In this document: positions 1 to 41,967 of the stretch, piece after piece
Layout: each line of letters opens with the position of its first letter
Numbering within the stretch: the stretch's first letter is position 1
Source of the DNA: a virus
Direction: 5' to 3' (one strand)
IMG/VR virus record: IMGVR_UViG_3300028025_003760
Span: 1-41,967 of that record
DNA length: 41,967 nucleotides
Program-made: the position numbers and the translations under genes
Notes under the pieces: generated by a model
Seen by the model: the letters and a program-made list of their open reading frames with translations, nothing else
Told to the model about the DNA's origin: nothing
The model's database searches: none

Positions 1-1
1 A

Positions 2-211
2 TTTAGAACTGAACAAGCAGAAGCCGATGCTGCTGAACAAAAATCAATCGCACTTAAAGCAAACGCTGAAGGCCGAAGACGGCAACGAGCTTTAAGAGCT
101 GCCACATCAGGAAGATCATCAACGATTCTAACCAACCCGGGTGATGCTGGTTCAGCACCGGCAACAGCGGGCGGGGCAGTCGCTGGTCAAAAAACATTGT
201 TGGGTTCTTAA
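2..211 (+). CDS. Small virion-region protein upstream of portal (5' truncated)
   Basis: The reading frame is open from the first bases and ends at 209-211, where its TAA overlaps the portal ATG. Only the last 69 residues are present. The N-terminal part is Ala/Glu/Gln-rich and the C-terminal part carries GRSSTILTNP and ends GQKTLLGS. A Gly-Arg-x-Ser-Thr-Ile-Leu-Thr segment followed by a Lys-Thr-Leu-Leu-Gly tail is typical, as I recall it, of a small conserved protein encoded directly upstream of podovirus portal genes. Its function is not established; the position suggests a head or ejection role. The start codon lies outside the window. Confidence 0.7.
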   Translation, partial: FRTEQAEADAAEQKSIALKANAEGRRRQRALRAATSGRSSTILTNPGDAGSAPATAGGAVAGQKTLLGS

Positions 212-1962
212 TGGGAAAACCATCACCGACATTCTCTCAGATCTTGAATAAACGTCAGCGCCTTGAATTAAAAAGAGGGCAGCTGGAAAGCGAACGAGCA
301 ACGTTTCTTCCACATTACCGTGACCTATCAGACTTTGTAAGACCACGCAGATCAAGATTCTACACTGGTGATGTGAACAAAGGTGACCGCAGAAATAATA
401 AGATCATTGATTCAACTGCGACAATGGCAGAAAGAACTTTACGATCTGGAATGATGTCAGGCTTAACTTCGCCTGCTCGTCCCTGGTTCAGGCTTACGAC
501 ACCTGATCCTGATCTCGCTGAATTCGGAGCTGTAAAGAAATGGCTTTATGATGTTCAGCTTCGCATGTCGAATTCTTTTTTACGTTCAAATATATATCAA
601 ACTCTTCCAACAGTTTACGGTGACAATGGTTTGTTTGGAACCGCACCGATGTCTGTTGAAGAGGATCTCAACGGTCGAGTGTTTCACACACAGAGTTTTC
701 CAGTAGGCAGTTACATGATCTCAAAGAATTATCTTGGGATCGTTGACACTTTCTTTAGAGAATTCAGAATGACCGTCAGACAAGTGATCCAGCAGTTTGG
801 CCAAGTAAATGAAAAGGGTCAGCCTGATTGGACTAACATTTCTGATTATGTAAAGCACGCCTGGGATGTCGGTCAAACCGAACAATGGGTTGATGTCGTT
901 CACGCCATTATGCCAAATGAAGAATACAATCCTGGGATGCTTCAATCTAAGTACAAAAGATTTATGTCTGTGTACTACGAAAAAGGCACGGGCTCAGGAA
1001 CTACTCAAGGTTATCTTGTTGGCAACAACAACGATAGAATGCTTTCAGAAAAGGGATATGATTTCTTCCCGATTCTTTGCCCGCGATGGGAAGTAACAGG
1101 TGAAGATGTTTATGGAACTTCTTGCCCTGGAATGGACTCGCTCGGTGATGTGAAGCAATTGCAAATGGGTGAGCGCAGAACAATGGAAGCCGTTGATAAA
1201 ATGATCAGGCCTCCAATGACAGCGCCTGCTTCAATGAAGAATCAATCTTATTCTATTCTTCCTGGTGATATTACTTTCACTGATGGCCAAAGAGATTCTT
1301 TCAGACCGGCTCACGAAGTTCGGTTTGATATTAATCCAATGGAAATGAAACAACAACAATGCCGCGACCGAATTAATAAAGTTTGGTTTGCTGATTTGTT
1401 TTTAATGCTTGCCAATTCTGACCGCCGTGATTTCACAGCGCGTGAGATTGAAGAGCGACATGAAGAAAAACTCTTGGCACTCGGACCCGTGCTTGAACAA
1501 ATGAATCAAGATCTTCTTGATCCTTTAGTTGATGTCACGTTCGACATGCACATGAGACAGGGATTAATCCCTCCACCTCCACCAGAACTTCAAGGCATTG
1601 AGCTTAAGGTTGAATACTTATCTGTGATGGCTCAGGCTCAAAAGCTTGCAGGCATTGCGAACCTTGAACGCTTTGCTGGCTTTGCTGGTCAGGCTATCGC
1701 TGCAAACCCTGCTCTTGGAAACAAGGTCAATGGTCAGCAGCTTATTGATATTTACGGTGAGCGATTAAGTATCCCACCTGGAATCGTTCGAACTGATGAA
1801 GAGGTCGCAGAACTTGAAGCTCAACAGCAACAAGCTCAGGCTCAACAACAGCAAGCTCAGAACATGGCTCAAGCTTCAGTCACAGCAAAAAACTTATCAC
1901 AAGCGAAGATCGAAGATGACAATGCTCTTGGCACTCTGATCCAGCAAGCTCAGGGTGGATGA
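211..1962 (+). CDS. Portal (head-tail connector) protein
   Basis: This is the dodecameric portal of podoviruses, the channel for packaging and ejection at the capsid vertex. The 583 residues match the length and content of the Bbp/T7-type head-tail connector family. The N-terminal region has the typical run of Arg-rich segments (YRDLSDFVRPRRSRF), a RSGMMSGLTSPARPWF block near residue 95, and a mid-protein core rich in aromatic residues. The C-terminus is a Gln/Ala-rich tail at about residues 535-560, common in these portals. The ATG overlaps the preceding stop, and the next gene starts inside the last codons, so it is translationally coupled on both sides. Family assignment is firm. Confidence 0.93.
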   Translation: MGKPSPTFSQILNKRQRLELKRGQLESERATFLPHYRDLSDFVRPRRSRFYTGDVNKGDRRNNKIIDSTATMAERTLRSGMMSGLTSPARPWFRLTTPDPDLAEFGAVKKWLYDVQLRMSNSFLRSNIYQTLPTVYGDNGLFGTAPMSVEEDLNGRVFHTQSFPVGSYMISKNYLGIVDTFFREFRMTVRQVIQQFGQVNEKGQPDWTNISDYVKHAWDVGQTEQWVDVVHAIMPNEEYNPGMLQSKYKRFMSVYYEKGTGSGTTQGYLVGNNNDRMLSEKGYDFFPILCPRWEVTGEDVYGTSCPGMDSLGDVKQLQMGERRTMEAVDKMIRPPMTAPASMKNQSYSILPGDITFTDGQRDSFRPAHEVRFDINPMEMKQQQCRDRINKVWFADLFLMLANSDRRDFTAREIEERHEEKLLALGPVLEQMNQDLLDPLVDVTFDMHMRQGLIPPPPPELQGIELKVEYLSVMAQAQKLAGIANLERFAGFAGQAIAANPALGNKVNGQQLIDIYGERLSIPPGIVRTDEEVAELEAQQQQAQAQQQQAQNMAQASVTAKNLSQAKIEDDNALGTLIQQAQGG

Positions 1963-2270
1963 TGAATCAAGAAAAAATAATGAACGCAGCCGATGAGTCT
2001 CAGGTTAAAGAGGCAAAGAAAAAAGAAAAGTTCGGTCGTGAGCAAGAGCTTAGCGACGTGAAGTTCATTCTCTCAACAGAACAGGGACGCAGATTCTTTT
2101 GGCGTTACCTTAGTATCTGTGGAGTTTTTAAAAATAGTTTTACTGGATCTTCTGAAACATTTTTCAACGAAGGGAAGCGCTTGATCGGCACGACTCTTCT
2201 AACTGAAATGGTGACAGCAGATCCCGATAGTTACTTGAAGATGATCAAACAACACAATGGAGAATTGTAA
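1959..2270 (+). CDS. Bbp19-like head-region protein
   Basis: The protein has 103 residues. After a charged Lys/Glu-rich N-terminus it contains the pattern DVKFILSTEQGRRFFWR, CGVFKNSF, and FFNEGKRLIG, ending with a PDSYLKMIK segment. This order of motifs matches the Bbp19-like family, small proteins found between portal and scaffold in BPP-1-like and related podoviruses. Their exact role is not settled. The ATGATG start overlaps the portal stop by four bases, and the next gene starts one base after this stop, so it belongs to the head-assembly operon. Confidence 0.8.
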   Translation: MMNQEKIMNAADESQVKEAKKKEKFGREQELSDVKFILSTEQGRRFFWRYLSICGVFKNSFTGSSETFFNEGKRLIGTTLLTEMVTADPDSYLKMIKQHNGEL

Positions 2271-2981
2271 ATGACAACACCGAATCCAGCAGTGGAGGCT
2301 CAAGTTACACCTAACGCCCCTGCCGCAGATCCAGCAGTAGTCACGCCTCCAGTTGTTGCAACGCCGCCGGTGACCCCACCAGCTGAAGCCGCAAAGCCTG
2401 CTAACACTATTGTGACAGCACCGCCCGCAGCCGCAGCTCCAGTGACAGATCCAGCAGCAGCAGCACCGAAGGCTGATGACAAACCCGCAGACCCGCCGAA
2501 ACCTGATGACAAAAAAGTTGTACCAGATGCGTATGATTTAAAGTTACCAGATGGTTCCTTGCTAACCGCGACCGATCTTGAGGAGATTTCTTCTTACGCG
2601 AAAGAGAAAGGCTACACTCAAGAGCAAGCGTCAGAGTTAATGACAAGAGAACATTTAGCAGTCAGCGAGTATCATGAAGCTCAACAGGAAGCGTTCAAAG
2701 CGAAAACTGAAGAGTGGAAAAAAGCAGTCTCCATGGATAAAGAGCTTGGCGGTGACAACTTGGCAAAGTCTGCTGAGTTTGCATATCGAGCTGTTGAAAG
2801 GTTCGCGACCCCAGAGTTCAAGGCTGAGTTAGACAAGACAGGTTTTGGAAATCATCCAGAAGTTGTTCGAATGTTTTCTCGAATTGGACGGGCAATGTCT
2901 GATGATAAAATCATTGGAAATGGAGCGCCGCCTACAGAAAAGAAGTCGATGGAAGAGATCTTCTATCCGACAAAAAAATAA
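2271..2981 (+). CDS. Capsid scaffolding protein
   Basis: The protein has 236 residues with a low-complexity Pro/Ala/Val/Thr-rich N-terminal third (residues 1-75). A charged helical region follows (KLPDGSLLTATDLEE, then Glu/Lys/Ala-rich helices to about residue 180) and a short basic C-terminus. Podovirus scaffolds typically combine a disordered acidic or Pro-rich N-terminus with a helical C-terminus that binds coat protein, and sit directly before the capsid gene, as here. Function is inferred from composition, size and position more than from a diagnostic motif. Confidence 0.8.
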   Translation: MTTPNPAVEAQVTPNAPAADPAVVTPPVVATPPVTPPAEAAKPANTIVTAPPAAAAPVTDPAAAAPKADDKPADPPKPDDKKVVPDAYDLKLPDGSLLTATDLEEISSYAKEKGYTQEQASELMTREHLAVSEYHEAQQEAFKAKTEEWKKAVSMDKELGGDNLAKSAEFAYRAVERFATPEFKAELDKTGFGNHPEVVRMFSRIGRAMSDDKIIGNGAPPTEKKSMEEIFYPTKK

Positions 2982-3003
2982 TTTAATTAAGGAGTATTTT
3001 TAA

Positions 3004-4002
3004 ATGTCTACATTAGGTGCAAACGTTTTAACACTAGCGGACTTTGCGAAACGCTTAGATCCAGATGGAAAGGTTCCATCAATCGTTGAGTTACTTTCAC
3101 AGAGCAATAGTCTTTTGGACGATATGCTTTTCATGGAAGGTAACTTACCAACTGGTCACCGTACAACTGTACGAACTGGTTTACCAACTGTTGCTTGGCG
3201 TTTATTGAATCAAGGTGTTCAGCCTTCAAAATCAACAACTGCTCAGATCGACGAACAGTGCGGTATGTTGGAAGCGTGGTCTGAAGTTGATAAAGACTTG
3301 GCAATGTTGAATGGAAATTCAGCGGCGTTTCGTTTATCAGAAGCTCAGGCATTCATCGAAGCAATGAATCAAGAGATGGCTCAAACTGTATTCTATGGAA
3401 ACTCTGGCTTAGCAGCTGAAGAATTCACTGGTCTTTCAGTTCGTTACTCTGATCCTGCTGCAACAAATGGATCGAACGTTATCGACGCAGCTGGTGCTGG
3501 TTCTGATAATGCTTCAATCTGGCTCGTTGCTTGGGGCGCTAACACTGTTCACGGTATCTTTCCAAAAGGTTCTAAAGCTGGATTAATCCATGAAGACCTT
3601 GGCGAAGTAACTGTTGAAACAACTGCGGGTGTGGCTGGTCAACGTATGCGTGCGTTCCAGGATCATTGGCAGTGGAAGTGCGGTATCGCGCTTAAGGACT
3701 GGAGATATGTTGTTCGTATCGGTTCTATCGACATTTCAAACCTTGTTGCAAAATCTTCTGCGGCTGACTTGATCGAACTTATGATCAAAGCAATCCACCG
3801 TTTGCCAACTATGGGTCTTGGAAAACCAGTGTTCTACATGAACAGAACTGTTTTCCAGATGCTTGATATTCAGCGCCGTGACGATGTTATCACTGGCGGC
3901 GGTCTTACTTACGAAAACGTTGACGGTAAAATCGTTCCAACTTTCCGTGGTATCCCTGTCCGTATCGTTGATGCATTGTTAGAAACTGAAACAGCAGTTT
4001 AA
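3004..4002 (+). CDS. Major capsid protein (Bbp17/GP7-like)
   Basis: The protein has 332 residues and begins MSTLGANVLTLADFAKRLDP, followed by PSIVELLSQSNSLLDDMLF and a LPTGHRTTVRTGLPTVAWR segment. This matches the HK97-fold major capsid proteins of BPP-1-like podoviruses as I know them. It has its own ribosome-binding site (AAGGAGTATTTTTAA before the ATG), is separated by 22 bases from the scaffold, and is followed by a stem-loop that could modulate downstream transcription, consistent with high expression. Codon use is regular, as expected for an abundant protein. Confidence 0.93.
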   Translation: MSTLGANVLTLADFAKRLDPDGKVPSIVELLSQSNSLLDDMLFMEGNLPTGHRTTVRTGLPTVAWRLLNQGVQPSKSTTAQIDEQCGMLEAWSEVDKDLAMLNGNSAAFRLSEAQAFIEAMNQEMAQTVFYGNSGLAAEEFTGLSVRYSDPAATNGSNVIDAAGAGSDNASIWLVAWGANTVHGIFPKGSKAGLIHEDLGEVTVETTAGVAGQRMRAFQDHWQWKCGIALKDWRYVVRIGSIDISNLVAKSSAADLIELMIKAIHRLPTMGLGKPVFYMNRTVFQMLDIQRRDDVITGGGLTYENVDGKIVPTFRGIPVRIVDALLETETAV

Positions 4003-4010
4003 TTAAGTTG

Positions 4011-4031
4011 AGCGCGGCATGGTGTCGCGCT
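4011..4031 (+). terminator. Stem-loop after capsid gene (attenuator-like)
   Basis: AGCGCG (4011-4016) pairs perfectly with CGCGCT (4026-4031) around a nine-base loop, eight bases after the capsid stop. Only a weak T-rich stretch follows (TTAGCTTT), so a partial terminator or mRNA-stabilising hairpin is more likely than full termination. Downstream virion genes must still be transcribed. Confidence 0.4.
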
Positions 4032-4084
4032 TTAGCTTTACGAATTTTTACGAATTTTTTCAAATTTTAACAGGAGTTTTAAAA

Positions 4085-4519
4085 ATGTTTTTAGACGCAC
4101 AAAATTTATTCTCTGATGCGCAGGCTATTACAGCCGATGCGACATCAACAAACGTGATCGACTTAGGTGTTGGTCGTAACTTGGGTGATGGCGAGCCAAT
4201 GGCAGTTGTTGTCTGTGTTGATGTTGCCGCCGATGGAACAACAACAGATGAGACTTATGAGTTCGAAGTCCACACTGATGACAACGCGGCATTAAGCTCA
4301 TCAACAGAAATCGCAGCTAAAGTTGTTGGTTATGCACTGTTGACTGCTGGTGCAATGGTTGTCATTCCAATCCCACCAGGTGTTGCCCTTGAGCGTTACC
4401 TAGGTGTTAAGTATGACGTGGGTGGAACAACTCCAACTATTACTGTGACAACTGCTTTGATGCCTCTTAGCATGGTACAGAAATACAAGTCGTACCCTAA
4501 AGGTTACGTTATTTCTTAA
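4085..4519 (+). CDS. Bbp16-like capsid cement protein
   Basis: The chosen start at 4085 follows CAGGAGTTTTAAAA, a good ribosome-binding site. An upstream in-frame ATG at 4019 lies inside the post-capsid hairpin and is unlikely. The 144-residue product begins MFLDAQNLFSDAQAIT and contains the pattern DLGVGRNLGDGEPMAVVV, then EFEVHTDDN and a PPGVALERYLGVKYDVGG strand-rich C-terminal half. This is the signature of the Bbp16 family, the decoration (cement) protein of BPP-1 capsids. It sits right after the major capsid gene as in relatives. Confidence 0.85.
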   Translation: MFLDAQNLFSDAQAITADATSTNVIDLGVGRNLGDGEPMAVVVCVDVAADGTTTDETYEFEVHTDDNAALSSSTEIAAKVVGYALLTAGAMVVIPIPPGVALERYLGVKYDVGGTTPTITVTTALMPLSMVQKYKSYPKGYVIS

Positions 4520-4531
4520 TAGGAGTAAGTT

Positions 4532-4873
4532 ATGCAAATCAAAGTTCAGGCAATTCGAACAGGCTACCACAATCATATTCGTCAAAGAGAGAAATCAAAG
4601 TTTCTTGTTGATACGAGTCTTTTCATTAAAAAAGAAAAGGTTCTTAAACCAGGAAGAAAACTTTATATCAAGGTTGGAAAAGATGAGCTTCTTGTCCCAT
4701 CGTGGATGAAGGTCATTGATCCAAAAGTGAAAGTCTTTGCGACTGATAGCGAAGGTAAGATTGTTCAAGAAAAGAATAAACCTGAACCTGAAATGGATAA
4801 CGAAGTCGATCAGGATCAAGAAGAGTCTGAATCTGAAGAGGGTTCAGGCGCTGAAGATCAGGAAGTTATTTAA
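4532..4873 (+). CDS. Head-region protein with acidic tail, function unknown
   Basis: The protein has 113 residues and follows AGGAGTAAGTT. Residues 1-70 are basic with alternating hydrophobic residues (MQIKVQAIRTGYHNHIRQRE, later LYIKVGKDELLVPSWMKVIDP), which suggests a small beta-rich domain. The last 35 residues are strongly acidic (Glu/Asp/Gln repeats). I do not recognise a family. The location between cement and tail-adaptor genes suggests a minor head or completion protein, and the acidic tail suggests binding to a basic partner. Confidence 0.75.
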   Translation: MQIKVQAIRTGYHNHIRQREKSKFLVDTSLFIKKEKVLKPGRKLYIKVGKDELLVPSWMKVIDPKVKVFATDSEGKIVQEKNKPEPEMDNEVDQDQEESESEEGSGAEDQEVI

Positions 4874-4878
4874 TAAAC

Positions 4879-4896
4879 GGGGAGGGAAACCTCCCC
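4879..4896 (+). terminator. GAAA-tetraloop hairpin between head genes
   Basis: GGGGAGG (4879-4885) and CCTCCCC (4890-4896) form a perfect seven-base-pair stem closed by a GAAA tetraloop, just after a stop codon. The following bases are TTACTT, a poor U-tract, so it may act as an attenuator, RNA stabiliser or processing point rather than a strong terminator. Confidence 0.45.
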
Positions 4897-4912
4897 TTAC
4901 TTCGAGGTTCAA

Positions 4913-5275
4913 ATGAAATTATTTTTGTTTACATTATTGTATACAGTTTTTGCTTTTGGAGCTGAGCCTGCAAAGACAGATTACGAATTGGTAGCGGCAT
5001 CGCAAACAACTCAAGTGATCGGTCCACAGTCTGCGACTTCTGCGGCAAGCATCGGTGACATCTTAGAGAGAGTCATCATCATTCCAGAAACAACAGCTGC
5101 TGGAACTGTTGCCATTAAAGACGGCGGCGGCACTGCAATCAATATCATGGTGACTGGAACCTTAAGTGATCTTAAGCCACACATTGTTTATCTCGGCGCT
5201 CGAAGTACAGCAGGCGCTTGGCAGATTACAACTGGAGCAAACGTTCACGTGATCGCTATCGGACGGTTTAAGTAA
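4913..5275 (+). CDS. Virion-region protein with Sec signal-like N-terminus
   Basis: The protein has 120 residues and starts after CGAGGTTCAA. Residues 1-17 (MKLFLFTLLYTVFAFGA) form a short positive N-region, a hydrophobic core and an A-x-x-x-A-like cleavage area before EPAKTDYEL, as in a Sec signal peptide. The mature part is beta-rich and Ala/Thr/Gly-rich (VIIIPETTAAGTVAIKDGGG, ARSTAGAWQITTGANVHVI), resembling small phage decoration or head-fibre domains. A secretion signal inside the head-tail operon is unusual. Function is unknown. The stop overlaps the next ATG by one base. Confidence 0.8.
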   Translation: MKLFLFTLLYTVFAFGAEPAKTDYELVAASQTTQVIGPQSATSAASIGDILERVIIIPETTAAGTVAIKDGGGTAINIMVTGTLSDLKPHIVYLGARSTAGAWQITTGANVHVIAIGRFK

Positions 5276-5877
5276 TGGCTTCCAAGGTCGCAATATATAA
5301 TCTAGGTGTCACTCATTTAGGTTCAACGGCCTTGATTGCTGACGTTAGCGAAAACAGCACAGAGGCAAGGCTCATGAATCTTGTTTTCGACACTTGCTTA
5401 GATGCGGTGTTGAGAGATTTCAATTGGCCCTTTGCTCGAGTGACTAAGGCTCTTCAGCTGATTGCAGAAGACCCAAATATAAATTGGAAGTACGCTTACC
5501 GATATCCAGTTGATTGCCTTAAGTTTCAAAAAATCTTAAGCGGCATTCGAAATGACTTCAGAGAAACAAGAGTTCCGACTGAGATCGGTAACGACTCAAC
5601 AGGTCCTTTGATTTATTCTGATATGTCAGAGGCGACTGGTGTCTACACTAAGCGAGTTACAAACACACAGCACTTTCCACCTGACTTCACAATGGCGCTT
5701 TCGTTTCGTATCGCGATGTACATCGCTCCAGCATTGACTGCTGGTGATCCATTTAAGATGGGAGATCGAGCGGCAAGAATGTATCAGGCAGAGATTGCCA
5801 AAGCATCTGCTCAAGCTCTTAACGAAGAACAGCCTGATGTTCCAGTTGAGTCTGAGTTAATAAGAGCGAGGGAATAA
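5275..5877 (+). CDS. Tail tubular protein A / head-tail adaptor
   Basis: The protein has 200 residues. The N-terminal pattern MASKVAIYNLGVTHLGSTAL, then ENSTEARLMN, CLDAVLRDFNWPFA and YAYRYPVDCLKF is typical of the T7 gp11-like adaptor that forms the ring below the portal. Length agrees with the family. It is coupled by one-base overlaps to both neighbours, in the usual position before the nozzle protein. Confidence 0.88.
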   Translation: MASKVAIYNLGVTHLGSTALIADVSENSTEARLMNLVFDTCLDAVLRDFNWPFARVTKALQLIAEDPNINWKYAYRYPVDCLKFQKILSGIRNDFRETRVPTEIGNDSTGPLIYSDMSEATGVYTKRVTNTQHFPPDFTMALSFRIAMYIAPALTAGDPFKMGDRAARMYQAEIAKASAQALNEEQPDVPVESELIRARE

Positions 5878-6203
5878 TGAAATTAAAAAGCATGGTCATG
5901 CCACAGGTCGAAGTAAAACAGCAGATGATGGCATCCCCATCAGTTGATCAGCCGATGTATCCTTACGGCTTAAGAATCTGCTTGAACAATGACGTTCTTA
6001 AAATGCTTGGGATTAAAGATCTTCCAGGTGTTGGCGAGAAGATGAAGCTTGAAGCTGTCGTTGAGGTTTGCTCTGTATCACAGTACGAATCAAAAGACGG
6101 TGGACCTAATCTTAATATGGATCTTCAGATCGTTGAGATGGGAATAGAGTCAGGCAAAAAGGCAGATGCGGGAAAGAAACTTTACGGCGACTCGGAGGCT
6201 TAA
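5877..6203 (+). CDS. Capsid staple-like protein
   Basis: The protein has 108 residues. The core YPYGLRICLNNDVLKMLGI, a GVGEKMKLEAVVEV strand and a CSVSQYESKDGGPN..LQIVEMG segment match small phage proteins annotated as capsid staple proteins, which clamp coat subunits. The N-terminus is Met/Lys-rich and the C-terminus is basic. It is translationally coupled to tail tubular A (TAATG). The assignment rests on recalled motif similarity, so I hold it at moderate confidence. Confidence 0.68.
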   Translation: MKLKSMVMPQVEVKQQMMASPSVDQPMYPYGLRICLNNDVLKMLGIKDLPGVGEKMKLEAVVEVCSVSQYESKDGGPNLNMDLQIVEMGIESGKKADAGKKLYGDSEA

Positions 6204-8822
6204 TTGTCTACGCTTATCCAAAGAAGTTTTGCGAGTGGAGAAATCGCACCGGCTCTTTATGCTCGGTGTGACCAATCCAAATATGGAACAGGATTAAGAA
6301 CAATCCTGAACGCTTACGTGATGAGACACGGCGGCGCTACTAATCGACCAGGAACTAAATATGTTTGCGAAGTAAAAGACTCGAGCAAAGCTGTTCGATT
6401 GATTCCATTTGTTTTCTCAACGGCTCAAACTTACGTTCTCGAGTTTGGGAATCTGTACCTCAGAATTATTAAGAACGGAGTCCAGCAAACTCTGACTGCT
6501 CAAGCAATCACTGGCATTACAAATGCCAATCCAGGCGTTCTCACTTACGGAGGCGCTGACAATTATGCCAATGGTGAAGAGGTTGTTGTATCTGGAATCA
6601 TTGGACCCATTGGAGATTATCTCAATGGAAGAAACTTCTTAGTCGCTGGCCTCAATGCTGGTGCAAATACTTTTCAATTAAACTATCTTGATGGAACTCC
6701 AGTTAATACTACAGCGATGGGTGCTTACACTTCTGGTGGAACCATTGCAAAAGTTTATACTGTTACAACAACTTACACTGAAGCTGAACTTCCAGAAATA
6801 AAATTCATTCAATCCGCTGACATTGTTACGATCACTCACCCAAGCCACAAGCCCGCTGAGCTTGCTCGTACTGGTGACACTTCTTGGACTTTAACTGATT
6901 ATGATTTTGAATTACCTGAAGGGCCAAACGTTCCAGATGTGACTAACGTTGGAACTCCAGGATCAACAACTTACATTTACAGAGTGACAGCTTTTGAAGT
7001 TGAAACTGGTATTGAATCAAGAGCCCTTGGAAATAGCACCGTTACTGGGAATGCTGTTTTAAATACAACCAATTACAATGTTATTGAGTTTACCGCTCTT
7101 GGCGCTGGTTACGCTGGAGAATATCAGTACAACGTTTACCGTGAGCTGAATGGAATCTTTGGACTTATCGGGATCGCTGGTGAGACTGGTTTTTTTAGTG
7201 ACATCGGTTATGATGCTGACACCACAATCACGCCGCCAACTGAGAGAGATCCTTTCAACGCGACTGATGAATATCCTTCGTGCGCTACTTACTTTCAGCA
7301 GCGGCTTTATTTTGCAAATACAAATAATGATCCTGAGACAATCGAAGGTTCTCGAATCGGTGACTTTAAAAACTTCACATCATCAACTCCATTAAGAGAT
7401 GATGACTCAATTAAATTTAAGATTGCTGGTCGTCAAGTAAATGAAGTTCATCACTTGCTTGATCTTGGTTCACTTGTGATCTTCACAGAATCTGGTGAAT
7501 GGTCTGCTCAAGGTGGAACATCAGGATCAATCACGCCAACCGATATCAATACCAAGCAGTATTCTTACAACGGTGCGAGTTCAAGACTTGCCCCTATTGT
7601 AATTGGAAATACAGCAATTTATGTTCAAGCCCGTGGTTCAATCGTTCGAGATCTTGGTTTTGATTACCAGGTGGACGGTTACAATGGAAACGACTTGAGC
7701 GTTTTCTCTTCTCATTTATTTGAGGAGTACACTTTGCTTGATTGGTCTTACCAGAAAGTTCCACATTCAATTGTGTGGATCGTTCGAGATGATGGCACCA
7801 TGCTTGGATTAACTTACTTACGTGAGCAGGCTTTGCTTGCTTGGCACCGTCACGAATTCGAAGATGCTTCAGTTGAGAATGTTTGCTGTATCCCTGAAGG
7901 TAATGAAGACACTCTTTACTTAACCATCAACAGAACCATAGGCGGCGCTACAAAAAGATATATTGAAAAATTCACTACTCGTCAGGTGATTGATATCGTT
8001 GACGCTAAGTTCATGGATTCAAATCTTTCTTATGATGGAAGAAACACTGGATCTCAGACCATGACACTGTCTGGTTCTGGATGGACTTATGAAGATGAAC
8101 TCACTGTGACTTCATCTGTTTCTCAATTTACATCTGCTGATGTTGGAAAAGAAATCCACTTTGAAGATGCCGCTGGTGATAAGATTCGTTTCCTTTTAAC
8201 TGGATACACGAGCGCCACGGTAATGACAGGTAAGCCACACAAGACAGTTCCTGTTGCGTTAAGAGCAGCAGCAACAACCAACTGGGGCCTTGCTGTGAAA
8301 ACAGTTAAGGGTCTTTGGCATCTCGAGGGCAAAGCTGTTTCTATTTTTGGAGATGGATTTGTTGTCGCCAATCCAAACAACTCAGCTTATGAAATGCAAA
8401 TGGTTACCAACGGAATGATCACGCTTGATGAAGCTTACGTGGTTTTGCATGTTGGTCTTCCATTTACAACAGACATTGAAACTTTAAATATAGATACAGC
8501 TCAAGGCGAAACCATCGCTGACAAAAAGAATATCGTTCAAGCAGTCACCGTATTTGTTGAAAAAACAAGGGGCATTTGGATTGGACCTAAACCTCCACCA
8601 GATGAAGACGATGATTTCTTAGGTGGACTTGTTGAAGTTAAGGCCCGTGGTCTTGAAGGTTACGATGAGCCCGTTGATCTAGCGACTGGAACATTTACTC
8701 AAGCCATTAGATCAGAGTGGAAATCAAACGGTCGGCTGTTCATTAGACAGACTGATCCATGTCCTTTCACTTTGTTGGCAATCGCACCGGCTGGATACTT
8801 TCCTTTTAGAGGGGGCAATTAA
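6204..8822 (+). CDS. Tail tubular protein B / nozzle
   Basis: The protein has 872 residues. MSTLIQRSFASGEIAPALYARCD, NAYVMRHGGATNRPGT and RLIPFVFSTAQTYVLEFG are hallmarks of T7 gp12-like nozzle proteins of the short tail. The middle carries a fibronectin-like segment (VPDVTNVGTPGSTTYIYRVTA) often inserted in these proteins. The start is a TTG at 6204, with GGAGG at 6194-6198 and the first residues matching the family N-terminus. A TTG start for a virion protein is uncommon and may limit its synthesis. The stop overlaps the next ATG. Confidence 0.92.
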   Translation: MSTLIQRSFASGEIAPALYARCDQSKYGTGLRTILNAYVMRHGGATNRPGTKYVCEVKDSSKAVRLIPFVFSTAQTYVLEFGNLYLRIIKNGVQQTLTAQAITGITNANPGVLTYGGADNYANGEEVVVSGIIGPIGDYLNGRNFLVAGLNAGANTFQLNYLDGTPVNTTAMGAYTSGGTIAKVYTVTTTYTEAELPEIKFIQSADIVTITHPSHKPAELARTGDTSWTLTDYDFELPEGPNVPDVTNVGTPGSTTYIYRVTAFEVETGIESRALGNSTVTGNAVLNTTNYNVIEFTALGAGYAGEYQYNVYRELNGIFGLIGIAGETGFFSDIGYDADTTITPPTERDPFNATDEYPSCATYFQQRLYFANTNNDPETIEGSRIGDFKNFTSSTPLRDDDSIKFKIAGRQVNEVHHLLDLGSLVIFTESGEWSAQGGTSGSITPTDINTKQYSYNGASSRLAPIVIGNTAIYVQARGSIVRDLGFDYQVDGYNGNDLSVFSSHLFEEYTLLDWSYQKVPHSIVWIVRDDGTMLGLTYLREQALLAWHRHEFEDASVENVCCIPEGNEDTLYLTINRTIGGATKRYIEKFTTRQVIDIVDAKFMDSNLSYDGRNTGSQTMTLSGSGWTYEDELTVTSSVSQFTSADVGKEIHFEDAAGDKIRFLLTGYTSATVMTGKPHKTVPVALRAAATTNWGLAVKTVKGLWHLEGKAVSIFGDGFVVANPNNSAYEMQMVTNGMITLDEAYVVLHVGLPFTTDIETLNIDTAQGETIADKKNIVQAVTVFVEKTRGIWIGPKPPPDEDDDFLGGLVEVKARGLEGYDEPVDLATGTFTQAIRSEWKSNGRLFIRQTDPCPFTLLAIAPAGYFPFRGGN

Positions 8823-9382
8823 TGGGAGCAACAGGGGCTATGATGGCCGTCACGCTAGTCTCATCTTCTATTGAGGCTGATGGCCAAAGATTTATGGGAA
8901 GGGCTCAGCAGAAGATGGCCCGCATCAATGCAAGACGTGCTGAGCTTCAAGCTGAAGATGCCATCAAGCGCGGAGGCAAAGAGGCCTTAGCTTATGGTCA
9001 GAAAGTGGAACAGTTCGCTGGAACTCAAAGAGCGGCTCAGGCCGCTTCTGGTGTTGAGGTAGGTTATGGAACTGCTGGTCAGGTTGTTGACCAGACTTAT
9101 GAAATGGGAACTGAAGACGTTGAGAGAATCAAGATGAATGCGTTCAGGGAGGCCATGGGTTACAAGCAACAAGCGAGTGACTACATCGGGCAGGGTAACC
9201 TTGCAAAAGCGACTGGTAAGTCTCAGGCGAACCAAACGCTGGTAACCGGTGGGCTTCGTGCCATGAGCATGGGAGTGTCGGCTTACGGCGCTTCACGCAC
9301 CGCTGGATCAACTGACAGCTCAACTCCAAAATCAACAGCCGACACCCGCATAGGGTCTCGTCGAACAGCTGGAGGATTTTAA
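8822..9382 (+). CDS. Internal virion protein, gp14-like
   Basis: The protein has 186 residues. A short Gly/Ala/Met-rich hydrophobic N-terminus (MGATGAMMAVTLVSSSI) precedes Ala/Gln/Lys-rich helices with AEDAIKRGGKEALAYGQK, GTQRAAQAASGVEVGYGTA and a Gly/Ser-rich C-terminus. This composition and the position directly after the nozzle gene match the smallest ejection protein of podoviruses, which inserts into the host envelope at infection. Assignment to the gp14 class is by pattern and order. Overlapping start and stop codons couple it to both neighbours. Confidence 0.78.
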   Translation: MGATGAMMAVTLVSSSIEADGQRFMGRAQQKMARINARRAELQAEDAIKRGGKEALAYGQKVEQFAGTQRAAQAASGVEVGYGTAGQVVDQTYEMGTEDVERIKMNAFREAMGYKQQASDYIGQGNLAKATGKSQANQTLVTGGLRAMSMGVSAYGASRTAGSTDSSTPKSTADTRIGSRRTAGGF

Positions 9383-11052
9383 TGCCAAAAGTTCCAAGTT
9401 ATGATTCACCTCAAGTTCAAGAGCGTGGTCTTTCTTCATCTCGCGTTTCGGTCAATCTTCCAGAAGCATTAACTCCAGGTCGCGGGGCTCAGGCTCAAGC
9501 CGATCAGGTTGTTCAAATCGCTCAGAAGTTTAAGTCTGATGCTGACCAGGTCGCACTAATGGAAGCTGATAAGAAGCTGACTGAGATGGAAACTGACATG
9601 CTTTACAATCCAACTAGTGGAGCTTTGAACAGAAAAGGTAAAGACGCTTTTGGTTTACCAGAAGAGGTTAATGAGAATTATCGAAAGACAACTGATGAGA
9701 TTCAGAAGTCTTTATCAAACCCAGTTCAGCAAGCAGCTTTCAATAAGCTAGCTCAAGAGCGTGGTCTTCAGATTAACAGAACTCTTGATAGGCATGTGGC
9801 TGGTGAAATCAAATCTTATGATGACGCTGAAACTCTCTCTTATGTTCAGACTCAAATGAACACAGCGCTCACCGCTTACCAAGATCCTGATAAAGTCGCT
9901 CAAGCTATTTCTTCGCAAAAGGTCGCAATCGCGGCTCATGCTCAACGAAATGGTTTGCCTCCAGAGTGGGTTAAATTGAAAACAGAAGAGTCAGAAAGTA
10001 AGACTCACTCTGCAATTATAAAAAGAATTATCGACAACGGTGATGACCTTGCCGCTGATGCTTACTATCAAGCGAACAAAGATTTCTTTGTTGGCCAAGA
10101 TAAAGGTGAAGTTGAAAAAGATTTAGAGATCTCCAGCCGTCTAGGGTTCGCTCAGCGTGAAGCTGATAAGATCTTAGGATCTGGGGCAACGGCTTCTCAG
10201 GCTTATGAAAAAGCTAAAGAAGTTGAAGATCCAAAAAAACGACAGGCTTTGAATGAAGAGATCTCAAGACAGCTCACAATTAAAAAGCAGGCTGAACGAG
10301 AAGACAACGAAGACATGCACCGAACAGTTAAGAATATGTTGGATTCAAATGGTGGAAACTTAAATGATCCACGCATCCAAAGAACGCTTTCAAGATTTAG
10401 TTTGTCTGACACCTCTTCATTAAAAAACTATGCGAGAAATTTGCAAGAGGGAAAAGACATCGTAACAGATCAACAGTTCAAGCGCGATCTTATGGAGCTT
10501 GGAGCAAACCCTGAAACGAAAGATAAGTTTGCAAAGATGAACCTGAACAGTCCTGAAGTTTACAACAAGCTAAACAAGAATGACTGGGAAGAGGTTTTTA
10601 AAATTCAGACAGCTGCTCGAAAGGGAAAAGATGTAAAGGAGCTTAAAGAGTTCCGATCTGATTCAGAGATCGCTAAGAACGTTTTAGCCTCAATGAAGAT
10701 TAAATCCACGAGTCCTAAGGCGGCTGCCTTCAATGATAAGTATTATGCAGCCCTTGTTGATTTCAAAGAAAACAACGGACGCAGGCCAACAGAAAAAGAA
10801 ATGTCAACAATTGCAAATCAATTGGCGACTGATGTTGTAGTCGGCTCAACTTTCTTTGGTCTTTTTGACAACAAGAAAAAACTGTTTGAAGCTACTGATG
10901 AAGAGCAACAACAGGCGTTCAATGCTCAGGCTGAAAAGAACAAATCAATGTTTACTCAGGCAAGCAACACGAGCGGTAAGCCAATGAGAATCAGAGACAA
11001 GAAGACAGGTCAGATTCTCACGCTGAATAAGAAAACGGGTAAGTATGAATAA
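9382..11052 (+). CDS. Internal virion protein, gp15-like
   Basis: The protein has 556 residues, highly charged and almost wholly helical by composition. It begins MPKVPSYDSPQVQERGLSSS, then carries Gln/Ala/Asp/Lys-rich helices with NPTSGALNRKGKDAFG and a HAQRNGLPPEWVK segment typical of middle-sized podovirus ejection proteins. The C-terminal basic segment (MRIRDKKTGQILTLNKKTG) is probably an interaction tail. The 3' end overlaps the giant next gene by eight bases. The role, forming part of the DNA ejection conduit in the periplasm, is inferred from family and order. Confidence 0.8.
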   Translation: MPKVPSYDSPQVQERGLSSSRVSVNLPEALTPGRGAQAQADQVVQIAQKFKSDADQVALMEADKKLTEMETDMLYNPTSGALNRKGKDAFGLPEEVNENYRKTTDEIQKSLSNPVQQAAFNKLAQERGLQINRTLDRHVAGEIKSYDDAETLSYVQTQMNTALTAYQDPDKVAQAISSQKVAIAAHAQRNGLPPEWVKLKTEESESKTHSAIIKRIIDNGDDLAADAYYQANKDFFVGQDKGEVEKDLEISSRLGFAQREADKILGSGATASQAYEKAKEVEDPKKRQALNEEISRQLTIKKQAEREDNEDMHRTVKNMLDSNGGNLNDPRIQRTLSRFSLSDTSSLKNYARNLQEGKDIVTDQQFKRDLMELGANPETKDKFAKMNLNSPEVYNKLNKNDWEEVFKIQTAARKGKDVKELKEFRSDSEIAKNVLASMKIKSTSPKAAAFNDKYYAALVDFKENNGRRPTEKEMSTIANQLATDVVVGSTFFGLFDNKKKLFEATDEEQQQAFNAQAEKNKSMFTQASNTSGKPMRIRDKKTGQILTLNKKTGKYE

Positions 11053-14000
11053 CGGTGGAGTCGATTTCAATCCAGATCAGTATGAGCCTGTAGAGGACAG
11101 CGGTGGAGTTGACTTCGATCCCCAACAGTATGAACCAGTAGAAGATATCCCAGAAGCTCCAGGTGAAACGCCTGATGATCTTCTTGAGCAGAGCATGGCT
11201 GTTGCCAGCCAAAAGAATCCTGATCAAAGCGCTGAATACATCAAGCTTGCTCAACAGTATAACGTAAGCCCTCAGTTCGCTGAGCAGAATTACGATATGC
11301 TGAAACAAAAAAAAGAAGCCGCATCCATTAACCCGCAAAAAACAATTGCCGCGACTCCAGCCTTAGCTAAGTTTTTGGCAAACCCAGAAAACGCAATGGT
11401 CGCTCGTGATGATATGGATGCGCTTGGAAGAATTGAAGACGCTCAAAAATCTCATGGATTTGGCGGTCAGCTATTTGATGCTTTCCGTTCTGGTCTTTAT
11501 TCAACAGCTTCAAGTATCGCAAAGATTCCAGCATTAACCTACGGGACATCTGATCCAGAAATGGATCGCTTTGCTTTTTACAGTGATGCTGATCAGGCCG
11601 TGCTTGATAAAATTAAAAATCAACCTGTTCCAAAAGAACTATACGACAATAAAGTAACTCAGTATCTTGAGTCTAAATCTAAACAGTACGCTCCAGAAGA
11701 GCAGGCAAAAAGTATTGTGACTGAAGGTTTGGCTGGAAATTATGCCAACGCTGGAAAGGCTTTTGCTTTTCAAGTCGCTTCAAATCTTCCAATGTTGGGA
11801 GTGATTGCTGTCAGCCGTGGAGCTGGTCTTCCCTTAATGTTTGCTTCAAGTTCAGCAGAAAAGTTTGCTGATAATTTAGAGCAAGGCGTTGAGCCTGGTC
11901 TTGCAAAATCAAACGCTCTTGTCACTGGTGCAATTGAAACTGGTGCTGAATCTTTATTTGGTATCGGTTCAAGTGGATTTAAAGAATCCATCAAGACAGT
12001 TGTTAAAGGTCTTGGCAAAGAGGGAGCAAGAGAAGTTTTCAAAAATGGCGTGAAAGAAATTTTAAAGTCTGCTGGTGAAGAGGGAGCTGAGGAGTTTATC
12101 ACAAGCTTCTCTCAAGATCTGGTGGACTTCGGTTCTGGTGTAAATGATAAGGCCCTTGAGGGAATCATGACCAGAGCGACTGATTCTTTTATCGTTGGCG
12201 CTGGTGCCGGTTCAACTGTTTCTGGTTCTGCCATCTCTGTTGAAACTGGTTATAAAATGTTTCAGCAAAGCGCTGAGGCTCAGAATACAAAAGGCGCTTA
12301 CAATCAAATCGGAGCAGCTGCAAAAGAATCAAAACTCAATGGCAGATTGCCTGAGAAGTTAAAAGAGTTCGTTGGTCAGGTGACTGATGGAACTGCAATT
12401 CAAGATGTCTTCATTCCAGTTGAAGCTTTTGAAACTTACTTCCAATCAAAGAAGATTTCTCCAGTTCAGGCAGCTCAACAGCTTGGCCTGTCTGGAAAGT
12501 ATGAAGCGGCAAAAGAATCTGGATCAGATCTCAAGATGCCAATGGCTGACTGGGTTTCTAATACAGTCAACACTGAGCACTATGATGGCCTTGCCAATGA
12601 TGTAAAGTTCAGCCCCGATCAACTCTCTGTTAACCAGGCAAAAGCTGAGCAGGTAGCGCTGAAGGCAGATCTAGAAGTTCAAGCCAAGGTCGCTCAAGAA
12701 ACCAAAGCTCCAGAGTCAGATCCAAATGTGATCGACTATGAAGCCAAAGGAAAAGAAGTTGGTTCGCAGATTGTTGAGCAGCTTAAAGAGACTGGCATGA
12801 AAGAAAAAGATGCAAGGTCTTATGCAAAGATTTATGAATCAACTTTTAAAACACTTGGCAAAAGATTAAACCAAGATCCTAAAGCCCTGTTTGAAAACTA
12901 CGGCTTAAGAATCTCAGGCGAAGAGGGTAAGGGTGGAACAGTTTTAAATCAGGGTGAAGTGATTCGTCCTGGTAATATAAAGCTTGCCGTCACTACTATC
13001 AGAAACAGTTTGTCATTAAATCCACTTGAGGGAGTCGAAGCTTCTGGAAGCATTATAAATGCTGGTGAAGCTGGCAAGACTTTCATGATCGGCAAACTTA
13101 AAACGACAGAGAAATACCTTGGCCTTGCCAGTGATATGATCTCATCTCTTGAGAGAGAGGCCTCACTCAAAGGCGCTGGTTCTGTTCTTACTTCAACGAA
13201 GCGTTTGGGAATTGATATCAATTCACCGATGGCTGATCTTTTTAAGCAAGCTGGATACACCGCCAAGGAATCAAAAGACGGTGATGTGATTCTAACTAAG
13301 AAAATCACGGTTCCAAAAAGTTACAATCAAAGTAAAGTTAAAGGCAAAAAAGGAAAGAAGTCTGAAGAGCAACAGCTTAATCAGGGAGGCGAAACTCCAC
13401 GCGGTCAGATTAGATTTGGAAATGGTTCAATCAACATTGAGCTTTTAAAGAACGCAGATCCATCAACCTTTATCCATGAGACCGGTCACTTCTATTTGGA
13501 AGTCATGGGTGACATCGCTTCTAAAGCCGACACCGCTCAGGAAGTGAAAGACGATTACAATAAGATCCTCACCTGGTTAGGTGTTGAATCGAAAGATCAG
13601 ATTGGCGTTGAGCAGCACGAGCAATTTGCACGTGGGTTCGAAGCTTACTTGATGGAAGGTAAAGCGCCTGACCAGGCTTTAAGAAAAGTATTTATTAAAT
13701 TTAAAACGTGGCTGACTTCAGTTTACAGGGAACTTGTTAACTTAGATGTTCAGCTCACTGATGAAGTTCGAATGGTATTTGACCGCTTGTTGGTTTCACA
13801 AGAAGCCATCAATAATGCTCAGGCTGAGCAAGGTTTCGACAAACATTTTTTCTCTGCCCTCAGAGATTCAGGGATGAACGATGAGCAGGTACTTAAGTAT
13901 CAAGAGGCCACAGCAGAAGCTGGTCAAGCCGCTGAAGACCAAATCAGAAAAAAGCTTATGGAAGATGTCACGAAAAGAGACACAGCTTTCTATAAGGAAC

Positions 14001-17000
14001 AGAAACAAAAAATCAAAGATCAAGTAACTGAAGAGCTTGCTTCATCTTTAAAGTATAACGCTCTTTATGTTTTACAAAAAGGAACGACCGTTGATGGTCA
14101 GCCGTTGCCTGAAGGTTTGGCGAACATGAAGATCTTAAAATCTTCAATCACCGATAAGCTTTCAAAAGAACAGCAAGCAGCACTTCCAAATGGAATCTCT
14201 TCACCTGAGGGAATCCATGTTGAGATTGCGGCTGAGTATTTAGGATTCAGAGATGGTCAGGCTTTGGTTGATTCATTGTCGAATATCCCATCACTAAGGG
14301 ATGCCATCGCAAACGAAACAGAAGTTAGGATGAGTGAGGCTTATCCTGATTATATGAACACACCTGAAGTCTCAGAAGATACCGTCAAGGCAATCCATAA
14401 TGACAAGCGTGAAGCTGTCTTAAGAATGGAACTTCAATACTTGATGGAGAATAAACCTTCATTTGTTAAAGATGTGATCAGAAGAATTGCAAAAAGAATC
14501 CCTCCAAAAAAAGAAGTTCAAGATCAGGCCCGCCGAATCATTGGCGCGTTAACTGTTAAAGATATCAGCCCTTCAGTTTACAGAAGAGCCGAACAGCGCT
14601 TAAGAAAAGAAGCTGGTGTCTTGGCAGCGAAGGGTGATTTTGATGCGGCATTTGAAGCCAAGAGAAAAGAACTTTTAAATTTTGAATTGTATCGAGCGGC
14701 TCAAGAAGCAAAAGATGAAATAAAAAAAGCCAGATCTGAATTCAAAAGAATAGGCAGATCAGATGAAGATATTTCTAAGAGTCGTGATACTGATCTCGTT
14801 AATGCTGCTCGTGTCATCCTTGCTCAGTACGGTATAGGTAAGGCAGACAAAGCCCCAGAAGAATATCTTTCTAAGATTCAGAAGTACGACCCAGATCGCT
14901 ATGCTGAGCTTGTGGCCATCATCAATCCTATTTATTCAAGAGGCGCTCCGTTTGAAAGCGTGGACTTTGATACGTTTGTTGACATGCGTGAAACCGTTAA
15001 GGCCCTTTGGGATCTTTCGAAGTCTGAAAAAGAATTTGATACTGGTGAACAAAAACTTCAGATTGATAATGTAATGACTGAGCTGAACACTCGCCTTGCT
15101 GATCTTGCAAAAGGTGGAGGCACTGCTCAGTTCGAAGGAAGCCAATCAACCGGTGAAGCAATCAAGACTGGGTTCTTATCTTTCAAAGCGGCGCTCACTC
15201 GAGTTGAGCATTGGACCAACACTGTTGGCGGTAAGTTCACTGAGTACATGTGGCGACCCGTATCAGATGCGAGAAACAAATATAAAATTGAAAAAGAAAA
15301 AGTTTCAAGACAGTACCTTGAGATTTCAAAAATCTTAGACAAGACATCTCTTAACAAGGGACCGATTACGGCACCTGAAATAAGTAAGACGGCTTACGGA
15401 TTCAAAGATAAGAAAGAATTACTCGGAGCGATTCTCCACACTGGTAATGAAAGCAATTTAAAAAAGCTTCTCATTGGACGTGGATGGGGATCTGTTAACG
15501 AGGATGGTTCTATTGATGCTGGCAATTGGAATAAATTTATTTCTCGAATGCAATCTGAGGGGATCTTAACAAAAGCAGATTACGACTGGGCTCAAGCTGT
15601 TTGGGATTTGAATGAATCTCTTAAGCCTGATGCGCAGAAAGCTCATAAGAAACTCTATGGATTTTATTTCAATGAAATTACAGCAAAGAGTTTTCAAACA
15701 CCTTATGGAGAATATAAGGGCGGTTACGTTCCAGCCGTTGCTGATCCAGAAAAATCAGAAGCTGGTGCGATACGAAATGAAAAGGATGCGATGGAGCGTG
15801 GGCAAAATAGCTTTATGTTTCCATCAACAGGCCGTGGATTCACGAAGGGTCGTGTGGAAAACTATGCCACACAATTAAGTTTAAATCTTGATCTCGTTGG
15901 ATCTCACATTGATAAAGTTTTAAGATTCACTTACATCGAACCAGCAATCAAGCAGGCTGCTCGAATTGTAATGAATGATAATTTCAGAGCAGAGCTTGCT
16001 CAGTTTGATCCAGAGGCTGGAAGTGGAATGCTTGTTCCATGGCTTCAAAGATCAGCAAGTCAGAAGAAATCAAATCCATCAGGAAACGGTAAGGCTTGGA
16101 GAATTGCAGATGCTTTCTTCACGACCTTAAGAGTTCGCACTGGCATGAACATCATGGCTGGTAATACGATCAACGTTCTCCAGAACTACACTGGGATTAT
16201 CGTGGCAGCGTCTAAGGTCGCGCCAAAGTATTTAAGAAATGCGACTTGGAACTATCTCACGAATTCAAAAGAGCTTACCAAGATCGCATCTGAAAAATCA
16301 GACTTCATGAAAACGAATCTGACAAATCAGATTTCTGATGTTCAAAATGATATTAAAAAAATCTATCGACCAGATAGCGCACTGACTTCTGTTAAAGAGT
16401 TTTTACAAGAGAACGCTTATGTTCTCCAGGTAATGTCTCAGAATCAGAACAATACGATCATCTGGCATGGAGCTTATAACGAAGCGATTGAAAAAGGCCG
16501 ACTTGAAAAAGAAGCCGTTCAAGAAGCTGACGCTGCGGTGAGATTAACTCAAGGATCTTTGGAGGCAACAGATGCTTCACGTCTTGAGACTGGCTCACCG
16601 TTTATGCAAATGTTCACACAGTTCTATTCTTACTTTAACAACTTGGCAAACCTTCAAGCCTCTGAGGTTCAAAAGATTTCACGAGAAATTGGTTTGAAAA
16701 AAGGCGCTGGTCGTTTGTTCTTTTTATTCATGACTACGCTTTACCTTCCAGCTGTTACAAGTGAAGTGATCAGAAGAGTTATGTCAGGTCTTCCAGCTGA
16801 TGCTGATGACGATGATGAGTATCTTGATGATGCAATGGCTGTTTTCCTGGGGGCTCCGCTTTCATTCTTTGGAGCAGAGATTCCTTTCGTTGGAGCTTTG
16901 GCCAACACGTTATCAAATACTTTTAATGACAAGCACTATGATGACAAGCTGAACGTTTCTCCAGCCATCTCAACACTTGAGAACATGGTGAAACTTCCAA

Positions 17001-17218
17001 GTGAAATTTATGCTGCCATTGGAGAAAACACTGATACGGCAAAACAAAACCGTGCCATCAGAGACACGTTAACATTTATTGGTTTACTCTCTGGTGTTCC
17101 TGCTGGTGCCCTCTCTAGACCTTTGACTTACTTGAGCGCTGTTGAAAGCGGTGAAGCTGAGCCAGAGGGACCTGTTGATTTCACACGAGGTTTGATCACC
17201 GGAAAGAAGGGGCAGTAA
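11045..17218 (+). CDS. Giant polyvalent internal virion protein with metallopeptidase-like site
   Basis: With 2057 residues this is the largest gene and fills the place of T7 gp16. The N-terminus carries a repeated motif GGVDFxPxQYEPVED (two copies, residues about 3-35). A Gly/Ala-rich, amphipathic segment lies near residues 235-330. Residues 811-815 are HETGH within FIHETGHFYLEV, an HExxH zinc site, with a candidate third ligand Glu866 in GFEAYL, 51 residues later. The C-terminal quarter (about 1700-1960) resembles the LPD38-type domain of large polyvalent phage proteins, with NIMAGNTINVLQNYTG and a hydrophobic FFLFMTTLYLPAVTS segment. It is probably ejected with the DNA, and the protease-like site may act on peptidoglycan or host proteins. 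Confidence 0.88.
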   Translation: MNNGGVDFNPDQYEPVEDSGGVDFDPQQYEPVEDIPEAPGETPDDLLEQSMAVASQKNPDQSAEYIKLAQQYNVSPQFAEQNYDMLKQKKEAASINPQKTIAATPALAKFLANPENAMVARDDMDALGRIEDAQKSHGFGGQLFDAFRSGLYSTASSIAKIPALTYGTSDPEMDRFAFYSDADQAVLDKIKNQPVPKELYDNKVTQYLESKSKQYAPEEQAKSIVTEGLAGNYANAGKAFAFQVASNLPMLGVIAVSRGAGLPLMFASSSAEKFADNLEQGVEPGLAKSNALVTGAIETGAESLFGIGSSGFKESIKTVVKGLGKEGAREVFKNGVKEILKSAGEEGAEEFITSFSQDLVDFGSGVNDKALEGIMTRATDSFIVGAGAGSTVSGSAISVETGYKMFQQSAEAQNTKGAYNQIGAAAKESKLNGRLPEKLKEFVGQVTDGTAIQDVFIPVEAFETYFQSKKISPVQAAQQLGLSGKYEAAKESGSDLKMPMADWVSNTVNTEHYDGLANDVKFSPDQLSVNQAKAEQVALKADLEVQAKVAQETKAPESDPNVIDYEAKGKEVGSQIVEQLKETGMKEKDARSYAKIYESTFKTLGKRLNQDPKALFENYGLRISGEEGKGGTVLNQGEVIRPGNIKLAVTTIRNSLSLNPLEGVEASGSIINAGEAGKTFMIGKLKTTEKYLGLASDMISSLEREASLKGAGSVLTSTKRLGIDINSPMADLFKQAGYTAKESKDGDVILTKKITVPKSYNQSKVKGKKGKKSEEQQLNQGGETPRGQIRFGNGSINIELLKNADPSTFIHETGHFYLEVMGDIASKADTAQEVKDDYNKILTWLGVESKDQIGVEQHEQFARGFEAYLMEGKAPDQALRKVFIKFKTWLTSVYRELVNLDVQLTDEVRMVFDRLLVSQEAINNAQAEQGFDKHFFSALRDSGMNDEQVLKYQEATAEAGQAAEDQIRKKLMEDVTKRDTAFYKEQKQKIKDQVTEELASSLKYNALYVLQKGTTVDGQPLPEGLANMKILKSSITDKLSKEQQAALPNGISSPEGIHVEIAAEYLGFRDGQALVDSLSNIPSLRDAIANETEVRMSEAYPDYMNTPEVSEDTVKAIHNDKREAVLRMELQYLMENKPSFVKDVIRRIAKRIPPKKEVQDQARRIIGALTVKDISPSVYRRAEQRLRKEAGVLAAKGDFDAAFEAKRKELLNFELYRAAQEAKDEIKKARSEFKRIGRSDEDISKSRDTDLVNAARVILAQYGIGKADKAPEEYLSKIQKYDPDRYAELVAIINPIYSRGAPFESVDFDTFVDMRETVKALWDLSKSEKEFDTGEQKLQIDNVMTELNTRLADLAKGGGTAQFEGSQSTGEAIKTGFLSFKAALTRVEHWTNTVGGKFTEYMWRPVSDARNKYKIEKEKVSRQYLEISKILDKTSLNKGPITAPEISKTAYGFKDKKELLGAILHTGNESNLKKLLIGRGWGSVNEDGSIDAGNWNKFISRMQSEGILTKADYDWAQAVWDLNESLKPDAQKAHKKLYGFYFNEITAKSFQTPYGEYKGGYVPAVADPEKSEAGAIRNEKDAMERGQNSFMFPSTGRGFTKGRVENYATQLSLNLDLVGSHIDKVLRFTYIEPAIKQAARIVMNDNFRAELAQFDPEAGSGMLVPWLQRSASQKKSNPSGNGKAWRIADAFFTTLRVRTGMNIMAGNTINVLQNYTGIIVAASKVAPKYLRNATWNYLTNSKELTKIASEKSDFMKTNLTNQISDVQNDIKKIYRPDSALTSVKEFLQENAYVLQVMSQNQNNTIIWHGAYNEAIEKGRLEKEAVQEADAAVRLTQGSLEATDASRLETGSPFMQMFTQFYSYFNNLANLQASEVQKISREIGLKKGAGRLFFLFMTTLYLPAVTSEVIRRVMSGLPADADDDDEYLDDAMAVFLGAPLSFFGAEIPFVGALANTLSNTFNDKHYDDKLNVSPAISTLENMVKLPSEIYAAIGENTDTAKQNRAIRDTLTFIGLLSGVPAGALSRPLTYLSAVESGEAEPEGPVDFTRGLITGKKGQ

Positions 17219-17247
17219 TTGACTAAATATAAAAGTAAACTTTTAAT
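17219..17247 (+). promoter_or_regulatory. Sigma70-like promoter before tail fibre
   Basis: TTGACT (17219-17224) is followed by a 17-base spacer and TTTAAT (17242-17247), five of six matches in each box. It starts one base after the stop of the giant internal protein and lies in the only sizeable gap of the late operon, ahead of the tail fibre. The AT-rich spacer contains the short dyad AAAAGTAAACTTTT. Use in vivo is inferred. Confidence 0.5.
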
Positions 17248-17274
17248 AAACTTACATTTCAATAAGGGGATCAA

Positions 17275-18933
17275 ATGTCCTTAGCGTCAGAAGTAAACAG
17301 AAATAATTATGTTGGCAATGGGGCAGTTGATACTTACGACTACACTTTCAAAATCTTTCTTGATGCTGATCTTCAAGTTGTCGTTCTAGATCCTGACACC
17401 TTAGAAGAAACAGTTCTGACTCTTGATACTCACTACACGGTTGACGGCGCAACGGATGCGGGCGGTGGAAGCATCTCTCTTGTTCCTGGTGCATTTGATT
17501 GGCTTGATGCTGGTGGGGATTTAGAGGTCGATTGGATTCTTGCAATTCGAAGGGTTCTCCCTTTGAAGCAAGAAACTGATATCAGAAATCAGGGAACATT
17601 TTACCCTGAGATCCACGAAAAAGTTTTTGATATTCTTGTGATGCAAAATCAACAGCAGCAAGATGAGCTTGATCGTTCAATTAAACTCCCAACTTCGATG
17701 GACCCGGCTGACTTCTTGGCTGAATTGCCTGCTGACCTGGTGGGTCAATCTAATGTGGTGATCATGACCAATGAAGATGGGGATGGCTTTGCGGCTGGTC
17801 CCACGGCTGATGCCATCTCTGGAGCCCAGGCTGATGCTGAGGCGGCTGAGGCTAGTCAGATTGCTGCGGCGGCTTCTGCTGTTGAGGCTGGTGACTTTGC
17901 TGATGACGCGTCTGACAGCGCAGACCTAGCTCAATTGTGGGCCACAGAAACGACTGCTCTTGTGGAGGCAACTGATAACTCCGCAAAGGCCTATGCAATA
18001 GGCGGTACTGGTGCTGGCCAGCCAAGTGGGGGGGATGCAAAATCGTGGGCTCAGTTAACCGGTGCGGCTGTTACGGCGGCTTTGTACTCAGCAAAAGAGT
18101 GGGCTATTGGAACCTTCACAAGAGGTGCCGCAAATGGCGGGTCATCTAAGGACTGGGCAAACTATACCGGTGGAACTGTTGATAACACCGAATACTCAGC
18201 TAAGTATTATGCGGCTGCTGCGGCGGCTTATATCACTTCGATTCTAAGTAACAACAACACTTGGACTGGAACAAACTTCTTTAATAACTTGGTTTCTTTT
18301 TTTCAGGTTGTCGATGCGGCAACGACTGGGGCAGATCAATCAATCACTTTAACTAAGGTCTTCCACGTTTTAACAAATGCATCTTTAGCTTCGATCAACA
18401 ACATTGCCAGTCCATCTGATGGCAAGTTTATAATCTTATCAAATAAAACTGGAGCCAACATTGTTATTAAAAACAACACTGGTGGAACGGCGGCAAATAG
18501 AATCTTTACTGGAACTGGTGGAGATCTAAGCCTTAAAACAAACGCAGCATTGATCTTGATCTATGATGCGAATGCGGCAAGATGGCAAGTTGTTGGTGGA
18601 TCGGGCGGCGGTTCTAACGTTGTCACGAGTTCACTTGCTTTAGCTGGTGGATTTCAACTTGCAATTAATACGAACGAAATGGAACAAACATTTCTTGTCC
18701 AAGGTTTGGCAAGTTCTGTTGCTGCCAATCCATTACCTTTTGGCTCGACACCTCCACCTGACGGTGCGAAAATTCACCTCGTTGGAAACGATGACACTAA
18801 CACAGTTATCATTCCACAGAACGATGCTGCCAACGGATGCTTGATGGACGGTGATCGTGAAATTGCAAAAGGCCAAGTCGTTTCTTTTATGTACCTTTCA
18901 ACACTATCTAGATATGTAAGGATGTTGCCATGA
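17275..18933 (+). CDS. Tail fibre protein (T7 gp17-like N-terminus)
   Basis: The protein has 552 residues and follows AAGGGGATCAA. Residues 1-135 form the tail-attachment domain of podovirus fibres: NRNNYVGNGAVDTYDYTFKI, a DPDTLEETVLTLDTHYTV segment and RRVLPLKQETDIRNQG. Residues 175-320 are an Ala/Asp/Gly-rich helical shaft with repeats of the type SAKxYA...GxxxGxxSxDWA. The C-terminal 200 residues are beta-rich (NKTGANIVIKNNTGGTA, WQVVGGSGGGSN). The stop overlaps the start of the next gene by four bases, indicating coupled expression with a second fibre or tip protein. Confidence 0.88.
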   Translation: MSLASEVNRNNYVGNGAVDTYDYTFKIFLDADLQVVVLDPDTLEETVLTLDTHYTVDGATDAGGGSISLVPGAFDWLDAGGDLEVDWILAIRRVLPLKQETDIRNQGTFYPEIHEKVFDILVMQNQQQQDELDRSIKLPTSMDPADFLAELPADLVGQSNVVIMTNEDGDGFAAGPTADAISGAQADAEAAEASQIAAAASAVEAGDFADDASDSADLAQLWATETTALVEATDNSAKAYAIGGTGAGQPSGGDAKSWAQLTGAAVTAALYSAKEWAIGTFTRGAANGGSSKDWANYTGGTVDNTEYSAKYYAAAAAAYITSILSNNNTWTGTNFFNNLVSFFQVVDAATTGADQSITLTKVFHVLTNASLASINNIASPSDGKFIILSNKTGANIVIKNNTGGTAANRIFTGTGGDLSLKTNAALILIYDANAARWQVVGGSGGGSNVVTSSLALAGGFQLAINTNEMEQTFLVQGLASSVAANPLPFGSTPPPDGAKIHLVGNDDTNTVIIPQNDAANGCLMDGDREIAKGQVVSFMYLSTLSRYVRMLP

Positions 18934-20903
18934 TTAAATTAATTCTATCCACACTCTTCGCGGCTTCGACCGCGCTTGCTGGAACACAAGTTATCATTCC
19001 AAAGACTGATATCATTGAGGGACAGCCATCGCTTAAGAATTACATGGGAAACAAGGGGCACTTCGAAAAAAATGTTGGTTCCTTTGTTGCCTATGCTGAT
19101 GCCGCCGGAACAAGTCCTGTAGATGGAGCGGCTGGGTCACCGACCGTTACTTGCACAAGATCAACATCAGGACCTATTCGTGGAGATGGGTCTCTGCTAT
19201 TAACTAAGGACGCTGCAAACAGACAGGGTCAGGGATGCGCAGTTTCTTTTGCAATTGATAGCGCAGACCAGGCGAAAGTTCTTTCTGTCAAGATGAGAAC
19301 TAAAATTGGATCTGGAACTTTTGTTGCTGGAACCGGAACAACAGATTCAGATGTCACTGTTTGGATTTATGATGTTACCAATACGACAATCATTCAGCCA
19401 TCAAGTTATAAAATACTTACCAATTCTTCCACTTTCGATGAAGAGTTTCATGCTGAATTTCAAACAGCAAGTAACTCAACTTCTTATAAATTAATCTTTC
19501 ACGTTGGATCAACATCAGCCTCAGCTTACACGGTTAAGTTTGATGACATTGAGATCTCTACCAATAGACTTATTTATGGAGTGCCAACAAGCGGTAAGAT
19601 ATCCGGCGGGGCAATTACTTTCGGAGCTGTCACTACCCCACCAACCAAGCCCACAACTAGAGTCAGGGACGAAGTTTATTATGTTAGGTATGGTAAGTTC
19701 GCCAAAGTAACATACGTATGGGATGTAACTTCAAACTCGGGCGCGGCAGCGGGCTCGGGAAACTATCTTCTGTCTTTGCCTAACGGTCTCTCTGCTGACA
19801 CATCCATGACCGGCACCCCTAATGGCGGATCAACCGATACTCAAGCTAACCTACAAGCTGCGGTCGCGGCGGTGGGGTATTGGCGCAGTACCTCGGTCAG
19901 TGCCAATGCTACGATACGAAATGCAACGATGTATTCTGCAACCCAAGTCATGTTCTTCCTTCAACAAAATGGAACAACGACTAATTTCTTTTTTGGATCT
20001 GCGGGTTTAAATTTAACGGAGACTCAGACTTTCACTATAGACGTGTGGGTTCCTATTGCTGGATGGGATAGCTCAACCCTAATGTCCGATCAGGCTTCTA
20101 CCCGTATCGTTTCTTTTCACGGGGTCATGCTGTCGAATCAGGCGGTGACTGCCAACGTCACTGACATTCCTGTTACCTCGGAACGAGACACTCACGGCGC
20201 ATGGAGTGGATCTGTTTACACCGTGCCTGTAGCGGGTGATTACCAAATTTCAATCGCTTGTTTGAATGGGGGAGGGGCTTCAGTATCCGTTTACAAAAAC
20301 GCAAGTTTGTTCAGACGGATCACGGGTTGTGATAACTCCGCATGGAAGTCAGGGTCTCTCGTTATGTGGGGCCTTAAGACGGGAGACACTTTATCCCTTC
20401 GGTCAGACACTACCGTTACCTTTACAGGTGCAGCGAACGGACAAGTAGCCACATCAATAAGCGTCTTCAGACTGAGTGGTCCTAATCAAATATCCGCGAG
20501 TGAAACGGTGGCAGCGAGATACTATGTTACCTCGGCAGCATCGACCACTTCTTCAAATCCTTTTAACTTTGAAACAAAAGAATTTGATACGCACAATGCG
20601 GTGACAACGGGTGCGGGCGTCTGGAAGTTTACGGCCCCCGTCGGTGGGATATATCAAGTCACGGCTTCGGTTTATTGTGGCGCAGTCACGACGACCATTC
20701 GAGTTTATAAGAATGGATCACTCTACTCAGACTTCGCTAACATGATAAGCACTTCGGCCCCGGCTTCGGGTTCTGACCTAGTGAACTTAGTCGCAGGCGA
20801 TTATGTGGCGGTGTATCCAACGGCTACTTGTACCCCGACACTTTATGCGGGCACAGTTTCCCAAGGCAACCACATTTCAATTCATCGAATCGGAGCCCGT
20901 TAA
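18930..20903 (+). CDS. Fibre/receptor-binding protein with signal peptide and two C1q-like domains
   Basis: The protein has 657 residues. Residues 1-17 (MIKLILSTLFAASTALA) are a textbook Sec signal peptide with an ALA cleavage motif before GTQV. Residues about 40-210 form a beta-sandwich-like region (GHFEKNVGSFVAYADAAGT, IDSADQAKVLSVKMRTK, YTVKFDDIEIS) seen in phage tail fibres. Residues about 384-517 and 521-657 are two tandem C1q/TNF-like jelly rolls, each with a GxYQ(I/V)(S/T) strand, a VYKN(A/G)SL strand and a closing S(V/I)xR(L/I) strand. These domains usually bind ligands as trimers. Base composition changes toward more G and C in roughly the second two thirds. A secretion signal on a fibre is odd. 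Confidence 0.85.
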   Translation: MIKLILSTLFAASTALAGTQVIIPKTDIIEGQPSLKNYMGNKGHFEKNVGSFVAYADAAGTSPVDGAAGSPTVTCTRSTSGPIRGDGSLLLTKDAANRQGQGCAVSFAIDSADQAKVLSVKMRTKIGSGTFVAGTGTTDSDVTVWIYDVTNTTIIQPSSYKILTNSSTFDEEFHAEFQTASNSTSYKLIFHVGSTSASAYTVKFDDIEISTNRLIYGVPTSGKISGGAITFGAVTTPPTKPTTRVRDEVYYVRYGKFAKVTYVWDVTSNSGAAAGSGNYLLSLPNGLSADTSMTGTPNGGSTDTQANLQAAVAAVGYWRSTSVSANATIRNATMYSATQVMFFLQQNGTTTNFFFGSAGLNLTETQTFTIDVWVPIAGWDSSTLMSDQASTRIVSFHGVMLSNQAVTANVTDIPVTSERDTHGAWSGSVYTVPVAGDYQISIACLNGGGASVSVYKNASLFRRITGCDNSAWKSGSLVMWGLKTGDTLSLRSDTTVTFTGAANGQVATSISVFRLSGPNQISASETVAARYYVTSAASTTSSNPFNFETKEFDTHNAVTTGAGVWKFTAPVGGIYQVTASVYCGAVTTTIRVYKNGSLYSDFANMISTSAPASGSDLVNLVAGDYVAVYPTATCTPTLYAGTVSQGNHISIHRIGAR

Positions 20904-20924
20904 GTTTAAGTTCTGGATATCCGA

Positions 20925-20950
20925 TAAGTCCCTCATCACAGGGGGACTTA
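20925..20950 (+). promoter_or_regulatory. Hairpin covering the ribosome-binding site of the holin-like gene
   Basis: TAAGTCCC (20925-20932) and GGGACTTA (20943-20950) form a perfect eight-base-pair stem with a ten-base loop. The right arm contains most of the Shine-Dalgarno GGGGGA and ends at the base before the ATG at 20951, so folding would block initiation. This could delay lysis-gene translation; the effect is inferred. Confidence 0.5.
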
Positions 20951-21208
20951 ATGGATCAAATCGGTTTTCAAATCGCAGCTTTCATTCTTCAGTTCGCAAC
21001 AAACCATCCTTACATCTTAACGGTGTTAATGGTGATTGGTTCCTTAAGAGCAATCTTAAAACCATTGTTCGCTCTGGCTCAGGCTTACGTTAAGAGCACA
21101 GAGACAACTGCTGATGATGAAGCTCTTGATCGTGTTGAAAAATCTAAAGCTTACAAGGCGCTCTTGTTTGTTCTTGATTACTTAGCTTCTATCAAGTTGA
21201 TTAAGTAA
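20951..21208 (+). CDS. Small membrane protein, holin candidate
   Basis: The start at 20951 follows CAGGGGGACTTA and is favoured over longer in-frame starts inside the fibre gene. The product has 85 residues: MDQIGFQIAAFILQF, then ATNHPYILTVLMVIGSLRAIL, giving one long or two short hydrophobic helices within residues 5-42. A charged C-terminal half with TTADDEALDRVEKSKAYK and an amphipathic end follows. Size, membrane segment and location at the head of the lysis cassette suggest a holin, though no family signature proves it. Confidence 0.65.
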   Translation: MDQIGFQIAAFILQFATNHPYILTVLMVIGSLRAILKPLFALAQAYVKSTETTADDEALDRVEKSKAYKALLFVLDYLASIKLIK

Positions 21209-21426
21209 TGAACCAGCTTGTACTCCAAATTATCATGGCCTTGATCGAGGCCTTTAAAGAGTACCAGAAACAACAACGCCTGCTTGCTCAAACTCAAAAG
21301 AACGCTGAAGATATTAAGAGTATCGACGCAGCTTTTGAAGGGGATGGGGATGCAAAAACTCTTAATGATATTTTTATGCATAGGCTTAATCAGCGGGTGT
21401 CAAAGCCCGCCCCAAAAGCCGACTGA
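21208..21426 (+). CDS. Small lysis-cassette protein with nested lipoprotein gene
   Basis: The protein has 72 residues and its ATG overlaps the preceding stop (TAATG). The N-terminus LVLQIIMALIEAF is hydrophobic and followed by a charged helix EYQKQQRLLAQTQKNAEDIK and a short Pro/Lys-rich tail. It is reminiscent of short inner-membrane spanin components but is shorter than typical Rz. Its 3' part overlaps, in another frame, a lipoprotein gene starting at 21350, an arrangement like Rz/Rz1. Function is inferred from context only. Confidence 0.6.
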   Translation: MNQLVLQIIMALIEAFKEYQKQQRLLAQTQKNAEDIKSIDAAFEGDGDAKTLNDIFMHRLNQRVSKPAPKAD

Positions 21427-21553
21427 CTTTGATGGCAAATGGATCTCCAGTAAATCACTTGGAGATCTTGATCCTGTTTATATGTGCTTGCCAAAGCAAG
21501 ACGTTAAGACGTTGCTTCTTATTTTGAATTCTTGCAATCCGGATTCAGAATAA
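21350..21553 (+). CDS. Small lipoprotein, outer-membrane spanin candidate (nested start)
   Basis: The chosen start at 21350 follows GAAGGGGATGGGG. The frame stays open upstream to 21284, but this start puts the signal at the N-terminus. The 67-residue product begins MQKLLMIFLCIGLISGCQSPP: a basic residue, a hydrophobic core and a lipobox LISGC with Cys17 as the lipidation site. The mature part is 50 residues with Pro near the start, as in Rz1-type o-spanins. It begins inside the preceding gene in a different frame and ends right before the coiled-coil gene. O-spanin identity is inferred. Confidence 0.68.
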   Translation: MQKLLMIFLCIGLISGCQSPPQKPTDFDGKWISSKSLGDLDPVYMCLPKQDVKTLLLILNSCNPDSE

Positions 21554-22126
21554 GTGGAAAAGGTTTTTGATTTCTTTGTTGAGAAAGGCCCCATCATAGG
21601 CGGTCTTCTTGCCACATGCTTTTGTTTGGGGCTCATTGTCTGGGCTCTGGCTGAAAAACTTTTATCTTACGTGAGCAATCGAATTGATAAACTCTTTGCA
21701 CGCTTGGCTGAATACGAAGAGCAGCGAGACAAAGACACAGCTGTTAATAAAAAGATGTCCACCGAATCAATCCAAACTGTAAAAATAGAATCAAATCTTG
21801 TCAGAGTTAAAATGGAATCGCTAGGCAAAAATCTAGAAGAGTTCAAAGGACAGATTGCAAAACAGATGCTTGACCTTACGGCTCACGCGACTGATGCGCA
21901 GAACGCTTCCAGCAATGCGCTCAAGCAGATGAAGGAATCAATGGAGAAAGTTGGACGTGTTCTCGAAATGAAAGACAAGCTTGATCTAACCGCTGGAAAT
22001 TTAAAAGTTGTTGAGGTTAAGATTGACAGGCTTGATCAGCATCACCGTCACAATATGAGTCAGGTCGCTGAAGCTTTAGGGAAACACACGGTTGAAATTT
22101 CAAATATAAAAAAAGGAAAGACATGA
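21554..22126 (+). CDS. Membrane-anchored coiled-coil protein, i-spanin-like
   Basis: The protein has 190 residues. The GTG start at 21554 comes directly after the previous stop. Residues 12-34 (GPIIGGLLATCFCLGLIVWALAE area) form one transmembrane helix. The rest is a long charged helix with heptad-like Leu/Val/Met spacing (residues 45-185), consistent with a periplasmic coiled coil. One membrane anchor plus coiled coil next to a small lipoprotein and an endolysin suggests an inner-membrane spanin, but it is longer than most Rz proteins and a different virion or membrane role is possible. The last four bases overlap the endolysin start. Confidence 0.65.
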   Translation: MEKVFDFFVEKGPIIGGLLATCFCLGLIVWALAEKLLSYVSNRIDKLFARLAEYEEQRDKDTAVNKKMSTESIQTVKIESNLVRVKMESLGKNLEEFKGQIAKQMLDLTAHATDAQNASSNALKQMKESMEKVGRVLEMKDKLDLTAGNLKVVEVKIDRLDQHHRHNMSQVAEALGKHTVEISNIKKGKT

Positions 22127-22632
22127 ACTTCTTGGAAGCTGTTGATTTTATTATTGACCTCGAGGGCGGGGCAACGGTTGTTAACAATCCAGATGATCCA
22201 GGTGGATTAACTAAGTTTGGCATTTCAAAAAGATCTTATCCAAATCTTGACATAGTAAATCTGACTATCGACCAGGCTCGTGAAATTTATAAGAAAGATT
22301 TCTGGGATAAGGTCAGTGGAGATCTTCTGCCATCAGGTTTAAATCTTTTGGTTTTCGATGCGGCAATTAATCAAGGTGAAGATACTGCTAGTATGGCGCT
22401 CCAAAGGATCGTGCGTGCTAAGGCTGATGGAAACATTGGAACTGTAACTCTAGAAGCTTTGCAAGGAAGGTCAATAAGAGAATTGATTTTACTGTACTCT
22501 TTGGAGCGTCATCGCCTTTATACAAAAGCGAAGTGGGATAAGTTTGGAGCTGGATGGTCGAAGAGATTATTGATCGTTTCGTTAAAAGCTGGTGAGGCTG
22601 CAAACGGACCACGGGTTAACAGCCTCACCTAA
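22123..22632 (+). CDS. Endolysin, glycoside hydrolase 108 family
   Basis: The protein has 169 residues with the GH108 N-terminal pattern: DFIIDLEGG with Glu14 as the expected catalytic acid, then NNPDDPGGLTKFGISKRSYP, a YKKDFWDKVSGDLLPSGLN block and LLVFDAAINQG. The C-terminal part (about 90-165; GNIGTVTLEAL and RHRLYTKAKWDKFGAGWSKR) corresponds to the peptidoglycan-binding domain found with GH108. It cleaves peptidoglycan glycan strands at the end of infection. No signal peptide is present, so it needs a holin. It is the last gene of the rightward late block. Confidence 0.93.
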   Translation: MNFLEAVDFIIDLEGGATVVNNPDDPGGLTKFGISKRSYPNLDIVNLTIDQAREIYKKDFWDKVSGDLLPSGLNLLVFDAAINQGEDTASMALQRIVRAKADGNIGTVTLEALQGRSIRELILLYSLERHRLYTKAKWDKFGAGWSKRLLIVSLKAGEAANGPRVNSLT

Positions 22633-22706
22633 AACGGAACGGATAGTGAGAACCAAGAATGACTGCCTATGAAATCAATACGTGATTACCTATCGGCGCT
22701 TGAAAT

Positions 22707-22925
22707 TTAAAACTTAATACCAAGCTTTGGAATGTGGATGAGCGTGGGTTCTTTTTCTTTGCCTGCTTTTCTAATCGCATTGAGGGCACGAAGGGCATAG
22801 CCGTGAGCTGAGGTCCAAGGGTGACCTGACTCATTCATCTTCGCCATTGTCTCAAAGGTGGGATCGCAAATGACTTCAACTTTGTCGCCTGGAAGATCTG
22901 TGATTGTGATAGTTACTTTCGCCAT
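22707..22925 (-). CDS. Conserved-looking small protein, unknown function
   Basis: The protein has 72 residues and its ATG follows AGAGGTAAGC on the minus strand. The sequence MAKVTITITDLPGDKVEV..DPTFETMAK has beta strands followed by a helical part SAHGYALRALNAIRK and a strand THIHIP-like end (TLIHIPKLGIKF). I recognise a recurrent type of small phage protein but no function. It lies convergent to the endolysin at the 3' end of the leftward block, with an upstream ATAACTTATG box shared with the lipoprotein gene. Confidence 0.7.
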   Translation of the reverse strand: MAKVTITITDLPGDKVEVICDPTFETMAKMNESGHPWTSAHGYALRALNAIRKAGKEKEPTLIHIPKLGIKF

Positions 22926-22972
22926 GCTTACCTCTTGGCAAATACTACAAGAGGGATTTCTCTGATGGCAAC

Positions 22973-22999
22973 ATCTTATGACATAAGTTATGATATAAT
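22973..22999 (-). promoter_or_regulatory. Dyad operator-like site upstream of the 22925 gene
   Basis: The sequence CTTATGACATAAG is a 5-base inverted repeat with a 3-base centre, followed by a second ATAAGTTAT half-site and a TATAAT hexamer at 22994-22999 on the plus strand. The 11-base ACATAAGTTAT (22981-22991) recurs exactly at 23639-23649 upstream of the lipoprotein gene. This suggests a shared regulator or promoter element. Confidence 0.4.
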
Positions 23000-23000
23000 C

Positions 23001-23063
23001 CTGGTGTGGGCTGAGCCTGCCCGGTACAGCGAACGCTCGAAACGCCGCTTAGTTCCACACCAG
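23001..23063 (-). other. Branched inverted-repeat element overlapping a stop codon
   Basis: CTGGTGTGG (23001-23009) and CCACACCAG (23055-23063) are perfect complements. Between them AGCG/CGCT (23028-23031 with 23046-23049) forms an inner stem, and GGGC/GCCC (23008-23011 with 23019-23022) another, so a branched fold is possible if the outer stem is seven pairs. It contains the stop codon of the small gene 23049-23189. No U-tract follows on either strand, so it is not a standard terminator, and it is too short (63 bases) and lacks an anticodon arm for a tRNA. Confidence 0.5.
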
Positions 23064-23189
23064 CTTATCATTATTATTATCCAAAGCCTTTTCCAATTGT
23101 TCTCTTAACACTTCAGCCATGCCCCAAGCGCCGATGGCTTCGAACATCTGAATTGAGTAATTCATTTGCATCACATCTTGCATGGTCAT
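23049..23189 (-). CDS. Short ORF of 46 residues, unknown function
   Basis: The ATG at 23189 is preceded on the minus strand by AGGAGTGAGTT, the strong ribosome-binding motif shared by several genes of this phage. The product MTMQDVMQMNYSIQMFEAIG then WGMAEVLREQLEKALDNNND is Met/Gln-rich and helical. It lies directly downstream of the lipoprotein gene and probably shares its transcript. The stop codon lies inside an inverted-repeat element. No family is recognised. Confidence 0.62.
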   Translation of the reverse strand: MTMQDVMQMNYSIQMFEAIGAWGMAEVLREQLEKALDNNNDKLVWN

Positions 23190-23198
23190 AACTCACTC

Positions 23199-23609
23199 CT
23201 ATTTATAAGACGTACAGGTTTGGTTTGAGGTATTACATAAGCTTAAATTTGCACCGACATTTAGGTAAGTGTAGCCCTGGTTTGCGATAGATCCACACTG
23301 AGAGGCACCGCCTCCAGTCCAAGTGCAAGATCCAATGTTGGCAGTTCCTTGTGACTGAGATCCTGAGATCGTAAGATTGCACAAGCAAGAAGCGTTGGCA
23401 TATAGTTCGAACTCAACAACCTGAGTCCCGAACACGGCACCAGTTAATTCAAGAGTCTGACCTGATCCTGTTGACCAGGTGCTGAAAAGTTCTTTTGTTG
23501 ATTTGATTGATTCAGCTCCACCGGGCTGAGCACATCCTATTAAGAATGTGGACATCATGCACACAATGTAAGCCAAGCATATTAATTTGATATCATTCTT
23601 TGAAAACAT
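23199..23609 (-). CDS. Cysteine-rich lipoprotein, possible moron
   Basis: The start at 23609 follows CAGAGTGAGGTCCAA. The product has 136 residues. Residues 1-26 carry a basic N-region, a hydrophobic stretch LICLAYIVCMMSTFLIGC and the lipobox LIGC with Cys26. The mature part is Ser/Thr/Gly-rich with several Cys pairs (CLC, SCTW, QCGS, LCNTSNQTC), suggesting a disulfide-stabilised beta domain exposed in the periplasm or at the surface. It has its own extended -10 promoter. Phage lipoproteins in such positions are often superinfection-exclusion or host-surface modifiers, but that is inference. Confidence 0.78.
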   Translation of the reverse strand: MFSKNDIKLICLAYIVCMMSTFLIGCAQPGGAESIKSTKELFSTWSTGSGQTLELTGAVFGTQVVEFELYANASCLCNLTISGSQSQGTANIGSCTWTGGGASQCGSIANQGYTYLNVGANLSLCNTSNQTCTSYK

Positions 23610-23630
23610 TTGGACCTCACTCTGAGATCC

Positions 23631-23639
23631 AATATAGCA
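23631..23639 (-). promoter_or_regulatory. Extended -10 promoter of the lipoprotein gene
   Basis: On the minus strand the sequence TGCTATATT has the TGn extension and a TATATT -10 box (five of six), about 22 bases before the lipoprotein start. The upstream ATAACTTATGT box (23639-23649) abuts it. This gives the lipoprotein expression independent of the recombination operon. Confidence 0.45.
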
Positions 23640-23664
23640 CATAAGTTATAAGTTTAAAATTATA

Positions 23665-24540
23665 TCAGATGGGTAGATCAGATTGATCCACGTCTTCATT
23701 ATAAACGACTTCAGTTTCACGGTGTTCGTCTGGAGGCAACACCGCTGTCTCTTCTTTAGACTCTTTAGAAGTCACACCCTTGACGAGCTTACCAAGTCGA
23801 GACGGCTTCTTTGCTGAAACAGATAACGCATTTGTATCCACTTCACCTTGAGTTTCTTTACCTTCAAGATCATAGAAGTCATCATCAGCTTTGATGGTCA
23901 TCTCGATATCTGTTGATAATGGAAGGCGCTTTGATAATCTTCTGATGGCAGACTTTCTCCACATCTCAGCTTCGAATGCTCCAGCCCACGGTCCAGATCC
24001 TGCTGACCTTGAACTCTTTTTAATTGCATCCACCTGCTGACTCGTTAAGACTTCAATATAGACAGCTCCATCTTTCATCTTGGCAAGAGCATAAACACCT
24101 CTTAGTTTTCCACGGTCTTCAAAGATGTTAGGCTTGTGCTCAAGGTGTTCACCTTCACCGTCAATCCAATACTTGAAATCATCTTTCTCATAAACCAATT
24201 GGCTCGTGATACTTGCAAGCTCACCAGAGTTTCGTACTTGCTTTAAGATCCCTGCGACCATCGGCATGAACTGACAGATCTCTTGGCCTGCTTTGTTTTT
24301 AAATGTGACGATGGCAGATTCTTTACCATCAGGTAAGAGACCGGCTTGAGCTGACTTCATGCACGCAGCATAGAAGCTTTGACGATCAGCCCGACTGAGC
24401 GCTGGTGTTTGACCGATGGCTGTGAAGATCACTCTCATGAATCTTTCAGCAGGTATGTGTTTTGGAAGAGCCATCTTGAATTGGCTTTCCATTTTACTTA
24501 AGTTACTTTTAAGCTCATCGACTGGGGTAATGTTGGACAT
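23665..24540 (-). CDS. recT: RecT family single-strand annealing protein
   Basis: The protein has 291 residues. The core matches RecT/Redbeta-superfamily annealing proteins of the RecT branch: ERFMRVIFTAIGQTPAL, FYAACMKSAQAGLLPDGKE, ICQFMPMVAGILKQVRNSGEL, then VYEKDDFKYW, YALAKMKDGAVYIEVL and the AMWRKSAIRRL-like segment (EAEMWRKSAIRRLSKRLP). The C-terminal 70 residues are charged and variable, as usual. It binds single-stranded DNA and anneals complementary strands, working with the nuclease at 25653-26600. The start has AGGAGTGAGACC upstream. Confidence 0.95.
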   Translation of the reverse strand: MSNITPVDELKSNLSKMESQFKMALPKHIPAERFMRVIFTAIGQTPALSRADRQSFYAACMKSAQAGLLPDGKESAIVTFKNKAGQEICQFMPMVAGILKQVRNSGELASITSQLVYEKDDFKYWIDGEGEHLEHKPNIFEDRGKLRGVYALAKMKDGAVYIEVLTSQQVDAIKKSSRSAGSGPWAGAFEAEMWRKSAIRRLSKRLPLSTDIEMTIKADDDFYDLEGKETQGEVDTNALSVSAKKPSRLGKLVKGVTSKESKEETAVLPPDEHRETEVVYNEDVDQSDLPI

Positions 24541-24553
24541 GGTCTCACTCCTA

Positions 24554-24649
24554 TTAAGTTCGCAGATCGTGGACCGGAATTTTTACCCGACCCTGATTTA
24601 AGATTTTGCAACGGCTTGCCTGTACATCTCCACGATCTAGAACAATTAC
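24554..24649 (-). CDS. Probable -1 frameshift extension of the Lys-rich leader ORF
   Basis: This open frame has no start codon of its own but encodes protein-like sequence (VIVLDRGDVQASRCKILNQG, then RVKIPVHDLRT) and stops at 24554-24556, immediately before the recT ribosome-binding site. It begins where the preceding ORF (24646-24717) reads G AAA AAG TAA. A -1 slip on AAAAAG joins the two into one 54-residue product. A ten-base-pair inverted repeat starts ten bases after the slip site. A homopolymer sequencing error is the main alternative. Confidence 0.5.
   Translation of the reverse strand, partial: VIVLDRGDVQASRCKILNQGRVKIPVHDLRT
24564..24638 (-). repeat. Ten-base inverted repeat in the recT leader
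   Basis: AGATCGTGGA (24564-24573) and TCCACGATCT (24629-24638) are perfect complements around 55 bases. Inside on the minus strand, GCAA/TTGC and a TCGGG/TCCGG hairpin with a seven-base loop can also form. The element is 75 bases long and looks superficially like a tRNA, but no anticodon arm can be drawn. It lies within the frameshift extension and just upstream of recT. Confidence 0.5.
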
Positions 24650-24717
24650 TTTTTCTTATCAGACTTTTTAGCTGGTTTCTTTGCTGCTGCTTTTTTGCTT
24701 GCTGCTTTCTTAGCCAT
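24646..24717 (-). CDS. Lys/Ala-rich 23-residue peptide (zero-frame product)
   Basis: The ATG at 24717 follows AGGGGGCAAC. The peptide MAKKAASKKAAAKKPAKKSD ends KKK and resembles a histone-H1-like nucleic-acid-binding tail. The gene sits between the 59-residue ORF and recT. Its last codons AAG AAA AAG TAA form a slip-prone run, and a longer product may be made by -1 frameshifting into the open frame that ends at 24554. DNA or RNA binding is inferred from composition only. Confidence 0.6.
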   Translation of the reverse strand: MAKKAASKKAAAKKPAKKSDKKK

Positions 24718-24731
24718 GTTGCCCCCTATTG

Positions 24732-24911
24732 TTACTGTGGATTATCCATCAGTCTATTATGAACTATCACTTTATGGTTGACACGTCCACTTAGAAAGTC
24801 AGCTTTGTTGTATTCATCCCACTCGGTTCCACAAGGGCAATGCTCCACCTCGATATGCTCAATGATATCTTCAACTGGTACAACGTGGATGTCTTCTTTC
24901 TCTTTGGCCAT
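24732..24911 (-). CDS. Small Cys/His-containing protein in recombination operon
   Basis: The protein has 59 residues and begins MAKEKEDIHVVPVEDIIEHI, followed by EHCPCGTEWD and VNHKVIVHNRLMDN. The order, a PVxDxxxH segment, a CxC pair and a C-terminal VxH...D region, is like small phage proteins encoded near recombination or replication genes; I do not know their function. The Cys and His residues could bind a metal. AGG upstream of the ATG is a modest ribosome-binding site. Confidence 0.7.
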   Translation of the reverse strand: MAKEKEDIHVVPVEDIIEHIEVEHCPCGTEWDEYNKADFLSGRVNHKVIVHNRLMDNPQ

Positions 24912-24952
24912 TACCTATGATTCTGACAACTGTTCTCAAGACTGTCATCCTC

Positions 24953-25246
24953 TTAGACCAGGTGTTGCAAGATAGAAACTTTCTTGTGGAGAGGCATCGT
25001 TGAATGACCAATTGATCTGATCAGTTCACTGACTGAAGATGTTTTCTTTGGACCAGTCTTTGTTGCTGTTGATGCCGCATCAAGCTTGCCTCTAAAGTTT
25101 TGAGCGATGGCCCACCCCTTCCAAGTTTTACCAGTTGGAGTCTTAAGTCCCTGCTCATTAAACTGATCAGCGATTTGATCAAAGGTGTAGCCCTTTGCTC
25201 TTAAGTGTTTCACTTGTTCTAAGATTGTTTGCTTTGTCTTTGTCAC
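24953..25246 (-). CDS. HTH-like small protein of recombinase-helical type
   Basis: The protein has 97 residues. The segment VKHLRAKGYTFDQIADQFNE followed by QGLKTPTGKTWKGWAIAQNF resembles the helix-turn-helix found in serine-recombinase helical domains and related small phage proteins (pattern GxTxxxIAxxLNxxGxxTPxGxxW). No catalytic domain is attached, so it is probably a DNA-binding accessory rather than a recombinase. The C-terminal part is Ser/Lys-rich. The start overlaps the upstream gene's stop by four bases, and GTGAGG precedes it. Confidence 0.68.
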   Translation of the reverse strand: MTKTKQTILEQVKHLRAKGYTFDQIADQFNEQGLKTPTGKTWKGWAIAQNFRGKLDAASTATKTGPKKTSSVSELIRSIGHSTMPLHKKVSILQHLV

Positions 25247-25530
25247 ATTTCCCTCACTTGTGATTGTTCAGTATCCAGCTTTGTTTCCATAACCGCTCTG
25301 TAATTATCGGCATCCACTGTTGCGAACACTTCAGCTAAGAAGCTCCACTCCCACTCGCCAATGACAACAATCTTTTTCGTAGCCTTGACCAGCTCGAACT
25401 GATCACCTGACAGTTCAATCGTGGTGTGCTTGTTGTTGCCGTCACCCTGCTCAGTAATCAGAGCGGAGTAAGGACCTGCCATTGACTTGTATCTTCGGAC
25501 CCTTTCGATTTGTTCTAGTATCCCTGACAT
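25243..25530 (-). CDS. Small protein of recombination operon, unknown function
   Basis: The chosen start at 25530 follows AAGGAAGAAAGC; a longer in-frame start at 25593 overlaps the neighbour more. The 95-residue product begins MSGILEQIERVRRYKSMAGP and contains TIELSGDQFELVKATKKIVV and IGEWEWSFLAEVFATVDAD. Mixed helices and strands are likely. No family is recognised. It overlaps the next gene by four bases and sits between the nuclease and recT. Confidence 0.65.
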   Translation of the reverse strand: MSGILEQIERVRRYKSMAGPYSALITEQGDGNNKHTTIELSGDQFELVKATKKIVVIGEWEWSFLAEVFATVDADNYRAVMETKLDTEQSQVREM

Positions 25531-25672
25531 GCTTTCTTCCTTTGTTGAATTGTTTGATAAATTTATTTGCTTGAGCTTTAGCTGTTCGTTCATTCTTAGA
25601 GCCAGTCCAAATCACGAGACCCCACTCACGGGTGTCACCGTCAGATGTCATATCAACTCTTAGTCTTTTCAC
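25451..25672 (-). CDS. Short basic protein overlapping the exonuclease end
   Basis: A GTG at 25672 with GGAGAAAAGCC upstream gives 73 residues: VKRLRVDMTSDGDTREWGL, VIWTGSKNERTAKAQANKF, then a basic tail. The sequence reads like a real small protein, but its 5' end overlaps the nuclease stop by 20 bases and its 3' end overlaps the next gene by 80, so the true borders are uncertain. An ATG further upstream in the same frame lies deeper inside the nuclease gene. Confidence 0.5.
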   Translation of the reverse strand: MKRLRVDMTSDGDTREWGLVIWTGSKNERTAKAQANKFIKQFNKGRKHVRDTRTNRKGPKIQVNGRSLLRSDY

Positions 25673-26600
25673 TCTTGGCTTTTCTCCAGTTGATTCTAAA
25701 CATCCTGAAGCCCTCTCTATTAACTTCATAAGATGAAGGTCCGACCATGCTAGCGGTAATGCTGAACAGGTCTCCAGAAACTTTCTCGGCATCCTTGATC
25801 TGAGTTAGGATGTGGGCTTTGTATTCATCCTTACGAACTTCAAGCTTTTTAATTACATCCGACACTCTCTTATATTTCTTTGCCCACTTGTTAATCTCTT
25901 CATTTGATTCAATCACTTTGCCTGGTGCTGCGTATCCATAAAGTTTAGAGATGACATCCATGTCATGTTTGAAATCAGGTGAAGGTGGATTCTTATCTTG
26001 AACTCGTTGCCAGAATTCTTTGATCTTGTTTCGAATAGATTCAATGATCTCATCATCAGCATCACGCTCGATGAGAACAACTTTGTTTCCACCGATGAAC
26101 GCACCGATGTAAGCTTTCTTTAAACCAGTGAGTGCCATCTGATGTTGGACCTGAAGCTCAATGTGGGGCGGGGCCTCAATGGTTCCATCCTCTTCATCTT
26201 CAATCCAGCCATCACGAAAGGCCATGCCGTCCACGTTTTTAATTTCCAAGATTGCAGCGTCTTCCTTTGGGTCGTGATATCTTTTATCTAGAAGCATGTA
26301 ATCAAACGAAGATCCCATCTTGAGTTCATCATCATATATATATTCTTTTGCTTCCCTTACTTCCCACCCTTGATCCTCAGCGATTCCTTCAGCGATAGAG
26401 TTCTGCAATCGAGTGCCCCATCTTGTTCGATCTGTCTCAGTAAAATCCACCTGAAGTTCTGAGACGTGGCGGTGATACAATTCGAATTCTGTTTGATATG
26501 GAGACAAGCCAAAGAGGGCAGAGACTTCGGTTGAATTAATGTTTGTTGATCTCAACTTGAGCCAGTGCGTCTTATCATCAGGAAGAATTCTATGGATCAT
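25653..26600 (-). CDS. YqaJ/lambda-exonuclease-type 5'-3' recombination nuclease
   Basis: The protein has 315 residues. The YqaJ-type core is visible: WLKLRSTNINSTEVSALFGLSP at the N-terminus, RWGTRLQNSIAEGIAE with Glu71, then KMGSSFDYM with Asp100, AILEIKNV with Glu119 and Lys121 (the D...ExK metal site), and HIELQVQHQMALTG with Gln150/Gln152 as the QxQ-like motif. It degrades the 5' strand at double-strand ends so that RecT can load on the 3' tail. It is the first gene of the leftward operon, with CGGAGTGAGAC before the ATG. Confidence 0.93.
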   Translation of the reverse strand: MIHRILPDDKTHWLKLRSTNINSTEVSALFGLSPYQTEFELYHRHVSELQVDFTETDRTRWGTRLQNSIAEGIAEDQGWEVREAKEYIYDDELKMGSSFDYMLLDKRYHDPKEDAAILEIKNVDGMAFRDGWIEDEEDGTIEAPPHIELQVQHQMALTGLKKAYIGAFIGGNKVVLIERDADDEIIESIRNKIKEFWQRVQDKNPPSPDFKHDMDVISKLYGYAAPGKVIESNEEINKWAKKYKRVSDVIKKLEVRKDEYKAHILTQIKDAEKVSGDLFSITASMVGPSSYEVNREGFRMFRINWRKAKSEKTKS

Positions 26601-26616
26601 GTCTCACTCCGAAATG

Positions 26617-26630
26617 TGTATAGTTATACA
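26617..26630. promoter_or_regulatory. Operator-like dyad at the head of the leftward operon
   Basis: TGTATA (26617-26622), two bases, then TATACA (26625-26630) is a perfect dyad 16 bases upstream of the nuclease start. On the minus strand it contains TATAAC and TATACA, possible -10 boxes. A repressor bound here would block leftward transcription. Confidence 0.5.
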
Positions 26631-26659
26631 TGTTGCTTTTAAGCGAACACTTGAAACAC

Positions 26660-26688
26660 TTGCAAGTCATAACGCATTAGTGTAACAT
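26660..26688 (+). promoter_or_regulatory. Possible promoter of a short terminated RNA
   Basis: TTGCAA (26660-26665), a 17-base spacer and TAACAT (26683-26688), four of six matches in each box. The dyad TGTAA-cat-TTACA (26681-26693) overlaps the -10 box, and ACTTGCAAGT, a perfect 10-base palindrome, covers the -35 box. The only downstream feature before the terminator is a roughly 57-base untranslated stretch. Confidence 0.35.
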
Positions 26689-26694
26689 TTACAG

Positions 26695-26751
26695 ATGCAT
26701 GAATCTCGGTTCACGCTAAGCCCAGGGGACTCACTCCCTCTGGGTTTTTTT
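26695..26751 (+). ncRNA. Candidate small RNA with anti-Shine-Dalgarno terminator loop
   Basis: A transcript from the promoter above would start near 26695 and end at the strong terminator at 26721-26751. It has no convincing ORF. Positions 26729-26737 read ACTCACTCC, the reverse complement of GGAGTGAGT, the ribosome-binding sequence in front of several of this phage's genes (starts 23189, 24540, 26600, 27286 and 31282). The central bases are in the hairpin loop. Existence and function of the RNA are inferred from these two facts. Confidence 0.35.
26721..26751 (+). terminator. Strong rho-independent terminator
   Basis: CCCAG (26721-26725) pairs with CTGGG and GGGA (26726-26729) with TCCC, with a single bulged T and a CTCAC loop, followed immediately by seven T residues. 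It is the clearest intrinsic terminator in the window. It reads rightward and has no annotated gene upstream of it on that strand. Confidence 0.8.
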
Positions 26752-26756
26752 ATGTG

Positions 26757-26791
26757 TTGCCTTAATGGAAACAGTGCGTTAATATATTAAC
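26757..26791 (+). promoter_or_regulatory. Rightward early promoter with palindromic operator
   Basis: TTGCCT (26757-26762), 17 bases, then TAATAT (26780-26785). The perfect 14-base palindrome GTTAATATATTAAC (26778-26791) overlaps the -10 box, so a dimeric repressor would occlude polymerase. The predicted start near 26792 leaves a very short leader before the AGAGTGAGG ribosome-binding site of the 26807 gene. Confidence 0.6.
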
Positions 26792-26806
26792 AGAGTGAGG
26801 TGAATC

Positions 26807-26977
26807 ATGAGCTGGTATACAGAATGGCGTGCTTCAAAAGATATGGAAGGAACTGAAATCAAATGCACTTGTCAAGATTGTGGCAAGACTTTTAATAAAG
26901 GTGACGAGGGTGACAATGAAAAGTTCTGCCTTCGCTGTGAACATTTGGACTCTCAAGACTTTGAAGATCAAGATTAA
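26807..26977 (+). CDS. Small zinc-ribbon-like protein
   Basis: The ATG at 26807 follows AGAGTGAGGTGAATC. The 56-residue product begins MSWYTEWRASKDMEG and carries Cys20-x-Cys22-x2-Cys25 and Cys41-x2-Cys44, the spacing of a single zinc ribbon (CQDCGK and CLRCEH). The C-terminus is acidic. It is the first gene of the rightward early operon, right behind the operator-controlled promoter. Such small ribbons in early phage operons are often regulators of transcription or host enzymes, which is only a suggestion here. Confidence 0.7.
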   Translation: MSWYTEWRASKDMEGTEIKCTCQDCGKTFNKGDEGDNEKFCLRCEHLDSQDFEDQD

Positions 26978-27027
26978 ATGTTGACTACTCCCATGCGTTT
27001 CCCTAGGTTCATCAGCTTGGGGGCACC

Positions 27028-27264
27028 ATGAAATTAACACCAGCAGATTTTGTCATACAAAAATTCGGAGGCGTTCGGGCAACAGCTCGAGCCCTAAATA
27101 AATCTCCATCTTCAGTTTGCAAATGGAGAACTCGAGTAACCAAAAAAGGAATCAAAGGATCAATCCCTAACACGGCTCAACCAATCATTCTCAAAAGAGC
27201 TAAGCAATTAAAAGTAAACATCAAAGCCGCTGACTTGATCGGCGGTCGTGTCGTTAAAAAATAA
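27028..27264 (+). CDS. HTH DNA-binding regulator, Cro-like
   Basis: The protein has 78 residues. The pattern DFVIQKFGGVRATARALNKS then PSSVCKWRTR is a helix-turn-helix in which ATARALNKSPSSVCKWR spans both helices, followed by a GSIPNTAQPIILKRAKQ segment and a basic tail. The same order (IPxxxxxxILxxAK) is found in small phage regulators of the Cro/YdaS-like and carph-isopro types. It follows GGGGGCACC and lies close to several dyads at 26617-26791 that are plausible operators for it. Confidence 0.8.
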   Translation: MKLTPADFVIQKFGGVRATARALNKSPSSVCKWRTRVTKKGIKGSIPNTAQPIILKRAKQLKVNIKAADLIGGRVVKK

Positions 27265-27285
27265 TACATAACTTGGAGTGAGCAA

Positions 27286-28674
27286 GTGAGTATTATTTTA
27301 AGACCATATCAGGTTGACCTCGTTGGTCGCGCCCGTAGAGAGATGCTTCGAAAGATCAAATCAATTCTCATGGTCGCGCCCACTGGTGCTGGCAAAACCT
27401 CTATCGTTTCCCACATGCTAAAGACCGCACACGAAAAGGGTCACGCTTCAATCTTCATCGTTCATCGTCGTGAGTTGGTGATGCAATCAGCTTTGGCATT
27501 TCAAAAGGTGGGTGTTCCATTTGGAATCATCTCATCTGGATTCATGGCAGATTATAGTCAGCTTGTTCAGATCGCATCCATTCAAACCTTGGCGAATCGT
27601 CTTCACTTATTAAGACACAAGCCACAGCTCATCGTTCCTGATGAAGCCCATCACACACCAGCTAAGAGCTGGGCCAAGGTTATCAATTCATTTCCTGATG
27701 CTTATAAGATTGGTGTCACGGCAACACCTGAGAGACTGGACGGTCTTGGCTTGGGTGATTACTTTGATTCCATGATCTTAGGTCCAACGGTTTCAGATCT
27801 GATCAAGGCTGGATATCTTTCTGACTATAAAATATATGCGGCATCAAGTGTGGATCTCTCTCAAGTTCACACCCGCATGGGTGACTACGTGAACAGTGAG
27901 CTTGCTTCCATCATGGATAAACCAAAGCTGACTGGTGATGCCATCAAAGAATATCAGAGAAGGGCACCAGGCAAGAGGGCTGTTGTCTTCTGTGTTAACA
28001 TCGAACACTCGCTTCACGTGGCTCAACAGTTCAACGAGGCTGGCATCAGAGCTGAACATATAGACGGCGGCACTGACTCCAGTCACCGCGATGCTGTGCT
28101 TAAAAAGTTCGCAGCAGGTGAAGTCAAAGTGATAACAAATGTCAACCTCTTAGGTGAGGGTTTCGACTGTCCATCTATTGAGTGTTGCATATTGCTCAGG
28201 CCAACAAAGTCTCTAGGATTTTATTTACAAATGGTGGGTCGGGCACTCAGGCCTTCACCTGGTAAGAAGTTCGCTATCATATTAGATCATGTGAGGGCTT
28301 GTGTTGAGCATGGTATGCCAGACCAAGATAGGACGTGGAGCCTTGAGGGAAACAGAAGAAAAGAAAAAGGTGAGCCATCTGTCAAGATCTGTCCTGTTTG
28401 TTTTGCGGCGCTGATGGCAGCTTCATCACAGTGCGCTGAATGTGGAAATATATTTACACAAGAGAAAAGAAATGTTGATCTCCAGGCAACAGATGAAGAG
28501 CTGATTGAAATAGATAAGGAACGAGCAAAGCGTGAGTTTAGAAAAGAACAGGGGCAAGCTTTGGATCTTCATCAGTTGATAGAGCTTGGCAAGAAAAGAA
28601 ATTATAAGAAGCCCGAAGCCTGGGCCAGATTTGTTTTCCATGCGAGACAAAAGAAAAAGATCGGGAGGGGATAG
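27286..28674 (+). CDS. SF2 DEAH-box helicase
   Basis: The protein has 462 residues. Motifs in order: RPYQVDLVGRAR (Q-like motif), Walker A APTGAGKT (31-38), DEAH (119-122), TAT (145-147), then NVNLLGEGFDCPSIE and QMVGRALRP (motifs V and VI). A C-terminal zinc cluster CPVC...CAEC follows, then a basic tail. This is the restriction-type or DNA-repair-type SF2 ATPase common in phage replication modules. GTG start with TTGGAGTGAGCAA upstream. It probably unwinds or translocates on phage DNA in replication or recombination. Confidence 0.92.
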   Translation: MSIILRPYQVDLVGRARREMLRKIKSILMVAPTGAGKTSIVSHMLKTAHEKGHASIFIVHRRELVMQSALAFQKVGVPFGIISSGFMADYSQLVQIASIQTLANRLHLLRHKPQLIVPDEAHHTPAKSWAKVINSFPDAYKIGVTATPERLDGLGLGDYFDSMILGPTVSDLIKAGYLSDYKIYAASSVDLSQVHTRMGDYVNSELASIMDKPKLTGDAIKEYQRRAPGKRAVVFCVNIEHSLHVAQQFNEAGIRAEHIDGGTDSSHRDAVLKKFAAGEVKVITNVNLLGEGFDCPSIECCILLRPTKSLGFYLQMVGRALRPSPGKKFAIILDHVRACVEHGMPDQDRTWSLEGNRRKEKGEPSVKICPVCFAALMAASSQCAECGNIFTQEKRNVDLQATDEELIEIDKERAKREFRKEQGQALDLHQLIELGKKRNYKKPEAWARFVFHARQKKKIGRG

Positions 28675-28907
28675 TGCCAACAGTTTTACTGAGAGAGAAA
28701 AGATTCAAGCTCATGGCTCAGCAGGCTGAGATGTACAAAGATCAGTGCCGCGTTTTATCTGGCATCTTAAATAAAGTTAAGCCAGCTCTTAGGATAGCCT
28801 TCGAAGATACGGGTGATCAGTATTATAAGAACGTACTTGATGATCTCGACAAAGCTTTGACTGTTAAGAAAGTGGATCAACATCAAGAGCATGGAAATGG
28901 AGATTGA
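28674..28907 (+). CDS. Small charged protein after helicase, unknown function
   Basis: The protein has 77 residues with a GTG start whose first base is the last base of the helicase stop; GGGAGGGG lies upstream. The sequence MPTVLLREKRFKLMAQQAEM is helical and charged, with a CRVLSGILNKVKPALRIAF middle. No family is recognised. Overlaps on both sides point to co-translation with the helicase and the next gene. Confidence 0.65.
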   Translation: MPTVLLREKRFKLMAQQAEMYKDQCRVLSGILNKVKPALRIAFEDTGDQYYKNVLDDLDKALTVKKVDQHQEHGNGD

Positions 28908-28908
28908 T

Positions 28909-29352
28909 ATGTGGAACTTTTGGCCTTTTAATTTTTTCAGAAAACGCAGAGAAAAAAGATTAAAGATGCTTGCTGAGATTGAAGACTATCGACAAAAGGT
29001 AAGCCAGCACGAACAATTTATTGCAAGACAAGATCACACAAGAGCAATCGTTGGTGATGATTATAGAAGAAAACATAAAAAGAAATTACATCAGCCAGAG
29101 TACATGCCCCCTGCTCAGTCAACGCGACGAGAAGAAACAACTGATGACATCGACATTTTAAAAACAGGATTGGCCCTTGCCTCTATGAATGATTCTGTCT
29201 TTGGATCTTCATCTTCATCAGATGATAACAAGTCTTGGTCTGGAGGCGGCGGTGATTTCTCAGGCGGTGGAGCAAGCTCATCTTGGGATAGCGGTTCATC
29301 ATCAGACTCAGGATCTTCTGACTCTGGGTCTTCGGGTGGAAGTGACTACTGA
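28909..29352 (+). CDS. Membrane-associating protein with Gly/Ser-rich tail
   Basis: The start at 28909 has GGAG ten bases upstream and is preferred to 28891. The 147-residue product begins MWNFWPFNFFRKRREKR, an aromatic then strongly basic N-terminus suited to membrane-interface binding. A charged coil follows, then from about residue 105 a Ser/Gly/Asp-rich tail with GGGGDFSGGGASSSW. This tail resembles the Gly-rich ends of TPM-domain membrane proteins. It is coupled by overlap to the membrane protein that follows. Function unknown. Confidence 0.65.
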   Translation: MWNFWPFNFFRKRREKRLKMLAEIEDYRQKVSQHEQFIARQDHTRAIVGDDYRRKHKKKLHQPEYMPPAQSTRREETTDDIDILKTGLALASMNDSVFGSSSSSDDNKSWSGGGGDFSGGGASSSWDSGSSSDSGSSDSGSSGGSDY

Positions 29353-30374
29353 TGAACACGTTAGATAATTCAAGGGTGTGGATCATGCGATGGTTTCTTT
29401 TTATCTTTGTAGGTTATCCCACTCAATTAATTGTATACATTTTGTATCCATTTGCTCACCTCTACTGGAGATTATTCATCTATGAAAAAATAAAAGATCA
29501 GAAGATTCCAACGCATGAGATGGTTTCAATGGAAGACTATCCGATACGAATGAGAATCAACTCGAAGCTACTCGACAACACCGATGACCATGGTGCCTTC
29601 ACGATGTTTGGATTTATAAAGGAAGAGGGGCTATCTCTTCTCTTGATGATGAATAACTTTGTCAGAAGAGTGGATGATATTGGAGTTTATAATCTGAGTA
29701 AAGTATCTGGTGATGTTGTTGTTGCCTGGTGTTTTGCTGCGACTCACGAGAAAGTTCGCCTGAAAAATTTAGAGTGGGAGGTTAGAGGTGCGGCTTGGAA
29801 CTATCTTCTTAATCTTGGGACTTGTTCTTTTGATGCTGATAATGGCGGTTGGGTTTCCAATCGGTGCAATAATTTTGGAATAAATTTCTGTCCTGACTCT
29901 GAAGTTCTGGGGCTGGGGCAACCAATGGCAGGTCCGCAATACTATACGACATCAGCCTTGTTTGCTCTGGCTTCTTTCTTTCATTGGAAGTGGAAGGTTG
30001 TCTTCTGGATTCATTGGATTCTTATGGGTGGATGGTACTGGTGCTGGTCTCCAGTTATTTATTCAAAGACAAAGCCAGTTCACTACGCAAAAGATATCGT
30101 GATGAAGTCTCTTCACGTTCAGCAATTTGTTTTTGGGAGACGCTGGTGGATCATAAGACCTATGGCTTTCATTACATTTAAAATCTCTGAATATAGAAAC
30201 GAACTCTTCTATGCCATCTGTGGATTTCATCCAGGATATGGGATGTCACCAGTGATGAATGCTTTCTTTTCTCAGAAAGCTGATGCGAGTTCACGCCTTG
30301 TTCCTAATGATATGAATCCGTATTTAACAACAGCAATGATGGATCTTTACAAACAAACTAGGGGATTTAAGTAA
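29352..30374 (+). CDS. Membrane protein in replication region, unknown function
   Basis: The protein has 340 residues. Two hydrophobic regions are visible: residues 12-45 (WFLFIFVGYPTQLIVYILYP) and about 203-240 (SALFALASFFHWKW, VVFWIHWILMGGWYWCW). Between them lies a soluble region with DDHGAFTMFGF and VVAWCFAATHEKVRLKN, and the C-terminus contains HPGYGMSPVMNAFF. A large aromatic-rich integral membrane protein in an early DNA-metabolism operon is uncommon. I do not recognise a family; membrane anchoring of replication or exclusion of other phages are only possibilities. Confidence 0.78.
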   Translation: MNTLDNSRVWIMRWFLFIFVGYPTQLIVYILYPFAHLYWRLFIYEKIKDQKIPTHEMVSMEDYPIRMRINSKLLDNTDDHGAFTMFGFIKEEGLSLLLMMNNFVRRVDDIGVYNLSKVSGDVVVAWCFAATHEKVRLKNLEWEVRGAAWNYLLNLGTCSFDADNGGWVSNRCNNFGINFCPDSEVLGLGQPMAGPQYYTTSALFALASFFHWKWKVVFWIHWILMGGWYWCWSPVIYSKTKPVHYAKDIVMKSLHVQQFVFGRRWWIIRPMAFITFKISEYRNELFYAICGFHPGYGMSPVMNAFFSQKADASSRLVPNDMNPYLTTAMMDLYKQTRGFK

Positions 30375-31009
30375 TGGATATTCAAGGGCAGAACATCGTG
30401 GTCTTTGACTGCGAAATTAAAAATGAAATCAAAGGCGACATCACGTGGGGCACGCACGACAAGATGGGAATCTCTGTTGCCTGCGCATTTGATTTCAGAG
30501 TCATGGACTATTTGGTTTTCATGGATGACAACATCGAACAGCTGATTGCAAGGCTCAACAGCGCTGACATCGTGAGTGGATTTAATATCGTGGGATTTGA
30601 TAACAAACTTTTAAACGCCTGCTGTCAGTCAAAGCTCAGTGATAAGTTACCGATCTATGATCTGATGATTGAATCAAAGCGTGCCCTTGGTCACAGCGAT
30701 AACGCTCGAACACCAGGCATGAGGCTTGATGATCACTTGCTTGGAACATTCGGCAAGGAGCACATGAAGACAGAGGATGGGGCAGAGGCTCCGCGCATGT
30801 GGCAACGAAAAGAATACGGTCGAGCGATCACCTATTGTCTGGCTGATGTGAAGAGAGAGGCCAAGTTATTCCATCACGTATGGAAGGGTCTCCCTGTAAC
30901 AACTCCAAACCATGGACCAAGAGTTTTGCGAGATCCAAAAACTATGATACAGAAAAAGAAAAGTGTAGTGAACCATGCGACGGGTGAAGTTGTTGAGGTC
31001 CCAGTTTAG
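30374..31009 (+). CDS. DEDDy 3'-5' exonuclease (RNase H-like)
   Basis: The protein has 211 residues. Three exonuclease motifs are present: VVFDCE (Asp12, Glu14; ExoI), GFNIVGFDN (Asn71, Asp76; ExoII) and YCLADVKRE (Tyr154, Asp158; the Yx3D ExoIII form), with IYDLM (Asp95) between. This is the fold of 3'-5' proofreading-type exonucleases, here without a polymerase domain. It may process DNA ends in replication or degrade host nucleic acid. It is preceded and followed by overlapping or abutting genes of the early operon. Confidence 0.85.
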   Translation: MDIQGQNIVVFDCEIKNEIKGDITWGTHDKMGISVACAFDFRVMDYLVFMDDNIEQLIARLNSADIVSGFNIVGFDNKLLNACCQSKLSDKLPIYDLMIESKRALGHSDNARTPGMRLDDHLLGTFGKEHMKTEDGAEAPRMWQRKEYGRAITYCLADVKREAKLFHHVWKGLPVTTPNHGPRVLRDPKTMIQKKKSVVNHATGEVVEVPV

Positions 31010-31201
31010 ATGAATCACGAAACCAAGTATCAGTATCAGAAACGAATTAAGGAACTCGAAGACGAGAATCGTAAGCTTGAAGTAAAGCTGTATGACTATC
31101 GCACTTCGGTCCTGGAAATTTTTGATGGATGTCTTGATGTTAAAGAAGAGGCCATTAGTAAGAACTGGGTTTTAAAAAGATTGAAGAGATGTTTTAAATA
31201 A
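31010..31201 (+). CDS. Small coiled-coil protein, unknown function
   Basis: The protein has 63 residues and begins MNHETKYQYQKRIKELEDEN, a charged helix with Leu/Ile heptads, followed by a basic end KNWVLKRLKRCFK. It starts one base after the exonuclease stop, so it depends on coupled translation. It could be an accessory subunit for the exonuclease, judging by position only. Confidence 0.55.
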   Translation: MNHETKYQYQKRIKELEDENRKLEVKLYDYRTSVLEIFDGCLDVKEEAISKNWVLKRLKRCFK

Positions 31202-31206
31202 TTGAA

Positions 31207-31262
31207 GCGTCCTCTCTGGCTTAGAAACAATTTCGTTTTCAAGTTGACACTAGAGAGGGCGC
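31207..31262 (+). repeat. Long-range inverted repeat in an operon gap
   Basis: GCGTCCTCTCT (31207-31217) and AGAGAGGGCGC (31252-31262) can pair over 11 positions (one G-T wobble), with a smaller AAAC/GTTT hairpin inside. It fills the gap before the 31282 gene and ends nine bases before its GGAGTGAG site. No U-tract follows, so a regulatory leader or RNA-processing site is more likely than a terminator. Confidence 0.5.
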
Positions 31263-31281
31263 TGATCTTAAGGAGTGAGAC

Positions 31282-31611
31282 ATGAGTGCAAGAGGAAAGA
31301 TTTATACGACAAGAGAAATTAAAACTATGGGTGGAGATGTTCAAATCTCAACTAAAACAAAACCTAAATATGCCCACGTGGTTTTGGTTTTGGATACGAT
31401 AGAAGCGGCATCAGATTATCCAGTAGATGCTGCCGTTGATAGTCTTAACAATATGGGATGGGTTAAGTTCGATGATGTAATGAAAGTCCACGGCAAAGAG
31501 AAAGCCATGGAAGTTGTTGAGTATGTTAATAAGAAAAATACAAGAGCACTAGCCGCTTTAGAAAAGAAAAAGGTTTTAGATGGCAACAGTAAAAGTAAAT
31601 CAAAAAGATGA
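31282..31611 (+). CDS. Small basic protein, unknown function
   Basis: The protein has 109 residues and starts after AAGGAGTGAGAC, one of the shared GGAGTGAG sites. KIYTTREIKTMGGDVQISTK is strand-like, HVVLVLDTIEAA and DAAVDSLNNMGWVKFDDVMK mixed, and the end is Lys-rich (KKKVLDGNSKSKSKR). The start of a new leader with an inverted repeat suggests that it opens a separately controlled set of small genes (31282-35367). No family recognised. Confidence 0.62.
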   Translation: MSARGKIYTTREIKTMGGDVQISTKTKPKYAHVVLVLDTIEAASDYPVDAAVDSLNNMGWVKFDDVMKVHGKEKAMEVVEYVNKKNTRALAALEKKKVLDGNSKSKSKR

Positions 31612-31831
31612 TGAGCCACAAGTTCCATTCGAAGTATTGGCTCAAGATATTCAGAAGATCAGTCACGCAATGGAGCTGATCGAAAAGACTCGAGTCAGTA
31701 GAAAACTTTTAAGAACTCTGATCGCAGCTCATACCAAGATCGGTCATGAAAAGATCGACACGATACTTGATTGCATGGGGAACTTGGAATCAATTTATTT
31801 AAAACCTAAACCTACAAAGGGGAAATCATGA
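31580..31831 (+). CDS. Small helical protein, unknown function
   Basis: The protein has 83 residues, starting inside the Lys-rich end of the previous gene (32-base overlap) with AAAAAGG upstream. VPFEVLAQDIQKISHAMELI and SRKLLRTLIAAHTKIGHEKI are amphipathic helices; the tail is Lys/Pro-rich. No family recognised. The overlap suggests the genes have been packed together under size pressure. Confidence 0.58.
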   Translation: MATVKVNQKDDEPQVPFEVLAQDIQKISHAMELIEKTRVSRKLLRTLIAAHTKIGHEKIDTILDCMGNLESIYLKPKPTKGKS

Positions 31832-32052
31832 AAGCAAGTATCGGACGGATCGTCCATTATCAAAAGTACGGAACACCAGGTGGAGAACACAAGGCTGAGC
31901 CATCACCTGCCATCATCACGAAAGTAATTAACGAAGAGACTCAAGAAGTTCAGCTGTTCGTTATGAATCCAAACGGTTTGTATTTTAATACAACTCCTTA
32001 CTCAGCAGAGCCAAAGGGTGGACATTGGAACTGGCCTCCAATGATGAAGTAA
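31828..32052 (+). CDS. Small phage protein with GRIVHY start, unknown function
   Basis: The protein has 74 residues and its ATG overlaps the previous stop, with AAAGGGGAAATC upstream. MKASIGRIVHYQKYGTPGGE followed by PAIITKVINEETQEVQLFVM is a pattern I know from many phage early regions (a small SH3-like beta protein whose function is not established). The end HWNWPPMMK is typical of the same group. It is probably soluble. Confidence 0.68.
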   Translation: MKASIGRIVHYQKYGTPGGEHKAEPSPAIITKVINEETQEVQLFVMNPNGLYFNTTPYSAEPKGGHWNWPPMMK

Positions 32053-32053
32053 A

Positions 32054-32296
32054 ATGAGAACCTTATCTTTACCTCTTGAAGATTATAAAAAAGATTTGGC
32101 AGATCAACATGCGGCTGGATTTAAAGAAGCCTATCGTCGATTTCTTTTGATCGCTGAGTATGCAAAGACAGATAAGTCAGAAGCAATCACCATGATTGTC
32201 GAGGACTTCGAAGGTGAGCAAGCTAAAGTTGATAAGATGTTGCTAACTTTAGATCTTATGGAAGAGGCTGAAAGAATTTGGGGAATAAAGAAATGA
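32054..32296 (+). CDS. Small acidic helical protein, unknown function
   Basis: The protein has 80 residues, two bases after the preceding stop. MRTLSLPLEDYKKDLADQHA and ITMIVEDFEGEQAKVDKMLL indicate a mostly helical acidic protein. Nothing in it identifies a function. Initiation probably relies on the ribosome ending the gene before. Confidence 0.55.
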   Translation: MRTLSLPLEDYKKDLADQHAAGFKEAYRRFLLIAEYAKTDKSEAITMIVEDFEGEQAKVDKMLLTLDLMEEAERIWGIKK

Positions 32297-32520
32297 AAGA
32301 TCAAATCGTGATGTCACCTAATAATGCTTTCTGTGCTGTCGCTATTCCACTCTATAGAATCTGTCATGAGCAAGAGCTTGCCAAGATGGAAGGTCACACT
32401 TTACTTCTGACCAATACAAAACCATCTGCTTATGCAATTGACTGTGGACCTGAAGGTGGAACTCAGTTGATGAACGCTGACTTTGTTGAGAAGAATTTAA
32501 TCTTCTTGGGTGATCTATGA
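32293..32520 (+). CDS. Small protein of early cluster, unknown function
   Basis: The start at 32293 has GGGG 12 bases upstream and overlaps the previous stop by four bases; a TTG at 32278 is less likely. The 75 residues contain MSPNNAFCAVAIPLYRICHE and TNTKPSAYAIDCGPEGG, suggesting a small alpha/beta domain. No family recognised. Confidence 0.55.
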   Translation: MKDQIVMSPNNAFCAVAIPLYRICHEQELAKMEGHTLLLTNTKPSAYAIDCGPEGGTQLMNADFVEKNLIFLGDL

Positions 32521-32726
32521 TTGACGATTTAAAAAAAGAATTTAAAAGACCTCACTGGATTAAGAGACACGCTACTGCGCTGTGGTTTCTTCATCTGTCA
32601 GCTGGTCTTTTGATTTCTTCTTACCTTGATGATGTGAGAATGCAGGCGTTTTATAATGGTCTCTTGTGTGGTTCAATTCTTTATCACTCAATTTATAACT
32701 GGGCTTATCCAAGGTACGGGAGATAA
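32517..32726 (+). CDS. Small membrane protein, one or two helices
   Basis: The protein has 69 residues overlapping the previous gene by four bases. MIDDLKKEFKRPHWIKRHAT is basic, then ALWFLHLSAGLLISSY and FYNGLLCGSILYHSIYNWAY are hydrophobic with a short break between them, so a hairpin in the inner membrane is likely. Its role is unknown. Confidence 0.6.
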   Translation: MIDDLKKEFKRPHWIKRHATALWFLHLSAGLLISSYLDDVRMQAFYNGLLCGSILYHSIYNWAYPRYGR

Positions 32727-32730
32727 TGAA

Positions 32731-32940
32731 ATGAAACATTTCGAGATGGCCAACGGTGATAATCCAGAAGAAATTATCTTGGCAACACAGAGATCTGTGA
32801 TGACTGCTCTTAAAAACTGCGTCACCAATATAAGAAAAGATACCAAACAACCGGGCCTTACTTGGGAACAACTTGATTATCTGTTCGATAGTTTTGAAAA
32901 GAAACAGCCTGAGATTATTATTCAGAGGGGGCCGATGTGA
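32731..32940 (+). CDS. Small soluble protein, unknown function
   Basis: The start at 32731 follows GGGAGATAATGAA. The 69 residues include MKHFEMANGDNPEEIILATQ and VMTALKNCVTNIRKDT, mainly helical, then QPGLTWEQLDYLFDSFEKKQ. An upstream in-frame extension lies inside the membrane-protein gene and is rejected. No family recognised. Confidence 0.58.
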   Translation: MKHFEMANGDNPEEIILATQRSVMTALKNCVTNIRKDTKQPGLTWEQLDYLFDSFEKKQPEIIIQRGPM

Positions 32941-33371
32941 AATTTAAAATAGGTGACATCATCGAGTTTAAAGATGCGGCATTTAGATCTGCCCCTAAAG
33001 AATTTGAACTTACTGGAGCTAATTATGTTGGACGCATTGATGCGATTATAAAAAACATTGGTCCTCTAAGGAAGGGTGATCATGAGTTTGAACTTTGGAT
33101 GGAATACTATGGAGAAATGAACGGTCGCCTTTACGTGTGGCCTGATCTTGTTATTAGAACAATTGAGGATGGTCATACTGCATTTCCAAAAGAATTAAAC
33201 CCACCATTGAAACTTGGAACCATGGTCACATTTGTTGATGATAAGAAAAATCATCTGGATGAGATCGAGGGATATGAGTATTACTTCAGTGGTGATGAAG
33301 ATCGTTGGCAATACAAAATGAAATACTCTGGGTTTTTAATGGGCACTGATGAGTTTGAGGTGAAGAAATGA
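32937..33371 (+). CDS. Beta-rich protein with duplicated SH3-like segments, unknown function
   Basis: The protein has 144 residues with a GTG start overlapping the previous stop by four bases, behind GAGGGGGCC. Two related halves can be seen: KIGDIIEFKDAAF...VGRIDAI and KLGTMVTFVDDKK...DEIEGYEYYF, each starting with a (K/L)xGxx(V/I)xFxD strand, as in tandem SH3-like barrels. Acidic overall. Function unknown. Confidence 0.62.
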   Translation: MKFKIGDIIEFKDAAFRSAPKEFELTGANYVGRIDAIIKNIGPLRKGDHEFELWMEYYGEMNGRLYVWPDLVIRTIEDGHTAFPKELNPPLKLGTMVTFVDDKKNHLDEIEGYEYYFSGDEDRWQYKMKYSGFLMGTDEFEVKK

Positions 33372-33484
33372 AATGGCTTCAATTTATTCTAGCGATTCCA
33401 TTTATAATTATTGGATGGATGTGGGGCATAGCGTTCATGGGATTCAAGGCAGGTGTTGCCTTGGCAGATTACTACAATGATTAA
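33368..33484 (+). CDS. Tiny single-span membrane protein (38 residues)
   Basis: The ATG at 33368 overlaps the previous stop (ATGA). The product MKWLQFILAIPFIIIGWMWG followed by IAFMGFKAGVALADYYND is a single transmembrane helix with a short acidic end. Coupled overlaps with both neighbours support translation. Role unknown. Confidence 0.5.
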   Translation: MKWLQFILAIPFIIIGWMWGIAFMGFKAGVALADYYND

Positions 33485-33743
33485 TTTATTTTGTAAGTGT
33501 AAAGAAAAAGATCTTCAGATAGAAGCGTTGAATGAAAGGCTTAGAGAGTCTTATATAAGATCCACTCACTTTAGTCAGGTATCACTGGCTTCTGTTCAGC
33601 AAATGCTTTCAACTTTGAGAGAGACTGATCAGATGAAAGATCAAAGAATCAAATCACTGCGTGAAGAGAACAGTATGCTTAAGCAAAAGATATTAAACAT
33701 GGAACTTTACCAAGCTAAGTACAAAGCAAAAGCGAGTAATTAA
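33477..33743 (+). CDS. Small coiled-coil protein, unknown function
   Basis: The start at 33477 overlaps the end of the membrane peptide gene; a longer frame from 33453 is less likely. The 88 residues contain KCKEKDLQIEALNERLRESY and KDQRIKSLREENSMLKQKIL, a coiled coil. Two Cys residues near the N-terminus could bind a metal or form a disulfide. No family recognised. Confidence 0.56.
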   Translation: MINLFCKCKEKDLQIEALNERLRESYIRSTHFSQVSLASVQQMLSTLRETDQMKDQRIKSLREENSMLKQKILNMELYQAKYKAKASN

Positions 33744-33744
33744 A

Positions 33745-34005
33745 ATGAAAGAATTTGAAACAGAAGTCTTGGGTGTTAATGAGAGAGTCGAAGCTCCACC
33801 CAGAACAATACAGTTGTTGCCAACGAAGCTTTACATTCTTCCACAAGGTTCAATTAGAAATGAGCCTTCCCTTGTTTGGGTTCTTTCTGCTGGTGACAGG
33901 TCACCTGTTGTTGTTTCTCAGATAAGTTTAAGAATGCTGATTGAATCTCTTGATAGAAAAGCTCTTGATTTTTTTAAGCAAGCAATTGCTCGGGTGGATA
34001 ACTAA
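33745..34005 (+). CDS. Small protein of early cluster, unknown function
   Basis: The protein has 86 residues, starting one base after the preceding stop. TIQLLPTKLYILPQGSIRNE and LVWVLSAGDRSPVVVSQISL form a strand-rich part, followed by a helix LIESLDRKALDFFKQAIARV. Nothing diagnostic is visible. It abuts the ASCH gene and may be co-translated with it. Confidence 0.55.
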   Translation: MKEFETEVLGVNERVEAPPRTIQLLPTKLYILPQGSIRNEPSLVWVLSAGDRSPVVVSQISLRMLIESLDRKALDFFKQAIARVDN

Positions 34006-34341
34006 ATGAAATGCCTTTCAATTCGTCAGCCATGGGCTCACTTGATTATTCATGGCGGCAAGGATATAGAGAACAGAACCTGGAAAACAAAACACCGTGG
34101 TCCTTTTCTCGTTCACGCCTCTCAGATGATTGACTACGAAGCTTGTAAAAAATTTAACTTAAAACCTAATCAGCTTCATACTGGTGGAATCATTGGCGTT
34201 GTTGATCTTGTTGACGTGGTGACTGAATCAGATAGTAAGTGGTGGATTGGTCCTGTTGGTTTTGTTCTAGAGAATCCAAAGGAACTAGAGTACAGAGTTT
34301 ATAAAGGTAAGCTCAATTTTTTTGAGGCTGAATATAATTAA
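34006..34341 (+). CDS. ASCH-domain protein
   Basis: The protein has 111 residues. KCLSIRQPWAHLIIHGGKDI and ENRTWKTKHRGPFLVHASQM are the hallmark N-terminal strands of the ASCH (PUA-like) domain, with GGIIGVVDLVDVV next and GPVGFVLENP later. ASCH proteins bind RNA and include small nucleoside or RNA-modification amidohydrolases; in phages they appear as lone domains of uncertain role. It starts directly after the preceding stop. Confidence 0.85.
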   Translation: MKCLSIRQPWAHLIIHGGKDIENRTWKTKHRGPFLVHASQMIDYEACKKFNLKPNQLHTGGIIGVVDLVDVVTESDSKWWIGPVGFVLENPKELEYRVYKGKLNFFEAEYN

Positions 34342-34354
34342 GGAGAATTTTTAG

Positions 34355-34588
34355 ATGAAGATAAAAATAAAAACTGAACAATTCGGCTTTACTTCTGGTC
34401 AGATAGTTGATGCGACAGTTTCTGATAACAAAAATGCAGTTACTTTTTTACCTGGAACTGAGTCTTATTACTGGCTTGCCTCTGGTTCTTTTGAAATTAT
34501 AGAAGAGAAGCAAAGCAAAGACGTTAATTTTTCTCAATCTCTCAGAGATCTTGTTGGTCAGGATATGAATAGAATTGAATTTAAGTAG
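34355..34588 (+). CDS. Small beta-rich protein, unknown function
   Basis: The protein has 77 residues and follows AAGGAGAATTTTTAG. MKIKIKTEQFGFTSGQIVDA, KNAVTFLPGTESYYWLASGS and FEIIEEKQ indicate a small barrel (KOW/SH3-like by appearance), with a short C-terminal helix. No family recognised with certainty. Confidence 0.57.
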   Translation: MKIKIKTEQFGFTSGQIVDATVSDNKNAVTFLPGTESYYWLASGSFEIIEEKQSKDVNFSQSLRDLVGQDMNRIEFK

Positions 34589-34596
34589 GGGTGAAC

Positions 34597-34788
34597 ATGA
34601 AAACATATTTAGGTGACGGCGTTTATGCGGAGTGGACAGGTTACTCGATGGCAATAGAATGTAATTGCATGAGTGAGCCAAACAAGATCTTCTTAGAACC
34701 TGAAGCTGTCGAAAGACTCAGTCAATTTTATAAACAGGCAACAACAAAACCAAAGGTGGAATCAGATGAACCAACTACTAACAGTTAA
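34597..34788 (+). CDS. Small phage protein with YLGDGVYAE motif, unknown function
   Basis: The start at 34597 follows TAGGGGTGAAC. MKTYLGDGVYAEWTGYSMAI, then NKIFLEPEAVERLSQFYKQA is a recurrent small phage protein pattern (Y-LGDGVYAE-x-DGY then LEPxVxxxL). Its function has not been established to my knowledge. The Pro/Thr/Glu-rich end is variable. Confidence 0.67.
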   Translation: MKTYLGDGVYAEWTGYSMAIECNCMSEPNKIFLEPEAVERLSQFYKQATTKPKVESDEPTTNS

Positions 34789-34897
34789 GATGGCAGTCGT
34801 TCTAATTGGTGCCGTTGCTTATGCGCTACATTGTAGAGACGCTGCTGCTGGTGTTTCTGCTGGATGTTTTCTTTATCTATTGAGTACAATTTCTTAG
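34766..34897 (+). CDS. Tiny membrane peptide (43 residues)
   Basis: The ATG at 34766 lies near the end of the preceding gene, after AAAGGTGGAATCAG. MNQLLTVKMAVVLIGAVAYA followed by LHCRDAAAGVSAGCFLYLLS contains one hydrophobic helix or two short ones, with two Cys residues. It is open to a TAG at 34895. It is too small to be classified and is included on ribosome-binding site and composition evidence. Confidence 0.45.
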   Translation: MNQLLTVKMAVVLIGAVAYALHCRDAAAGVSAGCFLYLLSTIS

Positions 34898-34920
34898 TAT
34901 ACCATTATAGGAGGATACCA

Positions 34921-35169
34921 ATGAAGCAACAGCAAACTAAAGAAACACCAGCCGCTGATACAAAATCAACTTACGGCAAAGTCATTGCGGCCTTTGATGA
35001 AGCAAAGAAAGATCCCAACATCGTTGGCTGTATCATTGTGACACTTAAGCCTGATGGCACTGTGAACATTCAAACGGTTCAGCAAAATGGATTAGAGCTT
35101 TTGTATATGGCAAAGATGATAGAGCTTCACACGAACTCTGGCTTTCAATTGGAAAAGAAAACCAAATAA
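34921..35169 (+). CDS. Small alpha/beta protein, unknown function
   Basis: The start at 34921 follows TAGGAGGATACCA, one of the best ribosome-binding sites in the window. The 82 residues include KQQQTKETPAADTKSTYGKV, then IAAFDEAKKDPNIVGCIIVT and LKPDGTVNIQTVQQNGLELL. It reads as a small soluble strand-helix protein. No family recognised. Confidence 0.6.
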   Translation: MKQQQTKETPAADTKSTYGKVIAAFDEAKKDPNIVGCIIVTLKPDGTVNIQTVQQNGLELLYMAKMIELHTNSGFQLEKKTK

Positions 35170-35175
35170 GATTTT

Positions 35176-35367
35176 ATGAGAGTCAAAGTCAAAGACTACA
35201 TCAAAAAGAATTATCCTAATTGTGTTCAAAAAGTTTGGTGCTTTGATGTTCGTGTGCGAGAAATGCTTAATGATGATTCTTTACTTGAAGGCAAGGAAAT
35301 TTTTCTAGTTGAACTTACTCAGCCTGAGCCAATTCGTGACGTTGCTTTAGATAAGGATCAAGATTGA
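35176..35367 (+). CDS. Small protein before VRR-NUC gene, unknown function
   Basis: The protein has 63 residues. MRVKVKDYIKKNYPNCVQKV and VWCFDVRVREMLNDDSLLEG precede a strand KEIFLVELTQPEP. The stop overlaps the start of the nuclease gene (TTGA), suggesting coupled translation. No clear ribosome-binding site precedes it. Confidence 0.52.
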   Translation: MRVKVKDYIKKNYPNCVQKVWCFDVRVREMLNDDSLLEGKEIFLVELTQPEPIRDVALDKDQD

Positions 35368-35813
35368 AAGAAAAAGACCTGCTCAATAAAATCCAACTCT
35401 ATGTGACATCAATAGGTAGTAGGCTGTTCAGAAATAATGTGGCCCTGTCGGTTTCGGGTCGTGTCATAGCGGTTCGCTCCAGGGAAACACACACTCTTCA
35501 GCCTGGTGATTTCATCGTAAGAAAAGGTCGGCTCATCAAGTCAGGGCTTGCAACAGGCTCATCTGATTTAATAGGCTGGAAGACCGTCACTATTACACCT
35601 GATCTTGTAGGTTGTAAGTTGGCAGTTTTCACAGCGGTCGAGGGTAAAACCGGAAAACTGAAACTCACTCCCGAACAAGCTGCGTTCTTAGCGGCGGTTA
35701 ACAAAGCGGGCGGCATCGCAATTGAGGCGAGATCAATTGATGATGTGGCAAGTGTTTTCGAGGGGACAAAGAGTGAGCAACATAGACGTGGGGACAAATC
35801 CCCAACAGATTGA
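35364..35813 (+). CDS. VRR-NUC domain nuclease
   Basis: The protein has 149 residues with a TTG start overlapping the previous stop by four bases. The VRR-NUC fold of PD-(D/E)xK nucleases is seen in RLFRNNVA, GSSDLIGW (Asp68), AVEGKTG (Glu93, Lys95 as ExK) and TPEQAAFLAAVNKAGGIAIE. The family is frequent next to phage primase/helicase genes and probably cleaves branched or nicked DNA in replication. It overlaps the following primase gene by 41 bases. Confidence 0.85.
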   Translation: MKEKDLLNKIQLYVTSIGSRLFRNNVALSVSGRVIAVRSRETHTLQPGDFIVRKGRLIKSGLATGSSDLIGWKTVTITPDLVGCKLAVFTAVEGKTGKLKLTPEQAAFLAAVNKAGGIAIEARSIDDVASVFEGTKSEQHRRGDKSPTD

Positions 35814-38181
35814 TTTTACATCCATTTCAAATAGACTTCTTTCAAAAGCTGAATTCATTGTAGCTGACCTGGTTCCTGGTGGGAAACGGGTGGGCCCTGA
35901 GTATAGGGCAGGTGCCCTACGCGGAGGCCCTGGTGATAGTTTTGGTTTTAATTTAATAACAGGTAAGTGGGCAGATTTTGCGACAGGCCAAAAAGGTGGA
36001 GACCTAATCAGCCTGTACGCAGAAATCCATAATGTAAATCAGGGAGAGGCAGCCCGTAAACTATCCGAAGTTTACTTGGGTGAAGTCAATATCAAATCAC
36101 AGCACCCACAAGAAAGCCCACCGAATCTTAAACCTAAATATGTTTTAACCGCGCCGCCTGTTGACGTGGCGGCACCTGAATTTGGGAAGCCCGACCTCGT
36201 CCATGAGTATCTGGGCAAGAATAATGAACTTCTCTTTTATGTTACCAGATACACACACAGCGGCAAAAAAACTTTTGTTCCCTGGTCCTGGTCAACTGAG
36301 GGTAAGTGGGTGAAGAAACTTTGGGATGCCCCGCGCCCACTTTATGGTCTGCATAATGTGCATAAATATGCGAGTAAACCCATCCTTATAGTTGAGGGTG
36401 AGAAAGCCTGCGATGCCGCTTCAAAGATCACTCAAGCTTATGTCGTTGTTACGTGGCCATCAGGCGCTCAGGCGTGGAACAAAGTTGATTGGTCACCTAT
36501 CTATGGTCGCAAAGTTCTCGTGTGGCCTGATGCCGATAAACCAGGAATCCAAGCAGGGACCATGATTGCATCCATGCTTCTTGATAAGTGTGCTGAAGTT
36601 AAATTCTTAAACGCTGACCGTGATCATTCAGATGGATGGGATGCTGCTGATGCTTTGGCTGAAGGATGGAATCATAAGGCGTTCTCGGAGTGGGCAAAGT
36701 CTGTTGTTCAGGTTGTTAACAAACCGAAAAGCGTGGTTCCTGAAGTCATGCCAGATCGGGAACCGACCAGAAGAAAACAGGAACCACGTGAAGTGAACTT
36801 GAATATATCACTCAGCAATGATCCTGATACAGTCCAGGTGCCGGTGAACAGACATCTTCTGTACGTTGAGCTGGGCCTCGAGATGACCCACGATAACACG
36901 CGCCTGGTGATGAATTCAGGCAACGTGGTAAAGATCCTCAAAGGCCTTCCTGACTTTAAAGATCTTGTCTGGACTGACACCTTTTATAATCAGGTGTTGA
37001 CCAAATGGAACACTGGGATCGTGAGGCCGTGGTCTGAGATTGACGATATAAAATTTTATATCATGCTACAAAACGTTTACGGCTTTACAAAAATATCCAA
37101 GCACCACGTTTCAGATGCCATTAATGATGTGGCCTCTAATATCCAAAAGCATGAGCCACGTGATTGGCTGACTGGTCTTACTTGGGACGGTGAGCCTCGA
37201 GTTGAACAGTTCTTTATTAAAACTCTGCAAGCCAAAGACTCTGAGTACACCAGGATCGTGTGTAAGAACTTTCTAGTCGCAATGGTCGCACGAATCATGG
37301 ACCCAGGCTGTAAAGCTGACCAGATGGTTATCCTTGAAGGCAGGCAGGGTTCACGCAAGTCCACGTTCGCATCTATTATGGGTGGGAAATGGTTTGCTGA
37401 AGCCAACGCTGACATCGGTACAAAAGACTTTGATATGTCGATGCAAGGCAAGCTTTTAATGGAGATCGGTGAGCTTGATAAGATGTCAAAGGCTGATATC
37501 AAAACCATTAAAAATAAACTGTCTCAAAGAATTGACGAGTATCGTCCAGCTTATGGGAGAAGTGTGCAAAAGTTCCCTCGAACTTGTTTGCTCATCGGTA
37601 CTACAAACGAGGACGATTACCTTGATGACGTCACGGGGGCTCGTCGATTCTTTCCTATTATTGTTGGAAACCGTATTGATACTGAATACGCTGAATCAGT
37701 GAGGGACCAGATTTTTGCTGAGGCTTTGGAGCTTTATAAATCAGGGTATCAGTGGCATCAGGAACCGCCTCGAAGTAAAGAGGTTCAGGAATCCCGTCGC
37801 AAACAGGATGCCTGGGAAGATGTAATTGGTCGCTGGCTTAATGAGAGAACGGTGCCTGGATCTTTTAACACGCATGATATTTGGACAGATGCATTAAAGG
37901 GTGAAGCTTCTCGACTTGGTAAGCCTGACCAAAATCGAATTGGCAGATGCATGAGAATCTTAGGTTACAGGTTACATCCGAAACGAGTCGGAGTTGGTGG
38001 AAAGCTGGTGAAGGTTTGGACTAAACAACACGATGAGTCTAATTCTGATAAACTTAAATCATCTGAAATTGACACTGATGCTAACGATGAAGAGGGTGAA
38101 ACTGTGAATATGGACCATAAACCTTGGAACTTTGCACCTGGTGCTGATAATACGGGCAGAAATCGCAATGTTACCTTTTAA
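35773..38181 (+). CDS. TOPRIM plus VirE-type primase/helicase
   Basis: The GTG at 35773 is chosen for GAGGGGACAAAGA upstream; an upstream in-frame start lies inside the nuclease gene. The 802 residues comprise an N-terminal domain with SFGFNLITGKWADFATGQKG (residues about 45-80), a TOPRIM domain with VEGEKACDAA (207-216) and WPDAD (251-255), a linker, and a VirE/VapE-type ATPase with DWLTGLTWDGEPRVE, Walker A EGRQGSRKST (522-531) and TNEDDYLDDVTGARRFFPI. This is a primase/helicase type that replaces separate DnaG and DnaB in many phages. A strong repeat region follows it. Confidence 0.92.
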   Translation: MSNIDVGTNPQQIDFTSISNRLLSKAEFIVADLVPGGKRVGPEYRAGALRGGPGDSFGFNLITGKWADFATGQKGGDLISLYAEIHNVNQGEAARKLSEVYLGEVNIKSQHPQESPPNLKPKYVLTAPPVDVAAPEFGKPDLVHEYLGKNNELLFYVTRYTHSGKKTFVPWSWSTEGKWVKKLWDAPRPLYGLHNVHKYASKPILIVEGEKACDAASKITQAYVVVTWPSGAQAWNKVDWSPIYGRKVLVWPDADKPGIQAGTMIASMLLDKCAEVKFLNADRDHSDGWDAADALAEGWNHKAFSEWAKSVVQVVNKPKSVVPEVMPDREPTRRKQEPREVNLNISLSNDPDTVQVPVNRHLLYVELGLEMTHDNTRLVMNSGNVVKILKGLPDFKDLVWTDTFYNQVLTKWNTGIVRPWSEIDDIKFYIMLQNVYGFTKISKHHVSDAINDVASNIQKHEPRDWLTGLTWDGEPRVEQFFIKTLQAKDSEYTRIVCKNFLVAMVARIMDPGCKADQMVILEGRQGSRKSTFASIMGGKWFAEANADIGTKDFDMSMQGKLLMEIGELDKMSKADIKTIKNKLSQRIDEYRPAYGRSVQKFPRTCLLIGTTNEDDYLDDVTGARRFFPIIVGNRIDTEYAESVRDQIFAEALELYKSGYQWHQEPPRSKEVQESRRKQDAWEDVIGRWLNERTVPGSFNTHDIWTDALKGEASRLGKPDQNRIGRCMRILGYRLHPKRVGVGGKLVKVWTKQHDESNSDKLKSSEIDTDANDEEGETVNMDHKPWNFAPGADNTGRNRNVTF

Positions 38182-38378
38182 AATGGGGTAACAAGATTTT
38201 TTGGGTAACTTTGTAAGCTATTGAAATTACTAAACTGATACTCTGTTACTTATGTTACCTATTAAATATACATTTTATTATTATTTATACCCTATATATG
38301 TGGGGTTTTAGGGGTGGGGGGCGTATGAATTCTAATAGAGTTATGGAAGTCACGAGTATCAAGAGTAACTGAGGTAAC
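38170..38378. repeat. GGTAAC-type repeat array, candidate origin
   Basis: Seven copies of GGTAAC or its complement, five exact and two with one change, lie at 38170 (complement), 38187, 38204, 38245 (complement), 38254 (complement), 38364 and 38373. The pairs at 38245/38254 and 38364/38373 each have nine-base spacing and face each other in inverted orientation. Between them are AT-rich DNA (about 38260-38300) and a G-rich tract (38302-38321). This matches the layout of replication origins or regulator arrays and it directly follows the primase gene. Confidence 0.6.
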
Positions 38379-38451
38379 AGCTGTTTTCGAATTGATTAAT
38401 AATTAAGCATTGGCTGGTGGACAGCTGGTGCGTCAAACAAGGAGATGCGAG
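38182..38451. other. Intergenic region downstream of primase
   Basis: About 270 bases without a convincing ORF. The left part is AT-rich with the GGTAAC-type repeats, the centre has TATATATGTGGGG followed by a G-rich tract that contains several GGGG runs, and the right end carries AAGGAGATGCGAG, the ribosome-binding site of the 38452 gene. No standard promoter or terminator stands out. Confidence 0.6.
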
Positions 38452-38700
38452 ATGTCCAAGATGAAGTACGATCCCAGCCTGCCAGTTAATGGTGTGGTCA
38501 AGATAACGAAATTGAATCCACTTCAAAGCATGACCAGGCGTGAGCATGTGATCTATGGGGTGTATCCAGATATATTGCATCAGGCTTTGGCGACCAATGC
38601 GGGCCTTAAGAATCCAGCTCCAGTTGATCGTGTTATTGAACTGGCCTCACGGCAAGCGATTCAAGCGGCTGACTCACTGTTCATTGAGCTTAATAAATGA
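38452..38700 (+). CDS. Small protein before the packaging genes, unknown function
   Basis: The start at 38452 follows AAGGAGATGCGAG. The 82 residues include MSKMKYDPSLPVNGVVKITK, MTRREHVIYGVYPDILHQAL and PVDRVIELASRQAIQAADSL, partly helical. No family recognised. It is the first gene after the repeat array and so may be the first of the late/packaging transcript. Confidence 0.62.
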   Translation: MSKMKYDPSLPVNGVVKITKLNPLQSMTRREHVIYGVYPDILHQALATNAGLKNPAPVDRVIELASRQAIQAADSLFIELNK

Positions 38701-38721
38701 ATAGGATGATTCCTTTAATAG

Positions 38722-38769
38722 TGATCAGAATTGATCAAATTTGAGCAATTTATTTGGCAGTTCTATTTT
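38722..38769 (+). promoter_or_regulatory. Possible promoter with TGATCA repeats upstream of packaging genes
   Basis: TTGAGC (38741-38746), 17 bases, then TATTTT (38764-38769), four of six matches each. Two TGATCA hexamers (38722-38727 and 38732-38737), forming a dyad with a four-base centre, lie just upstream. This is a moderate match only. Confidence 0.32.
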
Positions 38770-38795
38770 TTCGACTTCAAAAGAGGTGGGTTTTT

Positions 38796-38888
38796 ATGGA
38801 TGACATCTTCGATATCTTTGGACTGATTGAAATCTTTGGAGGGTATTGGTGTGTTGAAACCGACCTTCACCTTCACTTCGATCTTTAA
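38796..38888 (+). CDS. Short acidic/aromatic ORF (30 residues)
   Basis: The ATG at 38796 follows AAGAGGTGGGTTTTT. MDDIFDIFGLIEIFGGYWCV then ETDLHLHFDL is hydrophobic and acidic, with no family assignment. The next gene starts inside it in another frame with GGAGGG upstream of its GTG, so this may be a leader peptide whose translation exposes the following start. Confidence 0.42.
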   Translation: MDDIFDIFGLIEIFGGYWCVETDLHLHFDL

Positions 38889-39087
38889 GCAAAGGATGCA
38901 ATGGGATGCGGTGAGTCAGTATGGCCAGACAATTAAGGTCATACTCGGTGAGGGGCAAACCGCAGCTCGTGTGATCAATTCTTCGAAGCTGTGGAATAAG
39001 AAGATGAGCCCACGCATTCGTCTCAAATTGGTCCTTCGTGCCCAGACTTTCCTTTTATTTGAAGCTTGCCCAGGCTCAGACTGTTGA
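38851..39087 (+). CDS. Small basic protein before terminase genes, unknown function
   Basis: The GTG at 38851 has GGAGGGTATTGGT upstream and is preferred over a TTG at 38827. The 78 residues begin MLKPTFTFTSIFKQRMQWDA and contain GQTIKVILGEGQTAARVINS, then a basic part SPRIRLKLVLRAQT. No family recognised. It overlaps the 30-residue ORF by 38 bases. Confidence 0.56.
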   Translation: MLKPTFTFTSIFKQRMQWDAVSQYGQTIKVILGEGQTAARVINSSKLWNKKMSPRIRLKLVLRAQTFLLFEACPGSDC

Positions 39088-39119
39088 CTCATGGTGGGGC
39101 TGTCTGGCTGTATTAATCA

Positions 39120-39842
39120 ATGACAGATGACAATAACATTCGCTCGTTGACCTTACTCGAACGCGAAACCCTGGTGTTCCAAGATCCTGAACTCATGACC
39201 AAGATATGTCGGCACGTCTCTTCAGGCGGCACCGTCATTCAATTATGTGATCTGTGGAAGATCCATTTTGCTGATGTGATGAGATTCATTCGCGCTGATA
39301 CCACAAGAAAAGAACTTTACAATCAATCACTGGCTGACCGAGAAGAGTGGACCTACGAACGAATCCTGATGGAGCTTCGTGCAATTGGAACTGTGGACAT
39401 AAGGGAACTTTACGATGATCAAGGTAATCTTAAACACGTTAAAGATTGGCCTTCAAGCGCTGCTGCTGCTGTTGCTGGTGTTGACGTGTTCGAAGAGTGG
39501 GCAGGCGGCGGTGAAGATCGAACTCAAGTCGGAACAGTTCGTAAACTTAAACTAATTGATAAGATCAAAGCTTTGGAACTCGCTGGCAAAACTCAAAAGA
39601 TGTTTACAGACCGCGTGGAATCAACAACAGTTCTGAAACTAGAAGACCTTATTCATGGATCTTGGGGAGACAATGAGAAACCAGTCAGCGCGAAAGTATC
39701 AACCGTACAACCTAGCTCGAAGTCGCAGTCATCCAATGGACAGCTTCACGATCAAACCAACCACAGACATCAGTCATCTTCCAATGATCGAGAAGACGTG
39801 TCGGGTGTGCAAAAGGATGTACAAGGTGACGATGAAATCTAG
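39120..39842 (+). CDS. Terminase small subunit
   Basis: The protein has 240 residues. The segment LMTKICRHVSSGGTVIQLCD then LWKIHFADVMRFIRADTTRK is a helix-turn-helix-like DNA-binding region, and GTVDIRELYDDQGNLKHVKD then WPSSAAAAVAGVDVFEEWAG matches the middle of terminase small subunits of the Terminase_2/podovirus type. The C-terminal 60 residues are Ser/Gln/Asp-rich and disordered in appearance and overlap another gene in a different frame. It recognises the packaging site and feeds the large subunit. Confidence 0.85.
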   Translation: MTDDNNIRSLTLLERETLVFQDPELMTKICRHVSSGGTVIQLCDLWKIHFADVMRFIRADTTRKELYNQSLADREEWTYERILMELRAIGTVDIRELYDDQGNLKHVKDWPSSAAAAVAGVDVFEEWAGGGEDRTQVGTVRKLKLIDKIKALELAGKTQKMFTDRVESTTVLKLEDLIHGSWGDNEKPVSAKVSTVQPSSKSQSSNGQLHDQTNHRHQSSSNDREDVSGVQKDVQGDDEI

Positions 39843-39906
39843 TCAGACTCATTGCTCAACGTTCTGTAAAACTAAACAAGATGGAGTCAGTGGATATGAA
39901 AGATAA
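39673..39906 (+). CDS. Zinc-cluster protein nested in the terminase small subunit tail
   Basis: The ATG at 39673 follows GGGGAGACA, a strong ribosome-binding site. The 77-residue product begins MRNQSARKYQPYNLARSRSH and carries a Cys cluster Cys43-x2-Cys46...Cys61-x3-Cys65 in a zinc-ribbon-like arrangement with a KxYK segment. The first 170 bases lie out of frame inside the terminase gene, in the part encoding its low-complexity tail, and the last 64 bases are unique. Function unknown; its position next to the terminase and SEC-C-like genes suggests a packaging or early accessory role. Confidence 0.58.
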   Translation: MRNQSARKYQPYNLARSRSHPMDSFTIKPTTDISHLPMIEKTCRVCKRMYKVTMKSSQTHCSTFCKTKQDGVSGYER

Positions 39907-40165
39907 GATTCAATACCTCTGGATGTTTCTCAAGATCAAGATCGACAAGCTCATGGTCAAGTGGGGCTATTATCCAATGGCAAACTACGCAGAGAATCCA
40001 CTCATTAAGTATCCACGAAACATCGACTGCTTCTGTGGTGAGAGAAAGAAAGCAAAGAACTGTTGCCTTCCAAAACAACCTCGAGTCGTAACCCTTGAGC
40101 AAGCTCAGTTCCTTGCACCTTATATGATGGAAGTTGAGAAGCGTCAGGGTGTTGCAAGATTATGA
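39896..40165 (+). CDS. SEC-C-like metal-binding small phage protein
   Basis: The start at 39896 has GGAG twelve bases upstream; an upstream ATG at 39881 is possible. The 89 residues begin MKDKIQYLWMFLKIKIDKLM and contain KYPRNIDCFCGERKKAKNCC followed by LPKQPRVVTLEQAQ. CxCG...K.K.CC is the SEC-C type metal-binding pattern (Cys45, Cys47, Cys56, Cys57). I know similar small proteins from many phages next to the terminase genes. It is likely a zinc-binding accessory. Confidence 0.72.
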   Translation: MKDKIQYLWMFLKIKIDKLMVKWGYYPMANYAENPLIKYPRNIDCFCGERKKAKNCCLPKQPRVVTLEQAQFLAPYMMEVEKRQGVARL

Positions 40166-40347
40166 ACTCAACAGACTCAAGTCAGATCGTAATCAACCCC
40201 GGCATCACGGCATCAACTCAAATCATGATCGGCATTACAATCTTAATGGATCTTGATTCAGCTGAATTATTCGAGGCAGTGTTCTGTTATCCAAATGAGA
40301 TCTATACGTTCGGTGATAGATCCTTTATCTGCCTGGGTTATCTATGA
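40162..40347 (+). CDS. Small protein before large terminase, unknown function
   Basis: The protein has 61 residues overlapping the previous gene by four bases. MNSTDSSQIVINPGITASTQ and IMIGITILMDLDSAELFEAV are followed by GDRSFICLGYL. It is moderately hydrophobic with no known motif. Its stop overlaps the terminase start by four bases, so it is translated with it. Confidence 0.58.
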   Translation: MNSTDSSQIVINPGITASTQIMIGITILMDLDSAELFEAVFCYPNEIYTFGDRSFICLGYL

Positions 40348-41798
40348 CCCCATCACAAGAGAAGCTGAAACTGTGGCGTGATCAACCAGTTCAAATGGTC
40401 AGAGATTTGTTCCACGTGGAACCAGATCTTTGGCAAGTCGATGTACTTGAGGCGTTCGCATCTAAAGATCCAGATAAAATTCGTATCTCGATGCAAGCGT
40501 GCGCTGGTCCCGGTAAGTCAACAGCACTCGCCTGGTGTGGGTGGAACTTTCTACTCTGTTATGGAGAACGCGGTGAACATCCTAAAGGTGCATGTGTTTC
40601 TATTTCTCAAGACAATTTACGAGATAACTTGTGGGCTGAGTTTTCGAAATGGCAGAACAGATCAGCATTATTACTCGAGCTTTTCGAATGGACTCAGACT
40701 CGAATCTTTGCAAAGCATCACCCTTCCACTTGGTTCTTATCAGCCAGATCTTATTCTAAATCAGCTAATCCAGAAGAAGTTGGCAGAACTCTGTCTGGCT
40801 TACACTCAAAGTTTGTACTCTATCTTATCGACGAGTCGGGTGACATCCCACCACACATCCTTAAGTCAGCAGAGCAAGGGTTATCAACAGGCCCCAAGTT
40901 CGGAAAGATCTTGCAAGCGGGCAATCCTACATCTCGTGAAGGAACCTTGTACGCAGCCGCCAATGAACTCAGATCAATGTGGTACATCGTTCGAATCACG
41001 GGTGACCCTGATGACATCAAACGGTCACCGCGTATCAGACTAGAGTGGGCCATCGGTCAGATTAAACAGTTCGGTCGCGATAACCCATGGGTCATGGCCT
41101 ACATCCTTGGAATGTTTCCACCTGGTTCGATCAACACATTAATGACAAGCGATGAAGTGATGTCTGCAATGGAGCGTGGGATTAGGGAACAAGCCTACAA
41201 CTTTTCACAGAAGAGGCTTGGAGTGGACGTTGCGAGATTCGGGGACGATAGAACAATCATATTCCCACGGCAAGGGCTTCGTGCTTTTAAATATGTTGAG
41301 ATGAGAAACTCTGACAACGCACAGATCGCAGCTCGAGTTCTCAATGCGAAGATGAAGTGGGGATCTGAATCTGAATTCATAGATGGTACGGGTGGATTCG
41401 GCGGCGGTGTTGTTGACTTCTTAAAGCAAAGTGGGCAACAGCCTTTTGAGATTCACTTCTCATCAAAGGCCATTGATCCACGTTACTACAACAAGCGAAC
41501 CGAGATGTGGTTTCTCTTAAGCCTCTGGGTTAAAAACCAATCAAGCGCTTTGTTTAAAGATACTCAGTTGGCCAAAGAACTTGTTGCCCCAACCTACACG
41601 ATCAAAGATGGAAAGCTCTTGCTTGAACCAAAGGAACAAATCAAATCTAGATTAGGGTTTTCACCTGACGTGGGTGATGCCTTGGCGTTAACATTTGCTC
41701 AGCCAGACATGCCTGCTGCTATGAGTCAAATCACCCAGTCCTATGGAACCGCTCGAATGAAATCTGAGTATGATCCATTTAAGGACCGGGACACCTAA
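40344..41798 (+). CDS. Terminase large subunit
   Basis: The protein has 484 residues. The N-terminal ATPase shows a Walker A ACAGPGKST (52-60) and Walker B VLYLIDES (157-165, Asp163/Glu164). The C-terminal RNase H-like nuclease shows GVDVARFGDDRT (Asp295, Asp301), EFIDGTGGFGG (Asp347) and PDVGDALALTFA near the end. It cuts concatemeric DNA and powers translocation into the procapsid through the portal. It is the last complete gene and is coupled to the preceding small gene. Confidence 0.94.
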   Translation: MTPSQEKLKLWRDQPVQMVRDLFHVEPDLWQVDVLEAFASKDPDKIRISMQACAGPGKSTALAWCGWNFLLCYGERGEHPKGACVSISQDNLRDNLWAEFSKWQNRSALLLELFEWTQTRIFAKHHPSTWFLSARSYSKSANPEEVGRTLSGLHSKFVLYLIDESGDIPPHILKSAEQGLSTGPKFGKILQAGNPTSREGTLYAAANELRSMWYIVRITGDPDDIKRSPRIRLEWAIGQIKQFGRDNPWVMAYILGMFPPGSINTLMTSDEVMSAMERGIREQAYNFSQKRLGVDVARFGDDRTIIFPRQGLRAFKYVEMRNSDNAQIAARVLNAKMKWGSESEFIDGTGGFGGGVVDFLKQSGQQPFEIHFSSKAIDPRYYNKRTEMWFLLSLWVKNQSSALFKDTQLAKELVAPTYTIKDGKLLLEPKEQIKSRLGFSPDVGDALALTFAQPDMPAAMSQITQSYGTARMKSEYDPFKDRDT

Positions 41799-41857
41799 GG
41801 CCTGAACGTGTAAAAATTACATTGCCATCTTACATATGTTCCCTAACAATTTGAGCA

Positions 41858-41967
41858 ATGAATTCAAATTTCAGGCTGGTCCGCTCGGGACTGAACACTT
41901 CAGAACTAGAGAAAGACTTGCTTGTAAATGAAAGCTTATGGAGTCGTCACACGCAAAGACAAGACAC
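41858..41967 (+). CDS. Right-edge ORF, 3' truncated
   Basis: An open frame starts with ATG at 41858 and runs off the window: MNSNFRLVRSGLNTSELEKD then LLVNESLWSRHTQRQDT. The part LLVNESLWSRHTQRQ resembles the N-terminus of small phage proteins placed between terminase and portal, but the visible length is too short for a confident assignment. No strong ribosome-binding site is visible. Joined across the ends of the window the frame stays open into the portal-upstream gene, which could be coincidence. Confidence 0.4.
   Translation, partial: MNSNFRLVRSGLNTSELEKDLLVNESLWSRHTQRQD

Follow-up and report, generated by a model that had tools for sequence, protein, structure and literature searches.

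An intrinsic terminator between divergent operons of a podovirus-like phage, with a loop complementary to five ribosome-binding sites

Introduction

The described systems closest to the locus considered here come from bacteria as well as from phages. In Helicobacter pylori, the intergenic RNA RepG uses the loop of its terminator to pair with the purine-rich leader of an mRNA and regulates genes jointly; it is expressed, conserved and proven by mutants (PMC8295292). LhrC and the UCCC-motif sRNAs of low-GC Gram-positives pair with Shine–Dalgarno (SD) regions through CUCCC, which lies in their hairpin loops, that of the terminator among them (PMC4132741). Among phages, the small c4 RNA of P1/P7 acts on a ribosome-binding site via loops, and OOP of lambda is a short regulatory RNA near early control genes that is cis antisense to cII (both reviewed in PMC12197685).

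The window, i.e. the whole 41,967-base virus record analysed here, is that of a podovirus-like phage. A sequence-only reading of it had proposed a small RNA whose terminator loop would pair with the ribosome-binding sites of several genes. We favour a plainer account, to which we give a probability of roughly 0.6: an ordinary intrinsic terminator lies between divergent operons, the motif shared by five gene starts is a phage-specific SD habit and the match between loop and motif arose by chance or is no more than a minor by-product.

Gene layout

The gene order runs from portal/head–tail adaptor, capsid, terminase and a lengthy rightward block of structural genes, with the rightward late genes ending at 22632, through leftward recT–recE genes to a rightward early block that holds a Cro-like protein and a helicase (Table 1). 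Capsid relatives in cellular genomes, at 51–70% identity, are spread across several phyla, and in many relatives a Cro-like homologue adjoins the helicase. In the interval from recE to the Cro-like gene (26601–27027), the window lacks the leftward repressor-like gene that two relatives (G008 and G012) have there and carries the 56-aa CxxC protein instead, so that any lysogeny control it has is different from theirs. Additionally, the match of a 97-aa ORF at 24953–25246 (−) to the Pfam Recombinase domain (E 2.8e-6) is confined to the N-terminal part; the ORF may be what is left of a serine recombinase, or a small DNA-binding protein that arose from one.

Table 1. Features of the window around the terminator and at the genes that carry the motif
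Feature	Position	Strand	Remarks
46-aa ORF	23049-23189	−	without homologues in searches
GGAGTGAG(T) before the 46-aa ORF	23192..23199	−	exact match
RecT-like annealing protein	23665-24540	−	phrog_148, E 5.2e-63
GGAGTGAG ribosome-binding site of RecT-like protein	24544..24551	−	exact match
RecE-like exonuclease	25653-26600	−	RecE-like phrog_434, E 7.6e-60
GGAGTGAG ribosome-binding site of RecE-like exonuclease	26603..26610	−	exact match
Palindrome TGTATAGTTATACA over possible recE −10, candidate operator	26617..26630		read from sequence; putative function
Weak promoter-like site TTGCAA-17-TAACAT	26660..26688	+	8/12 consensus matches
Hypothetical ~57-nt transcript	26695..26751	+	predicted from promoter-like site and terminator
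Intrinsic (Rho-independent) terminator	26718..26751	+	hairpin and T-tract; loop and flank ACTCACTCC at 26729-26737
Promoter-like TTGCCT-17-TAATAT overlapping palindrome GTTAATATATTAAC	26757..26791	+	8/12 matches; candidate early rightward promoter
AGAGTGAGGTG before 26807	26792..26802	+	SD is GAGGTGA, not a motif member; SD duplex −14.1 kcal/mol, window's strongest
56-aa CxxC protein	26807-26977	+	weak HypA match; first gene past terminator
Cro-like DNA-binding protein	27028..27264	+	phrog_35, E 2.1e-5; Pfam P22_Cro, E 6.8e-5, under curated cut-off
GGAGTGAG ribosome-binding site of helicase	27275..27282	+	exact match
Helicase, GTG start	27286-28674	+	phrog_16, E 1.1e-105
GGAGTGAG ribosome-binding site of 109-aa ORF	31272..31279	+	exact match
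109-aa ORF	31282-31611	+	carries GGAGTGAG leader

The terminator and its surroundings

Between the start of the leftward recE and that of the rightward 56-aa gene lies a hairpin, AAGCCCAGGGGACTCACTCCCTCTGGGTTT + TTTTATGT (26718–26747, +), that is very probably a real terminator: its stem is G+C-rich, its loop falls within 3–8 bases, a U-run follows directly and the hairpin alone folds at −17.4 kcal/mol. It is the top-scoring terminator-like site in a scan of 22.8–32.0 kb and, under a stricter rule, nothing else in the window counts as a strong terminator (score 15, against 11 and 10 for the runners-up, on the opposite strand). We agree with the sequence-only reading that it points rightward and that no convincing gene separates it from a promoter-like site upstream. 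That site, TTGCAA-17-TAACAT, is indeed present, but it matches the consensus at just 8/12 positions, a background level at which sites occur about 4.7 times per kb per strand. A known RNA family for the terminator region was dropped, as a search of the window with Rfam gave no match above the gathering threshold and 22600–27100 gave just a chance-level one.

Which transcripts end at the terminator is a matter of interpretation. The scan of the window found no scoring terminator-like site in the intergenic stretch past the late genes, and the downstream promoter-like site with its palindrome comes directly after the terminator; a stop before the early promoter thus appears to be its most economical role. 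On the preferred reading, the terminator would separate the leftward recE–recT operon from the rightward early operon, and rightward transcription would end there, whether it arrives as late read-through, antisense to recET, or begins as short starts at the weak upstream promoter. The early rightward promoter (about 26757–26785) and the Cro/helicase operon would in this way be shielded. The background density of the upstream promoter-like site is in keeping with this ordinary role.

Alternatively, the rightward early operon could have an attenuator in its leader: transcripts from 26660 would halt at the terminator unless antiterminated, which would provide a timing control in cis. In the read-through RNA, the 5′ part, CAUGAAU..UUCAC, would mask the ribosome-binding site of 26807. 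The predicted read-through fold does pair the SD and start of 26807 with the leader's 5′ part in a helix, and in G012 the cro-like gene and the helicase have a strong rightward terminator between them. However, the z-score of this fold is just −1.5, a second promoter-like site lies past the terminator and rightward terminators upstream of the helicase in relatives are in only marginal excess (10 per 187 kb vs 24 per 571 kb elsewhere). We consider attenuation here to be quite improbable.

The motif at gene starts

As the sequence-only reading had noted, GGAGTGAG precedes five genes (starts 23189, 24540, 26600, 27286 and 31282), and the match is exact at all of them, 6–7 nt ahead of the start when counted after GGAG. 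Counting both strands, the window holds seven exact sites, i.e. these five ribosome-binding sites, the complement of the terminator loop (26730–26737) and a site within a coding region (35664–35671). The five genes are scattered over both strands, all in the recombination/early half, and no structural gene is among them. Two further starts that had been counted as near-members, 26807 and 23609, have ordinary SD sites, GAGGTGA and GAGGT; we dropped both as motif members because the AGAGTGAG match overlaps these SDs. One-mismatch sites in the window are not above chance (23 vs 31 expected), so the signal lies in the exact sites and their position.

How unusual is the repetition? TGAG follows GGAG at 5 of 25–26 likely starts in the window versus 5 of 932 in 82 related records totalling 1.25 Mb (Fisher 2e-6), and on the latter count we rejected the idea that starts of this type are a general phage habit. 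The window also tops the count of a single GGAG extension among itself and 16 related records, and G003 has four copies of another GGAG extension, GGAGTTTA. In other words, the repetition is real, yet other genomes do similar things.

GTGAG had been taken to play no part in ribosome binding, which is not correct. With the 16S tail taken as GAUCACCUCCUU, an assumed sequence that may not be the host's and that pairs with GGAGGTGA, GGAGTGA pairs over a one-base bulge (TGA to UCA), adding about 1–2 kcal/mol. On the preferred reading, the motif at the five starts would be a phage-specific extended SD in which GGAG and TGA pair across this bulge. However, rRNA pairing does not fully explain TGAG, because 17–28% of random spacers pair with the 16S tail equally well; this shortfall counts against the ordinary-terminator reading, as does the location of all five sites in one half of the window. 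The repetition of GTGAG had been taken to suggest a second constraint. The repetition does go beyond chance, but the gain in rRNA pairing and the occurrence of such leaders in relatives without the RNA weaken that suggestion.

Could GGAGTGAG instead be the site of a phage or host regulator that binds RNA or DNA and acts on translation or transcription, the terminator copy being chance or a decoy? Restriction to recombination and early genes would fit such a regulator, but the flanks of the motif are not conserved, there is no dyad past the SD region and the terminator copy is antisense, so that an RNA-binding protein would be blind to it there. We regard this explanation as highly improbable.

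Loop–leader complementarity and the hypothetical RNA

The proposed complementarity between the terminator loop with its flank and GGAGTGAG is exact over 8–9 nt. Among 194 terminator-like hairpins, only that of the window complements five starts of its own record, and the next best complements three; each hairpin was screened for 8-mers that complement such starts, 112 hairpins coming from 97 records (window included) and 82 from 80 further loci, the sets partly overlapping. The probability of CTCACTCC in a random hairpin of equal composition is 4.5e-4, rising to about 2e-3 over the four window terminators, a figure that does not count in the free choice of coincidence in 42 kb. Real as it is, and unusual by these statistics, we take the match as suggestive; both the 8-mer probability and the hairpin comparison weigh against the ordinary-terminator reading.

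Since the complementarity is real and unusual, a trans-acting RNA has to be weighed. A phage RNA of ~57 nt would run from the weak promoter at 26660 to the terminator. Its CUCAC(UCC) loop would first pair with GUGAG in five leaders (recE, recT, the helicase and two small genes) and go on to cover their SDs, jointly lowering translation of recombination and early genes. The unit stands alone, without a gene, and terminator-loop sRNAs that act on G-rich leaders are known, i.e. RepG (PMC8295292) and LhrC (PMC4132741). The predicted fold of 26695–26751 (−22.6 kcal/mol, z −3.6) leaves CUCAC wholly unpaired, with an opening cost of 0.45 kcal/mol for ACUCAC. However, CUCAC is all that the loop exposes in this fold, the CC of the anti-SD is in the stem and opening the full anti-SD, CUCACUCC, costs 4.8 kcal/mol. 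With accessibility on both sides taken into account, modelled net pairing comes to −8.7 kcal/mol for the helicase, −6.2 for 23189, −5.3 for 31282, −4.7 for recE and just −1.8 for recT, where local structure masks the site; a non-target, 4913, reaches −6.3 kcal/mol, within the range of the targets. These modelled energies fail to set the five genes apart, and a kissing-type start on GTGAG is conceivable. Given also a promoter at background level, GGAGTGAG-type leaders in relatives without the RNA and a control region without a homologue, we find the anti-ribosome-binding-site RNA possible but doubtful. An elaboration of it, in which the terminator-loop RNA would read GTGAG as a code word in SD spacers on both strands and so define a self-targeting regulon in which RecE, RecT and the helicase are repressed together, strikes us as unlikely.

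Elsewhere in the window, at 22975–23063 (+), a palindrome, CTTATGACATAAG, is followed by a perfect extended −10, TGATATAAT (22991–22999), and directly after that by a 16-bp hairpin, CTGGTGTGGGCTGAGC...GCTTAGTTCCACACCAG, which folds at −29.1 kcal/mol (z −3.1) and gave no match in Rfam and tRNA searches. Judged by these predictions, it looks the better structured-RNA candidate of the two, ahead of 26695–26751.

Relatives and conservation

Searches of the viral collection with each of the helicase, RecE, Cro-like and RecT proteins, and with alignments, reached relatives of no more than about 56–65% identity; the closest ones of the early region have about 56% in the helicase and 65% in RecT. No sequence compared contains a homologue of the control region. 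In the recE–recT stretch of two relatives (G011 and G023), two genes have a GGAGTGAG leader and recE and recT have GGAGTTGA; in a third (G021) GGAGTTGA precedes recE; the recE leader of these three, ACACATTTAGGAGTTGAGCATG, aligns with ACACATTTCGGAGTGAGACATG of the window, and in L177 AAGGAGTGAG precedes recE. No complementary terminator was found in G011, G023 or G021, and the extended leader can therefore exist without the putative RNA, which argues for the ordinary-terminator reading. A comparable terminator upstream of recE occurs in 0 of 80 recE-bearing relatives; one of the 80 loci has a weak terminator pointing away from recE, ≤700 bases upstream. The loop motif followed by a T-run occurs at just three other sites in 2.9 million viral contigs, one a terminator-like hairpin (L137) and two chance sites elsewhere, none of them homologous, and L137 has no GGAGTGAG ribosome-binding site within 14 kb.

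Several further observations were made in these records. L137, an unrelated GC-rich phage with a serine-recombinase-like gene, has at 2209–2275 (+) a pair of neighbouring hairpins. Their loops read UCAACUCCCU and ACUCACUCC, TTTTTT comes after the second and promoter-like sequence adjoins; the pair has no significant Rfam match and, from its loops, is possibly an anti-SD RNA. In G011, G023 and G021 (e.g. L094, L103 and L101), recE and recT of one genome have a near-identical leader, CATTTAGGAGTTGA, which suggests leader copying or co-selection inside recombination operons. In G003 (L087, at a contig end), a long tandem GCCATTGCCATCGCCAT array lies upstream of recE, and the recE match contains an in-frame TAG.

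Implications and comparison with known systems

If the RNA model were true, the window would hold a rare case of a phage sRNA directed by an address tag that recurs in the phage's own mRNAs, and a simple RNA switch over recombination genes. If it is not, the locus is a caution: SD-rich leaders and C-rich terminator stems yield tempting complementarities, and relatives have the motif without the RNA.

RNAs of the P1 c4 type lie just upstream of their target antirepressor gene, within one transcript, whereas here the gene past the terminator encodes a 56-aa CxxC protein without the exact motif, and the motif genes lie on both strands. Likewise, c4 of P1/P7 has a single target, the ant mRNA, as compared with five scattered targets and no identified ant-like gene in the window (PMC12197685). 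Lambda OOP acts in cis on cII, whereas the RNA of the window would pair over 8–9 nt in trans. UCCC is present redundantly in LhrC, at several sites of which one is single-stranded, but the window has a single site, partly in a stem (PMC4132741). The likeness to RepG is that of a terminator loop complementary to G-rich leaders, although in the window this likeness is one of sequence complementarity alone and the loop is not C/U homopolymeric. Ordinary phage intrinsic terminators also have a G+C stem, a short loop, a U-tract and an inter-operon position; the loop of the window differs in being complementary to the extended SD that the phage itself uses. A phage RNA directed at a ribosome-binding site is already known in c4, and the RNA of the window, if made, would join a known kind.
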